Positions 1 through 64,000 of a DNA stretch of 64,000 nucleotides are shown here, one piece after another. The position numbers and the translations under genes are program-made. How positions within the stretch are numbered: the stretch's first letter is position 1; the number at the start of each line of letters is the position of its first letter. The notes under the pieces were generated by a model. The model had not been told where the DNA came from. It saw nothing but the letters and a program-made list of their open reading frames with translations, and made no database searches. This DNA is from Candidatus Dormiibacterota bacterium. Lineage in GTDB: Bacteria > Chloroflexota > Dormibacteria > Aeolococcales > Aeolococcaceae. The stretch lies in the NCBI GenBank assembly GCA_003162415.1, contig PMOL01000005.1, positions 341,836-405,835 of the forward strand, given 5' to 3'.

Positions 1-56
1 TCGCCACCTGCGTGCGCACGAGACTGGCTGGCACCCCGCACTTCTGGCTTGGCGAA

Positions 57-71
57 GTTCGCATAGCGAAC
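57..71. promoter_or_regulatory. Palindrome GTTCGCATAGCGAAC, candidate IclR-family operator upstream of pca operon
   Basis: GTTC-N7-GAAC dyad (GTTCGC-ATA-GCGAAC) ~125 bp upstream of first pca gene; resembles PcaR/PcaU/PobR-type boxes; IclR gene lies at the operon end. Confidence 0.5.
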
Positions 72-75
72 TCAC

Positions 76-90
76 GTTCCTTGGATGAAC
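76..90. promoter_or_regulatory. Second GTTC-N7-GAAC dyad (GTTCCTTGGATGAAC), candidate tandem operator
   Basis: Same GTTC-N7-GAAC architecture, centre 19 bp from the first dyad. Confidence 0.4.
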
Positions 91-197
91 GTATCATATG
101 GTTCCGACGGGTGGACAAGCCCTATGCGAGTGCCAGCGGATCACCGAAAAAGCTATGGTCGCCGACACGAGTGTGCGCTACGCGAACATGTTGATCT

Positions 198-1022
198 GTG
201 AGCATGGCTGAGATCGTCTCGCTGTCCGATGGGATCGCCGCGGTCGTGCACGATGGCGACACGCTGGTGATGGAGGGCTTCACGCATCTCATCCCGTTCG
301 CGGCCGGGCACGAGATCATCCGCCAGCGACGCCACGATCTCACCTTGGTGCGAATGACCCCCGACCTCATCTACGACCAGCTGATCGGCATGGGATGCGC
401 CACCAAGTTGATCTTCTCGTGGGGGGGCAACCCGGGCGTCGGCTCCCTCCACCGGTTCCGCGACGCGGTCGAGAACTCATGGCCGCTTCCCCTGGATCTC
501 GAAGAGCACAGTCACGCGGGCATGGCCAACCGGTATCTCGCCGGGGCGAGCGGCCTCCCGTTCGCGGTGCTGCGCGGCTACGTCGGCACCGACCTTCCCG
601 CGCAGACCGACACCATCCGTCCGATCACCTGCCCCTTCACCGGCGAGGTGCTGACCGCGGTCCCAGCGCTGTCACCCGACGTGACCATCATCCACGCGCA
701 GCGCGCAGACCGGAAGGGCAATGTCCAGATGTGGGGCATTCTCGGCGTGCAGAAGGAAGCCGTGCTTGCTGCGAAACGGTCGCTGATCACCGTCGAGGAG
801 ATCGTGGACAGCCTCGATCCCAAGCCACAGGAGGTCGTGCTCCCATCGTTCGCCACCACCTACATCGCGGTGGCACCGGGCGGCGCGCATCCCTCCTACG
901 CGCAGGGATATTCCTTGCGGGACAACGCCTTTTACACGGAGTGGGACGCGATCAGCAAGGACCGCGAGACCTTCCTCCGCTGGATGGACGAGAACGTGAT
1001 TCGCCGGGTGCCCGCGGCGTGA
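198..1022 (+). CDS. pcaI: CoA-transferase subunit A (3-oxoadipate CoA-transferase-like)
   Basis: 274 aa ORF; CoA-transferase family I alpha-type sequence (GDTLVMEGFTHLIPFAAGHEIIRQ..., IFSWGGNPGVGS); first gene of pca operon. Confidence 0.8.
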   Translation: MSMAEIVSLSDGIAAVVHDGDTLVMEGFTHLIPFAAGHEIIRQRRHDLTLVRMTPDLIYDQLIGMGCATKLIFSWGGNPGVGSLHRFRDAVENSWPLPLDLEEHSHAGMANRYLAGASGLPFAVLRGYVGTDLPAQTDTIRPITCPFTGEVLTAVPALSPDVTIIHAQRADRKGNVQMWGILGVQKEAVLAAKRSLITVEEIVDSLDPKPQEVVLPSFATTYIAVAPGGAHPSYAQGYSLRDNAFYTEWDAISKDRETFLRWMDENVIRRVPAA

Positions 1023-1780
1023 CCGCCGCCTACACATCCGACGAGATGATGACCGTCGCCGCCGCACGGCAGCTGCACAACGGCACCGTCTGCTTTGTCG
1101 GCATCGGCCTGCCGAGCACCGCGGCGAACCTCGCCCGCGCCACCAGCGCGCCCGACGTTGTGCTCATCTACGAATCGGGAACGCTCGGCGCCAAGCCGGA
1201 TCGCCTGCCGCTGTCGATCGGCGACGGCATCCTCGCGGAGACCGCGGATGCGGTGGTGAGCGTGCCGGAGGTCTTCAACTACTGGTTGCAACCTGGCCGG
1301 ATCGACGTCGGCTTCCTCAGCGCCGCCCAGATCGACCGCTACGCCAATATCAACACCACAGTGATCGGCGCCGACTATCGCCACCCCAAGGTGCGGCTTC
1401 CAGGCGCGGGGGGTGCCCCCGAGATTGCTGCGTCGTGCCGCGAGGTCGTGGTGGTGCTGCGCCAGACCCTGCGGACGTTTGTGGACCGCGTCGACTTCAT
1501 CACCTCGGTCGGCTTCGGTCAGGGACCTGGCGATCGCCAGCGGCTCGGTCTCAGCGGCTCGGGGCCGCGGGTGGTCATCACCGACTTGGGCATCCTGACC
1601 CCGGACCCGGAGACCTGCGAGCTCACGCTCGTGCGCGTGCACAATGGATCGACCGCCGAGGATGCGCGCGCCGCCTCCGGCTGGCCACTCGCGGTGTCGC
1701 CCGAGCTCTCGACCACCGCCCCGCCGACCGAGGAAGAGCTCACCGTGCTGCGCCGTCTCGAGGCGACCAAGGGCGCGTGA
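1019..1780 (+). CDS. pcaJ: CoA-transferase subunit B (3-oxoadipate CoA-transferase-like)
   Basis: GTG start overlapping previous stop (GTGA); CFVGIGLPSTAANLA, IYESGTLGAKP, typical beta-subunit motifs. Confidence 0.8.
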   Translation: MTAAYTSDEMMTVAAARQLHNGTVCFVGIGLPSTAANLARATSAPDVVLIYESGTLGAKPDRLPLSIGDGILAETADAVVSVPEVFNYWLQPGRIDVGFLSAAQIDRYANINTTVIGADYRHPKVRLPGAGGAPEIAASCREVVVVLRQTLRTFVDRVDFITSVGFGQGPGDRQRLGLSGSGPRVVITDLGILTPDPETCELTLVRVHNGSTAEDARAASGWPLAVSPELSTTAPPTEEELTVLRRLEATKGA

Positions 1781-2958
1781 GCGAGGACGTCTTCATCCTG
1801 GACGCGGTGCGCACGCCCATCGGCCGGCACGGGGGAGCGCTTGCGGGTGTGCGCCCGGATGACCTTGCAGCCGGGGTGATAGCGGGGCTCGTCACGCGCA
1901 GTCCGTCCCTCGACTCCGCAGCGATCGGCGACGTGGTCTTTGGCGACGGCAACGCCGCGGGCGAGGACAACCGCAACGTCGCGCGCATGGCCCTGCTGCT
2001 CGCCGGCGTGCCGCCGAGCGTCCCGGGCACCACCGTGAACCGGCTCTGCGGGTCGGGGCTCGAGGCGGTGATCACCGCGAGCCGCGCGATCGCCGTCGGC
2101 GACCATTCGATCTGCATCGCCGGCGGGGTGGAATCGATGAGCCGCGCCCCCTGGGTGCTGCTCAAGCCGGAGCGCGGGCACGCGCGCACCAACGAGACGC
2201 TCTGGTCGACGACACTCGGCTGGCGCATGGTCAATCCGCGCATGCCAGCGGACTGGACGATCTCGCTCGGCGAAGGCGCGGAGCTGCTCGCCTCGAAGTA
2301 CTCCATCAGCCGCGAGGAGCAGGACGCGTTCGCGTTGCGCAGTCATCGCCAGGCAGCCGCGGCGTGGGAGTCGGGGCGATACGCCGGTGAGGTTCTCCCC
2401 GTGGACGGCATCGACCTCGGCCGGGACGAGTGCATTCGCCCCGATGCTTCGATCGACGCCCTGGCCAGGCTGCGCCCCGCGTTCCGGCCCGACGGCACGG
2501 TGACCGCCGGGAACGCCTCGCCGTTGAACGACGGCGCCGCGGCGGTGCTGCTCGCCGACGCCGAGGGCGCGCGCCGAGCCGGTCGCGAGCCGCTGGCTCG
2601 CATCGTCGCGCGTGGCGTCAGCGCGGTCGAGCCGCCCCTCTACGGCATCGGACCGGTCGCCGCCGCCAACGCTGCGCTCGCTCGCGCGGGCATCGGGTGG
2701 AAGGACCTCGCGGTTGTCGAGCTGAACGAGGCATTCGCGGCGCAGTCGCTGGCCTGCCTGCGCGAGTGGCCGGAGCTCGACGCTGAGAAGGTGAATCCGA
2801 ACGGCGGCGCGATCGCGATCGGTCATCCGATCGGGTGCTCCGGGGCCCGGATCCTCGGTTCACTCGCACACGAATTGCACCGGCGGGGTGGCGGCTACGG
2901 CCTCGCGGCGATCTGCATCGGCGTTGGCCAGGGTCTCGCCGTGGTGCTGGAGGCCTGA
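1777..2958 (+). CDS. pcaF: Thiolase (acetyl-CoA acetyltransferase / 3-oxoadipyl-CoA thiolase)
   Basis: FILDAVRTPIGRHGGALAGVRPDDL, NRLCGSGLEAV active site Cys, NPNGGAIAIGHPIGCSGARI C-terminal thiolase motif; GTGA overlap. Confidence 0.88.
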   Translation: MSEDVFILDAVRTPIGRHGGALAGVRPDDLAAGVIAGLVTRSPSLDSAAIGDVVFGDGNAAGEDNRNVARMALLLAGVPPSVPGTTVNRLCGSGLEAVITASRAIAVGDHSICIAGGVESMSRAPWVLLKPERGHARTNETLWSTTLGWRMVNPRMPADWTISLGEGAELLASKYSISREEQDAFALRSHRQAAAAWESGRYAGEVLPVDGIDLGRDECIRPDASIDALARLRPAFRPDGTVTAGNASPLNDGAAAVLLADAEGARRAGREPLARIVARGVSAVEPPLYGIGPVAAANAALARAGIGWKDLAVVELNEAFAAQSLACLREWPELDAEKVNPNGGAIAIGHPIGCSGARILGSLAHELHRRGGGYGLAAICIGVGQGLAVVLEA

Positions 2959-3656
2959 TGGAAGCGCCGTCACGCTCCGTGCATCCGCCCAACGACTTCC
3001 CGGGATATCGATCAACCGCGCTGCGCGCACCGAAACAGCCGCTGCGAGTGCTCCCGGGACGGCTCGGCGAGCTCACCGCACCGCTCCTTGCCGGCGAGAC
3101 GATCGGTCTCCTCGACCACGATTTGACGCGCCAGCACGACGGCGACCCGCTCGGTGAACGGATCAGCATCAGCGGGCGCGTGCTCGATGATGACGGGAAC
3201 CCGGTTGCCGGCGCGCTTATCGAGCTCTGGCAGGCCAATGCGGCCGGGCGCTACGCGCACCTGTCGGATCAGCACCCGGCCCCGCTCGACCCGAACTTCA
3301 GCGGTGCAGGCCGTTGCCTCACCGATGTTGAGGGTGGCTATCGCTTCGTCACCGTCAAGCCGGGGGCGTATCCCTGGCGCAACCATCCCAACGCGTGGCG
3401 GCCGGCGCACGTGCATTTCTCGGTGTTCACCCCCGCCATCGCTCAGCGCCTGGTCACCCAGATGTACTTCCCCGGCGACCCCCTCTTCGATCAGGACCCG
3501 ATCTTCAACTCGGTACCGGACGCGGACTCTCGCCGGCGACTCGTGGCGCGCTGGTCGCTCGAGCTCACCGAACCCGAGTGGTCGCTCGGCTATGCCTGGG
3601 ACATCGTGGTCGCGGGGCGCGACGCCACCCCGCTCGACGATGATCCGAGCGAATGA
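2958..3656 (+). CDS. pcaH: Protocatechuate 3,4-dioxygenase beta subunit
   Basis: Intradiol dioxygenase signature (LIELWQANAAGRYAH..., YPWRNHPNAWRPAHVHFSVF, QMYFPGDPL). Confidence 0.9.
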   Translation: MEAPSRSVHPPNDFPGYRSTALRAPKQPLRVLPGRLGELTAPLLAGETIGLLDHDLTRQHDGDPLGERISISGRVLDDDGNPVAGALIELWQANAAGRYAHLSDQHPAPLDPNFSGAGRCLTDVEGGYRFVTVKPGAYPWRNHPNAWRPAHVHFSVFTPAIAQRLVTQMYFPGDPLFDQDPIFNSVPDADSRRRLVARWSLELTEPEWSLGYAWDIVVAGRDATPLDDDPSE

Positions 3657-4138
3657 CACTGCCGCTGACGCCCTCGCAGACCGTCGGACCGTTCTTCCGG
3701 ATCGGGCTCTCCACCACCATCGGGTCGCACGTCATCGGTGAGGGAATGCCCGGTGCGATACGCATCTCCGGGCAGGTGCTCGACGGCGCCGGTGAGCCGG
3801 TCCCGGACGCGCTGATCGAGACCTGGCAACCGGAGGGCGCCGGACGGTGCGCGACCGACGAGGAGGGGCATTTCGCGATCGTCACCAGCAAGCCGCAGGA
3901 TGGCGCGGCGAACGGCGCGCCGCACCTCGACGTCTCGGTCTTCGCGCGCGGCCTGCTCACACGCCTCGTGACGCGCATGTTCTTCCCCGACGAGAGCGCC
4001 GCAAATGACGCGGACCCGGTGCTCCGAACCCTCTCTCCGACCGAGCGGGCGACGCTTGTCGCAGTGAGAGAGGAGGGTGGTCTTCGGTTCGACATCCACC
4101 TTCAGGGCGCCGGTGAGACAGTCTTCTTCGATCGCTGA
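3653..4138 (+). CDS. pcaG: Protocatechuate 3,4-dioxygenase alpha subunit
   Basis: TPSQTVGPFFRIGL, GQVLDGAGEPVPDALIETWQ, LLTRLVTRMFFPDE; ATGA overlap with pcaH. Confidence 0.9.
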   Translation: MTLPLTPSQTVGPFFRIGLSTTIGSHVIGEGMPGAIRISGQVLDGAGEPVPDALIETWQPEGAGRCATDEEGHFAIVTSKPQDGAANGAPHLDVSVFARGLLTRLVTRMFFPDESAANDADPVLRTLSPTERATLVAVREEGGLRFDIHLQGAGETVFFDR

Positions 4139-5471
4139 GAGCCTGGTCGGTCCGCTCTTCGGCAGTCCGGCGGTGGATGCGGCGCTGAGTGATGCGGCGT
4201 GGCTCCAGGCGATGCTCGATTTCGAGGCGGCGCTTGCGGAGTCGGAGGCTGATGCCGGGCTGGTTCCCGCGCCCCTGGCAGCCGAGATCGCCGCCGCGTG
4301 TCATGCCGACGCTTTCGACATCGCGGAGGTCGGGCAGCGTTCGGTCACGGCAGGTAACCCTGCCGCACCTCTGGTTCGGGCGTTGATGGACGTCCTCTCC
4401 TCGGAAGCGCGCGAATACGTGCATCTCGGCGCCACCAGCCAGGACGTCATCGACACGGCGTTCTCATTGATGGCACAGCGGGCGCTGGATGTGATCCTCG
4501 AGGACATGTCATCGGTGGCGTCTGAATGCGCCGCCCTTGCCGGAACGCACGGTCACACGCTCATGACCGCGCGTACGCTCCTGCAGCCGGCCACCCCGAC
4601 GACCTTCGGCTACAAGGCCGCAGGCTGGTTGGTGAGCGTGGACGAAGCACGGGTGCTGCTGGGGCGCGTGCGCTTCGAACGACTCGCGGTGCAATTCGGT
4701 GGCGCGGCGGGAACGCTGGCAGCCCTCGGGGGCACCGGTGTCGAGGTCGCACGCCGCCTCGCCGCACGTCTCGGGCTCGCCGAGCCCGTGCTCCCGTGGC
4801 ACACGGATCGAACCCGGGTTGCCGAGCTCGCCGCGGCGCTCGGCACTGCTGTGGGCGTCGCCGGGAAGATCGCTCGCGACGTCGCGCTCCTCGCCCAGGC
4901 TGAGGTAGCCGAGGCCGCCGAAGCGGAGCCGGGGACGTCGTCGACGTTGCCCCATAAGCGAAACCCGGTTCGCGCCGTGTTGATCCTCGCCGCCGCGGCG
5001 CGCGCGCCCGGACTGGTTGGAACGGTATTCACCTCGATGGTACAGGAGCACGAGCGCGCCGCCGGAGCGTGGCATGCGGAGTGGGAGCCCATCCGCGATC
5101 TGCTGCGCATCGCCGGCGGCGCGAGCCATCACGCGGCGATGTTGCTGGGCTCGCTGCAGGTGGACCCTGCACGCATGGCGGAGAACCTCGCCGCGGATGG
5201 CGGATTGGTGATGGCCGAGAACCTCGCGCTCCAGATCTCGCACCGCACCGGGCGCTCCACTGCGCGCGACGTCGTCCGCCGCTGCAGCGAGGAGGCGATG
5301 AAGCGCCGCGTTGCGTTTGCGGACGTCGTCCGCGGCGATCCCGAGGTGCGCCGCCACCTCTCCGACGACGAGATCGCGGCAGCGCTCGATCCCACCGGGT
5401 ATCTCGGGTCGATCGAGGAGCTCATCAAGCGTGCCCAGGATGGGCATCGCGGAGCCGGCGCGAGCTCATGA
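4113..5471 (+). CDS. pcaB: 3-carboxy-cis,cis-muconate cycloisomerase
   Basis: Fumarase/aspartase superfamily; EPGTSSTLPHKRNPVRA signature; EYVHLGATSQDVIDTA; GTG start inferred (ORF opens at 4077). Confidence 0.87.
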   Translation: MRQSSSIAESLVGPLFGSPAVDAALSDAAWLQAMLDFEAALAESEADAGLVPAPLAAEIAAACHADAFDIAEVGQRSVTAGNPAAPLVRALMDVLSSEAREYVHLGATSQDVIDTAFSLMAQRALDVILEDMSSVASECAALAGTHGHTLMTARTLLQPATPTTFGYKAAGWLVSVDEARVLLGRVRFERLAVQFGGAAGTLAALGGTGVEVARRLAARLGLAEPVLPWHTDRTRVAELAAALGTAVGVAGKIARDVALLAQAEVAEAAEAEPGTSSTLPHKRNPVRAVLILAAAARAPGLVGTVFTSMVQEHERAAGAWHAEWEPIRDLLRIAGGASHHAAMLLGSLQVDPARMAENLAADGGLVMAENLALQISHRTGRSTARDVVRRCSEEAMKRRVAFADVVRGDPEVRRHLSDDEIAAALDPTGYLGSIEELIKRAQDGHRGAGASS

Positions 5472-6247
5472 GCGTCGAGGTCGCGTACTCGTGGGTCGGC
5501 GATCGTGACAAACCGGCGCTGGTCATGAGCAGCGCGCTCGGAACGTCGCGAGCGATGTGGGACGCGCAACACCCGCTCGGCGACCGGTACTCGCTGCTCC
5601 TGTACGACCATCGCGGCCTCGGTGAATCGCCTGCGCCACCGAGTCCGTATACGGTTGCCGAGCTCGGCGCCGATGTGATCGCGCTCCTCGACCGACTCGG
5701 CCTCTCCACGGTGGCGTTCTGCGGCGTGTCGCTCGGCGGTATGGTCGGGCTCTGGCTCGCCGCGCATCACCCGTCTCGCATCAGCGCGCTCGTCGCGATG
5801 GCCGCACTGTCGCGGCTGCAACCGGCGGACCGGTATCTCGAGCGCGCTGCGGCGGTCCGGGCCGATGGCATCGCACCGATCGCTTCCGGGGTCGTTGCTC
5901 GGTGGTTCACGCCGCGATTCGCACAGGAGCACCCGGCAGCGCTCAAGCGACTCACGGACGCTCTTGTGGATATGAACGCCGAAGGGTATGCGAGCTGCTG
6001 CGAGGCGGTGGCGTCATGTGACCTGCGCACCGACATCCGCAGGATCAATGCGCGGACCCTGATCATCGCCGGTGCCGAGGATCCGTTCGTGCCGGCATCG
6101 AGCGCGGTGATGTTCGGCGCATCCTTCCACGACGCGAGCGTTGCGGTGATTGACGGTGCCGCGCACCTCGTGAATCTCGAGCAGCCGGACATCGTCAATC
6201 GACTGGTGCTCGACCACCTCAGTGAAGCCGATGGAGGAGTGGCGTGA
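5468..6247 (+). CDS. pcaD: 3-oxoadipate enol-lactonase (alpha/beta hydrolase)
   Basis: YDHRGLGES, FCGVSLGGMVGLWLA nucleophile elbow; position between pcaB and pcaC. Confidence 0.87.
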   Translation: MSVEVAYSWVGDRDKPALVMSSALGTSRAMWDAQHPLGDRYSLLLYDHRGLGESPAPPSPYTVAELGADVIALLDRLGLSTVAFCGVSLGGMVGLWLAAHHPSRISALVAMAALSRLQPADRYLERAAAVRADGIAPIASGVVARWFTPRFAQEHPAALKRLTDALVDMNAEGYASCCEAVASCDLRTDIRRINARTLIIAGAEDPFVPASSAVMFGASFHDASVAVIDGAAHLVNLEQPDIVNRLVLDHLSEADGGVA

Positions 6248-6636
6248 GCGACGACATCCGAGAGCAGGGAATGACCACCCGGCGCGAGGTCCTCGGCGAC
6301 GAGCACGTGGATCGCGCGATGGCCGGTGCCGACGCGTTCACCGCCGATTTCCAGGAGTACATCACGCGCTCCGCATGGGGTGCGGTCTGGTCCCGTCCGG
6401 GACTCGACCGGCGCACACGAAGTTGCATCACGGTGGCCATGCTCGCCGCGCAGGGCATGGATGACGAGCTTGCGCTGCACCTTCGCGCCGCGCGGCGCAA
6501 CGGCGTCAGCGTCGAGGAGATCAAGGAGGTCCTCCTCCAGGTCGCGGTGTACGCAGGCGTCCCTCGCGCGAACCGCGCCTTCACGATTGCCCGAGAGGTT
6601 CTGACCGGGATGGTTCCACCCACGGAATCGATGTGA
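6244..6636 (+). CDS. pcaC: 4-carboxymuconolactone decarboxylase
   Basis: 130 aa carboxymuconolactone decarboxylase-family protein (RTRSCITVAMLAAQGMDDELALHLRAARRNGVSVEEIKEVLLQ). Confidence 0.9.
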   Translation: MSDDIREQGMTTRREVLGDEHVDRAMAGADAFTADFQEYITRSAWGAVWSRPGLDRRTRSCITVAMLAAQGMDDELALHLRAARRNGVSVEEIKEVLLQVAVYAGVPRANRAFTIAREVLTGMVPPTESM

Positions 6637-7451
6637 CCGACGTCGATCGACCCGCGGTTGCGCGAGTTGATCGCGGTATCGGCACGGACTTCGTGCAGTC
6701 CCTGGAGCGTGGCCTCGCGGTCATTCGCGCATTTGACGCCGAACATCCCGAGCTGACCCTGAGCGAGGTCGCGCGCGCTGCCGGCCTGACCCGCGCATCG
6801 GCGCGGCGTTTCCTCCGCACCCTGTCCGAGCTTGGTTACGTGCGCAGCAATGGACGCCTCTTCGCGCTGCGGCCCCGCGTGCTCGAGCTCGGGTACGCGT
6901 ACCTCTCGAGCCTCAGCCTGCACGAGGTCGCACAGCCCCATCTCGAGCGGCTGGTGGGAATCCTTCGAGAGTCATCGTCGGTCTCGGTGCTCGACGCCGA
7001 TGACGTCGTCTACGTCGCGCGTGTCCCGACCCGCCGGATCATGACCATCACCATCAGCGTCGGCACCCGGTTCCCCGCCTACGCGACCTCGATGGGCCGA
7101 GTGCTGCTGGCCGGGCAGAGCGACGAGTGGCTCGACGGCTACTTCGCGACAGTCGAGCTGCGCCGGCTCACGGCGCGCACCGTCACCGATGTTCCGTCGC
7201 TGCGCGCGGAGCTGCTCCTGGTTCGCGAGCAGGGCTGGGCATTCGTCGACGAGGAGCTCGAGGAAGGCCTCCGCGCGATCGCCGCGCCGATCAACGATTC
7301 CTCTGGACGCGTGATTGCAGCCGTCAACGTCTCGTCGCCGGTGAGCCGCGGGAGCCCCGACCTGGTCCGAGGCGAGTTCCTGCCCCACCTGCTCGCCGCC
7401 GCGCGCGGGATCGAAGAGGATCTGAGCCACAGCACAACGGGGTCGCGCTGA
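6633..7451 (+). CDS. IclR-family transcriptional regulator (PcaR/PcaU-like)
   Basis: VQSLERGLAVIRAFDAEHPELTLSEVARAAGLTRASARRFLRTL HTH plus IclR effector domain; last regulator-type gene of pca operon. Confidence 0.87.
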   Translation: MTDVDRPAVARVDRGIGTDFVQSLERGLAVIRAFDAEHPELTLSEVARAAGLTRASARRFLRTLSELGYVRSNGRLFALRPRVLELGYAYLSSLSLHEVAQPHLERLVGILRESSSVSVLDADDVVYVARVPTRRIMTITISVGTRFPAYATSMGRVLLAGQSDEWLDGYFATVELRRLTARTVTDVPSLRAELLLVREQGWAFVDEELEEGLRAIAAPINDSSGRVIAAVNVSSPVSRGSPDLVRGEFLPHLLAAARGIEEDLSHSTTGSR

Positions 7452-7453
7452 CC

Positions 7454-8173
7454 ATGCCGGTCACACACGCCGGCGACATCGACATGTATTACGAGCTGCA
7501 TGGATCGGGCGATCCACTGGTCTTGATCGGCGGTCTCGCCAGCGACATCTCACAGTGGGGGTGGCTCACCGACTTCTGCGCGCAGACCCACCAGGTGCTT
7601 GCGTTCGACAACCGCGGTGCCGGGCGCACCGACAGACCGGACGCGCCGTACACGATCCCGATGATGTCCAACGACACCGACGCGCTCATGGATGCCGTCG
7701 GCATGAGCCAGGCGACGGTGGTCGGGATTTCCATGGGCGGCCGCATCGCGCTGGACCTGGCGCTCGAGCACCCCGGCCGTGTCGCGCGGCTCGTGCTGGT
7801 GAGCACCATGGCGTCGGCGAGGCTCGACGGCTCCATGTCGCGCATGGAGATGCTCAGCGTGCTCAGCAGCCTGGTGTACCGCGGGAAGTACCCACAGCCG
7901 CGGTACGCCTTTTCACGGCAGCGAGAGGCATCGCGTTCCTATGGCTGCATCGACCGCCTTGGCGAGATCCATGTTCCAACCACCATCCTGCACGGGCGCA
8001 AGGACAAGGTTGCCCCACTTCGTGAGGCGGAAGCGATGCGGCGGGGCATCGCCGGGTCGCAGCTCGTGACCTTCAGGGGCGGTCACCTCTTCTTCCTGGT
8101 GCGCGAGCGCAAATGGTTCTTCGACAGCCTCGCCACCGCGATGACCGCTCGCTCACGGGTTGCCGGGTCATGA
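7454..8173 (+). CDS. Alpha/beta hydrolase
   Basis: FDNRGAGRTD, VVGISMGGRIALDLAL, HGRKDKVAP, GGHLFF. Confidence 0.8.
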   Translation: MPVTHAGDIDMYYELHGSGDPLVLIGGLASDISQWGWLTDFCAQTHQVLAFDNRGAGRTDRPDAPYTIPMMSNDTDALMDAVGMSQATVVGISMGGRIALDLALEHPGRVARLVLVSTMASARLDGSMSRMEMLSVLSSLVYRGKYPQPRYAFSRQREASRSYGCIDRLGEIHVPTTILHGRKDKVAPLREAEAMRRGIAGSQLVTFRGGHLFFLVRERKWFFDSLATAMTARSRVAGS

Positions 8174-8748
8174 GCCAGACCTGGGTTGCGCTGGTACGAG
8201 GGATCAACGTCGGCCGTGCCAAACGAATCGCGATGCTGGATCTTCGCAACCTGCTGGAATCACTCGGGTACTCGGACGTTCGCACCCACGGGCAGAGCGG
8301 CAATGCGGTCTTCTTGTCGGGACAGGGCAACGCCGCAGCGATCGAGGAGGAGATCTCGAAGCGCATCCGCAGCGACTTCCGCATGGACACCTCCGTGCTT
8401 GTCCGCACCGCAACCGAGTTCGTGACGGCCGTCGACGCCAATCCCTTCATGGCGCGCGGCGTTGCGCCAAACGAGCTGCATGTCGCGTTCCTGAGCGCCG
8501 AGCCGGCCGCCGCGAAGAAGGCGGGACTTGATCGAGCGGCCTTCGCGCCAGACGAGTTCGCATTCGGCAAGCGGGTGATATACGTGCGCCTTCCCAACGG
8601 GATCACGGGCTCGACGCTGCCCGACTGGGAGCGCGCGCTCGGGGTGCGCGTGACTCAGCGAAACTGGAACACGTCGACCAAGCTTCGCGACCTGCTCAGC
8701 TCGGCCGCCATCGGCTGTGGCGTGTCCGCGCCGCACCCTCGCGGATGA
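8170..8748 (+). CDS. DUF1697-family protein
   Basis: WVALVRGINVGRAKRIAMLDLRNLLESLGYSDVRTHGQSGNAVF, typical DUF1697 N-terminus. Confidence 0.8.
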   Translation: MSQTWVALVRGINVGRAKRIAMLDLRNLLESLGYSDVRTHGQSGNAVFLSGQGNAAAIEEEISKRIRSDFRMDTSVLVRTATEFVTAVDANPFMARGVAPNELHVAFLSAEPAAAKKAGLDRAAFAPDEFAFGKRVIYVRLPNGITGSTLPDWERALGVRVTQRNWNTSTKLRDLLSSAAIGCGVSAPHPRG

Positions 8749-11059
8749 GCTCCAGCCGGGGCTTCGGGCCGTCGCTCCGACCTCCCTGTGGCTTGCGACT
8801 GCCGGCCTTGTATGGATCCGGCCACTCCGCGCCCGGGCCGAAATAGCCCTGGTCGGCCGCCGCGTGGAGTGTCCACTGCGGATCGTACAGATGGGCGCGT
8901 GCAAGTGCGCAGAGGTCGGCTCGGCCGGCGAGGATCAATGAGTTGACGTCGTCATACGACGAGATGACCCCGACCGCGATGGTTGCGATGCCCACCTCGT
9001 TGCGAATGCGGTCCGCGTAGGGCGTCTGGTACGACCGCCCGAAGGCCGGTCGCTCGTCCTTGGTGACCTGACCGGTCGAGACGTCGATGGCATCGGCTCC
9101 GTGCGCCGCAAAGGCGCGAGCGATCTCCACGGCGTCGTCGGCGTCGATGCCACCGGGCGACCAGTCGGTCGCGGAGATGCGCACGGTCATCGGCTTGTGC
9201 GCCGGCCACGCGGCGCGCATCGCATCGAAGACCTCGAGCGGATAGCGGAGCCGGTGCTCCAGGGATCCGCCGTACTCATCGGTTCGCTGGTTCGAGATCG
9301 GCGAGATAAAGCTGGAGAGGAGGTATCCATGCGCGCAGTGCAGCTCGAGGAGATCGAATCCGGCACGCTCGCCGGCCGCGGCCGCGTGGACGAACTGGTC
9401 GCGGAGAGCGACCATCTCATCGGTGGTCAGCTCATGGGGCACCTGATTGGCGGGTGAATAAGGAACAGGCGAGGGCGCGATGACCTCCCAGTTGGCTTCC
9501 GGGAGCGGTTCGTCCATGCCCTCCCACATCAGCCGCGTCGACCCCTTGCGTCCCGAGTGTCCGAGTTGCAGTCCGATGCGCGCGCTGGTCCGCTCGTGCA
9601 CGAAGTCGACGATGCGCCGCCACCCGGGCTCGTGTTCGGGTGCGTACATTCCCGCGCACCCCAGCGTGATCCTGCCCGCAGCTGAGACGCACACCATCTC
9701 GGTCATCACCAGAGCCGCGCCTCCGAGCGCCTTGCTTCCAGTGTTCACCAGGTGGAAGTCGTTGGGCATGCCGTCGACCGCTGAGTACATGTCCATCGCT
9801 GAGACGATGACCCGATTCTTCAGCTCGAGGTCGCGCAACCTGAAGGGCTGGAACATCGGTGGTGTCGCCGCCCCATCGAGTCGCGGTTGCTGCGCCTCTC
9901 CCTGAGCCGCGAACCAGGCGTCGACCTCGCGCACGAACTCCGGGTCGCGCAGTCGGAGGTTGTCGTAGGTGACCCGGCGGCTCCGCGTCAGAATGTTGAA
10001 CGCGAACTGCATCGGATCCTGGTGGACGTACTGTCCGAGATTCTCGAACCATTCGAGGCTCGCCTGCGCAGCCCGCTGGGTCGACACGACCACCGGCTTG
10101 CGCTCCGCCTCGTATGCCTCGAGCGCCTGCGAGACGCTCTCGTTCTCATGCAGGCATGCAGAGAGTGCGAGCGCGTCCTCCATGGCGAGCTTGGTGCCTG
10201 ACCCGATCGAGAAGTGCGCGGTGTGCGCGGCATCACCGAGGATCACGACGTTGCCGTGATGCCAGCACTCGTTGCGCACCGTGGTGAAACTGATCCACCT
10301 CGAGTTGTTCGCATGCACCGCGTGGCCGTCGAGGATGGGCGCGAACAGCCGCCGTATCTCCGCGATGCCGGCGATATCGCTCTCACCCGGATCGAACCCG
10401 CGGGCGGCGAGCGGTTCGAATCCGGCGCGGCGCCAGACCGCTTCGTTCATCTCGACGATGAACGTGCTCCCGGTCGCGTCGTACGGGTACCCGTGAATCT
10501 GCATGACTCCGTGCGGCGTCTCGACGATGTAGAACTTGAAGGCATCGAAGACGAGGTCGGTCGCGAGCCACATGAACTTGCAGCGGCGCACGTCGAGAGT
10601 CGGTCGAAATGTCCCTGCATACCGGCTCCGTATCGTCGAGTTCACGCCGTCCGCGCCAACCACCAGGTCGTGCGTCGCGGCAAGCTCGCCGGCGGGCGGT
10701 GCTTCGGAGTTGAAGAGCAGCGCGACCCCAAGCTCGCGACAGCGTGCGTGGAGGATCTGGAGCAGCCGTTTGCGGCTCATCGCAGCGAATCCATGTCCTC
10801 CCGACGTGATCACCCGTTCCCGGTAGTGGATGTCGATGTCGTCCCATCTCGCGAATTCACGACACATCGCCTCGTGGATCGCCGGGTCGGCGTGCTCGAT
10901 ACCACCGAGCGTCTCATCGGAGAAGACCACGCCGAACCCGAAGGTATCGTCGTCGGCGTTGCGCTCCCACACGGTGACCTGGTGGGTCGGGTCGAGCTGT
11001 TTGGTGAGCGCCGCGAAGTAGAGTCCGCCCGGCCCGCCCCCGACAACCGCAATTCGCAT
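8696..11059 (-). CDS. Bifunctional FAD monooxygenase / Old Yellow Enzyme-type oxidoreductase (2-aminobenzoyl-CoA monooxygenase/reductase or salicylyl-CoA 5-hydroxylase-like)
   Basis: N-term MRIAVVGGGPGGLYFAALTKQ Rossmann + VILGDAAHTAHFSIGSGTKLAMEDA; C-term OYE domain (FQPFRLRDLELKNRVIVSAMDMYSA..., ELHCAHGYLLSSFISPISNQRTDEYGGSLEHRLRYPLEV). Confidence 0.85.
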   Translation of the reverse strand: MRIAVVGGGPGGLYFAALTKQLDPTHQVTVWERNADDDTFGFGVVFSDETLGGIEHADPAIHEAMCREFARWDDIDIHYRERVITSGGHGFAAMSRKRLLQILHARCRELGVALLFNSEAPPAGELAATHDLVVGADGVNSTIRSRYAGTFRPTLDVRRCKFMWLATDLVFDAFKFYIVETPHGVMQIHGYPYDATGSTFIVEMNEAVWRRAGFEPLAARGFDPGESDIAGIAEIRRLFAPILDGHAVHANNSRWISFTTVRNECWHHGNVVILGDAAHTAHFSIGSGTKLAMEDALALSACLHENESVSQALEAYEAERKPVVVSTQRAAQASLEWFENLGQYVHQDPMQFAFNILTRSRRVTYDNLRLRDPEFVREVDAWFAAQGEAQQPRLDGAATPPMFQPFRLRDLELKNRVIVSAMDMYSAVDGMPNDFHLVNTGSKALGGAALVMTEMVCVSAAGRITLGCAGMYAPEHEPGWRRIVDFVHERTSARIGLQLGHSGRKGSTRLMWEGMDEPLPEANWEVIAPSPVPYSPANQVPHELTTDEMVALRDQFVHAAAAGERAGFDLLELHCAHGYLLSSFISPISNQRTDEYGGSLEHRLRYPLEVFDAMRAAWPAHKPMTVRISATDWSPGGIDADDAVEIARAFAAHGADAIDVSTGQVTKDERPAFGRSYQTPYADRIRNEVGIATIAVGVISSYDDVNSLILAGRADLCALARAHLYDPQWTLHAAADQGYFGPGAEWPDPYKAGSRKPQGGRSDGPKPRLELIREGAARTRHSRWRPS

Positions 11060-11114
11060 GTGAGTCTGGGCGCAACTGTAAAGTGTGGAACCTCGTGAAT
11101 GTGGCGTCCTCAGC

Positions 11115-11876
11115 GTGCCTGCGTCGATCTATTTCGCCGATCTGACCTCACCGCGCGCGCGAGCGCTGCTGGACAGCGGGCCGGTGCCGGTGCTGCTCCT
11201 GCCCGTCGGCGCGGTGGAACCGCACGGCCCGCACGCACCGCTCGGCACCGACTCGATCATCTCGGCCGCGATCTGCGAGCGCGCGGCGATGGCGCTCTCC
11301 GACGACCGAGCGGTGCGTGCGCTGGTGCTCCCTGAGATCGCATTCGGCGTGACCCGCTACTCGGCCGCGTTCACCGGAGCGGTGACGATCAGCGAGGGCA
11401 CGCTGCACGCGATGGTCGTCGAGGTCTGCGCATCCCTGCGCGCCCAGGGCTTCCGCCACCTGGTGATCGTCAACAGCCACTTCGAACCGGCCCAGGTGGC
11501 CACGCTGCGGCGGGCTGCCGGGGATGCGAAGGTTGGCTTCCTGGATCTCACCCGACGTGCTGTCGCCGATCAGCTGACCCCGGAGTTCAAGAGCGGCGCT
11601 GCCCACGCCGGCCGCTACGAGACGTCCCTCGTGCTCGCCCGGCGCCCTGAGCTCGTCGAGGCCGAGACGATGCGCCGGCTGCCCGCCTATGCGCTCGACA
11701 TGCCGGCGGCCATGGCGGCAGGTCAGACCGACTTCCTCGCCATGGGCATGGACCGCGCCTACTGCGGCGCGCCCGCCGAGGCAACCGCGGCCGAGGGTGA
11801 CGAGACGCTCGGGACGCTGAGCCGCCTCCTGGTCGAGCTGATCAGAGCTCAAGTCGAGGCAGAGCCGCCGACGTGA
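11115..11876 (+). CDS. Creatininase family protein
   Basis: LLPVGAVEPHGPHAPLGTDSIIS metal-binding motif, HLVIVNSHFEPAQ, AAHAGRYETSL; start could be 11085. Confidence 0.8.
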   Translation: MPASIYFADLTSPRARALLDSGPVPVLLLPVGAVEPHGPHAPLGTDSIISAAICERAAMALSDDRAVRALVLPEIAFGVTRYSAAFTGAVTISEGTLHAMVVEVCASLRAQGFRHLVIVNSHFEPAQVATLRRAAGDAKVGFLDLTRRAVADQLTPEFKSGAAHAGRYETSLVLARRPELVEAETMRRLPAYALDMPAAMAAGQTDFLAMGMDRAYCGAPAEATAAEGDETLGTLSRLLVELIRAQVEAEPPT

Positions 11877-13453
11877 GCGCTGCCGGCACGGAGCCCGGCG
11901 TGAACCTGGCCACCGCATTCCTGGACCGCAACGTCGCCGAGGGGCGGGGACGGCGAACGGCGCTCACTGGACCGGCAGGTAGCTGTACCTACGCCGAGCT
12001 CTCCGCCCTCACCAACCGCGTGGGCAACGCGCTCCTCGAACTCGGCGTCCAGGCTCACGAGCGCGTGCTCCTAGCCCTGGCTGACTCGGCGGAGTTTGTC
12101 GCCACGTGGTATGCGGTGCAGAAGATCGGAGCCGTGACCGCCGAGGTGTACACGTTCCTGCAGCCCAAGGACTACACCTATTACCTCGACTACACGGCCG
12201 CGACAGTGGTGGTGGTCGACGCGGGCACCCTCGACCGGATGCGGGAAGCCTTGGCTGCGAGCCGCGGGCGCGCGCGGTTGCTGGTCGTCGCCGCCCCCGA
12301 GAGCGACCTCCGCGATGGCGAGGTGTCCTTCGACGCGCTGGTCTCGCGCCAGACTGCCGATCTCGACGCCGCCCCGATCGCCCAGGGCGACATCGCGATC
12401 TGGAAGTTCACCACCGGGAGCACCGGCAAGCCGAAGGCGTGCGTCCACACCGCGCACAGCCCGGTTTTCAGCCACCAGGCGTACGCGCGCGGGGTGCTCG
12501 ACATCCGGCCCGAGGACGTGGTCCTCCCGGTGCCGAAGCTGTTCTTCGGCTACGCGCGCGACCTCGCGGCGCTCTTTCCCTTTGGTGTCGGCGCCACCGG
12601 GGTGATCTTCGCTGAGAGGACCACGCCCGAGCTCATCTTCGAGCTGATCGCGCGACACCGTCCGACGATCCTGGTCAATGTGCCCACGATGATGCAGGCG
12701 ATGCTCGATCACCCCGACGCCGCGGCCCAGGACCTGAGCTGCCTGCGCCTGTGCACCTCCGCCGGCGAGGCCCTGCCCGAGCCCCTCCACCGCCGCTGGA
12801 ACGAAGCCTTCGGCATCGAGGTGCTCGACGGTATCGGATCGTCCGAGGCGTATCACATCTACATCTCCAACCGGCCCGGCCGCGTCCGCCCGGGGAGCAT
12901 CGGTGAGGTCGTCCCCGGCTACCAGGGCGAGGTTGTCGATGACGCCGGGCGCCCGCTTCCGGATGGGCAGATCGGCAGGCTCAGGGTCCGAGGGGAGAGC
13001 GCGGCTCTGATGTACTGGCAGGATGCCGCGGCGTCCGCGGACACCTATGCGGACGGGCTGGTCATGAGCGGAGACCTCGTGGAGCGCGACGTCGCGGGGT
13101 ACTTCACGTATCGCGGCAGAGCAGACGACCTGCTCAAGGTTGGTGGTATCTGGGTCGCGCCCGCCGAGATCGAGCGCTGCATCGCCGGCCACCCGGATGT
13201 CGTCGAATGCGCGGTCGTCGCGGCAGAACGCGACGGGCTCACGTTCGGCCACGCGTGGGTGGTGCTCAAGCCGGCCTCGGCGGCGAGCCCGGAAGCGTTG
13301 CAGGGATTTGTCCGCGAGCGCCTCGCGCCCCACAAGGTTCCGCGGGAGGTGCACCTCGTCGCTGCCCTGCCTCGGACCGGCTCGGGCAAGATCGATCGAA
13401 GCGCGCTGCGCGGGCTCGCTCTCACCGGCGACGGAGGAGGCAGACGGGCGTGA
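11873..13453 (+). CDS. Benzoate/2-aminobenzoate-CoA ligase family protein (ANL superfamily)
   Basis: WKFTTGSTGKPKACVHTAHSP, GIGSSEAYHIYISNRPGRVRPGSIGEVVPGY, KVGGIWVAPAEIE, RTGSGKIDRSALR. Confidence 0.83.
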   Translation: MSAAGTEPGVNLATAFLDRNVAEGRGRRTALTGPAGSCTYAELSALTNRVGNALLELGVQAHERVLLALADSAEFVATWYAVQKIGAVTAEVYTFLQPKDYTYYLDYTAATVVVVDAGTLDRMREALAASRGRARLLVVAAPESDLRDGEVSFDALVSRQTADLDAAPIAQGDIAIWKFTTGSTGKPKACVHTAHSPVFSHQAYARGVLDIRPEDVVLPVPKLFFGYARDLAALFPFGVGATGVIFAERTTPELIFELIARHRPTILVNVPTMMQAMLDHPDAAAQDLSCLRLCTSAGEALPEPLHRRWNEAFGIEVLDGIGSSEAYHIYISNRPGRVRPGSIGEVVPGYQGEVVDDAGRPLPDGQIGRLRVRGESAALMYWQDAAASADTYADGLVMSGDLVERDVAGYFTYRGRADDLLKVGGIWVAPAEIERCIAGHPDVVECAVVAAERDGLTFGHAWVVLKPASAASPEALQGFVRERLAPHKVPREVHLVAALPRTGSGKIDRSALRGLALTGDGGGRRA

Positions 13454-14277
13454 CACGATTCCGGGCATCTGCCGGGTTCACCGAAAGCTGGCAGCATTTC
13501 GATTTCAGCGTCGATGAGGGCGTCGCCACGATCACGCTGGCACGCCCGGAGAAGCTCGGGGCGCTCACATTCGAGGTCTATGCGGATCTTCGCGACCTGC
13601 TCGCCGAGCTGCCCCACCGCGGCGATGCCCGCGTCGTCGTGATCACGGGCACCGGCCGGGGATTCTGCTCGGGAGGCGACGTCGTCGAGATCATCGGCGC
13701 GCTGCAGTCGATGGGCTCCGGGGATTTGCTCGAGTTCACACGCATGACCGGCTCGGTGGTCCGAGCGCTGCGCGAGTGCCCGCTGCCGGTGATCGCCGCC
13801 GTCAACGGCATCGCGGCCGGTGCCGGCGCGGTGATCGCCCTGGCCGCGGACATTCGCCTCCTCGCTCGCTCCGCACGCTTCGCATTCCTGTTCACCAAGG
13901 TCGGGCTGGCGGGCGCGGACATGGGCTCCGCATACCTCCTGCCTCGGGTCATCGGCTTTGGGCGGGCCAGCGAGCTGCTGCTGCTCGGCGACACGGTCGA
14001 AGCCGACCGTGCCCTCGAGATCGGCCTCGCGACTGCAGTGGTGGACGACGAGGCGCTTGCGGAAACTGCCCTGACCATAGCTCGACGCCTGTCTGACGGG
14101 CCGGCCCTCGCCTACTCGGCGACCAAGGTGCTGCTCACCCGCGAGCTCGACATGGGGTTACCCGGATCGCTCGAGCTCGACGCCATGACCCAGGCGCTGC
14201 TCATGGGCAGCCACGATCACGCCGAATATCACCGCGCCTGGACCGAGGGGCGCGCGCCCAGATGGGAGGGCCGATGA
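13450..14277 (+). CDS. Enoyl-CoA hydratase/isomerase family protein
   Basis: ITGTGRGFCSGGDV, CPLPVIAAVNGIAAGAGAVIALAADIRL; GTGA coupling. Confidence 0.88.
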   Translation: MTRFRASAGFTESWQHFDFSVDEGVATITLARPEKLGALTFEVYADLRDLLAELPHRGDARVVVITGTGRGFCSGGDVVEIIGALQSMGSGDLLEFTRMTGSVVRALRECPLPVIAAVNGIAAGAGAVIALAADIRLLARSARFAFLFTKVGLAGADMGSAYLLPRVIGFGRASELLLLGDTVEADRALEIGLATAVVDDEALAETALTIARRLSDGPALAYSATKVLLTRELDMGLPGSLELDAMTQALLMGSHDHAEYHRAWTEGRAPRWEGR

Positions 14278-14678
14278 GCACCGAACACGAGATTGTCACC
14301 GCTGCAGATCTCCCCGCGCCGGTCGGCTACGCCCACGCCGTCGTTGCCGCGGCGGGCCGGACCGTGTACCTCGGCGGTCAGACAGCCCAGGGGCCGGACG
14401 GGGCGATTTTCGGCGCGTCCATCGTCGATCAGTTCGACCTCGCCGCTCGCAACCTCGTGGCCGCGCTCCACGCCGCCGGGGGGCAGCCCGACGATCTCGT
14501 CTCGCTCCAGATCTTCGTGACCGACCTCGCGGCCTATCGCGCAGCCATGAGCGAGCTCGGGAGCGTCTGGCGGACCCATTTCGGGCGCCGCTACCCCGCC
14601 ATGGCGGTGCTCGGAGTCGCCGAGCTCTTCGACCCGAAGGCCCTGGTCGAGCTGGCCGGCATCGCCGTCATCACATGA
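14274..14678 (+). CDS. RidA/YjgF family (enamine/imine deaminase-like) protein
   Basis: VGYAHAVVAAAGRTVYLGGQTAQGPDG, SLQIFVTDLAAYRA. Confidence 0.85.
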   Translation: MSTEHEIVTAADLPAPVGYAHAVVAAAGRTVYLGGQTAQGPDGAIFGASIVDQFDLAARNLVAALHAAGGQPDDLVSLQIFVTDLAAYRAAMSELGSVWRTHFGRRYPAMAVLGVAELFDPKALVELAGIAVIT

Positions 14679-15820
14679 GCGCCGCCTACGCGCATCTGAC
14701 CGCGGCGCATCGCGAGCTGCTGGCCCGGAGCGAGGCCCTGGCGCGAGACGTCCTGGAGCCGATCGCGCACGGCGGCGAGCCGGGCAGGGTCAACCGCGAG
14801 CTGGTTGCCGCCCTTTCCGTGCACGGGCTCGTTCCCGAGGTGCTGGAGCGTGGTCGCGAGGTCCCGGCGCTCAACCTCTGCCTGGTGCGTGAGGGTCTCG
14901 CGCGGTATTCGACGGCCGCGGAGACTGCCTTCGCCCTCCAGGGACTGGGTGCCCATCCGATCCTGGCGGCCGGCCGGAGCGAGGTCGTCGATACCTGGAT
15001 CCCGCGGGTCGCCTCGGGTGAGGCGGTCGCTGCTTTCGCGCTCACCGAGCCGGATGCGGGATCCGACGTTGCGGCATTGGCGCTCGCCGCCGAGCCCGAC
15101 GGTGGCGGGTTCCGACTCACCGGCGAGAAGGTGTTCATCTCCAACGCGCCGGATGCCGACATCTACACGGTCTTCGCGCGGACCACCACTGGTGCGGGCG
15201 CCCGCGGCATCACCGCCTTCGCCGTGCCACGAGAGAGCGTCGGGCTGTCCGGCGAGCCGATCCCGTTCGTCGCCGACCACCCGATCGGCCGGCTGCAATT
15301 CGACGGCGTCGCGGTGCCTGCGGAGAACGTCCTTGGCGAGATCGATCACGGTTTCGGCGTTGCGATGCGGACCCTCGACCTCTTCCGTCCCAGCGTCGGC
15401 GCCTGCGCGGTCGGCATGGCTCAGGCGGCACTCGACGCCGCGGTCGCTCACGCCGCGGAACGTCAGGCCTTCGGCCACCCGCTGTCGGCGCTCCAGGGGG
15501 TGAGCCATCAGCTTGCCGACGTCGCGACCCGGGTCCAGGCTTCGCGCCTCCTGGTCCACTCGGCCGCCGCGGCGCACGACGCGGGGATCACGCCGAACAC
15601 CGAGGCCGCGGCGATGGCGAAGCTCTTCGCGACCGAGACGGCGATGATAGCGATCGACGTGGCGATCCAGGTGCACGGCGCCAGGGCTCTCGAGCGCGGA
15701 CACCTCCTGGAGCAGCTCTACCGCGACGTCCGCGGCACGCGGATCTACGAGGGCGCTTCCGAGGTGCAGCGCGAGATCATCGCTCGCCAGCTGTTCCGTC
15801 GGGCCGGTCGCGGATCATGA
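14675..15820 (+). CDS. Acyl-CoA dehydrogenase
   Basis: AAFALTEPDAGSDVAALA, RQAFGHPLSALQGVSHQLADVATRVQASRLLV, IQVHGARALERGHLLEQLYRDVRGTRIYEGASEVQREIIARQLF. Confidence 0.9.
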   Translation: MSAAYAHLTAAHRELLARSEALARDVLEPIAHGGEPGRVNRELVAALSVHGLVPEVLERGREVPALNLCLVREGLARYSTAAETAFALQGLGAHPILAAGRSEVVDTWIPRVASGEAVAAFALTEPDAGSDVAALALAAEPDGGGFRLTGEKVFISNAPDADIYTVFARTTTGAGARGITAFAVPRESVGLSGEPIPFVADHPIGRLQFDGVAVPAENVLGEIDHGFGVAMRTLDLFRPSVGACAVGMAQAALDAAVAHAAERQAFGHPLSALQGVSHQLADVATRVQASRLLVHSAAAAHDAGITPNTEAAAMAKLFATETAMIAIDVAIQVHGARALERGHLLEQLYRDVRGTRIYEGASEVQREIIARQLFRRAGRGS

Positions 15821-16367
15821 GGATCGATTCCACCCGCTGACCGGCGCGGCTGTCGGTGTCGAGGAAGGGTTCGCCGGCGACCCGCATCCCTGCGTGCCGG
15901 TAGGCGGCGTGAGATCGGGCGTTGGTGGCTTCGGTGATGAGCGCCACGACGGTCGCCGACTCCTCGGCGAAGAGGTGGTCGGAGAGGAGCCTGACCGCCC
16001 GCGACCCGATCCCCCTTCCTGCGAGCCGGCTGTCGCCGATGAAGATGTCGAGCCCCCACGCTCCTTCCGGCAGGCTCAGTCCGATCTCGGCCAGGTAGGC
16101 CTGCTCGGCGGCCCAGGGATAGAACTGGATGAAACCGACCGGTTCAGCGGCGAGCTCGATGATGCACGACGTCGTCTGATCGTCCCCGCCACCGCGCAGA
16201 CCGAGCTCCTCGATCACGCGGGCCATCGTTACGGGCGGTTCGTCCGGATCCCACCACTCCCTCACGTGGGGGCTGTTCCGCCAGTCGACGAGGCGGGCGT
16301 AGTCGTCGTCCTGATCTCGCACCCGCCGGATGGCCAGGTCGCCCTCGGCCGCGATGACGTCCTTCAT
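15777..16367 (-). CDS. GNAT family N-acetyltransferase (AAC(6')-like)
   Basis: WRNSPHVREWW, VGFIQFYPW, LDIFIGDSRLAGRGIGSRAVRLLSDHLF, NARSHAAYRHAGM. Confidence 0.75.
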   Translation of the reverse strand: MKDVIAAEGDLAIRRVRDQDDDYARLVDWRNSPHVREWWDPDEPPVTMARVIEELGLRGGGDDQTTSCIIELAAEPVGFIQFYPWAAEQAYLAEIGLSLPEGAWGLDIFIGDSRLAGRGIGSRAVRLLSDHLFAEESATVVALITEATNARSHAAYRHAGMRVAGEPFLDTDSRAGQRVESILMIRDRPDGTAGER

Positions 16368-16423
16368 CCAAGCAAGTATCGAGTCACTCGCGAAGCCGGT
16401 GCCGGCCGGGATCGCTGACTACG

Positions 16424-17128
16424 ATGCCGGCGATGCGTGTACTTGTCGTCGAGGATGAACCGGAGGTTGCAGGCAGCCTTGCTCGCGGGCTGGCTGAGGC
16501 CGGCATCTCGGTCGACGTCGCCCTGAGCGGTGAGGAGGCGATCGAGACCCTCCGCTCCGGCCTGGCCTATGACGTCGCCGTCCTCGACGTCATGCTCGGT
16601 GGCGACGTCGACGGCATCGGCCTCTGCCGCCACCTGCGGCTCCAGGGGGCCCCGACGGCGATTCTCATGCTCACCGCCCGAGACGACGTCAAGGACCGCC
16701 TCGCCGGTTTTGACGCCGGTGCCGACGACTACCTTGCCAAGCCCTTTCACTTTGAAGAGGTCCTCGCTCGCGTGCGAGCCCTGAGCCGCCGCCGCATCAC
16801 GCCTCAGCTCGAGGTCCTCCAGGCGGGCAACCTCTCCATGGACAGCGGCGCCCGCCAGGTGACGGTCGGGGGCGACGTGGTGCCCACCACCCGCCGCGAG
16901 TACGAGATCCTCGAGCTCTTCCTCCGCCACCCCGCTCAGGTGCTGAGCAAGGAACAGATCCACGACGCGGTATGGGGCGATGCGCAGACCGTCGAATCCG
17001 GTCTGGTGGAGGTGTATGCCGGCAAGGTGCGGCGCAAGCTGCAGGCGGCCAGCGCGTCGGTGCTCATCGAGACCTGCCGCGGAATCGGCTACCGCCTCAT
17101 CAGCGGCGACGCCGCCACGCTGTCATGA
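16424..17128 (+). CDS. OmpR-family response regulator
   Basis: VLVVEDEPEVAGSLARGL, VLDVMLGG, MLTARD, GADDYLAKPFHFEE, winged-helix C-terminus; start may be 16433. Confidence 0.9.
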   Translation: MPAMRVLVVEDEPEVAGSLARGLAEAGISVDVALSGEEAIETLRSGLAYDVAVLDVMLGGDVDGIGLCRHLRLQGAPTAILMLTARDDVKDRLAGFDAGADDYLAKPFHFEEVLARVRALSRRRITPQLEVLQAGNLSMDSGARQVTVGGDVVPTTRREYEILELFLRHPAQVLSKEQIHDAVWGDAQTVESGLVEVYAGKVRRKLQAASASVLIETCRGIGYRLISGDAATLS

Positions 17129-18198
17129 GCTCCGCGATCAAGCGGCGAGACGCGTTCAGTCCTCGCCAACCCGCTCCGCTGTTCGGTCGCCTGATCCTGT
17201 TCCTCGGCTGCGTGGCGATGCTCGCAGTCGTCCTGGTCATCGAGATCGCAGTCCCGAACAACCCGACCCTCGGCGGGATGCTGTTGCTGGCGGTGCTCTT
17301 CGCCACCTGGCTGCTGCCGACCCCGTACGCGGCGGTGATCACCACCGCCGCAGTGCTGATCACCCTGATCAGCGCCCTCACCGGCGCGATTGACCCACTG
17401 ACCGCCAAATTCCAGTTCGTTGCCGTAGTGGTCACCGCGTGCCTGAGCGAGCTGACGGTGCGCTCGTTGATGGCTCGCGACCGGGCTCAGATGGCAACCG
17501 CAGACCAGCTGCGCAGATTCACTGCGGATGCCGCACATGAGCTGCGCAACCCGCTGTCGGCACTCCAGAGCGATCTCGAGATCACCCTGCTGCAGCCCCG
17601 CACCCCCGACGAGCTCACCGCAACGGTGAAGCTCGCGCTCAAGAACACGCAACGCCTCGTGAAGATCTCCGAATCCCTCCTGACACTGTCGCGCGGCGAC
17701 GCCGGTGGGCTCATCACCTCGATCTCGCGGATCGACATCACTGATGTGCTGGAGGAGGCGTTCGCTCGATGGGAAGGGCACGCGATCACGCTCGGCGTGG
17801 TGCTGACCGAACAGCTGGACTGCGAGGGGGTCATCGAGGGTGATGCTCTCTTGCTCGGCCGCCTTTTTGACAACCTGCTCGAAAACGCGATCAGCTACAC
17901 GCCCAGAGGCGGGAGCGGCACTGTCGCACTCACGCCGTTTCCACCGGCGACGTGTGTCGTTTCCGTCACCGACAGCGGGCCCGGAATCCCAGCGCGGCTG
18001 CGTCCGCTGATCTTCGAGCGGTTCTCGCGCGGTGACGCCTCGCGGTCCAGGAAGACCGGCGGTGCCGGCCTCGGGCTCGCGATCTGTGCCGCCATCGTTT
18101 CTGCCCACAAAGGCACCATCACACTCGATGACGAATACGTTGGTGGAACGCGAATCGTTGTGCGACTTCCTGTTACCAGGCTTTCCGGAAGAGTTTGA
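17125..18198 (+). CDS. Membrane sensor histidine kinase
   Basis: N-terminal TM segments; FTADAAHELRNPLSALQSDLE H-box, LLENAISYTP N-box, DSGPGIP, GGAGLGLAICAAIV. Confidence 0.9.
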   Translation: MSSAIKRRDAFSPRQPAPLFGRLILFLGCVAMLAVVLVIEIAVPNNPTLGGMLLLAVLFATWLLPTPYAAVITTAAVLITLISALTGAIDPLTAKFQFVAVVVTACLSELTVRSLMARDRAQMATADQLRRFTADAAHELRNPLSALQSDLEITLLQPRTPDELTATVKLALKNTQRLVKISESLLTLSRGDAGGLITSISRIDITDVLEEAFARWEGHAITLGVVLTEQLDCEGVIEGDALLLGRLFDNLLENAISYTPRGGSGTVALTPFPPATCVVSVTDSGPGIPARLRPLIFERFSRGDASRSRKTGGAGLGLAICAAIVSAHKGTITLDDEYVGGTRIVVRLPVTRLSGRV

Positions 18199-18265
18199 GA
18201 TCAGAGCCCATTCTGAATTTGTCGCCTCGCGAGTCGGGGGAGTGTCTTTATCGGAGATATCAAAA

Positions 18266-18466
18266 ATGGGCAACAGGGTTCTGGAGGTCGGGGAACGCAT
18301 CCGTGAGCTGGTAGAAAAGCTCCGGGATAATGAGGAAGGTCAGGGCATGGTCGAATATGCGCTGATTCTCGCCCTCATCTCGATCGTCGTCATCGTCATC
18401 CTCAGCACGCTGGGCAAGACCGTGAACAACGTCTTCTCCAACGTGAGCCACGGCCTGTCCAGCTAA
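18266..18466 (+). CDS. Flp family type IVb pilin
   Basis: 66 aa; DNEEGQGMVEYALILALISIVVIVILSTLGKTVNNVFSNV, canonical G-x(n)-E-Y Flp pilin processing region. Confidence 0.88.
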   Translation: MGNRVLEVGERIRELVEKLRDNEEGQGMVEYALILALISIVVIVILSTLGKTVNNVFSNVSHGLSS

Positions 18467-18473
18467 GTCCCCC

Positions 18474-18512
18474 GCGGGCTGCCGGTACCTCGTACGAGGA
18501 CTGGCAGCCCGC
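18474..18512. terminator. Two-part hairpin between convergent genes (bidirectional terminator candidate)
   Basis: GCGGGCTGCC...CCTCGTACGAGG...GGCAGCCCGC, perfect 10-bp outer stem plus 12-bp inner palindrome. Confidence 0.65.
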
Positions 18513-18518
18513 CTCATG

Positions 18519-20234
18519 TCAGGCGGCCTGCGCAGCTCCGGCGACCGGTTGCGGTCGAGCCCGTGGCAACAGCATCGAGAGTATTCCGGTGAGCGCCCAG
18601 AACCCGACGTTGAAGAACAGGATGCGCTCGACCGACGACACAAAGTCGCGTCCGAGCGCGGTCTGAGCAGCGCTGGCGAAGGCGGCCTGGACCGGTGCCG
18701 ATCCTGATGTCCTGCAGTTGGCTGGAGGCGGTGCTGTTGGATCGCTCGAGGATGCCTGCTCGTTGAAGCAGGTGGTGAACGTCGAGATCGCCGCCTGCGC
18801 CGCCGGTGCCGGCAGGTTTGCCGCGGCAAGCTGAGACTGGAGCTGCGGGGTCACCGTCGTGATCGCGTCCGGCGCGCGGCTCGAGAGAAGACCGAAGAAC
18901 ACCACGCCGACAACGGCGACACCGATGGCGCCACCGAGTTGCTGGAACGTGGTGAGCACGCCCGATGCCGATCCCGCGTCCCTCCCGGGGACGCCGGCCA
19001 GAATGATGTTGAGCAAGGGCGCGATCACCGTGCCGAGCCCGAGCCCGCTCACCACGAATGCGGGGATCAACTCCCACCCGGTGAGGTTCGTGCCTTCGAG
19101 ATGCAGCGTGCCGATCACCCCGAACATGCCGATCACGAGCAGCGCGGACCCGATTGCGATCGTGTACTTGCCCAGGCGCGGGGCGACGCGCGTGGACATG
19201 GCCGACGCGACCGCGGAGGCGAGGCTCCATGGGATCGTCGTCAAGCCCGCATTGAGCGCGCTGAATCCGAGGCCGACCTGGACCATCAGGCTGAAGGTGA
19301 AGAAGAATGCGGGAATCCCCGCAATGAAGACCGCTGAGATCGCAACCCCGACGCTGAAGGACCTGATCCGGAATAGCGAGAGTTGTACTAGCGGGAACTT
19401 CGTTTCGGGCAGCGAGCGTTCGTACAGGACGAAGAGCACCAGCATCACGGGGCTGATCGCCATGCAGATGAACGTCCAGGCGGGCCAGCCGGCAACCTGC
19501 CCCTCGACGAGCGGGTAGACGAGCAGCAGAATGCCCGCCGTCGCGAGGAGCACCCCAACCACGTCGAGACCTTTGGCATTCGGGGCTCGCGACTCGGTGA
19601 TCAGCCGGGTCGCGGCGATCAGCGCGGCGATGCCGATCGGCAGGTTCACCAGGAAGATCCACCGCCACGACTGGCCGGTGATGTCGTTGCGGATGATCAG
19701 TCCACCGGCGAGCGGCCCGGTGATCGTGGCGATCCCGATGACCGCGCCGACGAAGCCGAACACGCGGGCGCGTTCCTGTGGCGGAAAGGTCACCTGGATC
19801 ACCGAGAGGACCTGCGGGTACATCATCGCCGCCATGGCTCCTTGGAGCACCCGGGAGAGATCGAGCATGATCGCGCTCTGGGCGAGCCCGCAGAGGGCCG
19901 ACGCAAGCACGAACCCTGACATCCCGATGATGAAAAGCCGCTTTCTGCCAAAGATGTCACCAAGTCGGCCGCCGGTGATCAGCAGGACCGCGTAGGCGAG
20001 ACCGTAGCCGGCGATCACGAACTGGATGTCGGCGTTGTTCGCCCCGAGGTTCGAGCGTATCGAAGGGATGGCGACGTTCACGATGGAGACGTCGAGCAGC
20101 ACCATGAAGAACGCGGTCATCACGCTCGCCAGCGCGAGCCAGCGACGCGGATCGAGCTCGCTCGCCGGGGGAGTCGGAGCGGCCGGCTTGTCCCCAGCGC
20201 CGGGCGGGGCAGCAGCCTCAGTGGTCTCGGTCAT
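18519..20234 (-). CDS. MFS transporter, DHA2/EmrB-QacA type
   Basis: 14-TM type; [55 protein letters not shown]. Confidence 0.9.
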
Positions 20235-20343
20235 CAGGCATGCCTCCCACGATCGCGCATCAGGTTCCTACCACACGCCGGCGGGTGCGGGGGTCCATCT
20301 TGCCAGAGTCCCGTTCGACGCGGGTCGGCGCTTCGCAGCCAGG

Positions 20344-20751
20344 TCATCTGCCCGCCAGCGGCCCATTGAGCGCGGTGTGCACGATTCCCACCGCGAGCAC
20401 CGCAAACATGGTGGCGACGTGGTTGCGCCGGATGCGCCGCCGGGAGTCGCGTTTCGCGCCGGAGAGACCGCTGCCCGCGAACGCGGTCAGGACGAGCAGG
20501 CCGACCGCCGCGGCCCCGGCCCAGATGCCGATCTCCTCGACCGCGGGAAGCGTGGTCCGGGTCACCGACGACAGGCAATGTGCGATCCCGGCCACCGTGG
20601 CGACCGCGCCGAGCCAGTTGTGAGCACGGAACCATCCCATCGAGAAGCTCCGTCCCGTGGAGAGCCGCCAGCGGTTCACCAGCGACGACACGATGGCCAC
20701 GCCGAACAGTGCCGCCGCGATCCAACCGGTGAGCGTGTCGAGCTGGCTCAC
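20344..20751 (-). CDS. Small multi-TM membrane protein (ferric reductase/cytochrome b561-like fold possible)
   Basis: 135 aa, ~4 TM helices with spaced His (HNW, HCLSS, HVATMF, HTALNG). Confidence 0.5.
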
Positions 20752-20802
20752 CGCAACCGGCGCGCGCCGCGACCCCTCCCCAGGGCTCTATTCTCGTCCG
20801 TC

Positions 20803-21765
20803 ATGGAGATGCAGTATCGGCACCTTGGCCGCTCGGGGCTTCAGGTCAGCGTTCTCTCGTTTGGATCGTGGGTCAGCTTCGGCCCTCAGCTCGCCGGCAG
20901 CAGCGCTCGTGACTGCCTGGCGGCTGCGCACGACGCCGGAGTCAACTTCTTCGACAACGCCGAGGTGTATGCCGGCGGCCGATCGGAGACGATCATGGGC
21001 GAGGCGATTGCGGAGCTCGGCTGGCCCCGGCAGAGCTATGTCATCTCGAGCAAGTTCTTCTGGGGGATCGAGGAATCGGTCAACATGCGCAACACGCTCA
21101 ATTGCAAGTACCTGCTCCACGCCGTGGACGGGTCGTTGCGCCGTCTCGGGCTCGACTTCCTCGACCTCATCTTCTGTCACCGTCCCGATCCCGATACGCC
21201 GATCGAGGAGACCGTGCGAGCGATGCACGACATCATCAGCTCCGGTCGCGCCCTCTACTGGGGCACGTCCGAGTGGAGTGCGACGGCGATCCTCGAGGCA
21301 TGGGAGATCGCCGATCGCCACCACCTGCACAAGCCGGTGATGGAGCAGCCGCAGTACAACCTCTTCGAGCGCGACAAGGTCGAGCGAGAGTTCGCCCCGC
21401 TCTACGACAGGATCGGCCTCGGCCTGACGACCTGGAGCCCGCTCGCCTCGGGCCTGCTCACCGGCAAGTACAGCGAGGGCGTCCCGTCCGACAGCCGCGC
21501 AGCGCTTCCCGGTTACGGTTGGCTCAAGGAGGACGTGACCAACACGGACGCCAACCGGCGGGTTCGCGAGCTCGGTGTGATCGCGCGCGAGCTCGGGACC
21601 AGCCTCGCGCAGCTCTCGCTCGCCTGGTGCGCATCCAACCCGCACGTCTCGACGGTGATCACCGGTGCGAGTCGAGTCGAGCAGGTCCGAGAGAATCTCG
21701 GGGCGCTCGACGTGCTCGACAAGCTCACCCCGGACATCCTCGCGCGCATCGACGCGATCTTCTGA
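20803..21765 (+). CDS. Aldo/keto reductase (KCNAB/YghZ-like)
   Basis: [60 protein letters not shown]. Confidence 0.9.
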
Positions 21766-21766
21766 C

Positions 21767-24466
21767 CTAAGCGCTCTCGAGTACGCGCAGCCGCCCACGC
21801 TGATCGGCGGGCTCGGGCTGGACCCAGCGTCCCCCGGCAACCCGGATGGCGTGCGATGCAAGCAGCATCTTCTGGATCTCCTCCGCGGGCACCGGTCGCG
21901 AGAAGTAGAAGCCCTGGGCGAAGCGGCAACCGAGACTCTGGAGCCGCTCGGCCTGGTCGGCGTTCTCGACGCCCTCGGCGACAAGTCCGAGCCCGAGGGT
22001 CTTGCCCATCCGGATGATCGCCTGGGCGAATGCCGTCCGGCGCGGATCCTCGGCGACGTGGTCGACGAACAGCTTGTCGATCTTGAGGATGTCCAGAGGC
22101 AGGTCCTGGAGCGATGCCAGTGACGAGTAGCCGGTGCCGAAGTCGTCCATCGAGATGCGAACTCCGAGCGTCTTGAGCTCGTGCAGACGTGCCCGCGCGC
22201 TCGCGGGGTCGTCGACCATGAAGCTCTCGGTGATCTCGAGCGTGAGATGCGAGGGGAGGAGCCCGGTCTTGACGAGGATGCGGCTCACATCCTTGACGAA
22301 GTCCGGGTGACGCAACTGGCGGGGCGAGACGTTGACGCTCATGGTCACCGTCGGCTCGTCGTCGAGGCCGACGTGCCACGCCTGCCATTGCCTGCACGCC
22401 ACTTCGAGGACGTGGAGGCCGAGCTCGCGGATGATGCCCGTCTCCTCGGCGATGCCGATGAATTCCGCCGGCCCGACCATGCCCCAGCGCGGATGCTTCC
22501 AGCGCACCAGTGCTTCGACGCCGACCGGCGTGCTGGAGGCCATGTCCACGATCGGCTGGTAGAGGACTACCAGCTCGCGGTCGTCGATGGCTCGCTCGAG
22601 GTCGGTGCGCACCTCGAGGCGGCGCGACACCACATCCTGCATCCCGGGCTCGAAGATCTCCGACGTGTCCTTGCCCTTGAGCTTTGCCCGGTACATCGCG
22701 ACGTCGGCGCGCCCGACGAGCTCCTCGGCGGAGATGTCTCTGGATGCCGTGACCGCGACGCCGATCGACGCACTGATGGTGACCTCGCGCCCGGCGATCT
22801 TGAATCGAGACTTGAACACCGACTCGACTCGCTCGACGACACGGAGCGTGTCCTCGCGATCGGCGGTTTCCTCGACCAGGATGGCGAACTCGTCGCCACC
22901 GAATCGCGCCGGCGTGTCCGATGCACGCAGCACTGTCTTCAGGCTGTCGGCAACGCGGGCGAGCAGCTCGTCGCCGGCCACGTGTCCGAGGCTGTCGTTG
23001 ATCTCTTTGAAGTTGTCGAGGTCGAGGAACAGCACCGCTAACGACTCAGCGTGGCGCTCGCGGCGCGTGAGCGCATGCTCGAGGCGGTCCATGAACAACG
23101 CGCGGTTGGAGAGACCGGTGAGGGTGTCGTAGAACGCCTGCCGGTGGAGGCGGTCGCCGAGGCTGGTGTTCTGCACCGCAACGGTGATCTGCGCGGCGTA
23201 GGCGTCGAAGTCGCGGAGGTCGTCGCTGTCGAAGCTGCCCAGGTCGCTCAGCCGGTTGGCGACGACCAATGTCCCGAGCAGCGTGCCCTCACCCTGGAGA
23301 AGCGTCGCCATGGCGTCTCGAAAGCCTTGCTCAGCCAGCCATTGGCGCAGCTCGGGGTTCGACGTCGATGGAGTGATGATCACGCCTCGCTGGACGACCT
23401 CGAAACCTGCATCAACGTATGACGACGTGGTCTCATCGAGGAGCGGAAGGAGTCGCTCGAGCTGCTCGGCGCTCAGCGCCATGTCGACGGCGTCGCGCAC
23501 GCCGCGCCGGGTGCTGATCGTTCGCGACGAGCCGGTTCCGGTCGCGATCGGCAGCAATGAAACCATCGCGGTGTCGACTCGGAAAACCTTGCAGTAGTGG
23601 TCGAGCAACTCTGGAATCGCCGCGCCGCCGGAGCTCGCGCGCTGGAGCATGCCGCTCGAGGTGTACAGGTTCTTGAGCCGCTGGTTCTTCTGATATTCGC
23701 GCGTATAGAGCACGTACGCGGCGACGATCGCGGAAAGCGGTGTCAGCAGGAGGAGCAGTATCGGCGGGTTGCTCCTGCCGAGAGTGACGATCACCAGTCC
23801 GAGGCTGCAGTTCGCGAAACCGCCGATGAGCACGATGACGATCGGCTGGAGCCATTGGTGGCGTGACTGCCGGCCTTCCGCCAGGGATATGGCGATCGCG
23901 GTGAGTGCGAATCCGAGCAGCGATGCGATCGACATGAAGAGCAGCACCCACAGCCATACGACCCAGCTGGTCGCGTTCGTGCCGGAGATGTGATTCACGA
24001 GGAGTAACAGCGTCTCGGTCTCGATCGCAAAGCTGGCGAGATTGAAGACGAGCCGTATCGGCTCCTGCCGGCGCAGCAGGCCGAGTCCAATGGCTGCGCC
24101 GAGGACGCGCGCGAGCACCAGCTCTCCAGGGTCTCCGGCGAGCGCGAAGACACCGATGACCAGCGGGATCTCGCTCAGCGAGTACGACTGAGCCTCCTGG
24201 CGGAAGTGGATGAAGACGCGCCACCACTCGGCGACGGCGAATCCGACCACCAGCAACGCGATCGAGAGGATCGCCACCCCGCCGGGCCGGCGCAACGGTG
24301 CGACGCCGGCCACGTAGAGGACCGCCGCCGCGACGGACATGCAGATGTTGAGGACCCAGATGGGCGCGACGCTGCCGGTGCTCGCCGTGGGCCGGCTCTC
24401 CGGGGCGGCCCTGGCATCACCCGCACGCTGCTTGACGGTCACCAAACGTCGTGGCACGTCACACAA
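21767..24466 (-). CDS. Membrane GAF-GGDEF-EAL protein (putative bifunctional c-di-GMP cyclase/phosphodiesterase)
   Basis: N-terminal multi-TM region; DTLTGLSNRALFMDRLEHAL, RFGGDEFAILVEE; EALVRWKHP, DDFGTGYSSLASLQDLPLDILKIDKLFV. Confidence 0.92.
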   Translation of the reverse strand: MCDVPRRLVTVKQRAGDARAAPESRPTASTGSVAPIWVLNICMSVAAAVLYVAGVAPLRRPGGVAILSIALLVVGFAVAEWWRVFIHFRQEAQSYSLSEIPLVIGVFALAGDPGELVLARVLGAAIGLGLLRRQEPIRLVFNLASFAIETETLLLLVNHISGTNATSWVVWLWVLLFMSIASLLGFALTAIAISLAEGRQSRHQWLQPIVIVLIGGFANCSLGLVIVTLGRSNPPILLLLLTPLSAIVAAYVLYTREYQKNQRLKNLYTSSGMLQRASSGGAAIPELLDHYCKVFRVDTAMVSLLPIATGTGSSRTISTRRGVRDAVDMALSAEQLERLLPLLDETTSSYVDAGFEVVQRGVIITPSTSNPELRQWLAEQGFRDAMATLLQGEGTLLGTLVVANRLSDLGSFDSDDLRDFDAYAAQITVAVQNTSLGDRLHRQAFYDTLTGLSNRALFMDRLEHALTRRERHAESLAVLFLDLDNFKEINDSLGHVAGDELLARVADSLKTVLRASDTPARFGGDEFAILVEETADREDTLRVVERVESVFKSRFKIAGREVTISASIGVAVTASRDISAEELVGRADVAMYRAKLKGKDTSEIFEPGMQDVVSRRLEVRTDLERAIDDRELVVLYQPIVDMASSTPVGVEALVRWKHPRWGMVGPAEFIGIAEETGIIRELGLHVLEVACRQWQAWHVGLDDEPTVTMSVNVSPRQLRHPDFVKDVSRILVKTGLLPSHLTLEITESFMVDDPASARARLHELKTLGVRISMDDFGTGYSSLASLQDLPLDILKIDKLFVDHVAEDPRRTAFAQAIIRMGKTLGLGLVAEGVENADQAERLQSLGCRFAQGFYFSRPVPAEEIQKMLLASHAIRVAGGRWVQPEPADQRGRLRVLESA

Positions 24467-24627
24467 TCCTGTGCATCGCGATCTCCCGCGCGAGCCTGGC
24501 GCCGGCTCGAGGCGGGCCCCCCTCAGGGGCTTCCTGAGTTATAGCGTCGACGCTTCAAACGCGTCATCACGCCCAGGAATCGCTGATGTTACGGGCGATG
24601 GGATATCCCGTTGTTGGGATACCGCCG

Positions 24628-24664
24628 GGCGGCGCGGCCCTGGAACGCTCCAGGTCGCGCCGCC
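24628..24664 (-). terminator. Strong hairpin downstream of HtrA-like gene
   Basis: GGCGGCGCG-(gcc)CTGGA-acgc-TCCAG-CGCGCCGCC stem-loop directly after the minus-strand stop at 24672. Confidence 0.6.
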
Positions 24665-24671
24665 GCAGTGG

Positions 24672-25988
24672 TCAGTCGGGAAAGGGGGCTTGGCCGAGCG
24701 TGACCGTGGCACTGTGGCTCGCGGCCGACGAGTCCATCCAGGTGAGGGTCACGGTCTGCCCGATCTGGAATCCCTCCATCGCGGTATGGAGATCGGACGT
24801 GTTCGTGATCGTGCTCCCGCCGATGCTGGTGATACGTCCGCAGACGGTCACCCCGGCGCCTGCCGCAGGGTTGGCATTGACGCCGGTGACCCAGGCTCCT
24901 GTCGTGGCCTGTGAGGTCATGCAGTTAGGCGCCTGGCCGTTGACACCTGGCTGGGTTGGTGAGACCGCCACACCGAGCAGGGCCGCGTTCCCGATGTGGA
25001 TGTTCGTACCGCTGCCGGCCCGGATCTCGGAGATGATCGACCTCGCCTTGTTGATCGGGATCGCGAACCCGGTGGTCGACGCGGTCTCCTGGCCGGGATT
25101 TCCCGAGGTCTGACCCGCGGTAGTCATCCCGATGACCTGGCCGGCGGAGTTCAGCTCCGGACCGCCCGAGTCACCCGGTTGAATCGCGGCGCTGACCTGG
25201 AGCATGCCGGTCAGAGTCTCGTTGTCGCCGCTGTCGTCGCTCGCGGTGATCTGGGCGCCGAGCCCCGCGACGGTGCCACCGACCTCTGCCGGGGTGCCGC
25301 CCTTGCCAAGCGCGTTGCCGAGCACGGTAATCGCGTCACCGACCGAGAGCTTCGACGAGTCACCGATGGGGATGGTCGGCAGGTTGGAGGCGTTCTCGAG
25401 CTGGACGAGCGCGATGTCGTCCTTGGCGTCATAGCCGATGACCTTCACCTTGTACGTGGTGCCGGCACCGTCGATCTGGGCCGTGATGTTCACGTTGTCA
25501 TCGATGACGTGGTTGTTGGTGAGCACCAGGCCATTCGAGGTGATGATCATCCCGGTGCCCGCGACCTGGCCGCTGCCGGCCGCCGTGTCGGCGTTGATAT
25601 CCACCACCGCCGAGTCAATGCTCGCGATGGTGGCTGCGGAGAGCGCACCGCCGGTCGAGGGAACGCCGTTGCTGGTGCTCGGGGTGTTGCCCGCGCTGTT
25701 CGAGGCTCCCGAAGGCGACGATCCACTGGGCGTGTGGGAGGTGATCGACGCCGTGGTCAGCGCCCACGCTGTGCCGCCGCCGGCCCCCACGCAGACGATC
25801 GCGAATGCCGCGAGCGCGGTGCGACGAAAGCCGGAGCCGCCGCGCCGATTTTGCGGGGTTGGAGGCCAGCTCGGAGGGCCCCATTGCGTATCGGATGACC
25901 ACGGACCATAGGAGGCGCCCGCCGGCTCGCTGGGGGGCGGTGGTGGGTTGTACGGGGGGTATTCCTGCATCTCGTTGGTCATCATCAT
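24672..25988 (-). CDS. HtrA/DegP-like trypsin-like serine protease with PDZ domain
   Basis: TM anchor; VLTNNHVIDDN (His), DDIALVQLEN (Asp), IQPGDSGGPELNSAGQVIGM (Ser); C-terminal PDZ-like region. Confidence 0.9.
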   Translation of the reverse strand: MMMTNEMQEYPPYNPPPPPSEPAGASYGPWSSDTQWGPPSWPPTPQNRRGGSGFRRTALAAFAIVCVGAGGGTAWALTTASITSHTPSGSSPSGASNSAGNTPSTSNGVPSTGGALSAATIASIDSAVVDINADTAAGSGQVAGTGMIITSNGLVLTNNHVIDDNVNITAQIDGAGTTYKVKVIGYDAKDDIALVQLENASNLPTIPIGDSSKLSVGDAITVLGNALGKGGTPAEVGGTVAGLGAQITASDDSGDNETLTGMLQVSAAIQPGDSGGPELNSAGQVIGMTTAGQTSGNPGQETASTTGFAIPINKARSIISEIRAGSGTNIHIGNAALLGVAVSPTQPGVNGQAPNCMTSQATTGAWVTGVNANPAAGAGVTVCGRITSIGGSTITNTSDLHTAMEGFQIGQTVTLTWMDSSAASHSATVTLGQAPFPD

Positions 25989-26096
25989 GCTCCGAGGTTT
26001 TCAGTTGGGTGACAGTTCGAGCATGGGGCCCGTAGCTCAGCGTGGCCTGAGCCATGTCTGTGACATTGCTGAGACCCATGATGGGCCTCGTGTCGC

Positions 26097-26729
26097 TCAC
26101 AAGGGTCCCGAGGTCAGCTCCTCGACCTCATCTTCGACGCCCGCATGGGGCACCGGCGCGAACACGTAATAGACGGCCGTGACGCCGGCGAGTGCCAGCG
26201 CCAGCGGTGCGCTGATGAACGCGACGGCGAAGACGGCTGCGTAGACGAGCGTTCCGATCGATCCGCGCAGCCGCGCGTTGCGGCGCTGATCGACGGGCAC
26301 CGCGACCAGCATGCGCCCCTCGCCGAGGGACCACTCGAACATCGCGGTGAAGCTCACCGCCATGCCCTCGAGCACCACCGCGTAGACCGCCATCGCGATG
26401 TGCGAATCCTCGCTGCCACTGGTCAGGTAGGTGGCCATGGTCGCAGTCGCGAAGGGGATGAGCACCACGAACAGCAGCAACGAGAGGTTGAGAAAGAGGA
26501 GCGTGCGGTCGACCACGACGATGAGGTTGACCCTCGCGTGATGGTTCACCCAGATGATCCCGACGGTGAAGAAGCTCACCACGTACGCGGCAAACTGCGG
26601 CCAGTGGTCGCCAAGCTGGGTGAGCAGCTCTCCGCGGCGCGGTTGGGGGACGGTGAGGTCGAGCGCCAGGAGCGTGATGGCCACGGCGATGACGCCGTCG
26701 CTGAAGGCTTCCAGACGCGCCTTGCTCAT
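26097..26729 (-). CDS. TMEM175/DUF1211 family membrane protein
   Basis: MSKARLEAFSDGVIAVAITLLALDL start motif typical of TMEM175 family; FFTVGIIWVNHHA. Confidence 0.85.
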   Translation of the reverse strand: MSKARLEAFSDGVIAVAITLLALDLTVPQPRRGELLTQLGDHWPQFAAYVVSFFTVGIIWVNHHARVNLIVVVDRTLLFLNLSLLLFVVLIPFATATMATYLTSGSEDSHIAMAVYAVVLEGMAVSFTAMFEWSLGEGRMLVAVPVDQRRNARLRGSIGTLVYAAVFAVAFISAPLALALAGVTAVYYVFAPVPHAGVEDEVEELTSGPL

Positions 26730-26863
26730 CTCCGCCGAGAGCGTACATGCACCACGTGGTCGCGAGGCGCGACCTCGGGGTACCATCTGACGGCCGCAGC
26801 GCGCGCCGCCGCAGCCCGCCCTTGAACTCGCGTCCTCCTCCACGTCTCACCTGAGGTTCGAGG

Positions 26864-27901
26864 TTGTCTCGTTCGTACGATCTTTCAGGCCGCCGCCCCG
26901 TTCGCCGCCGCCGCGCGTCCCTGAAGACCGGCCGTCAGCGGGTCACCAGGGGATCGTTCGTCGCGGCGGGCTTCCTTGTCTCGATCGTCACCGGCGTGCT
27001 CCTGTACTTCCTTCCCGCCATTCAGGTCGCGCTCCGCGACACCGGCCAGGTCAACACCTCGCTGGGTGGAACGGCCCAGCTCAAGCCGGTCTCGGCGAGC
27101 GAGAACCTCTCGTCGACGTCGCCATTCACGCTGTTGCTCCTGGGATCCGACAGCGATTCCAAGTTCAACGGCGACTTCCTGACCCAGTCGATGATCCTCA
27201 CCCGGGTCGACCCGGCGACCAGGCACGTGACCATGCTCTCGATCCCGCGCGACCTCTGGGTTCGCCTCTGCACGGGGGGCAACGGCAAGATCGACCAGGC
27301 GTTCCTGCATGGCGGTGCCCAGTGCGCGATCCAGACGGTGGAGCGCGACCTCAAGGTCCACATCGACTACTACGCGTGGATCGGGCTCCAGGGGCTCGTG
27401 TCGGTCCTCAACGGGCTGGGCGGGGTCAACGTCATCGCCAACAACCCAGTGATGGACGACTACTACCCCGCGGATCTCTCCGGCGGCAACCCGTACGACT
27501 ACCAGCGGATCCTGGTGCTCCCGGGTGCGCAGCACATGAGCGGCACGCTCGCACTCGAGTACGTGCGCGCGCGTCACGACGACGCCTACGGTGACTTCGC
27601 GCGCTCGCAGCGGCAGCAGCAGATCCTGATCGCGCTGCGTGCCAAGACGAAGCACGTGTCCATCGCTGACATTCCGAGTCTCGCGACGTCGCTGGGCTCG
27701 AATTTCCAGACTGACATGAGCATCGGTCAGGTGAGCGGACTGCTGCCGGTCGCCGGATCGGTGCCGCTGGGCTCGATCACCCAGGTGGTCCTGCTGCCTC
27801 CGTACACGAGCACCGCGTACGTCGGCGGCCAGGACACGCTGATGCCCAACTGGTCACTGATCCGGCCTGAGGTCGCCAAATATTTCCCGGTGGCGGCGTG
27901 A
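26864..27901 (+). CDS. LytR-CpsA-Psr (LCP) family protein
   Basis: TM anchor; LLLLGSDSDSKFNGDFLTQSMILTRVDPATRHVTMLSIPRDLWV, LALEYVRARHDDAYGDFARSQRQQQIL; TTG start inferred. Confidence 0.9.
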   Translation: MSRSYDLSGRRPVRRRRASLKTGRQRVTRGSFVAAGFLVSIVTGVLLYFLPAIQVALRDTGQVNTSLGGTAQLKPVSASENLSSTSPFTLLLLGSDSDSKFNGDFLTQSMILTRVDPATRHVTMLSIPRDLWVRLCTGGNGKIDQAFLHGGAQCAIQTVERDLKVHIDYYAWIGLQGLVSVLNGLGGVNVIANNPVMDDYYPADLSGGNPYDYQRILVLPGAQHMSGTLALEYVRARHDDAYGDFARSQRQQQILIALRAKTKHVSIADIPSLATSLGSNFQTDMSIGQVSGLLPVAGSVPLGSITQVVLLPPYTSTAYVGGQDTLMPNWSLIRPEVAKYFPVAA

Positions 27902-27902
27902 G

Positions 27903-28955
27903 ATGAGGCGAACGGCGATCCTCATCTGCCTGATGCTGGCCAGCGGCCTGGTCGCCAACCGAACCCTCGCGGTCTTGCAGACGCACGCCACCACCGCGTC
28001 ACTCATCACCACGACGAGCCCGCAGGTGCGCCTCCAGGGCACCATCTATGTGAGTCAGCAGGGCTCCATCTACGCGATCTCGAGTTCGACGGTCCGCCGT
28101 CTGCCGCTCCCGCAGGGAGGCGATTGGACGCAGCCGCGCGTCCTGCCGGACGGTTCGCTGCTCGTCATCCGCAGGTCCGACGCGTACTCGGACCTCTACC
28201 ACGTGAGTGCTTCGGGTCACGTCATCAGCCAGCTGACCTCCGACGGCCAGGCGAGCAGCAACAGGACGCTCCAGCTGGACCACTGGATCCTCTGGCCGGC
28301 GATCGGACCCGACGGGACCAGCGTGTACTTCGCGACCGATTCGCCGAAACCGGCACCCCGTCAGAGCTACGAGGTGGATTTCTCGCTGTGGTCGGCGCCG
28401 CTCGGCAGCGCGTTCAACATCGGCGACAACGGGGTCAGTGGCGCAACCCGGTGGTCGGTGCCCGATCTCTTCACGGGCGGTGACATCCAGCCGGTGCCGC
28501 TGCCGGACGGCAGTGTCCTCTATTCGAGCTATGCGAACACGGGCAAGGGAACCGTCGTGACCGTGCTCGGTATGCAGACCACGCCGAACAGCCCCATGCG
28601 ATCGCTGACCACGCCGCACCAGGACTGCGGCGCACCCGCTGTCGCGGCGGACGGTGTCACCGTCGCGATGGTGTGCACCAACTCGGGACAGACCGCGGAT
28701 CTGGAGGTTGCGACGCTGGCGGGCAGCGCACTCGGCCCGTTGCGAGTGGTTGCCGCGAACTGCCTATGCAACTCGCCGTCGTGGTCGTCGAGCGGCGACA
28801 GCCTTCTCTATATGAATGCGTCCGACCCGGATGGGAACTTCGGCCTCTGGTACATCGCCAACGCGGGTGGTGTGCACCCCGCCGCTCCCCGCCGGTTCAC
28901 CGATTCCAGTGTCGACCTCGACGCGACGTCGGCAGCCGCGTGGTCGAGCCGTTAG
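27903..28955 (+). CDS. Secreted/anchored TolB-like beta-propeller protein
   Basis: N-terminal signal anchor; repeated propeller-like blades (GGDWTQPRVLPDGSLLVIRRSD..., SPSWSSSGDSLLYMNAS). Confidence 0.65.
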   Translation: MRRTAILICLMLASGLVANRTLAVLQTHATTASLITTTSPQVRLQGTIYVSQQGSIYAISSSTVRRLPLPQGGDWTQPRVLPDGSLLVIRRSDAYSDLYHVSASGHVISQLTSDGQASSNRTLQLDHWILWPAIGPDGTSVYFATDSPKPAPRQSYEVDFSLWSAPLGSAFNIGDNGVSGATRWSVPDLFTGGDIQPVPLPDGSVLYSSYANTGKGTVVTVLGMQTTPNSPMRSLTTPHQDCGAPAVAADGVTVAMVCTNSGQTADLEVATLAGSALGPLRVVAANCLCNSPSWSSSGDSLLYMNASDPDGNFGLWYIANAGGVHPAAPRRFTDSSVDLDATSAAAWSSR

Positions 28956-28959
28956 TCGA

Positions 28960-31062
28960 TCAGGCGGCAGGCTGGGTCAGGTCGTACACGGTTGCGCCGT
29001 CGACGGTGGTGGCGGTGAAGTTCTGCTCGACCCACTGCGCGATCTGGCTGGAGGTGGCGTTGATGCTCCCGCCGAGTGTTCGGCCGGATCCGATGAAGTA
29101 GTGGATGCGGCCCTGAGCGACGTACTGTTCGAACTGCGCGAGGCTCGGTGCGGGATCGGTGCCGTTGAAGCCCCCGATCGCCATGATCGGATCGTTCGTC
29201 GCCAGCTGGTACCCGGCCGCCGAGTTAGCGTCGATTGTGGCTGCAACCCAGCTGTACTGACCGGCGTTGGTCTGCAGCAGCTTGACCAGGGCCGCGCCGG
29301 GGCTGCTCGCGTTCAGGAACCCGCCGCCGCCGCCGAATCCACCACCCCCGGCCCCGCGCGGGAAGCCGCCTCTGCCGGTGAAGCCGCCCGGGTTTCCGAA
29401 GCCGCCTCCGGGGAGGAATCCGCCGCCGCCGAAACCACCGGGGAAGCCGCGCTGGGCACCGCGGCCGGCGAACCCGCCGGGCACGCCGCCCGGGCCACCG
29501 CCCGTGGTCACCGCGGTGACCGTCGGCCCGGCTGACGGGATGGCGCCGGAGTGCGCCGTCAGAACGGTGTCGATCGTGTATGCGGCCGGTCCTGCGAACG
29601 CCGCTGCCATGCCGACGGCGAGCACCCCTGCCACGACACGTCGATGCAGCAACGGGATGCCCGCGATCGCAATCGCCGCGCCGACGCCGAGGATGGCGAC
29701 GGCTGGGGCGAGCCCGGGAGCGAAGTCAGGGCTGCGCTCCAGCAGCACGACCGACCAGATGCTCGTCACCGCAACGGTTCCGGCGAGCACGAGGCGTGCC
29801 CACGTCCGCGACCGCTCGCGCCACAGCAGCACGCTGCCGATGCCGACCAGCGCGCCGATCGATGGCGCGAGCGCGACCGTGTAATACGGATGGATGATCC
29901 CGGCGGCGAGACTGAAGACCAGTGCGGTGACCACAAGCGAGCCACCCCAGAGGATAAAGGCGGCGCGCGTCCGGTCGGTACGGCCGCGCCGCAGCGTGAA
30001 CACGAGACCGGCAACAAGCAGGATCAGCGCGGCCGGCATGAGCCACGAGACCTGGCCGCCGAAGCTGGCGTTGAACAGGCGGGTCAGGCCCGTCGGACCC
30101 CACGTCGATCCGGTGATCCCGGCGCCGCCGACGCTCCCCGTCTCGTTGCCGGTGAGCCTGCCGAATCCGTTGTAGCCAAAGATCAGATTGAGGATGCTGT
30201 TGTTCTGCGATCCGCCGATGTAAGGGCGATCCGCGGCGGGCGTGAGCTGCACGATCGCAACCCACCAGCCCGATGCGACGACCATCGCTCCCGCGGCGAT
30301 CGCAAGCTGAGCGATGCGGCGCCGGAGCGACACCGGCGCGGCCACGAGGTAGACGAGGCCGAACGCCGGCACGACGAGGAACGCCTGGAGCATCTTGGTC
30401 AGGAACGCGAATCCGACCAGGGTTGCGGCGAGCACGAGCCACTTGGTCTTGCCCGCCTCGACGGCGCGAACCGTCGCGTATGTGGCGATCGTGAGCAGGA
30501 GCACGAGCAGGGCATCGGGGTTGTCGAAGCGGAACATCAGCGCCGCGACGGGCGTGAGAGCAACCGTCGCGCCGGCGATCAACGCCGCGGCGGGTGAGAA
30601 CCATCTGCGGACGGTTAGATAGGTGAAACCCACCGTGGCCACACCCTCGAGTGCCTGGGGCACGAGGATGCTCCACGCATTGACGCCGAACAGGCGAGCC
30701 GAGAGGTCCATCACCCACAGCGCGGCAGGAGATTTGTCAACTGTGATGAAGTTCGAAGCGTCGAACGATCCAAAGAAGAACGCCTTCCAGCTCGTCGACC
30801 CGGCCTGGACCGCCGCTGAATAGAAGGCGTTCGCCCACCCCGACGCGCCGAGGTCCCAGAGATAGAGGAGTGCGGCGATACTGAGCAGCGCGAGCAGCGA
30901 GGGCCGTACCCATGCCGCGTCCTCCTTACGGCCGCGCACCAGCAGCCTGGCCCAGCGAATCGGCACCGCAGCGCTCTTCCCCGCGCCGCTGACGCGTGGC
31001 GGCGCGGGGAGAGCTGCCGGGGGAGGCGGAGGGGGATCGTCGAAGAACGGGCGGGATGTCAT
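28960..31062 (-). CDS. Glycosyltransferase family 39 (ArnT-like) membrane protein
   Basis: WANAFYSAAVQAGSTSWKAFFFGSFDASNFITVDKSPAALWVMDLSARLFG, multi-TM; Gly-rich segment before C-terminal domain. Confidence 0.87.
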   Translation of the reverse strand: MTSRPFFDDPPPPPPAALPAPPRVSGAGKSAAVPIRWARLLVRGRKEDAAWVRPSLLALLSIAALLYLWDLGASGWANAFYSAAVQAGSTSWKAFFFGSFDASNFITVDKSPAALWVMDLSARLFGVNAWSILVPQALEGVATVGFTYLTVRRWFSPAAALIAGATVALTPVAALMFRFDNPDALLVLLLTIATYATVRAVEAGKTKWLVLAATLVGFAFLTKMLQAFLVVPAFGLVYLVAAPVSLRRRIAQLAIAAGAMVVASGWWVAIVQLTPAADRPYIGGSQNNSILNLIFGYNGFGRLTGNETGSVGGAGITGSTWGPTGLTRLFNASFGGQVSWLMPAALILLVAGLVFTLRRGRTDRTRAAFILWGGSLVVTALVFSLAAGIIHPYYTVALAPSIGALVGIGSVLLWRERSRTWARLVLAGTVAVTSIWSVVLLERSPDFAPGLAPAVAILGVGAAIAIAGIPLLHRRVVAGVLAVGMAAAFAGPAAYTIDTVLTAHSGAIPSAGPTVTAVTTGGGPGGVPGGFAGRGAQRGFPGGFGGGGFLPGGGFGNPGGFTGRGGFPRGAGGGGFGGGGGFLNASSPGAALVKLLQTNAGQYSWVAATIDANSAAGYQLATNDPIMAIGGFNGTDPAPSLAQFEQYVAQGRIHYFIGSGRTLGGSINATSSQIAQWVEQNFTATTVDGATVYDLTQPAA

Positions 31063-31547
31063 GCCACTGACTGTGCCGCCCGCGGCTCACGGCGAACTGA
31101 GCGGATGCTCAGAGTTCGCTGTGAGCGTTGCGGCTACGGCAGAAGGTGGTCCGGGCTACCGCTGAATCCGACTTCAACGCTGAACTCAACCAGCCCCTGG
31201 CCCGAAGACCGGTGCCTGCGCAGTCGCGTCGTACGCTTAGAAATGGTCGGATCCTCCAGAGTGGCGGTGCCTCGTGACACCGACCTGTCCACCCCGAATG
31301 CCAGTATTGACGCGATCTCGGTCGGCACCCGATTGCAATGTGTGAAGAGTTGGTTGCAAACCGTGACGGAACGCCGATAACGGCCAGGCGTCGAACGAGG
31401 CGGCTGGTCGGTCACCCAACCAGAGGGAGGCCGGACCTCGAATCGTTCGAACCTCGGACGAATTCCCAAAAGTGCTTGCCTAAGCTCACGCAGTAGTGCA
31501 ATTAATGCGCGGCAATCAATCCGTCAGGCGGCGTCCAGGAGGTCGCG

Positions 31548-33512
31548 ATGAGCGAGCGAGCCAAGACCATCGACACTTTGCTCGACGAGCGACGCACGTT
31601 CGCGCCGAGCCCAGAATTCCTCGCCAGGGCCCGGGTCACCGACCAGAGCCTCTTCGAAGCGGCAGACGCTGACCCCGAAGCTTTCTGGGCGGAGCAGGCC
31701 AAGAAGTACGTCAGCTGGTACAAGCCCTTCAACACTGTGCTCGAATGGGAGGTCCCATTCGCCAAATGGTTCGTCGGCGGCGAGTTGAACGTCTCGTACA
31801 ACTGCTTGGATCGCCACGTCGAGGCGGGCAGGGGCGAGAAGGTCGCCTACCACTTCGAGGGTGAGAACGGCGACACCCGGGCGATCACCTATGCGGAGCT
31901 GCTCGCGAGCGTCTGCCGGCTCGCCAATGCGCTCCGCAGGCTCGGCATCAAGCGCGGTGACCGGGTAGGGATCTACATGCCGATGATCCCGGAGCTGCCG
32001 ATGGCGATGCTGGCGTGCGCGCGGATCGGGGCGGCCCACTCGGTGGTCTTCGGCGGGTTCAGCGCCGAGGCCGTCCGTGACCGCATGAACGACGCTGCCG
32101 CGGTCGCGATCATCACCGCCGACGAGGGCCGGCGCCGCGGTGGGCTCGTACCCCTCAAGCGCAGCGTCGATGAGGCCTGCGAAGGCTCGCCCACGGTGAA
32201 GAGCGTCGTGGTCGTCCGCCGTACCGGCAACGAGGTGCCGATGACCGAGGGCCGTGACCATTGGTATCACGACCTCGTCGAGGGCGAGTCCGCCACCTGC
32301 GAGCCCGAGCACATGGAGTCGGAGGACCTCCTTTTCACGCTCTACACCTCGGGCACCACCGCAAAGCCCAAGGGCATCAAGCACACGACCGCGGGCTACC
32401 TCCTCTACGCGATGTTCACCCACGACCTGGTGTTCGACATCCAGCCGGACACCGTGTTCTGGTGCGCCGCCGATGTCGGCTGGGTCACGGGGCACTCGTA
32501 CATCGTCTACGGACCGCTCGGCAACGGCGTGACCTCGGTGATGTACGAGGGCACACCCGACTACCCAGCCAAGGACCGCTGGTGGTCGATCATCGAGAAG
32601 TACGGGGTCACCGTCCTGTACTGCGCGCCGACCGCGATCCGCACCTTTATGAAGTGGGGACCCGAGCTTCCTCAGGCGCACGACCTCACGAGCCTCCGCC
32701 TTCTCGGCACCGTGGGCGAGCCGATCAACCCCGAGGCCTGGATGTGGTACCGCGAGCACATCGGTGGCGACCGCGTTCCCGTGGTGGACACCTGGTGGCA
32801 GACGGAGACCGGCGGGATCATGATCGCGCCCCTCGCCGGGGTGACGACGCTCAAGCCGGGCTCGGCGACGAAGCCGCTCCCGGGCATCGGGGCGGCGGTG
32901 GTCGACGAGGCGGGCACCCAGGTGGCGCTCGGTGGCGGGGGCTACGTCACGCTGACCACGCCCTGGCCGGGGATGCTGCGTGGCATTTGGGGCGACGACG
33001 AGCGCTACAAGGAGACGTACTGGAACCGCTTCGGCACCCAGTACTTCGCCGGCGACGGCGCTCGCATCGACGAGGACGGCTATTTCTGGTTCATGGGCCG
33101 GGTCGATGACGTCATGAATGTGGCCGGACATCGCATCTCGACCGCGGAGGTGGAGTCGGCACTCGTCGACCACCCGGCGGTGGCCGAGGCCGCGGTGGTG
33201 GCCAAGAGCGACCCCGAGACCGGGCAGGCGATCTCGGCGTTCGTCACCCTTCGAGCCGGCTACGAAGAGTCGACAGAGCTCATCGTCGAGCTGCGCAACC
33301 ACGTGGGCAAGCTCATCGGCGCGATCGCGAAGCCGAAGTGGATCGCGTTTACGCCAGATCTGCCGAAAACTCGCAGCGGGAAGATCATGCGCCGCCTGCT
33401 CCGCGACATCGCCGAGAACCGCAAGCTCGGCGACACCACGACGCTCGCAGACTCGAGCATCGTCGCGGATCTCCAGCGCCGCGCCACGGAGGAGGAGAGC
33501 AAGGAACAGTAG
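31548..33512 (+). CDS. acs: Acetyl-CoA synthetase
   Basis: WFVGGELNVSYNCLDRHVEAG, YTSGTTAKPKGIKHTTAGYL, DVGWVTGHSYIVYGPL, WWQTETGGIMIAPLAG, DDVMNVAGHRISTAEVESAL, KTRSGKIMRRLLR. Confidence 0.93.
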   Translation: MSERAKTIDTLLDERRTFAPSPEFLARARVTDQSLFEAADADPEAFWAEQAKKYVSWYKPFNTVLEWEVPFAKWFVGGELNVSYNCLDRHVEAGRGEKVAYHFEGENGDTRAITYAELLASVCRLANALRRLGIKRGDRVGIYMPMIPELPMAMLACARIGAAHSVVFGGFSAEAVRDRMNDAAAVAIITADEGRRRGGLVPLKRSVDEACEGSPTVKSVVVVRRTGNEVPMTEGRDHWYHDLVEGESATCEPEHMESEDLLFTLYTSGTTAKPKGIKHTTAGYLLYAMFTHDLVFDIQPDTVFWCAADVGWVTGHSYIVYGPLGNGVTSVMYEGTPDYPAKDRWWSIIEKYGVTVLYCAPTAIRTFMKWGPELPQAHDLTSLRLLGTVGEPINPEAWMWYREHIGGDRVPVVDTWWQTETGGIMIAPLAGVTTLKPGSATKPLPGIGAAVVDEAGTQVALGGGGYVTLTTPWPGMLRGIWGDDERYKETYWNRFGTQYFAGDGARIDEDGYFWFMGRVDDVMNVAGHRISTAEVESALVDHPAVAEAAVVAKSDPETGQAISAFVTLRAGYEESTELIVELRNHVGKLIGAIAKPKWIAFTPDLPKTRSGKIMRRLLRDIAENRKLGDTTTLADSSIVADLQRRATEEESKEQ

Positions 33513-33551
33513 ATCCGTCGCCGTGGGGGACAGTTCGATTACGAACACGCG

Positions 33552-33572
33552 CCGGGGTGCGATCTACCCCGG
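33552..33572 (+). other. Small stem-loop between acs and acetate transporter gene
   Basis: CCGGGGT-gcgatct-ACCCCGG inverted repeat just upstream of the 33596 start. Confidence 0.45.
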
Positions 33573-33595
33573 ACTCACTGGAGGGCTACAAACCT

Positions 33596-34222
33596 ATGGC
33601 AACCGCAGCTTCACCCTTCTCCTCAGGGATTGCGGAGACGGTAGCACCGGTCGCAAACCCAGCTCCTCTCGGGCTGATCGGATTCGGCATGACGACGCTC
33701 TTGCTCGGGGCCATCAACGCGGGCTTCATCACCGCGGCTCCGGGACCGACTGCCGGCTCGGCGGTTGTTGTCCTGGCAATGGCCATCGCTTTCGGTGGAG
33801 TCGGACAGATCCTGGCCGGCATGTGGGAGTTCAAGGTCGGTAACACATTCGGGGCAACCGCATTCACGAGTTACGGGTTGTTCTGGATCAGCTTCGTGCT
33901 CATCAACACAACCTTCGCGCCGGGTCTTCCCAAGGACCCGACTCCCATCCTCGGCCTGTATGCACTTGCATGGGGCATCTTCACGGCCTACATGTTCGTC
34001 GCCTCGCTGGGTGGGGCTTCGCGTGGGGTGTCGCTGGTGTTCTTCCTTCTCGCTCTCACGTTCATCACGCTGGCGATTGCCTTCTGGGGCAAGAGCCTGC
34101 CGAGCGCGGGCTGGAACCAGATCTCCGGCATCCTTGCCCTGCTCACAGCGGTCGCGGCGATCTACTGCTCGTTCGCGTTTGTGACCAACGCCAACTTCAA
34201 GCGAACCGTACTGCCCGTCTGA
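33596..34222 (+). CDS. GPR1/FUN34/YaaH (SatP-like) acetate uptake transporter
   Basis: ANPAPLGLIGFGMTTLLLGAINAGF (NPAPLGL motif), six TM segments; adjacent to acs. Confidence 0.9.
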   Translation: MATAASPFSSGIAETVAPVANPAPLGLIGFGMTTLLLGAINAGFITAAPGPTAGSAVVVLAMAIAFGGVGQILAGMWEFKVGNTFGATAFTSYGLFWISFVLINTTFAPGLPKDPTPILGLYALAWGIFTAYMFVASLGGASRGVSLVFFLLALTFITLAIAFWGKSLPSAGWNQISGILALLTAVAAIYCSFAFVTNANFKRTVLPV

Positions 34223-34574
34223 GGGCACAACCGGTGAGTGCGGGGTGCGGTCCATCGGGGCCGCGCCTCCGCTCCCGGGCACAGCTGACTACCGGTACCG
34301 GTCCGGGCTCGCGGCTTCCTCGAGGGCGGCCAGGTCGGCATCGAGCGGCATATAGCGCTCGTCGCGCCTCGATCGAAGCCGAGCAAAGCCGAAGCCCGAG
34401 CAAAGCTCCTGTTCCCGCCAGGTCCGATCTCAGAACTTGCGGCATAGCAGAGCGTTTGTTACAATAACGCCGTTCGATTGGAACGACGTGTTCGAAGCGT
34501 TCGTGACATGGGTGTAGTGGGCGGGGCAGGGTCAGTAGGGGGCGCTGGGAGGCGCCGCGTCAGGAGGGTTATCC

Positions 34575-36191
34575 ATGCGGCAACACGGCTGGGCGAGAAA
34601 AGCTCGCACCTTGGCCATCGGCGGCGGCGCCGTACTCGGGGTGGCGGTCGCAGGCTTTGCCACCACGATGTCCGCGTCGGCGCATTACATCATCGGGACG
34701 ACGCCACAGCCGTCCGTGGGGGTGGTGGATAAGACCGCCCTTGCCGACCAGGCGGTCGTCTATGCGGACAGCTCACGCCATGTGACCTTCTTCCTTTGGG
34801 CGCCCGGGACCTGCGGCGTTCAGGGCGCGAGCCCGGTCTTCACCGACAGCGAACCGGTCACAACGGCGTCGCTGACCGACAGCACGGTTACCTCGGGCAC
34901 CTATGTGGCCCAGGCGACCGGGACCTTCGAGTGGACCGCGGAGATCGTGATCACCAGCGGCGGTGCGATCGAGTCGGGCCCGACCGTGTGCGGCGATGAG
35001 CCGGTCACGGTCAACAAGACGCCGACGAGCATCGACACGACGCCGTCGAATGCCAGGGGTGCGCCCGTGGGCACCGCCCTCACCGACTCGGCGACCGTCA
35101 CTGGATTCAACCCAACCGGAAACGTGCGCTTCTACCTTTTCGGGCCGGACAACACGACCTGCAACTTCGAGCAGACCTCGGCGAGCGAGCCGAACGGCTG
35201 GATCTTCATGGCGGGCCCGATCGCGCTCGTCAACGGCAGGGCTAGCGTTCCTGAGCCCGGTTTCACCACGACGGCGACCGGCGTCTACCAATGGGTCGCG
35301 GACTACGGCGGTGACAGCAACAACACCGAGGCTCGGAGTGCTTGCGGCAAGGAAGCCGTCACCATCGGCAAGATGCCGACGAGCATCAAGACGCTCCCGT
35401 CGAACGCCGGCGGTGCACCTGTTGGCACGGCGCTCACGGATTCGGCAACGGTCATCGGCGACAACCCGACCGGCAACATCCGTTTCTACCTCTTCGGCCC
35501 GGGCAACTCGACCTGCAACTTCAACCAGACTTCCGCCGGTGCTCCGCACGGCTGGATCTTCATGGCTGGGCCGATCGCGCTCGTGAACGGCAAGGCCAGC
35601 GTTCCTGCGCCCGGCTACACCACCACCGAAATTGGCGAGTACAAGTGGGTTGCCGACTACGGCGGTGACAGCAACAACACCGAAGCACGCAGTGGCTGCG
35701 ACAAGGAAGTCGTCACCATCGGCAAGCACTCGGATGGGCTCACCTCGACTCCGTCGGCCGGGGGAGTCACCGGTACCGTGATCTTCGACACCGTGAAGGT
35801 CTCGAACGGCATGGACCCCGGTGGCACGGTGACGTTCTCGCTGTACAGCCCGACTGACACCACATGCGGCGCTACCGCTATCTTTACCAGCACTGTTGCG
35901 CTCGGGGCGAACGGAACCGCAAGATCCGCGAGCTTCAGCGGAACGAAGACCGCGGGCACATACAACTGGATCGCGATCTACAACGGAGACGCGAACAACG
36001 TCAGCTCCAACGACAAGTGCGGCGATGAGCCGGTGCGCATCACCGCGGTGACCAGTGGCGTGCAGGGCATCACGACCCCGGGCACCGGCGTCGGGTTCCC
36101 AGCCGCTCCCGCAATGGGCCTCCTGCTCGGTGGCCTCGGCCTGACCTCCGTCGCAGCGGCGGAGATCCGGAGGGTGCGCCGCCAGAGCTAA
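34575..36191 (+). CDS. Secreted surface protein with tandem Ig-like domains and C-terminal GVQGITTPGTG/TM/basic tail
   Basis: Signal peptide; repeats ending WVADYGGDSNNTEARSxCxKE; C-term GVQGITTPGTGVGFPAAPAMGLLLGGLGLTSVAAAEIRRVRRQS. Confidence 0.75.
   Translation: MRQHGWARKARTLAIGGGAVLGVAVAGFATTMSASAHYIIGTTPQPSVGVVDKTALADQAVVYADSSRHVTFFLWAPGTCGVQGASPVFTDSEPVTTASLTDSTVTSGTYVAQATGTFEWTAEIVITSGGAIESGPTVCGDEPVTVNKTPTSIDTTPSNARGAPVGTALTDSATVTGFNPTGNVRFYLFGPDNTTCNFEQTSASEPNGWIFMAGPIALVNGRASVPEPGFTTTATGVYQWVADYGGDSNNTEARSACGKEAVTIGKMPTSIKTLPSNAGGAPVGTALTDSATVIGDNPTGNIRFYLFGPGNSTCNFNQTSAGAPHGWIFMAGPIALVNGKASVPAPGYTTTEIGEYKWVADYGGDSNNTEARSGCDKEVVTIGKHSDGLTSTPSAGGVTGTVIFDTVKVSNGMDPGGTVTFSLYSPTDTTCGATAIFTSTVALGANGTARSASFSGTKTAGTYNWIAIYNGDANNVSSNDKCGDEPVRITAVTSGVQGITTPGTGVGFPAAPAMGLLLGGLGLTSVAAAEIRRVRRQS
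35016..35723 (+). repeat. Two tandem 354-bp (118 aa) Ig-like domain repeats
   Basis: AAG-ACG/ATG-CCGACGAGCATC begins at 35016 and 35370; units highly similar at DNA and protein level. Confidence 0.85.
36057..36191 (+). other. Putative C-terminal protein sorting/anchoring signal (copy 1)
   Basis: GVQGITTPGTG + hydrophobic segment + EIRRVRRQS basic end; same motif at 42561. Confidence 0.55.
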
Positions 36192-36247
36192 AGCGTCATC
36201 ACAGGAAGGGAAGCCGACGGCGCACGAGCCACCCCGGCTGACTCAGG

Positions 36248-36280
36248 GGGACTTCGCTGCAGTGGTTGCGGCGAGGTCCC
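36248..36280 (+). terminator. Stem-loop terminator candidate
   Basis: GGGACTTCGCTGCA-gtggt-TGCGGCGAGGTCCC 14-bp stem (with G:U pairs) downstream of 36191 stop. Confidence 0.5.
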
Positions 36281-36382
36281 TCGCCATTTAATCAGCCATG
36301 CCAGCCGGTGACGCGGGATGCGGTTCCGGGCGCGCCTTATGGTCGACGACTCCGCGTCCAGGGCGCCTGAAGATCGAGCGGG

Positions 36383-37339
36383 TCAGGCGGTCTGAGGTCC
36401 CCAATCGCCGAGATCGAACGCCTCGAGGACCGACTGTGCCTCCGCGGTTTGAGCGGGGGTAAGCCGGCGCGTGAACTGGGTTGCCTGCTGCTCACGCCGG
36501 CTGCCCGAAGTCGTCGCGGTGACGGCGTTCGGGTGGACCTTCACCGTGCCGTGATGCACCGTGAACTTGGGGTCTTCCGACTCGGTGAGGTATTGCTCCA
36601 TGGCCGCCGACCACTGCAGTCCTATGCGCGCGGTCAGTGCTTGAAAGCTCGTCATCGGGTCGAGACACAACTCATCGTGCGACGCAACGATCCAGGAGGG
36701 ATGGCGGTCGGCTGCGTCTTTGAGCGCGCGCGTCAGCAGTCCAACGTTCCAGGCGGCGATCCTCACCGGTGACGATGTGCCGTTTGGCGACTCGAGACCG
36801 AGCGAGCTCAGATATCGCTCTCGAACGACGGGATGGTTGCCGATGGCATGCTCGCTCCACATGCCGAGCACCAGCCAGCTGGAGACGATGTTGAGCGGGT
36901 TGCGACGGAGGATGATCACCGTCGGCGAGTACCGCTCCGCGATCCAGTCCAGCGAGAAGATCGAGTTGACCGACTTCACGACCACGTGGCGTGGGCGACG
37001 GCGCGTGAAACGCGTGCCCTCAGCCAGGCCGGCAACGAGGTAGTCACGCATCACCGGCGGCACATGCACCAACCGGCGCCCCGCAGCACGGGCTGACTCG
37101 ACCTTGTCCCACGGCCACCCGCCGGCGAACGCGAGGTCCCAGATCAGCCGGTACCAGTAACTTGAGTCGCCTGCCTCGAGGACCGGGTATTCGCCGAGTC
37201 GCGTTGCGGCGACGGCCCCCAGCACGTCCGAGTTGTGCCCGTCCGGCTCGTACACGATGCGGGTACCCATGGCGTGTCCCAAAACATTCGCGGCCCACGT
37301 GCTTCCGCAGCGTGCCGCCCCGGCAACCAATACCTTCAT
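36383..37339 (-). CDS. Sulfotransferase family protein (subfamily A, copy 1)
   Basis: MKVLVAGAARCGSTWAANVLG (5'-PSB-like), ILRRNPLNIVSSW (3'-PB-like). Confidence 0.82.
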   Translation of the reverse strand: MKVLVAGAARCGSTWAANVLGHAMGTRIVYEPDGHNSDVLGAVAATRLGEYPVLEAGDSSYWYRLIWDLAFAGGWPWDKVESARAAGRRLVHVPPVMRDYLVAGLAEGTRFTRRRPRHVVVKSVNSIFSLDWIAERYSPTVIILRRNPLNIVSSWLVLGMWSEHAIGNHPVVRERYLSSLGLESPNGTSSPVRIAAWNVGLLTRALKDAADRHPSWIVASHDELCLDPMTSFQALTARIGLQWSAAMEQYLTESEDPKFTVHHGTVKVHPNAVTATTSGSRREQQATQFTRRLTPAQTAEAQSVLEAFDLGDWGPQTA

Positions 37340-37674
37340 GGGCTGGTCGGGTTCGGAGCGACCGTCGCCACCGGCAGCGCAGCAGGTTGAGCAGGCTGCT
37401 TCGTCACCTGCTTCGCGCGGTGCGGCTTGGCTGCCCTCGCGTCGCAGGCCTGGTGATTCTTGGTGACGACGCATGGCTTCGGCAGCACGAGCGGCGCTTG
37501 GTTGAGCGGCGCTGCCGTGTACTGAGCGGACGCGGCGTTGGAGGGAGCGGCGGCACTGCCGGCCGCCACGATCACCCCAGCCAGGGCCGCCACGATGAGC
37601 ACACCCGAGCCGGCCGCAGCCGTCACGGGCGAGCGCGAGAAGTCGAACCACTTGATCATGGATGCGACGCTCAT
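37336..37674 (-). CDS. Small secreted/membrane protein of unknown function, coupled to sulfotransferase and exporter
   Basis: 112 aa; one TM helix (GSGVLIVAALAGVIVAAGSAAA), CVVTKNHQACDA Cys pair, Pro/Lys tail; 4-bp overlaps with both neighbours. Confidence 0.65.
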   Translation of the reverse strand: MSVASMIKWFDFSRSPVTAAAGSGVLIVAALAGVIVAAGSAAAPSNAASAQYTAAPLNQAPLVLPKPCVVTKNHQACDARAAKPHRAKQVTKQPAQPAALPVATVAPNPTSP

Positions 37675-38903
37675 TGTCGCCTCACGGCCTCGACGGGCTG
37701 CAGCAGCGACGCTCGAACCGCGGGATAGAGCCCTGCGCCCACGCCGATCACCAACGCTACCGCTGCAGCGATGAGTATGGCGAAGCCGGTGATGACCGGC
37801 GCCGGCAGGTCCGTCAGGACGTCGCCCATGAATGTCGCACCGCCGTACCCCAGCGCGATACCCGCGATGGCGCCGAGCACCGCGAGCAGGAGGGCTTCGA
37901 TGAGGAACTGGCCGAGGATGTCCTCCCGACTGGCGCCCACGGCGCGGCGCACCCCGATCTCATATGCGCGCTCACCGACGGTCGCGAGCATGAGGCTCAT
38001 GATGCCAATCCCGCCGGTGAGCAGCGCGATGACTGCCACCGCACCGAGCATCCACTGCATGACAGTGCCCACTCGCTCGGCGCTGGCCACGAGGTCCTGC
38101 TGAGTTTGCACGGTGAAGTCTGCGAGCGCAGGGTCAGTGATTTGGTGCTGTCGGAGCAGGGTGTTGGTGACCTCTGCGGCCACATTCGAGGTCGTGCTCG
38201 GGCTCGTTGCCTGCACAAGGATCTGCTGGATCTGGGACAAGTTGCCAGGAAGAACCTCATCCCAGAGGGTCGTGATCGGCATGACCACGAGATCGTCCTG
38301 ATTCAACGTGCCGGAGTACCCGCGTGGCGCGTACTCGCCGATGACCTTGAACTGCTGCGTGTTGATGAGAACGGTCTGGCCGATCGGATTGACAGTTGGA
38401 AAGACCTCTCTGGCCACGGTCTGGCCGAGGATGACGACGGGCTGCGCGGCATTGATCGCAGCCGGACCGAACTGCAGCCCCTGGCTCAGCGTGTAACCGC
38501 GTGCGGCCCCGAACCCCGGCGTGCTGCCCAAGACATCGGTCTGCCATACATGTGACCCCGCGACGACGTTCTCGTTGACGCCCGCGCTCGGGACGGCCTG
38601 AACCGCATCGGGAACATTGGCCGGGTTACTGAGCGCGTCAGCGTCACTGCGGGTCAGGCTCGACGTGCCGCCAATGCCTCGCTGGATACCTGATGAGGAG
38701 GGACCCGACGGAGTAACGACCACAAGATTTGCGCCGAGACCTTCGACCGACGCCTTCGCGGTGCTGCTCACTGCATGCGCTACGGAGACGAGCATGATTA
38801 CCGACGCGACGCCTGCCACGATGCCGAGGACATTGAGCGTAGCGCGCACCCAATGACGCGTCAGGCCGCGGAATGCGACCAGCATTGCGTCCCGGAGCTT
38901 CAT
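37671..38903 (-). CDS. MacB/FtsX-type ABC transporter permease
   Basis: MKLRDAMLVAFRGLTRHWVRATLNVLGIVAGVASVIM, TVGERAYEIGVRRAVGASREDILGQFLIEALLLAVLGAIAGIALG. Confidence 0.9.
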   Translation of the reverse strand: MKLRDAMLVAFRGLTRHWVRATLNVLGIVAGVASVIMLVSVAHAVSSTAKASVEGLGANLVVVTPSGPSSSGIQRGIGGTSSLTRSDADALSNPANVPDAVQAVPSAGVNENVVAGSHVWQTDVLGSTPGFGAARGYTLSQGLQFGPAAINAAQPVVILGQTVAREVFPTVNPIGQTVLINTQQFKVIGEYAPRGYSGTLNQDDLVVMPITTLWDEVLPGNLSQIQQILVQATSPSTTSNVAAEVTNTLLRQHQITDPALADFTVQTQQDLVASAERVGTVMQWMLGAVAVIALLTGGIGIMSLMLATVGERAYEIGVRRAVGASREDILGQFLIEALLLAVLGAIAGIALGYGGATFMGDVLTDLPAPVITGFAILIAAAVALVIGVGAGLYPAVRASLLQPVEAVRRQ

Positions 38904-39637
38904 CGCAGCGGCGTCCAGTCCGGAGCGGGCATCACCGCTGCCGCGGCAGCGCGATCGTCAGGCCGCACTGCTGCGCCGATCTCGTTGATGGTTCCGCTTT
39001 CGATGCGCACCACCCGTTGGGCGACGGCGGCAACCGACATGTTATGGGTGACCAGCACGATTGTCCGTGCCTGGTCATGCAGCTCGCCGAGGAGTTCCAT
39101 CACCTGCTCTGCGCTGTCGGGATCGATGCTGCCGGTCGGCTCGTCCGCCAGGATCAGCGCAGGGTCGTTCACGAGCGCTCGCGCAATCGCAACGCGCTGC
39201 TGCTCACCTCCCGACAGCAGGCTCGCCGGGTGGTCGGCGCGATGGTCCATGCCGACGCGCTCGAGGACCTTGGTCGTGAGGGCGCGGCGCTCTCGAGTCA
39301 CTCCCGCATACACCAGCGGCAGCTCGATGTTCTCGTACACCGTCAACTCGGGAACCAGGTTGAACATCTGGAACACGAATCCAATCGAGCGATTGCGGAT
39401 GCGAGAAAGCTTGGTGTCGTTCAGCGTGCTCGTGTCCTCGCCCAGGAACAGGAGGCGCCCTGAGGTTGGTTGATCGAGGCAGCCGATCAGATTGAGCAGT
39501 GTCGACTTCCCAGATCCGGATGGCCCTACGATCGCCATGAATTCACCGCGCTGGATCACCAGGTTCACGTCGCGCAGCGCCGTGACCGGGGCCGAAGCGC
39601 TGCCGTATGTCCTGCCGACCGATGCGAGCTCAATCAT
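38900..39637 (-). CDS. MacB/LolD-type ABC transporter ATP-binding protein
   Basis: GPSGSGKSTLLNLIGCLDQPTSG Walker A, LLSGGEQQRVAIARAL signature, LILADEPTGSID Walker B. Confidence 0.92.
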   Translation of the reverse strand: MIELASVGRTYGSASAPVTALRDVNLVIQRGEFMAIVGPSGSGKSTLLNLIGCLDQPTSGRLLFLGEDTSTLNDTKLSRIRNRSIGFVFQMFNLVPELTVYENIELPLVYAGVTRERRALTTKVLERVGMDHRADHPASLLSGGEQQRVAIARALVNDPALILADEPTGSIDPDSAEQVMELLGELHDQARTIVLVTHNMSVAAVAQRVVRIESGTINEIGAAVRPDDRAAAAAVMPAPDWTPLR

Positions 39638-39673
39638 GAATGCGACGCCACCAGACTCAACGTATCTGCGCGA

Positions 39674-40759
39674 TCACGTCGGAGAGGGCGAGGCTGCCGG
39701 CAGCTGAGTCCCCCCGGTCGGCGACAGCAGGACCTGCTCGCCCACTTGGAGGCCGGATTTGATCTCAGTCAGCGTGCTGCCAATCAATCCGATCTGGACT
39801 GTCGTTGCGTATGCCTGTCCGCTGGACCAGACGTCGACCTGGGTCTGGTTGTTGGGACCCGTGAACAGCGCAATCGAAGGCACTGCGAGCACGCTGTTCG
39901 CAGTGGCAACCGTCACACTGACCGATCCCGTCTGACCGTTTCGCAGCCTGGGGTCAGTCGTACTGAGTTGAATCTCGGCATAGTATTCGGAAACGCCGCC
40001 GACTTGTGTGGCGCTCGTCTCGATCGAGGCGACCTTCGCGGGAAACGCCGACCCGGGTAACGCGTCGACGCTGACGATCGCCGCCTGGCCCGACGTCAGC
40101 AGCACATCTTCGTTTTGGCTGAACGGGGCCCAGAAATCGAACTGTGCACTGTTGCCGATGACGATGAACCCGTTGGCGATCGCCGAGCCACCGTTACTCA
40201 CCGGGTTGGTGAAGCCGGAGTTTCCGGCGCTCACCGTATCGCCGACGATACCGTTGACCGCCAGGACGGTCCCTGTCTCGGGCGCCAACAGCTTCGTCTC
40301 GGCCTCATGCTGACGTGCGGTTGTCAGACTGACCTCAGCGTTGGCCAGCTGTGCTCTCGCCTGGGCTACCTGCGCGGCGGAACCGGTGGCTTGAGCCTGG
40401 AGGATCGCCGCATCGGCCGCGCTCACCGCGAATTCGGCAGCGCTCAACTCCTCCTGCTGCGTGCTGTCGTTGAGCGAGGCAAGGAGCTGATTTGCATTGA
40501 CCTTCTCACCGATGGATACGTTCACCGCCTGCACCTGTCCGGAGATCGTGAAGTTGACGTTCTCCAGGTTCCCGGGCTGGAGCACACCAGTAGCGGACGC
40601 GAGCTGATTGAAGGTCCGTGGTTCGACCGTCGCAAGTTGCGGGTTCACCTTCGCCTTGGTGAGGTGAGAGAGGAGGGCGGGTCCGAACGCGACGATTGCG
40701 AGGACCACCACCACTCCGGCGGCAATCAGGAGTCTACGAAGCAGCGTTTGCCTTCTCAT
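39674..40759 (-). CDS. MacA/HlyD-like periplasmic adaptor subunit
   Basis: N-terminal TM; GVLQPGNLENVNFTISGQVQAVNVSIGEKVNANQLLASLN lipoyl-like; LLAPETGTVLAVNGIVGDTV; RBS ggaagga upstream of 40759; ORF extends to 40804. Confidence 0.85.
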   Translation of the reverse strand: MRRQTLLRRLLIAAGVVVVLAIVAFGPALLSHLTKAKVNPQLATVEPRTFNQLASATGVLQPGNLENVNFTISGQVQAVNVSIGEKVNANQLLASLNDSTQQEELSAAEFAVSAADAAILQAQATGSAAQVAQARAQLANAEVSLTTARQHEAETKLLAPETGTVLAVNGIVGDTVSAGNSGFTNPVSNGGSAIANGFIVIGNSAQFDFWAPFSQNEDVLLTSGQAAIVSVDALPGSAFPAKVASIETSATQVGGVSEYYAEIQLSTTDPRLRNGQTGSVSVTVATANSVLAVPSIALFTGPNNQTQVDVWSSGQAYATTVQIGLIGSTLTEIKSGLQVGEQVLLSPTGGTQLPAASPSPT

Positions 40760-40882
40760 GTCGATCTGTCCTTCCCTCGCCGCGACCGGCTCATCCGACT
40801 TCAACGCAACTCGTTGCCACTCTCGAGCGGCCGTTCACAACCCAAAACCAAGTACTCCGAGATCGCTCCTGAAGCCTAACGA

Positions 40883-41731
40883 TCATACACCATGCGTTCC
40901 GACGCCACTCCCTGGAGCGACCGGATTTGAATCTGTCTCGATGGGATCAGCACGGGTCGCCAGGAAGGCTAAGACCCTCGTCGCAATGGATCGTTTGCAG
41001 ATGAGGAGATCTGGCATGTATGGATTGGCCTGGTTATAGAGAAGCACCGATCCGTCGATGCGAGAGCAATGCAATCCCGCGGCCATTGCGACAGCCACGG
41101 GCGCGGCCGAATCCCACTCGTATTGACCGCCCGCGTGGAGGTAGATGTCGGCATCACCCGACACCACGGTCATTGCCTTGGCTCCTGCCGACCCCATGTA
41201 GACCAGCTCCGCGCCGAGGGCGGACGCAAGCTCCGTGACGATCAGAGGCGCTCGCGTCCGGCTCGCCACCATCCGAAGCGGTTGCGTGTCCGCGGGTGGG
41301 TCCGGGAATGAGCCGGCTGTGGTGAAGACGCGCCCTTGTGCCGGGAGCGCCACCGAACCGACAACCGGTTCTCCATCGACGCACAGGGCGACGTGGACGG
41401 CCCAGTCATCGCGTGGCGGTTCCCCGAATTCCCGGGTACCGTCAAGGGGGTCGATCACCCAGACCCGCTGGTGTCTCAGGCGCACCTGATCGTCCTTTCC
41501 CTCCTCCGACAGGATCGCGTCATCGGGGCGCAGCTCGGCGAGGCGACCCATGATCATCCGGTGGGAGCGGGCATCGCCCTCGTCGCGAAGCCATCGTTCG
41601 TCGGCGGAATCGGGCACCGAGTCTCGTAGCTCGATGAGGAGCTGTCCGGCCTCCGTTGCGATCTGCCGCGACACCTCATGATCACTCCAGGTCGATTCCA
41701 TGGGTGCCGCCTCGTCTTGATCTGTCTTCAC
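40883..41731 (-). CDS. CysQ-like 3'(2'),5'-bisphosphate nucleotidase / inositol-monophosphatase superfamily
   Basis: ILSEEGKDD, VWVIDPLDGTREFGEPPRDDWAVHVAL (DPLDGT metal motif), GGQYEWDSAAPVAVAMAAGLHCSRIDG. Confidence 0.82.
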   Translation of the reverse strand: MKTDQDEAAPMESTWSDHEVSRQIATEAGQLLIELRDSVPDSADERWLRDEGDARSHRMIMGRLAELRPDDAILSEEGKDDQVRLRHQRVWVIDPLDGTREFGEPPRDDWAVHVALCVDGEPVVGSVALPAQGRVFTTAGSFPDPPADTQPLRMVASRTRAPLIVTELASALGAELVYMGSAGAKAMTVVSGDADIYLHAGGQYEWDSAAPVAVAMAAGLHCSRIDGSVLLYNQANPYMPDLLICKRSIATRVLAFLATRADPIETDSNPVAPGSGVGTHGV

Positions 41732-41843
41732 TCGTCTCCTAGAGGGGTCGCGGTTGAGTTCTTAGGCCCGCCTAGCATATGATCACGCTCCATACGCCCC
41801 GAAGGTTTCAACGCGTGGCGGAAAAGGCACTGGAGGAGATCAC

Positions 41844-42698
41844 ATGGGCGTCCGGGCGGGAGGTCTGCTGCGTCGAGCCGGCGCACTCTTGATTCTGACT
41901 GCGGGCGTTTTCCTCTTCACCATCGGCATGTTGCCGGTACAAGCCGCGGCCCGGCACGCCAAGTCGGCACCGACGGCGCCTTCGTGTGGTCATCAAGCCA
42001 ACCTCAACGATCCGACCAACTCGACCAACAAGGTGCTGGAGAGCTACTGGTTCGCGATTGAGCATGCGGGCCAGACGACAACGGTATGCACGCTATTCGG
42101 CAACGTTTCTGCGGGGGACGTCGTCACAGGGCACTTCACCCTGATGCCTTCAACGCCGGCGCCCGGGGCCGCGGGACCCGAGATCACCCTGGTCAGCAAC
42201 ACCGCGTCGAGCAGCAGCACACAGCAGGCCCTGTTCGACTGCGCGAGCTACAGCGCAGGAGCCGATCCCACTACAGCTGGCGACCCCTGCCTCGCGGCGA
42301 CGACGCAGGTGCTCACGGTGCATGTGCCCGATTGCGCGTTCCAGGTTGATCTCATCTACGGCGAACCGCTGACCGCGATGACCATCGGCCAGTACCGTTC
42401 GGAGCATCGCTGGGTGGATGGACAGGTCGGTGACCGGTCGTCAGCGTGCACCTCTCCGACTCCCACACCTACTCCGACACCAACGCCGAGTCCCACCGGG
42501 TCGGTATCTCCCGCGACCAGCTCGCCAACTCCGGCGACCAGCTCGCCAACTCCGGTCGGTGGCGTCCAGGGCATCACGACTCCAGGGACGGGGTCCGGCG
42601 GGATCATGCTTCCGCTGATCGGCCTGGGGCTCGTCGGTCTCGGTATCGCAGCGATCGTGCGGAGCTCGCGTCGCTGGCCTTCGCCACCGACCCCGTAG
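41844..42698 (+). CDS. Secreted protein with Pro/Thr-rich stalk and C-terminal GVQGITTPGTG/TM/basic tail
   Basis: N-terminal signal peptide; PTPTPTPTPSPTGSVSPATSSPTPATSSPTPVGGVQGITTPGTGSGGIMLPLIGLGLVGLGIAAIVRSSRR. Confidence 0.75.
   Translation: MGVRAGGLLRRAGALLILTAGVFLFTIGMLPVQAAARHAKSAPTAPSCGHQANLNDPTNSTNKVLESYWFAIEHAGQTTTVCTLFGNVSAGDVVTGHFTLMPSTPAPGAAGPEITLVSNTASSSSTQQALFDCASYSAGADPTTAGDPCLAATTQVLTVHVPDCAFQVDLIYGEPLTAMTIGQYRSEHRWVDGQVGDRSSACTSPTPTPTPTPTPSPTGSVSPATSSPTPATSSPTPVGGVQGITTPGTGSGGIMLPLIGLGLVGLGIAAIVRSSRRWPSPPTP
42513..42554 (+). repeat. In-frame 21-bp x2 tandem repeat encoding ATSSPTP stalk
   Basis: GCGACCAGCTCGCCAACTCCG repeated twice directly. Confidence 0.85.
42561..42698 (+). 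other. Putative C-terminal protein sorting/anchoring signal (copy 2)
   Basis: GVQGITTPGTG identical to copy at 36057, followed by hydrophobic helix and SSRR tail. Confidence 0.55.
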
Positions 42699-42750
42699 CC
42701 CGTTTTCTCGCGTTGCACCCGAGCCTCGGGCTGAGGCGGCGCGCTCCGCG

Positions 42751-43752
42751 ATGAGCGATCCTGGAGCAGGCCGCGTCCTCGTCGTAAGCTCGCCGCGGTC
42801 CGGCAGCACCTGGACCCTGCGCGCGCTCTCGTGCGCCGAGGGAACGTCGTTCGTTCGTGAGCCGGACAACGTCGATACAGCCGCTTCGGTGCAGACGGGA
42901 GTGACGCGACTCGGGTTCGGCCCCTACCCGGTTCTCGAGGCCGGCGACGCTGCCCCCCAGTATGCGGCGCTGTGGGATCTCGCATTCCAGGGACGACGAG
43001 CCCTGGCATTGCGGCGCGGCTGGGGGCGGCGAGTGACGCGCGCCGTCTTTCGACTCCCGCGCCCGGTGCGCGATCCGCTGCTCAAAGTTGCCGCCCGCGG
43101 GCTCGGTGCGGTGGCCCCGCGCCGATCCCACGTCGTGGTGTCGTCGGTCATGGCCCACTTCTCGGTAGAGTGGATTTACGAGCGGTTTCACCCGAGTATC
43201 GTCGTGCTTCAGCGCGATCCTCTTAACATCGCGTCGAGCTGGCTACGTCTCAACGTCGACGCTTTCGACGTGCACAGCCGCCCGGCGATTGTGGAACGCC
43301 ACCTGCGCCCGCTCGGCGTCGAGCCTCCGCCGCATGGCGCCTCGAACGTGACGCTGGTCGGATGGTGGATCGGCGCGCTCGCGACCCAATTGGGGTCGCT
43401 GGTCGACCGGCATCCTGATTGGATTCTTGCCACTCACGAGGATCTCTGCGAAGCCGCGGAGACGCGCTTCGGTGATCTCTATGACCGCCTTGGGCTGATC
43501 TGGACGCCGGAAACCGAAACGTATCTCCGTGAAGGCGGCTACATCGAGCCGCTCTTTCGAGGAGGAGAGAACACCTTCACCGCGTCCGCCGTGGGCATCG
43601 ACGAGGCGAGCCGTGTGCGGCGCGAGCAGGTAGACGCCTGGCGCACGCGGCTCACTCCGGACCAGCAGTCGGAGCTGCGCACGATTCTCGCGACATTCCC
43701 CAATCGCGGGTGGGTCAGGCCTCGCGAAGCCTCATCTGCCCGACCATCCTGA
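42751..43752 (+). CDS. Sulfotransferase family protein (subfamily B, copy 1)
   Basis: VLVVSSPRSGSTWTLRALS, EPDNVDTAAS, GFGPYPVLEAGD, VVLQRDPLNIASSW. Confidence 0.82.
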   Translation: MSDPGAGRVLVVSSPRSGSTWTLRALSCAEGTSFVREPDNVDTAASVQTGVTRLGFGPYPVLEAGDAAPQYAALWDLAFQGRRALALRRGWGRRVTRAVFRLPRPVRDPLLKVAARGLGAVAPRRSHVVVSSVMAHFSVEWIYERFHPSIVVLQRDPLNIASSWLRLNVDAFDVHSRPAIVERHLRPLGVEPPPHGASNVTLVGWWIGALATQLGSLVDRHPDWILATHEDLCEAAETRFGDLYDRLGLIWTPETETYLREGGYIEPLFRGGENTFTASAVGIDEASRVRREQVDAWRTRLTPDQQSELRTILATFPNRGWVRPREASSARPS

Positions 43753-43788
43753 ACCAAGGCGGCGGCACCGCTGAGTCCCGCGCGGCGG

Positions 43789-44508
43789 TCAGCTCGACGA
43801 TGCGGTGCGGAGCTGCGTCGTCGTCGACGGCACGTCGGCTGAGCCGGCGTATCCGGGCCCCGGCCCAATCGAGATGTTGCCGCCGTCGACGACGACCTCG
43901 GTGATCGATCCTCTTCCGAGCGGCACGCGCCAGTTCTCGCCGGCGAGGTTGAGGATCGACGACATCACAAGCCGGATCATGACCGCGTGCGAGATCGCAA
44001 CGATGCTCTCCCCCGCATGTCGTCCCCCCATCAACCGGATGGCTTCGAGCATCCGATCCTGCGCCTGGTTGAGCCGCTCCCCGTTGGGACAGACGGCGTC
44101 GAGCGGCGACTTCCGATACAGGTTGAAGGCGATCGGGTCGTACATCGCCGCCTCGTCCGATGTCATGCCTTCCCACACGCCGTAATCGAGATTGATGAGA
44201 CCGTGCAGCATGCGAATGTCAGGGACGCCAGCCGCGTCCGCAATTATTTGCGCCGTGGCGATGGTGCGCCGAAGCGGACCTGTGTAAACGGCGGTGATGC
44301 CGCGAGGTCCGAGGAACCGAGCAGCATCCACGGCGTCCTGATACCCCTGCGCGTCAAGAGGAATGTCCCGCCGGCCCCGATACCGGTTTTCGACGTTCAT
44401 TGTCGTCGTGCCGTGGCGCACGAGGTACAAGAGGCACGGTGCCGAGTCCGTGTGTACGCGCGGCAACGCAACGCGATCGCCGACGGGTGAAGGCTGTTCG
44501 TCAACCAT
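43789..44508 (-). CDS. Histidine phosphatase family (phosphoglycerate mutase-like) protein
   Basis: LYLVRHGTTTMNVENRYRGRRDIPLDAQGYQDA, YTGPLRRTIATAQIIA, ISHAVMIRLVM; start inferred. Confidence 0.87.
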   Translation of the reverse strand: MVDEQPSPVGDRVALPRVHTDSAPCLLYLVRHGTTTMNVENRYRGRRDIPLDAQGYQDAVDAARFLGPRGITAVYTGPLRRTIATAQIIADAAGVPDIRMLHGLINLDYGVWEGMTSDEAAMYDPIAFNLYRKSPLDAVCPNGERLNQAQDRMLEAIRLMGGRHAGESIVAISHAVMIRLVMSSILNLAGENWRVPLGRGSITEVVVDGGNISIGPGPGYAGSADVPSTTTQLRTASSS

Positions 44509-44687
44509 TGCTGGTCCTCGGGTTGCCGTTAGCGCGCGGACCCCGGACGGAATGTGGAGCAAACCCCGCGGCAGCGTACACGCCACCGCGCAGCATGTTG
44601 AGATGCCTCACCTTGAACCCCCTAGCCTGTAGCAGCCCACCCTCTTCGAGGCCCTGAGCATAGCGTGCCGAAGGCGCCGTGGCAAGC

Positions 44688-45662
44688 TCAAACCTCGACG
44701 GGTGGCACCCCCCAGGCGCCCAGGGGGAGGTCTTCAAGCACCGCGCGCGCCTCGGCGACCTGCGCGGGCGCGAGGCGGCGTTGATACTGCGTCGCCTGCT
44801 GCATCCGCCGGCTCGTGCCGTCCGCCGCGGCCGTCTGCTGATTTGGGTGTGATCGTGGATTGGCACCGGTGACGACGAACGCCGGGTCATCGGCGGCCTC
44901 GAGGTATGCCTTGACTCGCGGCGTCCACGGTAACCCGAGTTGAGCGAACAGCGAGGTGAACCCTTCGTACGGATCATTTGACAGATCGTCGTGCGAGATC
45001 ACGATCCATTCCGGGTGTCGCTCCGCACTCTCTCTGAGCGCGACGGTGAGCACGCCCACCGTCCAGGCGACCTGGCCGACTCGCGACAGGCCCCTTGCAG
45101 GCTGCCCGAGCCCGAGCGGTGAGAGCCAGAGACGCCGGACTGCCGGGTTGTCAAGTGGGTCTGGCTCGATATTGAGTGCCATCCAGCTGGAGACGATGTT
45201 AAGGGGATTGCGCCGCTGGATCACCACCCGCGGGGCGTACCGCTGGGCGATCCATTCCAGGGAGAACCCGCAGTTCGCTGACTTGACGATGACGTGAGGC
45301 TGACGCTGTGGCACCGTCAGCGCGATGGTTTGCGCCAGCACCGCGACCCCGTGATCGCGAAATGCGGCAGGCGATTTGGAGAGTCCACGGCCGAGCCTCC
45401 GGGCCGAAGGAGACCGGCTCCATGGCCAGCCTCCGGCGAACGCGAGATCCCACACCATCGAGTACCACGAGGATGCCTCGCCCTCGTCGAGTGCGGGGTA
45501 CTCGCCGAGCCTGTTCCGGACGACGGTGCCCAGAATGTCCGTGTACGGGCTGTCCGGCTCGAATACGTTGTGAATCCCCGGCGACTGGCCAAGCACATTG
45601 GCCACCCAGGTCGAACCGCACCGGTGCGTGCCGGCGATCAGGATCCGCATACTGGATCGCAT
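44688..45662 (-). CDS. Sulfotransferase family protein (subfamily A, copy 2)
   Basis: MRILIAGTHRCGSTWVANVLGQSPG, EPDSPYTDILG, WYSMVWDLAFAGGWPW, VIQRRNPLNIVSSW. Confidence 0.82.
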   Translation of the reverse strand: MRSSMRILIAGTHRCGSTWVANVLGQSPGIHNVFEPDSPYTDILGTVVRNRLGEYPALDEGEASSWYSMVWDLAFAGGWPWSRSPSARRLGRGLSKSPAAFRDHGVAVLAQTIALTVPQRQPHVIVKSANCGFSLEWIAQRYAPRVVIQRRNPLNIVSSWMALNIEPDPLDNPAVRRLWLSPLGLGQPARGLSRVGQVAWTVGVLTVALRESAERHPEWIVISHDDLSNDPYEGFTSLFAQLGLPWTPRVKAYLEAADDPAFVVTGANPRSHPNQQTAAADGTSRRMQQATQYQRRLAPAQVAEARAVLEDLPLGAWGVPPVEV

Positions 45663-45817
45663 GCTAGTCGAGAGGGATTGCCGGGCGGTTCCTTCTCAGT
45701 GACCTCTCATTCCATCGTGGTGACGAACTTGACAGCATGGAGGTCGGGGAGCGCGCTGCGGGCTGACGCGGCGTAGACCCGCGTCGAGAGTCCAGTCAGC
45801 GCATTCTGGGAAGGATC

Positions 45818-46957
45818 ATGGCCAGTTTTGACGCGGCGCTGAGAAGGCCACACCGTCGCGCGACACTCGGCATCGCCGTCGTCGCCGCGCTCAGCTCGTC
45901 GCTCGCGGTGGCGTGTGGGTCCCCTCCGCCCGCCACATCGAGACCGTCAGCGAATCCCACCGCGTCAAGTGGTGGCATGTACAGCGTCACGTCGTACGGC
46001 GCACGCGGAGATGGTCAGAGCGACAACACCACGGCATTTGGGGACGCCATCCAGGCTGCCGAAGCGGCCGGAGGCGGCGTCGTGTATGTACCTGCGGGCA
46101 AATACCTGTTCAACGCGTCCAAGACCGGTACGGGCGGATCCATCGTGATCGACGGGACGGCACCGATCACGTTGGAGGGCGCAGGCCGTGACCAGACCCG
46201 TCTCATCGAAGGCAAGGCGAATAAGGGGCTCCTCGGGGTGCACATCGACCACAGCATCGTTGAGGACCTGACGCTTGACACCCAGACGTTCAGCGGCGGT
46301 GCTGCGCTCTTCGTCCAGGCAAACGATACGAGTCTCCTGAACACGACCATCCTCGGCGGTCCAAACCATTTCGCGATCTACTACGCTGGCCCGAAGGGCG
46401 CGAAACCCCTGGCGCCGAGCTACAACACGGGCAACGTCGTCAACAATCTCATTCTCAATGAGCTGGACTGCAACGACGGATTCTCGTGGAGCTTCCAGCA
46501 GAACAGCTCGATCACCAACGTCGCCCACACCGGCTCGCGACTTGCGCTCTATGTCGACCAGTCGACGACTGTGACCGATTACCGGTACACACCGGGCGCG
46601 CAGCAGTGTGGCGCCCGCAACGGCTTCTGGCTGACGCCACCCGCTGACAACATCACGATCACCAACTTCACCAGCAGCGGCGAAGGCGGCAAGGTGGGCA
46701 TCATCGGCGCGAAAGGCGTTGGCAAGGTGGCGAAGAATGTGACCGTTCGTGGCCTGACCATGACCGCCAGTAGCGGTTACACGCTCACCATCGGCGACGT
46801 GAGCAATCTCTTGCTCACCGACTCCAACCTCGGTCACAACAACATCGTGATCGATGCACAGGCGATCGCTGAAGGGACGGTATCCCACTGCACCTATGGT
46901 CAGATGGTCCGGAGCGGGGCGCCCTCGGCGCAGGTACACCTGGCGGTCGTGAGCTAG
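45818..46957 (+). CDS. Secreted lipoprotein-like right-handed parallel beta-helix protein (pectate-lyase superfamily fold)
   Basis: Lipobox-like LAVACGS; YSVTSYGARGDGQSDNTTAFGDAIQAAEAAGGGVVYVPAGKYLF. Confidence 0.8.
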   Translation: MASFDAALRRPHRRATLGIAVVAALSSSLAVACGSPPPATSRPSANPTASSGGMYSVTSYGARGDGQSDNTTAFGDAIQAAEAAGGGVVYVPAGKYLFNASKTGTGGSIVIDGTAPITLEGAGRDQTRLIEGKANKGLLGVHIDHSIVEDLTLDTQTFSGGAALFVQANDTSLLNTTILGGPNHFAIYYAGPKGAKPLAPSYNTGNVVNNLILNELDCNDGFSWSFQQNSSITNVAHTGSRLALYVDQSTTVTDYRYTPGAQQCGARNGFWLTPPADNITITNFTSSGEGGKVGIIGAKGVGKVAKNVTVRGLTMTASSGYTLTIGDVSNLLLTDSNLGHNNIVIDAQAIAEGTVSHCTYGQMVRSGAPSAQVHLAVVS

Positions 46958-47068
46958 TCGACGCCGCTTGGGGAGGTTCGCTCCGTTCGGTGCCCTTGAC
47001 GGCCTATGGGTGCGGGCCACATACTTACGACTTCGCTGTGTGCCTCAGGTGAAGGAGGGGCCGCAGCT

Positions 47069-49372
47069 ATGGGGGTCGCGGACGGAGAGACACCGTACCG
47101 GGGAGACGCGCGTGCCGGGAAAGGGGACAAGGCGATGAGGGGATCAGCCAACGCGGAGGATGATGCACGCGCCTTCGATGAGGCGCCGGCGCTCAGCTTG
47201 ATAGTCGCGGTTGACGCTGTGCACGAAGGCACGGCTCGATCGCTTTGCGACATGCTGAAGGTGATCGGCAACTCCTCGTGCGAAGTTATCGTGGCTTCCC
47301 GAGAGGCATGGCCTTCGGCGCCGGAAGGCGTCAAGGTGGTGTCCTACAATGCCGCCTCGCGCGGCGATCGTTTCGACCGAGCGGCGGCCGAGGCACGAGG
47401 CGGGATCCTGGCGTTTGTGGACGATCGGGTCCGGTTGCCGGAGGGCTGGCTGGAACGGGTGATCCAATACTTCGAAAATCCCGAGGTTTCAGTCGCCGGG
47501 GGACCGGTGCTGCCGAGGAGCCACTGGCGAGCCGAACGAGTCAGCGCGCTGATCTTGAACAGTCATCTCGGGACCACTCCGTCGGGCCACGTGTCACGTG
47601 CGGAACGCCCTCGTAAAGTTTCCGAGCTCACCGGTTCAAACCTGCTGATCCGCGAGGACGTCTTCCGCGACGTGGGCGGGTTCCAGTCGCCGAGCATCGG
47701 CGGGGAGGCGGTTCGGCTCTGCTACAAGGTTCGCTCCATTCTCGGGTGCGACATCCACTACGAACCCACGCTGGCAGTGGCCGCCACGACTCGACGCTTC
47801 CCCACGGCGTTCCTCGCTGACACCGCGGCGTATGGTCGTGCGAGAGGCGACATGGCACGGCGATTCCGCGAGGTTGCGCCGTTCTACCCATACGCGTTGC
47901 CCACTCTTGTGACCCTTGTCGTGATTCTCGAGCTCGCGTTGCTCATTCCCTTCCCGCACCATCCAATCAAGGCTGCGGCAATCGGTGGAGGGTTACTCTT
48001 CGTCCTCTACTGCGTGCAGGCAGTGGGGGTGCTCTTTGCGCGGGGACCCGCACGCCCGGGCGACCGGATCCTGGCCACTCTCGGTTTGCCGCTAGTGTCG
48101 TTGACGTACGGGATCGCATTCGTTCGCGGGTTCTTCGGACCCAGCATGGGAGAAATCTCACCGCTCCGTGGACGCGAACGGCCATTACGGGTGCTGATCA
48201 TCAATTGGCGCGACATCAGCCACCCGTGGTCGGGTGGTGCTGAGATCTACATGCATGAGATCGGCCGCCGGTTTGCCGAGAACGGGGTTGACGTCGGGTG
48301 GCTCTGCCAGCGGCACAAGGGCAGCAGCAGGAACGAGTTGCTCGACGGCATCCGGGTCCATCGGGTAGGAGGCCGCTTCACCCTGTATCCAAGCGTTGCG
48401 ATCTCGTATCTGTTCAGGCTCCGTGGCCGGTACGACGTCATCGTCGACTGCGAGAACGGGATCCCGTTCTTCACGCCGCTCTTCGCGCGGGTCCCGAAGG
48501 TCCTTCTCGTCCATCACGTCCATCGCGAGATCTTCCGGCGTGAGACGCATCCTCCCCTGCGCTGGCTTGGGTACTTTCTCGAGGGGAAACTGATGCCGCG
48601 GGTCTACCGGAACACACGGGTGGTTGCGGTCTCCGCGAGCACACGGGACGATCTGGTCGGATTGGGCTTCAAAGCAGACCAGATTCACATCGTCCACAAC
48701 GGCGTCGTCGAAGTCACTCCGCTCGACCGCAAGGCGGCGGCCGAGCCGAGAATCCTCTGCGCAGGGCGCCTAACGTCGCAGAAGGGCGTCGACGTGATCA
48801 TTCGCGCCATGCCGATCGTGCTTCGGTCCTTCCCGAACGCCAAACTCGACATCGTTGGGCAGGGCCCCGATCGAACGCGGCTCGAGCGGCTCGCGTGGTC
48901 TCTCAAGCTGGCAACCCACGTGCGCTTCCATGGCTATCTGCCGGGCGCAGCCCGAGACCAGCTTGCCGCGCAAGCGTGGGTGGCGGTATGCCCATCCGCG
49001 TTCGAGGGCTGGGGCGTTTCCGCTGTGGAGGCGGGTGCTCGTGGGCTCCCGGTCGTCGCATCGAACGTCAACGGTCTGCGTGATTCGGTCCGGGACGGCA
49101 TCACGGGTCTTCTGGTCCCGCACGGTGAGCCGGTCGCCCTGGCGGAGGCACTCGTGGGACTGCTGGGAGATCCAGAGCGCCGGGCGGCGATGAGCGTTGC
49201 CGGGATCGAGTGGGCGGCGGCACATTCCTGGGAGCGGAGCACCAACGAGCTTCGGCTCGTGCTGGCGGGCGCGATCGACGCCGGCCGACAGGCCGATAGC
49301 GCGGTCAACGCCGCGACCGCCGTGACCGAGACCGAAACGGTGGAGGATGTCCAGATCTCGAATGTCGGTTGA
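47069..49372 (+). CDS. Two-domain glycosyltransferase: GT2-like + TM linker + GT4-like
   Basis: ALSLIVAVDAV...LAFVDDRVRLPEGWLER (GT2); LRVLIINWRDISHPWSGGAEIYMHEI, ILCAGRLTSQKGVDVIIRA, PSAFEGWGVSAVEAGARGLPVVAS (GT4); RBS aaggagg before ATG 47069. Confidence 0.85.
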   Translation: MGVADGETPYRGDARAGKGDKAMRGSANAEDDARAFDEAPALSLIVAVDAVHEGTARSLCDMLKVIGNSSCEVIVASREAWPSAPEGVKVVSYNAASRGDRFDRAAAEARGGILAFVDDRVRLPEGWLERVIQYFENPEVSVAGGPVLPRSHWRAERVSALILNSHLGTTPSGHVSRAERPRKVSELTGSNLLIREDVFRDVGGFQSPSIGGEAVRLCYKVRSILGCDIHYEPTLAVAATTRRFPTAFLADTAAYGRARGDMARRFREVAPFYPYALPTLVTLVVILELALLIPFPHHPIKAAAIGGGLLFVLYCVQAVGVLFARGPARPGDRILATLGLPLVSLTYGIAFVRGFFGPSMGEISPLRGRERPLRVLIINWRDISHPWSGGAEIYMHEIGRRFAENGVDVGWLCQRHKGSSRNELLDGIRVHRVGGRFTLYPSVAISYLFRLRGRYDVIVDCENGIPFFTPLFARVPKVLLVHHVHREIFRRETHPPLRWLGYFLEGKLMPRVYRNTRVVAVSASTRDDLVGLGFKADQIHIVHNGVVEVTPLDRKAAAEPRILCAGRLTSQKGVDVIIRAMPIVLRSFPNAKLDIVGQGPDRTRLERLAWSLKLATHVRFHGYLPGAARDQLAAQAWVAVCPSAFEGWGVSAVEAGARGLPVVASNVNGLRDSVRDGITGLLVPHGEPVALAEALVGLLGDPERRAAMSVAGIEWAAAHSWERSTNELRLVLAGAIDAGRQADSAVNAATAVTETETVEDVQISNVG

Positions 49373-50276
49373 CCGACAGGGGACGGTCTCGGTCATCGTG
49401 ACCACGCGCAACTCAGGCCAGACGCTGGGACCCTGCCTCCGGAGCATTCGCGCTCAGACACATGCAGCCACCGAGCTCGTGGTCGTCGACAACCACTCGA
49501 GCGACGACACCCTGGAGATCGCCAACCGCTATTCCGATACGGTGGCGACCATCGGGCCGGAGCGGAGTGCTCAGCGAAACCACGGGGCGTCGCTGGCCTC
49601 GGGTGACCTGTTGCTCTTCATCGACGCCGACATGGTCCTTGATCCTCAGGTGGTATCCGAGGGTTCGCGCCTGCTCGCTGACGGTGTTCCGGCGGTCGTC
49701 ATCCCAGAGGAGACGGTGGGAGAGGGGTTTTGGACAGCCTGCCGCGCCCTGGAGCGCGGGTGCTACAAGGGAGATGACACCATTGAGGCTGCCCGCTTCT
49801 ACACTCGCGCCGCGTTCGCCGATGCCGGGGGGTTCGACGCACAGCTGAACGGGGGCGAGGACTGGGATCTGTCACGAAGAGTTGCACGCGGCCGCCGACT
49901 TCCCCGAACTCGGGCGATCATTCACCACGATGAGGGTCGCACCCGTCTCCGGACCGTCTACAGGAAGCGGCAGTACTATGCGCCAGGGTACCTCGCGTTC
50001 GCCCGGAAGCACGGACGTGGTGCAATGGCACAAGGAAACCCGATTTTTCGCGCTGCGTATGTCCGCAACTGGCGGACGTTGGGTCGCCACCCGTTGCTCA
50101 CGGCGGGCATGTTCACACTCAAGGCCGTCGAACTCGCGGCGGTCATCGACGTTGCCGTTGACACGAGACTTCGCGGTCACGTCCGCGACCGCAGCAGTGA
50201 GGTCTACGCAGTAGCAGATGCCAGAGAACGATCCCGAATCGCCGCGACACCCGGCGACGCGAGTCGCCGTCCATGA
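49347..50276 (+). CDS. Glycosyltransferase family 2 protein
   Basis: VSVIVTTRNSGQTLGPCLRSIRAQTHAATELVVVDNHSSDDTLEIA, GDLLLFIDADM; start may be 49362. Confidence 0.88.
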   Translation: MSRSRMSVDRQGTVSVIVTTRNSGQTLGPCLRSIRAQTHAATELVVVDNHSSDDTLEIANRYSDTVATIGPERSAQRNHGASLASGDLLLFIDADMVLDPQVVSEGSRLLADGVPAVVIPEETVGEGFWTACRALERGCYKGDDTIEAARFYTRAAFADAGGFDAQLNGGEDWDLSRRVARGRRLPRTRAIIHHDEGRTRLRTVYRKRQYYAPGYLAFARKHGRGAMAQGNPIFRAAYVRNWRTLGRHPLLTAGMFTLKAVELAAVIDVAVDTRLRGHVRDRSSEVYAVADARERSRIAATPGDASRRP

Positions 50277-51417
50277 CCATCCCCGGCGCGCGCTCAGGCC
50301 GCTGCTCGTAACGTTCGGCTCGATCATCGAGCCGGACGGTGGCCTCCAGGTTCGTTCACGGATTCTCGCCGAGAGCCTGGCTAGTCTGGGGATGCCGCCG
50401 ACGATCCTCAGCACTCGCGAGGCTCAGCCCCTAAATCCGCCGCCCCCGTGGGCGCGAGCAATCCACGTGCCCAACCGAAAGCCGTGGCGAGGTTTCTCGA
50501 TGGAGTGGGCGCGCATGATCCGTGAACACGCGCGCGATGCCGATGCCGTCATCGTCGCCAACGCGATGTTCATGCCGGCGTTCGAGGTCTCGGGGGCTCG
50601 CGTGCCGATGATCTGGGATACCAACGAGTGTCAGACGCTTCATTACGAGCGGCTCAAACGGACTGCGTCGAATCGGACCAAGCAGGTCATCTGGTGGGGG
50701 CTGGAACGCTGGGCCGCCAGGCGCTGTCGCGTGGCGGTCGCCATCGGTCAAGCCGAGGCTGCGGAGTGGCGACGCATCCACGTACCACTACGAGGCAAGC
50801 TGATGACCGTCGACCACGCGGCGTTCGTGCCTGAACGGATGATCGAAGCGGGCGACGGTGATCTTGCCGAGCGGGTCGGCGGCCTGCTGCATCGCCCGAT
50901 CCTGCTGTTCGTCGGCACGATCGCCGCCAAGCACAACGCGGTAGCGGCCCGATGGCTGATCGATGTCCTCGCCCCGACGCTCCCGGAGACGACGACGATA
51001 GTCATCTGCGGTCCGGGCAGCGATGGGCTTATCGGTGGTGGCAAGGCGGGCGCTCGAGTTGTGCTCCTCGGCGCCGTGGATGACGTCGACTCCATCATCG
51101 CCACCGCGGACCTGTGCCTGGCCCCGCTGGCCACGGGCGCGGGAGTAAAGACGAAGGTGCTCCACTATCTCGCCCACGGCAAGAGAATCGCCGGGACGCC
51201 CATCGCCTTCGAGGGCCTGAGCGGCGCGCCCGGTCTGCTCGAGGCGCCGCTTGACGCCCTGCCCAGCCTGGTCGCCCGTATCATGGCGGCGCCCGAGGGT
51301 GCTGACGCAGCCCGCTCCCGAGTGGCTGCACAGCATGCGTGGCTGGACGAACATCACGGGCGGCCGCTGATCATCGACCAGTGGAGGAACGTCCTGGCGT
51401 GCGTGAACGAGAACTGA
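50218..51417 (+). CDS. Glycosyltransferase family 4-like protein
   Basis: GGLQVRSRILAESLASLG, ILLFVGTIAAKHNAVAARWLIDVL, LAPLATGAGVKTKVLHYLAHGKRIAGTPIAFEGL. Confidence 0.8.
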   Translation: MPENDPESPRHPATRVAVHDHPRRALRPLLVTFGSIIEPDGGLQVRSRILAESLASLGMPPTILSTREAQPLNPPPPWARAIHVPNRKPWRGFSMEWARMIREHARDADAVIVANAMFMPAFEVSGARVPMIWDTNECQTLHYERLKRTASNRTKQVIWWGLERWAARRCRVAVAIGQAEAAEWRRIHVPLRGKLMTVDHAAFVPERMIEAGDGDLAERVGGLLHRPILLFVGTIAAKHNAVAARWLIDVLAPTLPETTTIVICGPGSDGLIGGGKAGARVVLLGAVDDVDSIIATADLCLAPLATGAGVKTKVLHYLAHGKRIAGTPIAFEGLSGAPGLLEAPLDALPSLVARIMAAPEGADAARSRVAAQHAWLDEHHGRPLIIDQWRNVLACVNEN

Positions 51418-52373
51418 AGGCGCCGTCCGGCGCCGCGAGGTCCAACCCGGTTGTGCTCGTCGGCGTTGCCCGCTCGGGTACCTCGTGGCTCGGTCATGCC
51501 CTCGGCAGGGCTCGAGGTGTCCGGTTCTACTACGAGCCGGACAACGTCGATGCCGACCCCTCGAATGACGCGGCAGCCGGCCAGCGCGGTTTCGGCCCCT
51601 ACCCGGTGATCGACAGCGACAGCGGTGCCGGGCAATTCGGTCCCCTCTGGGATCTGGTGTTCTCAGGGCGCCTGCCATTCGCGCTTCGCGAGCGACGACG
51701 ACTTCGCCCGGCGGCGAAGGTCCTCCTGCGACTGCCGCGATCGATTCGCGATCCGCTGGTCCGAAGCGCCGCGTCGATCTCGGCGCGCAGACCGGGCCGA
51801 GCCCAGAGCGTCGTGGTCAAGACGATCTACGCAACGTTCAGCCTGGAGTGGCTGGTCGCCCGGTATCGGCCACAGGTCATCGCCATGCAGCGGAACCCAC
51901 TCAACGTAGTCTCGAGCTGGCGCGAGCTCCACATCCCGCTGTTCGATCTCACCACACGCCCGATCATCCACACCCGGTTCATCGAGCCGCTCGGCATCGA
52001 ACCGCCCGGCGCCGGCGCGCCTGAGGTCGCTCAGATCGCATGGCACGTGGGTCTGCTCACGCACGTGATCGCCCAGGCGCTCGACCGGCACCCGGAGTGG
52101 ATCTTCGTGACCCACGAGGACCTCTGCGACGACCCATCGACCACGATCCGTCGGGTGTCCGAACAGGTGGGTCTGGAATGGACCGACGACATCGACCGCT
52201 TCCTCAACGACAACAACCGCCACGGCGAGGGTCTCGCGCCGGTGCGAATCGCAACGGAAGAACCCACCAAATGGCGTCAGCGCCTCACCGATGCTGAGGT
52301 CGAGCAGATTCAAAGGGTCCTCGAGAGATTCCCGACACGAGGCTGGGTTCGCCCTCCCGTTACCGCGTCGTGA
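51399..52373 (+). CDS. Sulfotransferase family protein (subfamily B, copy 2)
   Basis: VVLVGVARSGTSWLGHALG, EPDNVDADPSN, GFGPYPVIDSD, AMQRNPLNVVSSW; GTG start inferred. Confidence 0.82.
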   Translation: MRERELKAPSGAARSNPVVLVGVARSGTSWLGHALGRARGVRFYYEPDNVDADPSNDAAAGQRGFGPYPVIDSDSGAGQFGPLWDLVFSGRLPFALRERRRLRPAAKVLLRLPRSIRDPLVRSAASISARRPGRAQSVVVKTIYATFSLEWLVARYRPQVIAMQRNPLNVVSSWRELHIPLFDLTTRPIIHTRFIEPLGIEPPGAGAPEVAQIAWHVGLLTHVIAQALDRHPEWIFVTHEDLCDDPSTTIRRVSEQVGLEWTDDIDRFLNDNNRHGEGLAPVRIATEEPTKWRQRLTDAEVEQIQRVLERFPTRGWVRPPVTAS

Positions 52374-52453
52374 CAGTCGGTCCCTTCCCACTCGTGGCTG
52401 TTGATTGGGGCGTCTGACGACTTTCTAGTAGACTTGAGGGGGAAGAGGGGCGA

Positions 52454-52549
52454 ATGCCGAAAGTAGTCTTGGCAGGATTGGAGGTCGCGTGTCGGTCAGC
52501 GGTATCGAGACGTCTGCGCACGTTGCGGACGAGAACGGCAGGTGAGTGA
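52454..52549 (+). CDS. Possible 31-aa upstream ORF before flippase gene
   Basis: ATG preceded by purine-rich gagggggaagaggggcga; MPKVVLAGLEVACRSAVSRRLRTLRTRTAGE*, stop overlaps flippase start region. Confidence 0.3.
   Translation: MPKVVLAGLEVACRSAVSRRLRTLRTRTAGE
52489..52545 (+). CDS. Possible 18-aa leader peptide translationally coupled to flippase
   Basis: GTG after ggattggagg; VSVSGIETSAHVADENGR* with TGA overlapping flippase GTG start (GTGA at 52542-52545). Confidence 0.3.
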   Translation: MSVSGIETSAHVADENGR

Positions 52550-53909
52550 CTCCGAGGACGCTACAGGCACGCACGTGAATTCGCACGAGGGCGCGAAGCG
52601 CGAACGCCGGCAGTTCATCACGCAGAACGCCGTGGCTGCTGCCGGAACCTGGGGTGCGGGCGTGCTGGGGTTGCTGCTACAGGCGCTGGTCAGCCATCAC
52701 TTCAATCCGCGTCTTTACGGCGAGGTGTTCGCCGTCTTCAGCTTTTTCACCGTCCTGACCCAGCCGGCGGCAGGTTTCAGCCGGATGGTCGCATGGACGA
52801 CCAGCCGCGAACTTGCCACCAAACAGGGCACGGATGTGGAGAGCAGCGCTCTGTTGCGCATGACGATCCGCCGGCTGACGTTGATCGGCACCGCACTCGG
52901 GCTTGTGTTCATCATCGGAGGTGGACTGCTCGCGAGCTACCTGGCCGTGCCCCTCTCCTACATCATCGTGGGCGCGGTCGGAGTGCCGTTCATGTTCGCC
53001 ACCTCGCCAATGCTCGCCTCCCTCCAGGGCGAACAACGCTGGATACCCTGGAGCGCACTGAGCATTGGGATCGCCCTGAGCCGCGTCGTGTTCGTCATCA
53101 TCTTCGCGTTCTGGCTCGGCCCGCAGGGGGTCATGCTCGGCATCAGCGTCGCCGCGGCGGTGCTCTATTTCATTGCCCTTGCAATGGTCTGGCCGCGGAT
53201 GCGTCGCGGGCGCGGGGTCACCGGCTGGAAGCCGCTGTGGCGTTTCCTGCTCGTGTCGGTCACGTCCACCATCACGGTATCGGTCCTGCTCGGCAGCGAC
53301 GTCGTCCTCGTGCAGCACTTCTACCCGGGTAAACCGGCGGGTCAATTCAGCGCGGTCACGGTCACGGCGCGCGCACTCTTTTTCGCGATGGGAAGCGTGA
53401 CGAGCGTGCTCTTCCCCAAGGTCGCAGCGCGTCATGCCCGGCAGCGCGGGACGAAGTCCGTGGTGTTCACCTCCGTCGGTATCGCGCTGGTCGGAGGGCT
53501 GCTCGGATTGCTCGTGTTCTCCCTGCTCAGCACGAGCATCCTTCGTGACTTCTCGGGGAAGTCGTATGACGGAGGGGCCGGCTACATCGGTTGGTACGCG
53601 CTGGGCATGCCGCTGCTCGCCGCGGTTGTGATGCTCAGCAACACGCAGCAGTCGCTTGCCGACCTCAACCTCCTCTGGGTGCTGATCCCCGGGACGCTGA
53701 TCAAGCCGTTGCTCATCTACCTGTTCCACAGCTCACTGTTCGTGGTCTCGCTGATGAGCGACATCTCAATCGCAGCGGTCCTCGTCGCACTCGCGGTGCA
53801 ATACCTCCTGACAGAGCGGCGGCAACGACTGCTCGCGGCCGCTGCAGACGGACCGACGATCGACGATCCTGGCAGCGGTCAGGGGTTGATGGCGAATGCA
53901 CCGGCCTAG
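52542..53909 (+). CDS. Oligosaccharide flippase family (Wzx-like) membrane protein
   Basis: 455 aa, ~12-14 TM; ARQFITQNAVAAAGTWGAGVLGLLLQALVSHHFNPRLYGEVFAVFSFF-like N-terminus typical of polysaccharide biosynthesis flippases. Confidence 0.8.
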   Translation: MSDSEDATGTHVNSHEGAKRERRQFITQNAVAAAGTWGAGVLGLLLQALVSHHFNPRLYGEVFAVFSFFTVLTQPAAGFSRMVAWTTSRELATKQGTDVESSALLRMTIRRLTLIGTALGLVFIIGGGLLASYLAVPLSYIIVGAVGVPFMFATSPMLASLQGEQRWIPWSALSIGIALSRVVFVIIFAFWLGPQGVMLGISVAAAVLYFIALAMVWPRMRRGRGVTGWKPLWRFLLVSVTSTITVSVLLGSDVVLVQHFYPGKPAGQFSAVTVTARALFFAMGSVTSVLFPKVAARHARQRGTKSVVFTSVGIALVGGLLGLLVFSLLSTSILRDFSGKSYDGGAGYIGWYALGMPLLAAVVMLSNTQQSLADLNLLWVLIPGTLIKPLLIYLFHSSLFVVSLMSDISIAAVLVALAVQYLLTERRQRLLAAAADGPTIDDPGSGQGLMANAPA

Positions 53910-53918
53910 GTACCGCTC

Positions 53919-56900
53919 ATGAGCCGAGTGTTGACAGCTCGAGACAGCCGCGCAGTCGCGTGGTTGACCGAGAAGGGACGTTGGATCTCGGACCGTCCAT
54001 GGGCGATGGTGGTGGTACTCGCGCTTGTGGGCCTCGGCATCAGACATGCGTGGCTGTCGACCAATCCGCTCTCTGCCGGAGACTGGCACTGGCCCGACAA
54101 TCCAGTGCTCGCCAATTACAGCCCGTGGCCCTCGGTATGGGACAGCTCGCTCGGCCTGGGAGGCGAGAACCGCTTCTCGGCCGCCTTCCGATTCCCGATC
54201 TATGCGATCGCGGGACTCTTTGCCGTTCTCGGAGCCGGCTGGACCGTCACTGAAAAGCTGCTCTATTTCGTCCCGTTCGCAGTGTTGCTTCCCGTTGGAG
54301 GCTGGTTGCTGGCGCGCGAGATCATGGGCCGTACCAAGTGGGCGCTGCTGACTCCCGTCCTGCTCCTCGGCTCGACGTACTTCATGCTCGAATCGGACGG
54401 TGAGGTGCCGCTGGCGCTCGGCGAGATCGTCTCCTTCTTCGTCCTGATCGCGTTCCTCAAGACCGTGCGACGGTTCTCATTTCGCTGGGCGCTGTTCACC
54501 GGTCTGCTGCTTTCGGTCGTCGCACTCTACGACGTTCGTCCTGCCTATCTCTGCGTCCTGCTCATGGCGATGTACTTCGTCATTGTCTCGGTGGCCGAGC
54601 GAAACTGGCAGAGCTTTCTGCGCCGCACGGCGCTGGGCGCCGTCGCCGGCGCGGTGTTCCTCGGGCTCCAGGCGTTCTGGCTTGTCCCGCTTCTGACCTA
54701 CCACGGCGGCGTCGGCCTGCCGATTCCTCAGGCACCGAACTTCAACGTCCTCACGCTCGGACACGGCATCACGGGTGTCGATGCCTTCTGGACCGGCAGC
54801 ACCCCGGCGCAGCTTGTCCAGGCGCCACTGAATCCCGCCTATATGATCCTGCCGCTCCTTGCACTGACGCCGGTCCTTGCTCGCCGAATGCGTCCCGAAG
54901 TGCTCTGGCTCGTGGTCGCGGCGCTGCTCTTCGCATTCTTTGCCAAGACTGACAACGCCCCGCTCGGGGGCGTCTACGACTGGATGTACATCCACGTCCC
55001 GGGATGGAAGCTGTTCCGCGAAGGATCGAAGTTCCTGTACATCGTCATGCTGGCCTACGCGATCCTCATTCCCATTGCGCTGGCGGGCGCCTTCGAGTGG
55101 GTCGGAGCGCATCTTCCGGCGCTGCGGGCGCGCATGCTTCGAGCCGGCGCTGCACTTGCCCTGGTAGGTGTCGTTGCGTTGAGCGGGTGGTCGGTGGTGG
55201 TTCTGCAGAGCGGTGCACTGGGATCGACGACGCAACCAACGCCGGAGCCCGCGGCCTACGTGGCATTCTCCAGGATTCTCGCTGCCGACACGCGTCCCGG
55301 ACCGGTGCTCTGGTTCGGTCAACCGCTGGTTGGCAACAGCATCCACAACCACCACTTCCTCATCGCATCTCCGACACATCCGGCGGTGAATCTCACCGGC
55401 AAGTTCGGGGGAAGCCGGACCAACCAGCGGGATCCGTTCCAGCTGTACTGCCCTGACAACGTCATCGCGTACTGCTACGTGGACCCACACCTCTTCCCCT
55501 ACCTCGTGCAGATGGCGGGGGCCGGGTACGTCGTGGTTCCCGGTGGGCAGGGGGAGGGTTCGCTCCCGGCAGGGGTCACGCGCGCCTGGCTGCAGGAGCA
55601 GATGAGCCAGATGTTCGGGTCGCCGACGATCCTGGGTAGCGGGTCGACATCGATCTGGGTCTGGCGGATGAGCTCACCGGAACCCGCCGTCACGACCGCA
55701 CCTGCCGTCGCGGAGGTCGACTCAGGGACGTGGGCCACCCCTGAGATCCTTCCGGCGCTCGAAGCGCTCAACATCCCCGTGGCCTATCGCGAGAGCTTCG
55801 ACAACAACCAGTACCCGGTCGCTCCGGCGAACCTTCCCGACAAGGTGTCGGTACTGCCCTACGTCAACAACACGTGCCTATCCGACTTCGCAGGCACTGC
55901 GGCGGTGATGGCGCAGACGACGGCACCGTCGATAGCGCTCACCATCAACGGCGGACAGCTGTCCTTGCCACTGCTGACAGCCCAGGGCCTTCCCAGGGCT
56001 AATGGCTGGAACCTGTACGGCCCATTCCAGGCGACCAGCGGCAACAAGATTGCCATCGCAACGGCCGCGACGGCGACTGCGGTGACCCTCGGACCGTGCT
56101 TGAGCTGGTCATCCCTGACAGCCACCGCGCTCGGTGTTCGCACCACCGCGGTCAGTGATATCACGCTCACCTCGTCCGACGAGCAGATCACGGCGTCGAC
56201 CGACTCCGTCAACGGGAAGTGGGTCGAACTCCGCCGTTATTACGACCCTGGGTGGCGGCTCGACACACACAAGCCCGTCAGTCTCGGCGATGGCTTGTTC
56301 AACCTCTACCACCTCGACAGCACGCAGAGTTCCTCTCCCACGCTCTCGTTCACGTACTCGACACTTCCATATGAACGAATCGGAGAGGGCATCGCACTCG
56401 TCGTGCTCGTCGCAACGATCTGGCTCGCGGTTCGCGTGCCCCGCCGCTTCCGTGACGTCGCCACTGCAACATCAGCCCCAATAGGTCAGGCGACCTTTCC
56501 GCCGTCCCGCCTCGCCACGTGGATCGGCAGCATCGGCCTGGCGATGCTGGCGGTGACGGCGGTGGCCATGGCGCTCGAGTGGTTCGGTGTCCCGTCCATC
56601 TTCGCGGTCGTCGCGGTGGCACCCGATCCGTACTCGGTGGACATTGGCTACGGCGGCGTGGCCATCGCCCTGCTGCTTATCTCCGTCGCGGTGCGCTTCG
56701 TCGCCGGCTTCGGAGCCCGGAGCGAGCCGACTGACGAGCAGCGCGCAGAGCCGCATGCGCCGGAGCCGGCGGTCCCACAGACACCCACGCGGGTGGGCGC
56801 GGGTGTTGCATCGGTTGCAGTTGCGGGCGCGCTGATACTGGCGTCATGCGGTCAGTCCGCGGGCGATTTCCAGAATTTGATCACGCAAGCACAACAGGCC

Positions 56901-57860
56901 GGCGCTGTTGCACCGAGCACAAGCGTTCTGGGATCATCCATCGACGACGCGCGACTGCAACGCGCGGCCCGGCAACCCGACCTGTGCATCGCCGATTACA
57001 CGCAGGCCCTCCAGGAATTCCCCTCGTACTACGCGGCGTACGTGGGTCGCGGCGATTGTTACCTGAACGGCGGACAGAATGGCGGGGCGGCGGTGCACGA
57101 CTACTCAGAGGCGATCGCGCTGTCGCCACGGAGTCCCGACCTCTATCTTCGCCGCGCGGTCGCATATCGCGTCATCGGTAACGTCGCCGCAGCGACGGCC
57201 GATTACATGCACGCTGCGTTGATTCCTTCAGCGACCGCCAACCAGCAGCTCACCGCCATCGACGGGCTCGTTGCGATCTCCGATTTCGCTGACGCCCAGA
57301 CCGTCTATCAACGCGCGCAGTTGCTCGACCCGGGGACCTCGCTGCTCTACGTCGCGGGTGGTGACCTCGCCACCGCCACCGGCAACCTGACGCTCGCGGA
57401 CCAGGACTACGAGCTAGCCCTGGCCGATGCGCTCACCAAGGCGGATAACACGCAGGTGCTCGCTCACGAGTGCCAGGGAGAAGTGCTCCGGCATGAATAC
57501 GCGCTGGCGCTCGCGGATTGCACGAGCGCGGCGACGAACTCCAGCTCGGGATCGGGGGCCTACGACGACCTTGCGGAAGCCAACCTCGCCCTCGGCAACC
57601 CGGGAGCCGCTCTCACCGGCATCGATTCCGCGATCGCCAACTTCATCGGCAATGCGAACGCCTACACCCAGACGGCGGGAGTCGACGGGTTCGGCTTGTC
57701 GAACCTGCTCGCAGCGAAGGGGTGGATTCAGATCCAGCTCGGTCAGACTCAGGCAGCCGTCGAAACCTTCAACCAGGCGTTGGGCGCGCTTCCGGGCCCT
57801 GCGCCTGACACGCGTGCGCGCATCAAGGCGTACATCGAGACAGCAAAGAAAGATGAATGA
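53919..57860 (+). CDS. Giant multi-TM protein (GT-C/YfhO-like) fused to C-terminal TPR domain
   Basis: 1313 aa; ~12 N-terminal TM, extracytoplasmic region, further TM (RIGEGIALVVLVATIWLAV), lipobox-like ALILASCGQS, then TPR-like repeats. Confidence 0.75.
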   Translation: MSRVLTARDSRAVAWLTEKGRWISDRPWAMVVVLALVGLGIRHAWLSTNPLSAGDWHWPDNPVLANYSPWPSVWDSSLGLGGENRFSAAFRFPIYAIAGLFAVLGAGWTVTEKLLYFVPFAVLLPVGGWLLAREIMGRTKWALLTPVLLLGSTYFMLESDGEVPLALGEIVSFFVLIAFLKTVRRFSFRWALFTGLLLSVVALYDVRPAYLCVLLMAMYFVIVSVAERNWQSFLRRTALGAVAGAVFLGLQAFWLVPLLTYHGGVGLPIPQAPNFNVLTLGHGITGVDAFWTGSTPAQLVQAPLNPAYMILPLLALTPVLARRMRPEVLWLVVAALLFAFFAKTDNAPLGGVYDWMYIHVPGWKLFREGSKFLYIVMLAYAILIPIALAGAFEWVGAHLPALRARMLRAGAALALVGVVALSGWSVVVLQSGALGSTTQPTPEPAAYVAFSRILAADTRPGPVLWFGQPLVGNSIHNHHFLIASPTHPAVNLTGKFGGSRTNQRDPFQLYCPDNVIAYCYVDPHLFPYLVQMAGAGYVVVPGGQGEGSLPAGVTRAWLQEQMSQMFGSPTILGSGSTSIWVWRMSSPEPAVTTAPAVAEVDSGTWATPEILPALEALNIPVAYRESFDNNQYPVAPANLPDKVSVLPYVNNTCLSDFAGTAAVMAQTTAPSIALTINGGQLSLPLLTAQGLPRANGWNLYGPFQATSGNKIAIATAATATAVTLGPCLSWSSLTATALGVRTTAVSDITLTSSDEQITASTDSVNGKWVELRRYYDPGWRLDTHKPVSLGDGLFNLYHLDSTQSSSPTLSFTYSTLPYERIGEGIALVVLVATIWLAVRVPRRFRDVATATSAPIGQATFPPSRLATWIGSIGLAMLAVTAVAMALEWFGVPSIFAVVAVAPDPYSVDIGYGGVAIALLLISVAVRFVAGFGARSEPTDEQRAEPHAPEPAVPQTPTRVGAGVASVAVAGALILASCGQSAGDFQNLITQAQQAGAVAPSTSVLGSSIDDARLQRAARQPDLCIADYTQALQEFPSYYAAYVGRGDCYLNGGQNGGAAVHDYSEAIALSPRSPDLYLRRAVAYRVIGNVAAATADYMHAALIPSATANQQLTAIDGLVAISDFADAQTVYQRAQLLDPGTSLLYVAGGDLATATGNLTLADQDYELALADALTKADNTQVLAHECQGEVLRHEYALALADCTSAATNSSSGSGAYDDLAEANLALGNPGAALTGIDSAIANFIGNANAYTQTAGVDGFGLSNLLAAKGWIQIQLGQTQAAVETFNQALGALPGPAPDTRARIKAYIETAKKDE

Positions 57861-58866
57861 GATCGCACCAGGAGACCCGTTGCCCATGAACGAACTCGCT
57901 CCGAAATCAATCGTTCCCGGACGCCCGGACCGCGTCCTCCTCCTCGGCGTCGCTCGTTCGGGAACCCGCTGGCTGGCGACCGCGCTCGGCCACGCCGACG
58001 CGACGCGCGTCGTCAAGGAGCCGGACAACGTCGATGCCGACCCGACCGGGACCGGCGTGAGCCGCTTTGGGTTTGGCCCGTACCCGATGATCGGGCTCGA
58101 CGAGGAGGCCCCGCAGTTCCGCGCGCTCTGGGACCTCTCCTTCAGCGATCGTGTGCCCAACAAGCCGGGTTTGCGACGGAGTGCCGCCCGTGCCGCACTG
58201 CGTCTGCCCCGCGGCATCCGCGACCCGCTTCTGCGGCGCACTGCTCAGGCGATGTCGGCGCTTCCGGGACGCTCACCGCACGTGCTCGTCAAATCGATTT
58301 ACGCGCACTTCTACGTCGAATGGCTGATAGAGCGCTACGAGCCACGCGTGGTGGTGATCCAGCGCAACCCGCTCAACACCATCTCCTCGTGGATCGAGCT
58401 CGGGGTTCACGGGTTCGACCTGTTCGACCGGCCCGCGATCCGCGAGCGCTATCTCGAACCGCTGGGCATCAGTGCGCCAGACGCGAACGCGAGCGTCACC
58501 GAGAGAACCGCGGCGTGGGTCGGTCTGCTGACCACGGTGCTCGGCGGCCACGTGGAACGACACCCCGAGTGGTTGCTGGTCACCCACGAGGAACTCTGCG
58601 TCGACCCGCTGGTGCGGATCCGTGAGGTGTGCGACCAGGTCGGCTTGACGTGGAGCGAGGGTATTGAACGGTTTCTCACCGAATCCAACCGCCCAGGCGA
58701 AGGGTTCAGCCACATACGGGTCACCCGCGAGCAACCGAACCGGTGGCGCAAGCGCCTCAGCGAACAGCAGCTCGAAGAGATCGAAGGGGTGCTTGCTCAG
58801 TATCCGTCGCGGGGATGGATTCGTGCGCCAGAGCGCCAACCGGAGATGGCAGGCGACGCGCGCTGA
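57853..58866 (+). CDS. Sulfotransferase family protein (subfamily B, copy 3)
   Basis: VLLLGVARSGTRWLATALG, EPDNVDADPTG, GFGPYPMIGLD, VVIQRNPLNTISSW; 8-bp overlap with preceding gene. Confidence 0.82.
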   Translation: MNEIAPGDPLPMNELAPKSIVPGRPDRVLLLGVARSGTRWLATALGHADATRVVKEPDNVDADPTGTGVSRFGFGPYPMIGLDEEAPQFRALWDLSFSDRVPNKPGLRRSAARAALRLPRGIRDPLLRRTAQAMSALPGRSPHVLVKSIYAHFYVEWLIERYEPRVVVIQRNPLNTISSWIELGVHGFDLFDRPAIRERYLEPLGISAPDANASVTERTAAWVGLLTTVLGGHVERHPEWLLVTHEELCVDPLVRIREVCDQVGLTWSEGIERFLTESNRPGEGFSHIRVTREQPNRWRKRLSEQQLEEIEGVLAQYPSRGWIRAPERQPEMAGDAR

Positions 58867-58869
58867 CGG

Positions 58870-59826
58870 TCAGTAGGCCTCGGGTCCCCAGCCGCCCAGC
58901 GGGAACTCGGCAAGCACGGCCCGCGCCTCTGCGATTTGCGCGGGCGTGAGCCTGCGCGCGAACTGCGTGGTCGCCTCGCTCCTCCGGCTGCTGCCGGTTG
59001 TCGACGTTGCCGCGTTGGGATGCACTCGCTGGCTGCCGCCGAACACCGTGAAGCTGGGGTCGTCCGACTTGGTCACGTACTCCTCCATCGCGCTGGTCCA
59101 GCCAAGCCCGAGCTCTCGGGTGAGAGCCTTGAACTTCGGCAACGGGTCGAGGCAGAGGGCGTCGTGGGAGGCGACGATCCATTCGGGGTGGCGGTCCGCC
59201 GCCTGCTTGAGCCCGGTGGTGAGCAGTCCGACATTCCAGGCAACCCGGGTCACCTCGGATGCCTCGTCACCTGGCGTGGTCATCCCGAGCGGGGCGACCA
59301 CCAACCGATTGACAGCGGAGAGATCACCAATGTTGCGCTTGGCATAGAGACCGAGCACTGCGCAACTGGAGATGGTGTTGAGTGGATTGCGCCGCATGAT
59401 CACCATCTTTGGCGCGTAACGCTGCGCGATCCAATCCAGCGAGAAGGTCGAGTTCACCGACTTGACAATCACATTGCGTGGACGCTTGCGGAGCTGGCTC
59501 GTGCCCATCGCGAGGCTCGCAACCAGGCCGTCCCGAACCCCCTTGGGCATGCGGGATACGCGCCGGCCGGCCGCGCGCACGCTCTCGGCGCGCGCCATCG
59601 GCCAGCCGCCGACAAAGGCGAGGTCCCAGAGCTGCCGGTACCAAAAGCTGCGCTGGTCCGGCGGCAGCGCGGGATGCGAGCCCAGCCGCGCCGCAACCAT
59701 GGCGCCGAGCACGTCCGAAGCGGGGCCGTCCGGCTCGAACACCGCCTGGGCACCTTCGGCACGTCCGAGAACGTTCGCGGCCCATGTGCTTCCACACCGG
59801 GCGGTCCCGGTGAGTAGAACCCTCAT
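58870..59826 (-). CDS. Sulfotransferase family protein (subfamily A, copy 3)
   Basis: MRVLLTGTARCGSTWAANVLGRAEG, EPDGPASDVLGAMVAARLGSHP, VIMRRNPLNTISS. Confidence 0.82.
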   Translation of the reverse strand: MRVLLTGTARCGSTWAANVLGRAEGAQAVFEPDGPASDVLGAMVAARLGSHPALPPDQRSFWYRQLWDLAFVGGWPMARAESVRAAGRRVSRMPKGVRDGLVASLAMGTSQLRKRPRNVIVKSVNSTFSLDWIAQRYAPKMVIMRRNPLNTISSCAVLGLYAKRNIGDLSAVNRLVVAPLGMTTPGDEASEVTRVAWNVGLLTTGLKQAADRHPEWIVASHDALCLDPLPKFKALTRELGLGWTSAMEEYVTKSDDPSFTVFGGSQRVHPNAATSTTGSSRRSEATTQFARRLTPAQIAEARAVLAEFPLGGWGPEAY

Positions 59827-59839
59827 CGGCTGCCGCTGC

Positions 59840-61897
59840 CTACTTGAATGTGGCGACCACAGCAGCCCAGACCTGCGAGTTCGAGAGCGTCCCCGAGAAC
59901 GAGAACGCGCCCGTCGACGAGACGGCCTCGTGGCCGCCCTGCTCCGAGTTCTGGTGGTTCGACGCCGAGTTACGCAGCAGTGCGTCGGCGGCGAATCCCG
60001 AGGTGATCCCGCTGATGCTCGCGGTTGTGGTCACGAAGCCGATATCTCCGATGACGACCTCGTTGGCGCTGGTTGTCGCCCCGGTCGTCCCGCTATTCGG
60101 CGCCGTGGTCGTGCCCGATGCGGACTTCGCCTGATCGAGCGCTGAAGCTCCGCTGATCTCATAGAAACGTACCACCGGATTGACGCTCGTGGAGTAGGTG
60201 ACCGTCACCGAGGTCACGCCGGCTGCCGCGCCGGGTGCATACCAGACGGCTGCGCCGATTCGGGTCGTCGGATTGACACTCGTTGCCTGCGTCCAGACAT
60301 CGTTCATGTTGTCAGTCACCCCGGTGACGGTGCCCGAAGCGTGGCCGCTGCCTGCGTCGAACTCCGTCGAGACAGCGAGCAGATCTCCCGCCGACGTGGC
60401 GCCCGTCGTCGACAGGGTGAAGGACGTGCCCACGGCCTGCGCTCCCATCGCCACGTCCTGAACAACTGCCGGAGGTGCTCCCGACGGCGCCAGGGCGACG
60501 TTCTCGGTTGTGGTGTTGCCAGAGGTAACGAGCACGCCGTTCAGCGTTTGTGTCCCATACCCGGTATCCGAGAAGGTCATCGAATATGATCCGACCGCAA
60601 CGTTGTCGAACGCGTAGTCGCCGATTCCGTCAGTGGTTGCATTGGTGCCGCTGCATGTGCACGTCACTGTGGCGCCGGGCAGCGGCGGGTTGCCCGCCTG
60701 CGTACTGGTCACTTGGCCCTGGATCGTGCCTTTGCCACCGCCACCTCCGCAGGACCCGTCCGCAAACGCCGGGGTGATGTCGTCGGTCGAGGTCCAGCCG
60801 GGTCCGCCCGAGTTGTTGAGGTAGTCCACTCCGTAGGCCGTTTCGATGCCATGGAGGATCCCGAACTCATCCCCGAACCCCGCGAACGACCCGCACGAGT
60901 TCTGACTGATCACGAGCGTGACGATGTGGCCGCCGCACGAGGTGCCGCCCCACGGCGGGCATGCGACGTCAGCAATTGCGCTTTCGTCCCAGGTGATGAT
61001 GACGATCCCATTGCCTTGCGTGTACCACTTCGACGAGAGCACCGTGGGCAGGTTGTTTGCCAGCCACGTGTCGCCCTGCGCGACGAGGTTGTTGAGGGGC
61101 GCGCAGCGGCTGTGCATATCGTCACAGGCGCTCGGCGTGATCCAGACGAAGTCGGGAGGGCTGCTGCTGTTGAGATCAGCAGAGAAGCTCGACTGGATAT
61201 AAGGGACGACGTTGGCATTGCACTCGGTGGTTTTGCCAATGATCTGCTCGAAGTAGATGAACGGGTTGTGGTCCTGCTCGTATCCGTTGGTGCCGGCTCC
61301 GTGACCCGTATAGCAAGTCTGCCCGGATGCCAGACCGTCCATGTATGCCTTCCACGTCGTTCCGACGCCGTCGAGCTCGTTGACCAGTGTCGGATCTGGG
61401 TAGGGCCGGTTGACCCCGCTGTGATCGCAGCCTGAGATGGCGTCCATGTAGTCGTGAGGGCTGTCGTGCTGAATCGAGTACCAGTTGGTCAGCGATGTGT
61501 ACTTGTCAGCGCCAATCAGTGTGTTGTTGATGTAAGGAGCTTTCGGGTTGCCGATGACGTACGGAGTCGCATCGGTCGCGCTGTAGGCGGTGTTCTCCAT
61601 CATGATCTCCATGATGTGAGGTGGCGTCGCCGGCGGCGGGTTGGGATCATGAGTCACCAGGTATCCCGGGGGGCACGTTGCCGGGCCAGTCGTGGCAGAG
61701 GCGCCACTGATCGATGACGTCCCGTTCATCGCAGCCAAGGTGGAGGCGGTTGTGGCCGGATGGGCGGAAGGGGTCGCTGCCCCAGTGTTCGCAGCGCCCG
61801 CCTGCGTCGTCAGGGCGCTGAGGGCGACGAATACGCCACCCGCCAAACCAATCGAACGGCGAATGACGCGCCGACCTGTACCAAAACTCATAAGCAC
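59840..61897 (-). CDS. Secreted phosphoesterase-family protein (acid phosphatase/phospholipase C-like) with C-terminal carboxypeptidase-regulatory-like and beta domains
   Basis: Signal peptide; PHIMEIMMENTAYSATDATPYVIGNPKAPYINN, QHDSPHDYMDAISG, IVIITWDESA; GTIQGQVTSTQAGNPPLPGATVTCTCSGTNATTDGIGDYAFDNVAVGSYSMTFSDTGY. Confidence 0.8.
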   Translation of the reverse strand: MLMSFGTGRRVIRRSIGLAGGVFVALSALTTQAGAANTGAATPSAHPATTASTLAAMNGTSSISGASATTGPATCPPGYLVTHDPNPPPATPPHIMEIMMENTAYSATDATPYVIGNPKAPYINNTLIGADKYTSLTNWYSIQHDSPHDYMDAISGCDHSGVNRPYPDPTLVNELDGVGTTWKAYMDGLASGQTCYTGHGAGTNGYEQDHNPFIYFEQIIGKTTECNANVVPYIQSSFSADLNSSSPPDFVWITPSACDDMHSRCAPLNNLVAQGDTWLANNLPTVLSSKWYTQGNGIVIITWDESAIADVACPPWGGTSCGGHIVTLVISQNSCGSFAGFGDEFGILHGIETAYGVDYLNNSGGPGWTSTDDITPAFADGSCGGGGGKGTIQGQVTSTQAGNPPLPGATVTCTCSGTNATTDGIGDYAFDNVAVGSYSMTFSDTGYGTQTLNGVLVTSGNTTTENVALAPSGAPPAVVQDVAMGAQAVGTSFTLSTTGATSAGDLLAVSTEFDAGSGHASGTVTGVTDNMNDVWTQATSVNPTTRIGAAVWYAPGAAAGVTSVTVTYSTSVNPVVRFYEISGASALDQAKSASGTTTAPNSGTTGATTSANEVVIGDIGFVTTTASISGITSGFAADALLRNSASNHQNSEQGGHEAVSSTGAFSFSGTLSNSQVWAAVVATFK

Positions 61898-62221
61898 AAC
61901 CTTCCCCGGACCGCCCCGTTACTCATACGCATCATACAGGCTCATAGGGCGCCTCGGCCGCGACGAAAAACCGCGGTCCAGTCAGCGGGCAGCCCAGAGA
62001 ACCTCGTCGTGCATTAGTGGCGGTGAGCGCAGCCACGTGGCCGTCACATGATTCGAACAGTCGTTCGTCGCATGGCGTACCAGCGTCGTGTCGTCCGATC
62101 TCGAAGCCGTGTCATTTCCCCTGGGTTGTTGTGATTGTGTGTCCGGTCAAATCGCCGACCTGTCACATTCCGGTTGCTCATCGTCCGATCGGCAAGCGCG
62201 AATCGATGGCACGGTCGAGCC

Positions 62222-63250
62222 ATGAAGATTCCCATCGCTCGCTTGGCCGTCGTTGCCGCCGTAGGAACCGTTGCTCTCATGGCGCAGGCCGGATTGGCAC
62301 CCGCATCGGCCGCCGTCCCGACTCCGACGGCCCTCCTCACGAGTCACCCCAGCAATCACTCCAGCACGCACCCCAGCCTAGCTCACACCTCGGCGCTCGC
62401 CTCGAAGGCGACACCAGCACTTCGCGGTACGGTCGGCCACGGCCGCGCACCTGCCGGCAGCGTGCACGCTGCGGTGACCGCATCTGGAGCCCAATGCGAT
62501 GGCATCACCAATAACACGCCGCTGATTCAAGCGGCGGTGGACACGGCCGGCAAGCACCCGGGTGGAGTCGTCAGCCTCCCAGCTGGTGTCTGTGTCCTCC
62601 AGGGCAACATCCACCTCAACACCGTCTACGGCGTGACCGTCGAGGGAGCCGGGGCGACCGCGACGTTCCTGGTCCAACACGCGGATCAGAATATCTTCCA
62701 GATCACCTCGGACGGTAACACCGTCGAAAATCTGAACCTCAATACGTACTCCTTCAACCCCGGCCTCATCCCGATCCGAAAGAGCCCTGTCCCCGCGGTC
62801 CTTTTCAGCAACGCTGACAACACGACTGTGATGAATGTCACTGCCGAGACCGGCTCGGGCTTCGGGATGCGGCTGACCGGGCCGAACCCCTGCTACTACT
62901 TTCCGATCACTGGGAGTGTGGTGTCGAACGTGGTCATGGTCAACCATGGCACCGGCGGCTTTGCAGCGGTGGACATCGACTGCCAGAACGGCGCGCGGCT
63001 GTCGAACATCACAATCCATGGCGGCATCCTGGCGCTGTACAACGACACCAACACGATCCTGAATACTGAGACCTACTACGGCATCAACCGCTGCCAGCCG
63101 GCCTGGTTTGTGACCGGCCCGGCCAGCAACATCCTCATCGAGAACGTGCTCACCTACGCCGGCGCGGGCACGATCCACGGATCGACCCGCGGCGCCGCCA
63201 CCGGGATCACCGTCACCAACCAGAGGTTCGGCTCGACGCTGCACTGCTAG
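62222..63250 (+). CDS. Secreted right-handed parallel beta-helix protein
   Basis: Signal peptide; QCDGITNNTPLIQAAVDTAGKHPGGVVSLPAGVCVLQGNIHL; beta-helix repeats (NTVENLNLNTYSF, SVVSNVVMVNHGT, SNILIENVLTYAG). Confidence 0.8.
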   Translation: MKIPIARLAVVAAVGTVALMAQAGLAPASAAVPTPTALLTSHPSNHSSTHPSLAHTSALASKATPALRGTVGHGRAPAGSVHAAVTASGAQCDGITNNTPLIQAAVDTAGKHPGGVVSLPAGVCVLQGNIHLNTVYGVTVEGAGATATFLVQHADQNIFQITSDGNTVENLNLNTYSFNPGLIPIRKSPVPAVLFSNADNTTVMNVTAETGSGFGMRLTGPNPCYYFPITGSVVSNVVMVNHGTGGFAAVDIDCQNGARLSNITIHGGILALYNDTNTILNTETYYGINRCQPAWFVTGPASNILIENVLTYAGAGTIHGSTRGAATGITVTNQRFGSTLHC

Positions 63251-63278
63251 AGCCCGGCAACGTCGATTAGGACACTCG

Positions 63279-63318
63279 AGCTCCTACCGCTGAGGAATCT
63301 CCCTCGGCGGTAGGAGCT
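63279..63318 (+). terminator. Strong stem-loop terminator
   Basis: AGCTCCTACCGC-tgagg-aatctc-cctcg-GCGGTAGGAGCT downstream of 63250 stop. Confidence 0.75.
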
Positions 63319-63507
63319 TCGTCGTTCTGGGGACCGTCGACACCGGACGACTGCGACTGCCGAGTTCAATTCCCCGCTAGCAAACCCCTGGCCCCGCAGC
63401 GCATTATTTGCGGAGTTCGCTTCGGGAAGGCTCGGGGCTAGAAAGGGGATTTGCGGACGTGCTCCAGTTGCCATCTGGGCAATGGAGCTGTCCGGTAAGT
63501 GGGGCCA

Positions 63508-64000
63508 GTGGGGAGACAGGGGAACTTGAGGGGGAATCAGAGGCAACCAGGGCGCGTGTCGCGTTCTCGGCGAGCGATTGCGGTGGCGTCGGCTTGGCTC
63601 GTCGCCATGGCCTTCTTCGTCGTGGTGCCGCAGACGCCGGTAGCGGCTTCCGGCCAGGCGAGCCCGACGATCAGCACGGCGTTGAATCTGAGTTCGATCG
63701 CGGCTGGAGGCACGGACTTCGATACCGCATCGCTGAGCGGGTTCGCGGCGGGCGGGAGCGGGTCGACGGTGATCTACACGGTGTACAGCGACAACGCCTG
63801 CTCGCTCAACGCCCGGACCGCGGGCAGCGTCGCGGTCGATGAGAGCACTGGGGCGGTGCCGAACTCGAGCACGCTGAGCTTCCCGACGGTGGGCACCTTC
63901 TACTGGCAGGCGTCGTTCTCCGGGGACGCCAACAACGCAGCGTCGACGAGCAGCTGCAGCAGCGAGCCCCTGACCGTGGGCCAGGCGAGCCCGACGATCA
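63508..64000 (+). CDS. Secreted Ig-like repeat protein, truncated by window end
   Basis: Frame open to window edge; signal peptide AIAVASAWLVAMAFFVVVPQTPVAASGQ; GTFYWQASFSGDANNAASTSSCSSEPLTVGQASPTI matches Ig-like repeat style of 34575..36191; exact start uncertain. Confidence 0.65.
   Translation, partial: MGRQGNLRGNQRQPGRVSRSRRAIAVASAWLVAMAFFVVVPQTPVAASGQASPTISTALNLSSIAAGGTDFDTASLSGFAAGGSGSTVIYTVYSDNACSLNARTAGSVAVDESTGAVPNSSTLSFPTVGTFYWQASFSGDANNAASTSSCSSEPLTVGQASPTI

Follow-up and report, generated by a model that had tools for sequence, protein, structure and literature searches.

Why should two otherwise unrelated proteins encoded in one stretch of bacterial DNA end in the same 11 residues, GVQGITTPGTG, followed in each case by a hydrophobic stretch and a basic tail? 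The stretch analyzed here (the window, 64 kb in all) belongs to a 3.69-Mb Dormibacterota MAG. The features on which the argument turns are as follows.

34575..36191, + strand: carrier of copy 1, a secreted protein of 538 aa with Big_3_5-like Ig repeats (Big_3_5 E 2e-7, under the curated cut-off)
34575..34682, + strand: signal-peptide-like N-terminus of the copy-1 protein (MRQHGWARKARTLAIGGGAVLGVAVAGFATTMSASA..), read by eye from the translation
36057..36089, + strand: GVQGITTPGTG copy 1, with the sortase-type core TPGTG at 36075-36089
36090..36188, + strand: copy-1 hydrophobic stretch and basic tail (EIRRVRRQS)
41844..42698, + strand: carrier of copy 2, a second secreted protein, 284 aa, with no domain over cut-off
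42561..42593, + strand: GVQGITTPGTG copy 2, with the core TPGTG at 42579-42593
42594..42695, + strand: copy-2 hydrophobic stretch and basic tail

A tail shared by two proteins

The original prediction held that the two proteins, though unrelated, share an identical motif set in the tripartite layout of a C-terminal sorting signal, and both parts of this claim are borne out. Motif, hydrophobic stretch and basic tail are present in each protein (the reading frame at 34575-36191 ends in GVQGITTPGTGVGFPAAPAMGLLLGGLGLTSVAAAEIRRVRRQS), and the only significant BLASTP alignment between the two proteins lies at the motif, with 12/13 residues identical. The hydrophobic/basic tail of copy 2 differs from that of copy 1, whereas the 11-mer is identical; both proteins start with a signal-peptide-like segment, as read by eye. 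In the DNA, 6 of the 11 codons differ between the copies, all silently, so the shared 11-mer does not stem from recent copying of the DNA.

These are the only [TV]PxTG tails in the window, and the pattern QGxTTPxTG has exactly two matches in the 3.69-Mb genome, both of them here; its reversed control has none. The bare TPxTG DNA pattern, with 154 matches in the same genome, does not rise above its reversed control, so that the pentapeptide is uninformative without the context of a tail. This genome has a third member of the tail set, in a protein that contains 11 Big_3_5 repeats and ends in VPDTG.

The motif had also been described as unlike any recognized signal. This stands insofar as no Pfam or NCBIfam tail model comes near its cut-off for the tail: of the curated CTERM sorting models, Firmicu-CTERM alone responds, with 11 bits where 50 are required, and the Gram_pos_anchor model (PF00746) gives 10 weak matches across the genome, none above cut-off. 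It fails for the core, since TPGTG fits LPXTG except that P4 is Thr instead of Leu. Judged by its sequence, the repeated tail is thus a credible predicted C-terminal sorting signal of the LPXTG type, not unlike known motifs, and the part of the 11-mer outside TPGTG is best described as a putative, looser upstream consensus.

Two further observations concern the gene content of this genome. Sulfotransferase-like genes lie near both tagged proteins, at 36383-37651 (-), 42751-43752 (+) and 44688-45662 (-); the three look mutually similar, with GSTW near the start and an RRNPLNI/QRDPLNI motif. Elsewhere, a long secreted-type protein (L288, G000:C3:147500-151500) ends in APPNTG-helix-RRRHRMSGSG and may be another sortase substrate, in this case with Pro in the P4 position.

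Conservation in the genus and the order

Orthologues from four further species of the genus carry the exact GVQGITTPGTG at their C-termini. An orthologue in G029 reads GVKGITTPGTG and a relative of the copy-2 protein in G030 reads GVQAISTPGTG; hence the 11-mer is not invariant, and the constant core is TPGTG. A scan of 84,980 genomes with GVQGxTTPxTG returned 6 loci, 5 of them from four Candidatus Dormiibacterota MAGs. A Corynebacterium pilosum locus matching this pattern is a chance frame of 20 codons and was discarded, as were matches in G033 and G094 from a class-wide pattern search, which are not C-terminal signals.

A tail profile, built from 7 tails and then from 22, was searched against the family and the order. 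The pattern extends well beyond the two proteins of the window and lies at the C-terminus: more than 100 such tails were found in the order, a count to which orthologues contribute, on open frames spanning about 100 to >2,000 codons. Their consensus is V-x-[GA]-[IVA]-[ST]-[TV]-P-x-T-G-[AS], followed by a hydrophobic stretch and an R/K tail. Among 123 fetched tails, the core P is present in 121, the T in 116 and the G in all 123; P4 is occupied by T 80 times and by V 34 times.

To keep this answer from being built into the profile, the search was repeated with P4, the first core position, masked. The 111 order tails recovered have T (70, 63%), V (33, 30%), A (3), D (3), I (1) or P (1) at P4 and Leu in none. 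In this tally two apparent LPxTG entries are downstream mis-picks in tails with the core TPGTG and are counted as T. Because the upstream flank of the masked profile was learned from [TV]PxTG tails, the search under-represents LPxTG tails that have different flanks. One LPFTG tail is present in the source genome.

Applied to a 301-genome sample of the phylum at E<=3e-4, the masked profile matched in 16 genomes, 14 of them in the order. Of the two genomes outside it, one belongs to another Dormibacteria family and has a LANTG tail; in the other only the helix was matched. No [TV]PxTG tail turned up outside the order in this sample. Dormibacteria outside the order have LPxTG or LAxTG tails adjoining their sortases.

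An orphan class-E-like sortase

The original prediction correctly saw neither a sortase nor an exosortase in the window; two sortases and one exosortase lie on other contigs of the genome. We refer to the sortases by contig as the C3 type and the C15 type. The C15-type enzyme (G000:C15:104487-105200) is solitary. PF04203 recognizes it at 69 bits against a cut-off of 26.6, and the catalytic His, Cys and Arg are present. Its best NCBIfam class is E, but NF033747 scores only 51-59 bits where membership requires 160, making the enzyme class-E-like and not a class E member by this test; its best match among solved structures is 5go6 (E 1.8e-8).

Orthologues occur in 47 of the 50 order genomes, a few of them only as fragments at contig edges. 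All 33 orthologues compared share His143, Cys201 and Arg210, and they likewise keep HREP, V[TS]QL and a further pair of cysteines, C85 and C167; A[FLV]HREP is a signature of the family. Outside the order the C15-type sortase was found in G073 alone, which also has [TV]PxTG tails. This genome belongs to another family, and its order-type sortase and TPxTG tails lie on the short contigs C147, C179 and C202 (L265, L257, L134); they reflect either contamination (9% for the bin) or transfer.

Which enzyme might read the tail?

In two relatives a tagged gene lies directly upstream of the C15-type sortase on the same strand, a TPSTG gene in G010, where the copy runs off the contig end, and a TTPNTG gene in G005; in G008 an APNTG gene lies downstream of it with one gene between. 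In the source genome the C15-type sortase adjoins no TPxTG gene. G018, 98% complete, has neither this sortase nor the tails. Eight order genomes with the sortase yielded no tail at E<=0.003; in one other a tail is present without the sortase. Incompleteness is responsible for some of these cases. A Fisher test of co-occurrence is confounded by shared ancestry, and we use the counts alone; because the joint distribution of sortase and tail follows one clade, it is weak evidence of function. Taking anatomy, conservation and gene adjacency together, we are fairly confident that the tail is an LPXTG-type sorting signal whose core is [TV]PxTG, most likely read by the C15-type orphan sortase.

The tail could instead be a sortase signal read by the C3-type enzyme, or by both, given that both are encoded in the genome and that sortases can accept related motifs. 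We regard this as unlikely: the C3-type sortase has a dedicated neighbor, an Ig-like protein ending in LPFTG directly downstream in the source genome and one ending in LPPTG directly downstream of its counterpart in G031 (loci G000:C3:162145-162495, L001, and G031:C39, L062); the C15-type sortase alone was detected in the motif-bearing G026 and G030, whose bins are 75-76% complete; and it is this enzyme that adjoins the TPxTG genes of G010 and G005. Still less likely is processing by the exosortase of this genome (PF09721, E 2.2e-19) as a PEP-CTERM-like signal. A motif-helix-basic layout is common to exosortase signals, and VPDTG presumably resembles VPDSG-CTERM, but PxTG is a sortase cleavage core, the [TV]PxTG genes of relatives adjoin sortases, and the product of the exosortase-adjacent gene ends in PVPEVP-helix-RRR, unlike [TV]PxTG. 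The C3-type sortase and the exosortase thus both seem to have substrates of their own. We give very little credence to the view that the tail only anchors the protein in the membrane, or is a C-terminal segment spread by shuffling, and that no enzyme processes it. The hydrophobic stretch would anchor a protein without cleavage, and orthologues account for part of the tail count; against this, the pentapeptide is far better conserved than the helix, as the counts of its P, T and G attest, the motif is identical where helices differ, and the tails sit on frames of very different lengths.

The exosortase (locus G000:C3:103973-104776, L286) has 561 aa, and its best specific NCBIfam models fall far under cut-off. 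With the adjacent secreted-protein gene, whose product bears the PVPEVP tail, it may therefore form an undescribed exosortase-substrate pair.

Proposed mechanism

Returning to the C15-type sortase as the reader of the tail, we posit that the N-terminal signal peptide would export the protein, and that the C-terminal hydrophobic stretch and basic tail would hold it in the membrane. A membrane-bound sortase, most likely the solitary class-E-like enzyme G000:C15:104487-105200, could then cut TPGTG between Thr and Gly and join the cut protein to the cell wall. How the enzyme would select its substrates can be framed by known structures. In SrtE1, a β3/β4 Tyr is proposed to favor Ala at P3, and SaSrtB has a β6/β7 Thr in contact with a polar residue at P4 (PMC5148588). 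At the apparent position of the SrtE1 Tyr, members of the orphan family carry Tyr or Trp, yet the putative substrates have Pro at P3. V[TS]QL, located before the catalytic Cys, is invariant in the family, and it is our guess that this stretch shapes a Thr/Val pocket.

With less assurance, we lean toward a broader reading, in which the order relies mainly on a [TV]PxTG code, extended upstream by Vx[GA][IVA][ST]. Its reader would be a new sortase subfamily (marked by A[FLV]HREP and two extra cysteines) with a P4 pocket that has changed from accepting Leu to accepting Thr/Val, and an LPxTG sortase and an exosortase would work beside it in the cell as separate systems. Searches for the tail could pick out surface proteins in an uncultured soil order, the P4 specificity of sortases would be widened to Thr/Val across an entire order, and the enzyme would be a candidate for protein ligation orthogonal to LPXTG enzymes. 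Its candidate specificity regions are the stretch with the invariant V[TS]QL that precedes the catalytic Cys and the loop ahead of the catalytic His.

Comparison with known sorting systems

The putative signal shares with LPXTG signals and sortase A (PF00746, PF04203) the PxTG core, the hydrophobic stretch, the basic tail and a genome-encoded sortase, and both window proteins have, by eye, a signal-peptide-like N-terminus. It differs from them in having Thr/Val rather than Leu at P4, an extra upstream Vx[GA][IVA][ST] and no PF00746 match above cut-off. By NCBIfam score and solved structures the closest class is the class E sortases with LAXTG signals, such as Streptomyces SrtE1 (PMC5148588), but the orphan enzyme falls far under 160 bits, and its presumed substrates keep Pro at P3 with Thr/Val at P4.

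Searches of the literature, with subscription journals and preprints outside their scope, returned no TPXTG, no sortase with VPXTG and no sortase with Dormibacter. Isolated TPKTG anchors have been predicted before, and an order-wide [TV]PxTG code is not found in the literature searched. Clostridioides difficile SrtB reads SPKTG (PMC4371152), I/TPKTG proteins are recorded on C. difficile mobile elements (PMC6814731), and one predicted TPKTG anchor is noted in group A Streptococcus (PMC1949102). The SPKTG signal and the predicted TPKTG anchors resemble the tail described here in placing a polar residue other than Leu before PxTG; they involve, however, a class B sortase or single proteins of mobile elements, whereas the [TV]PxTG tail appears to be the prevailing code of an order that has a distinct chromosomal sortase.
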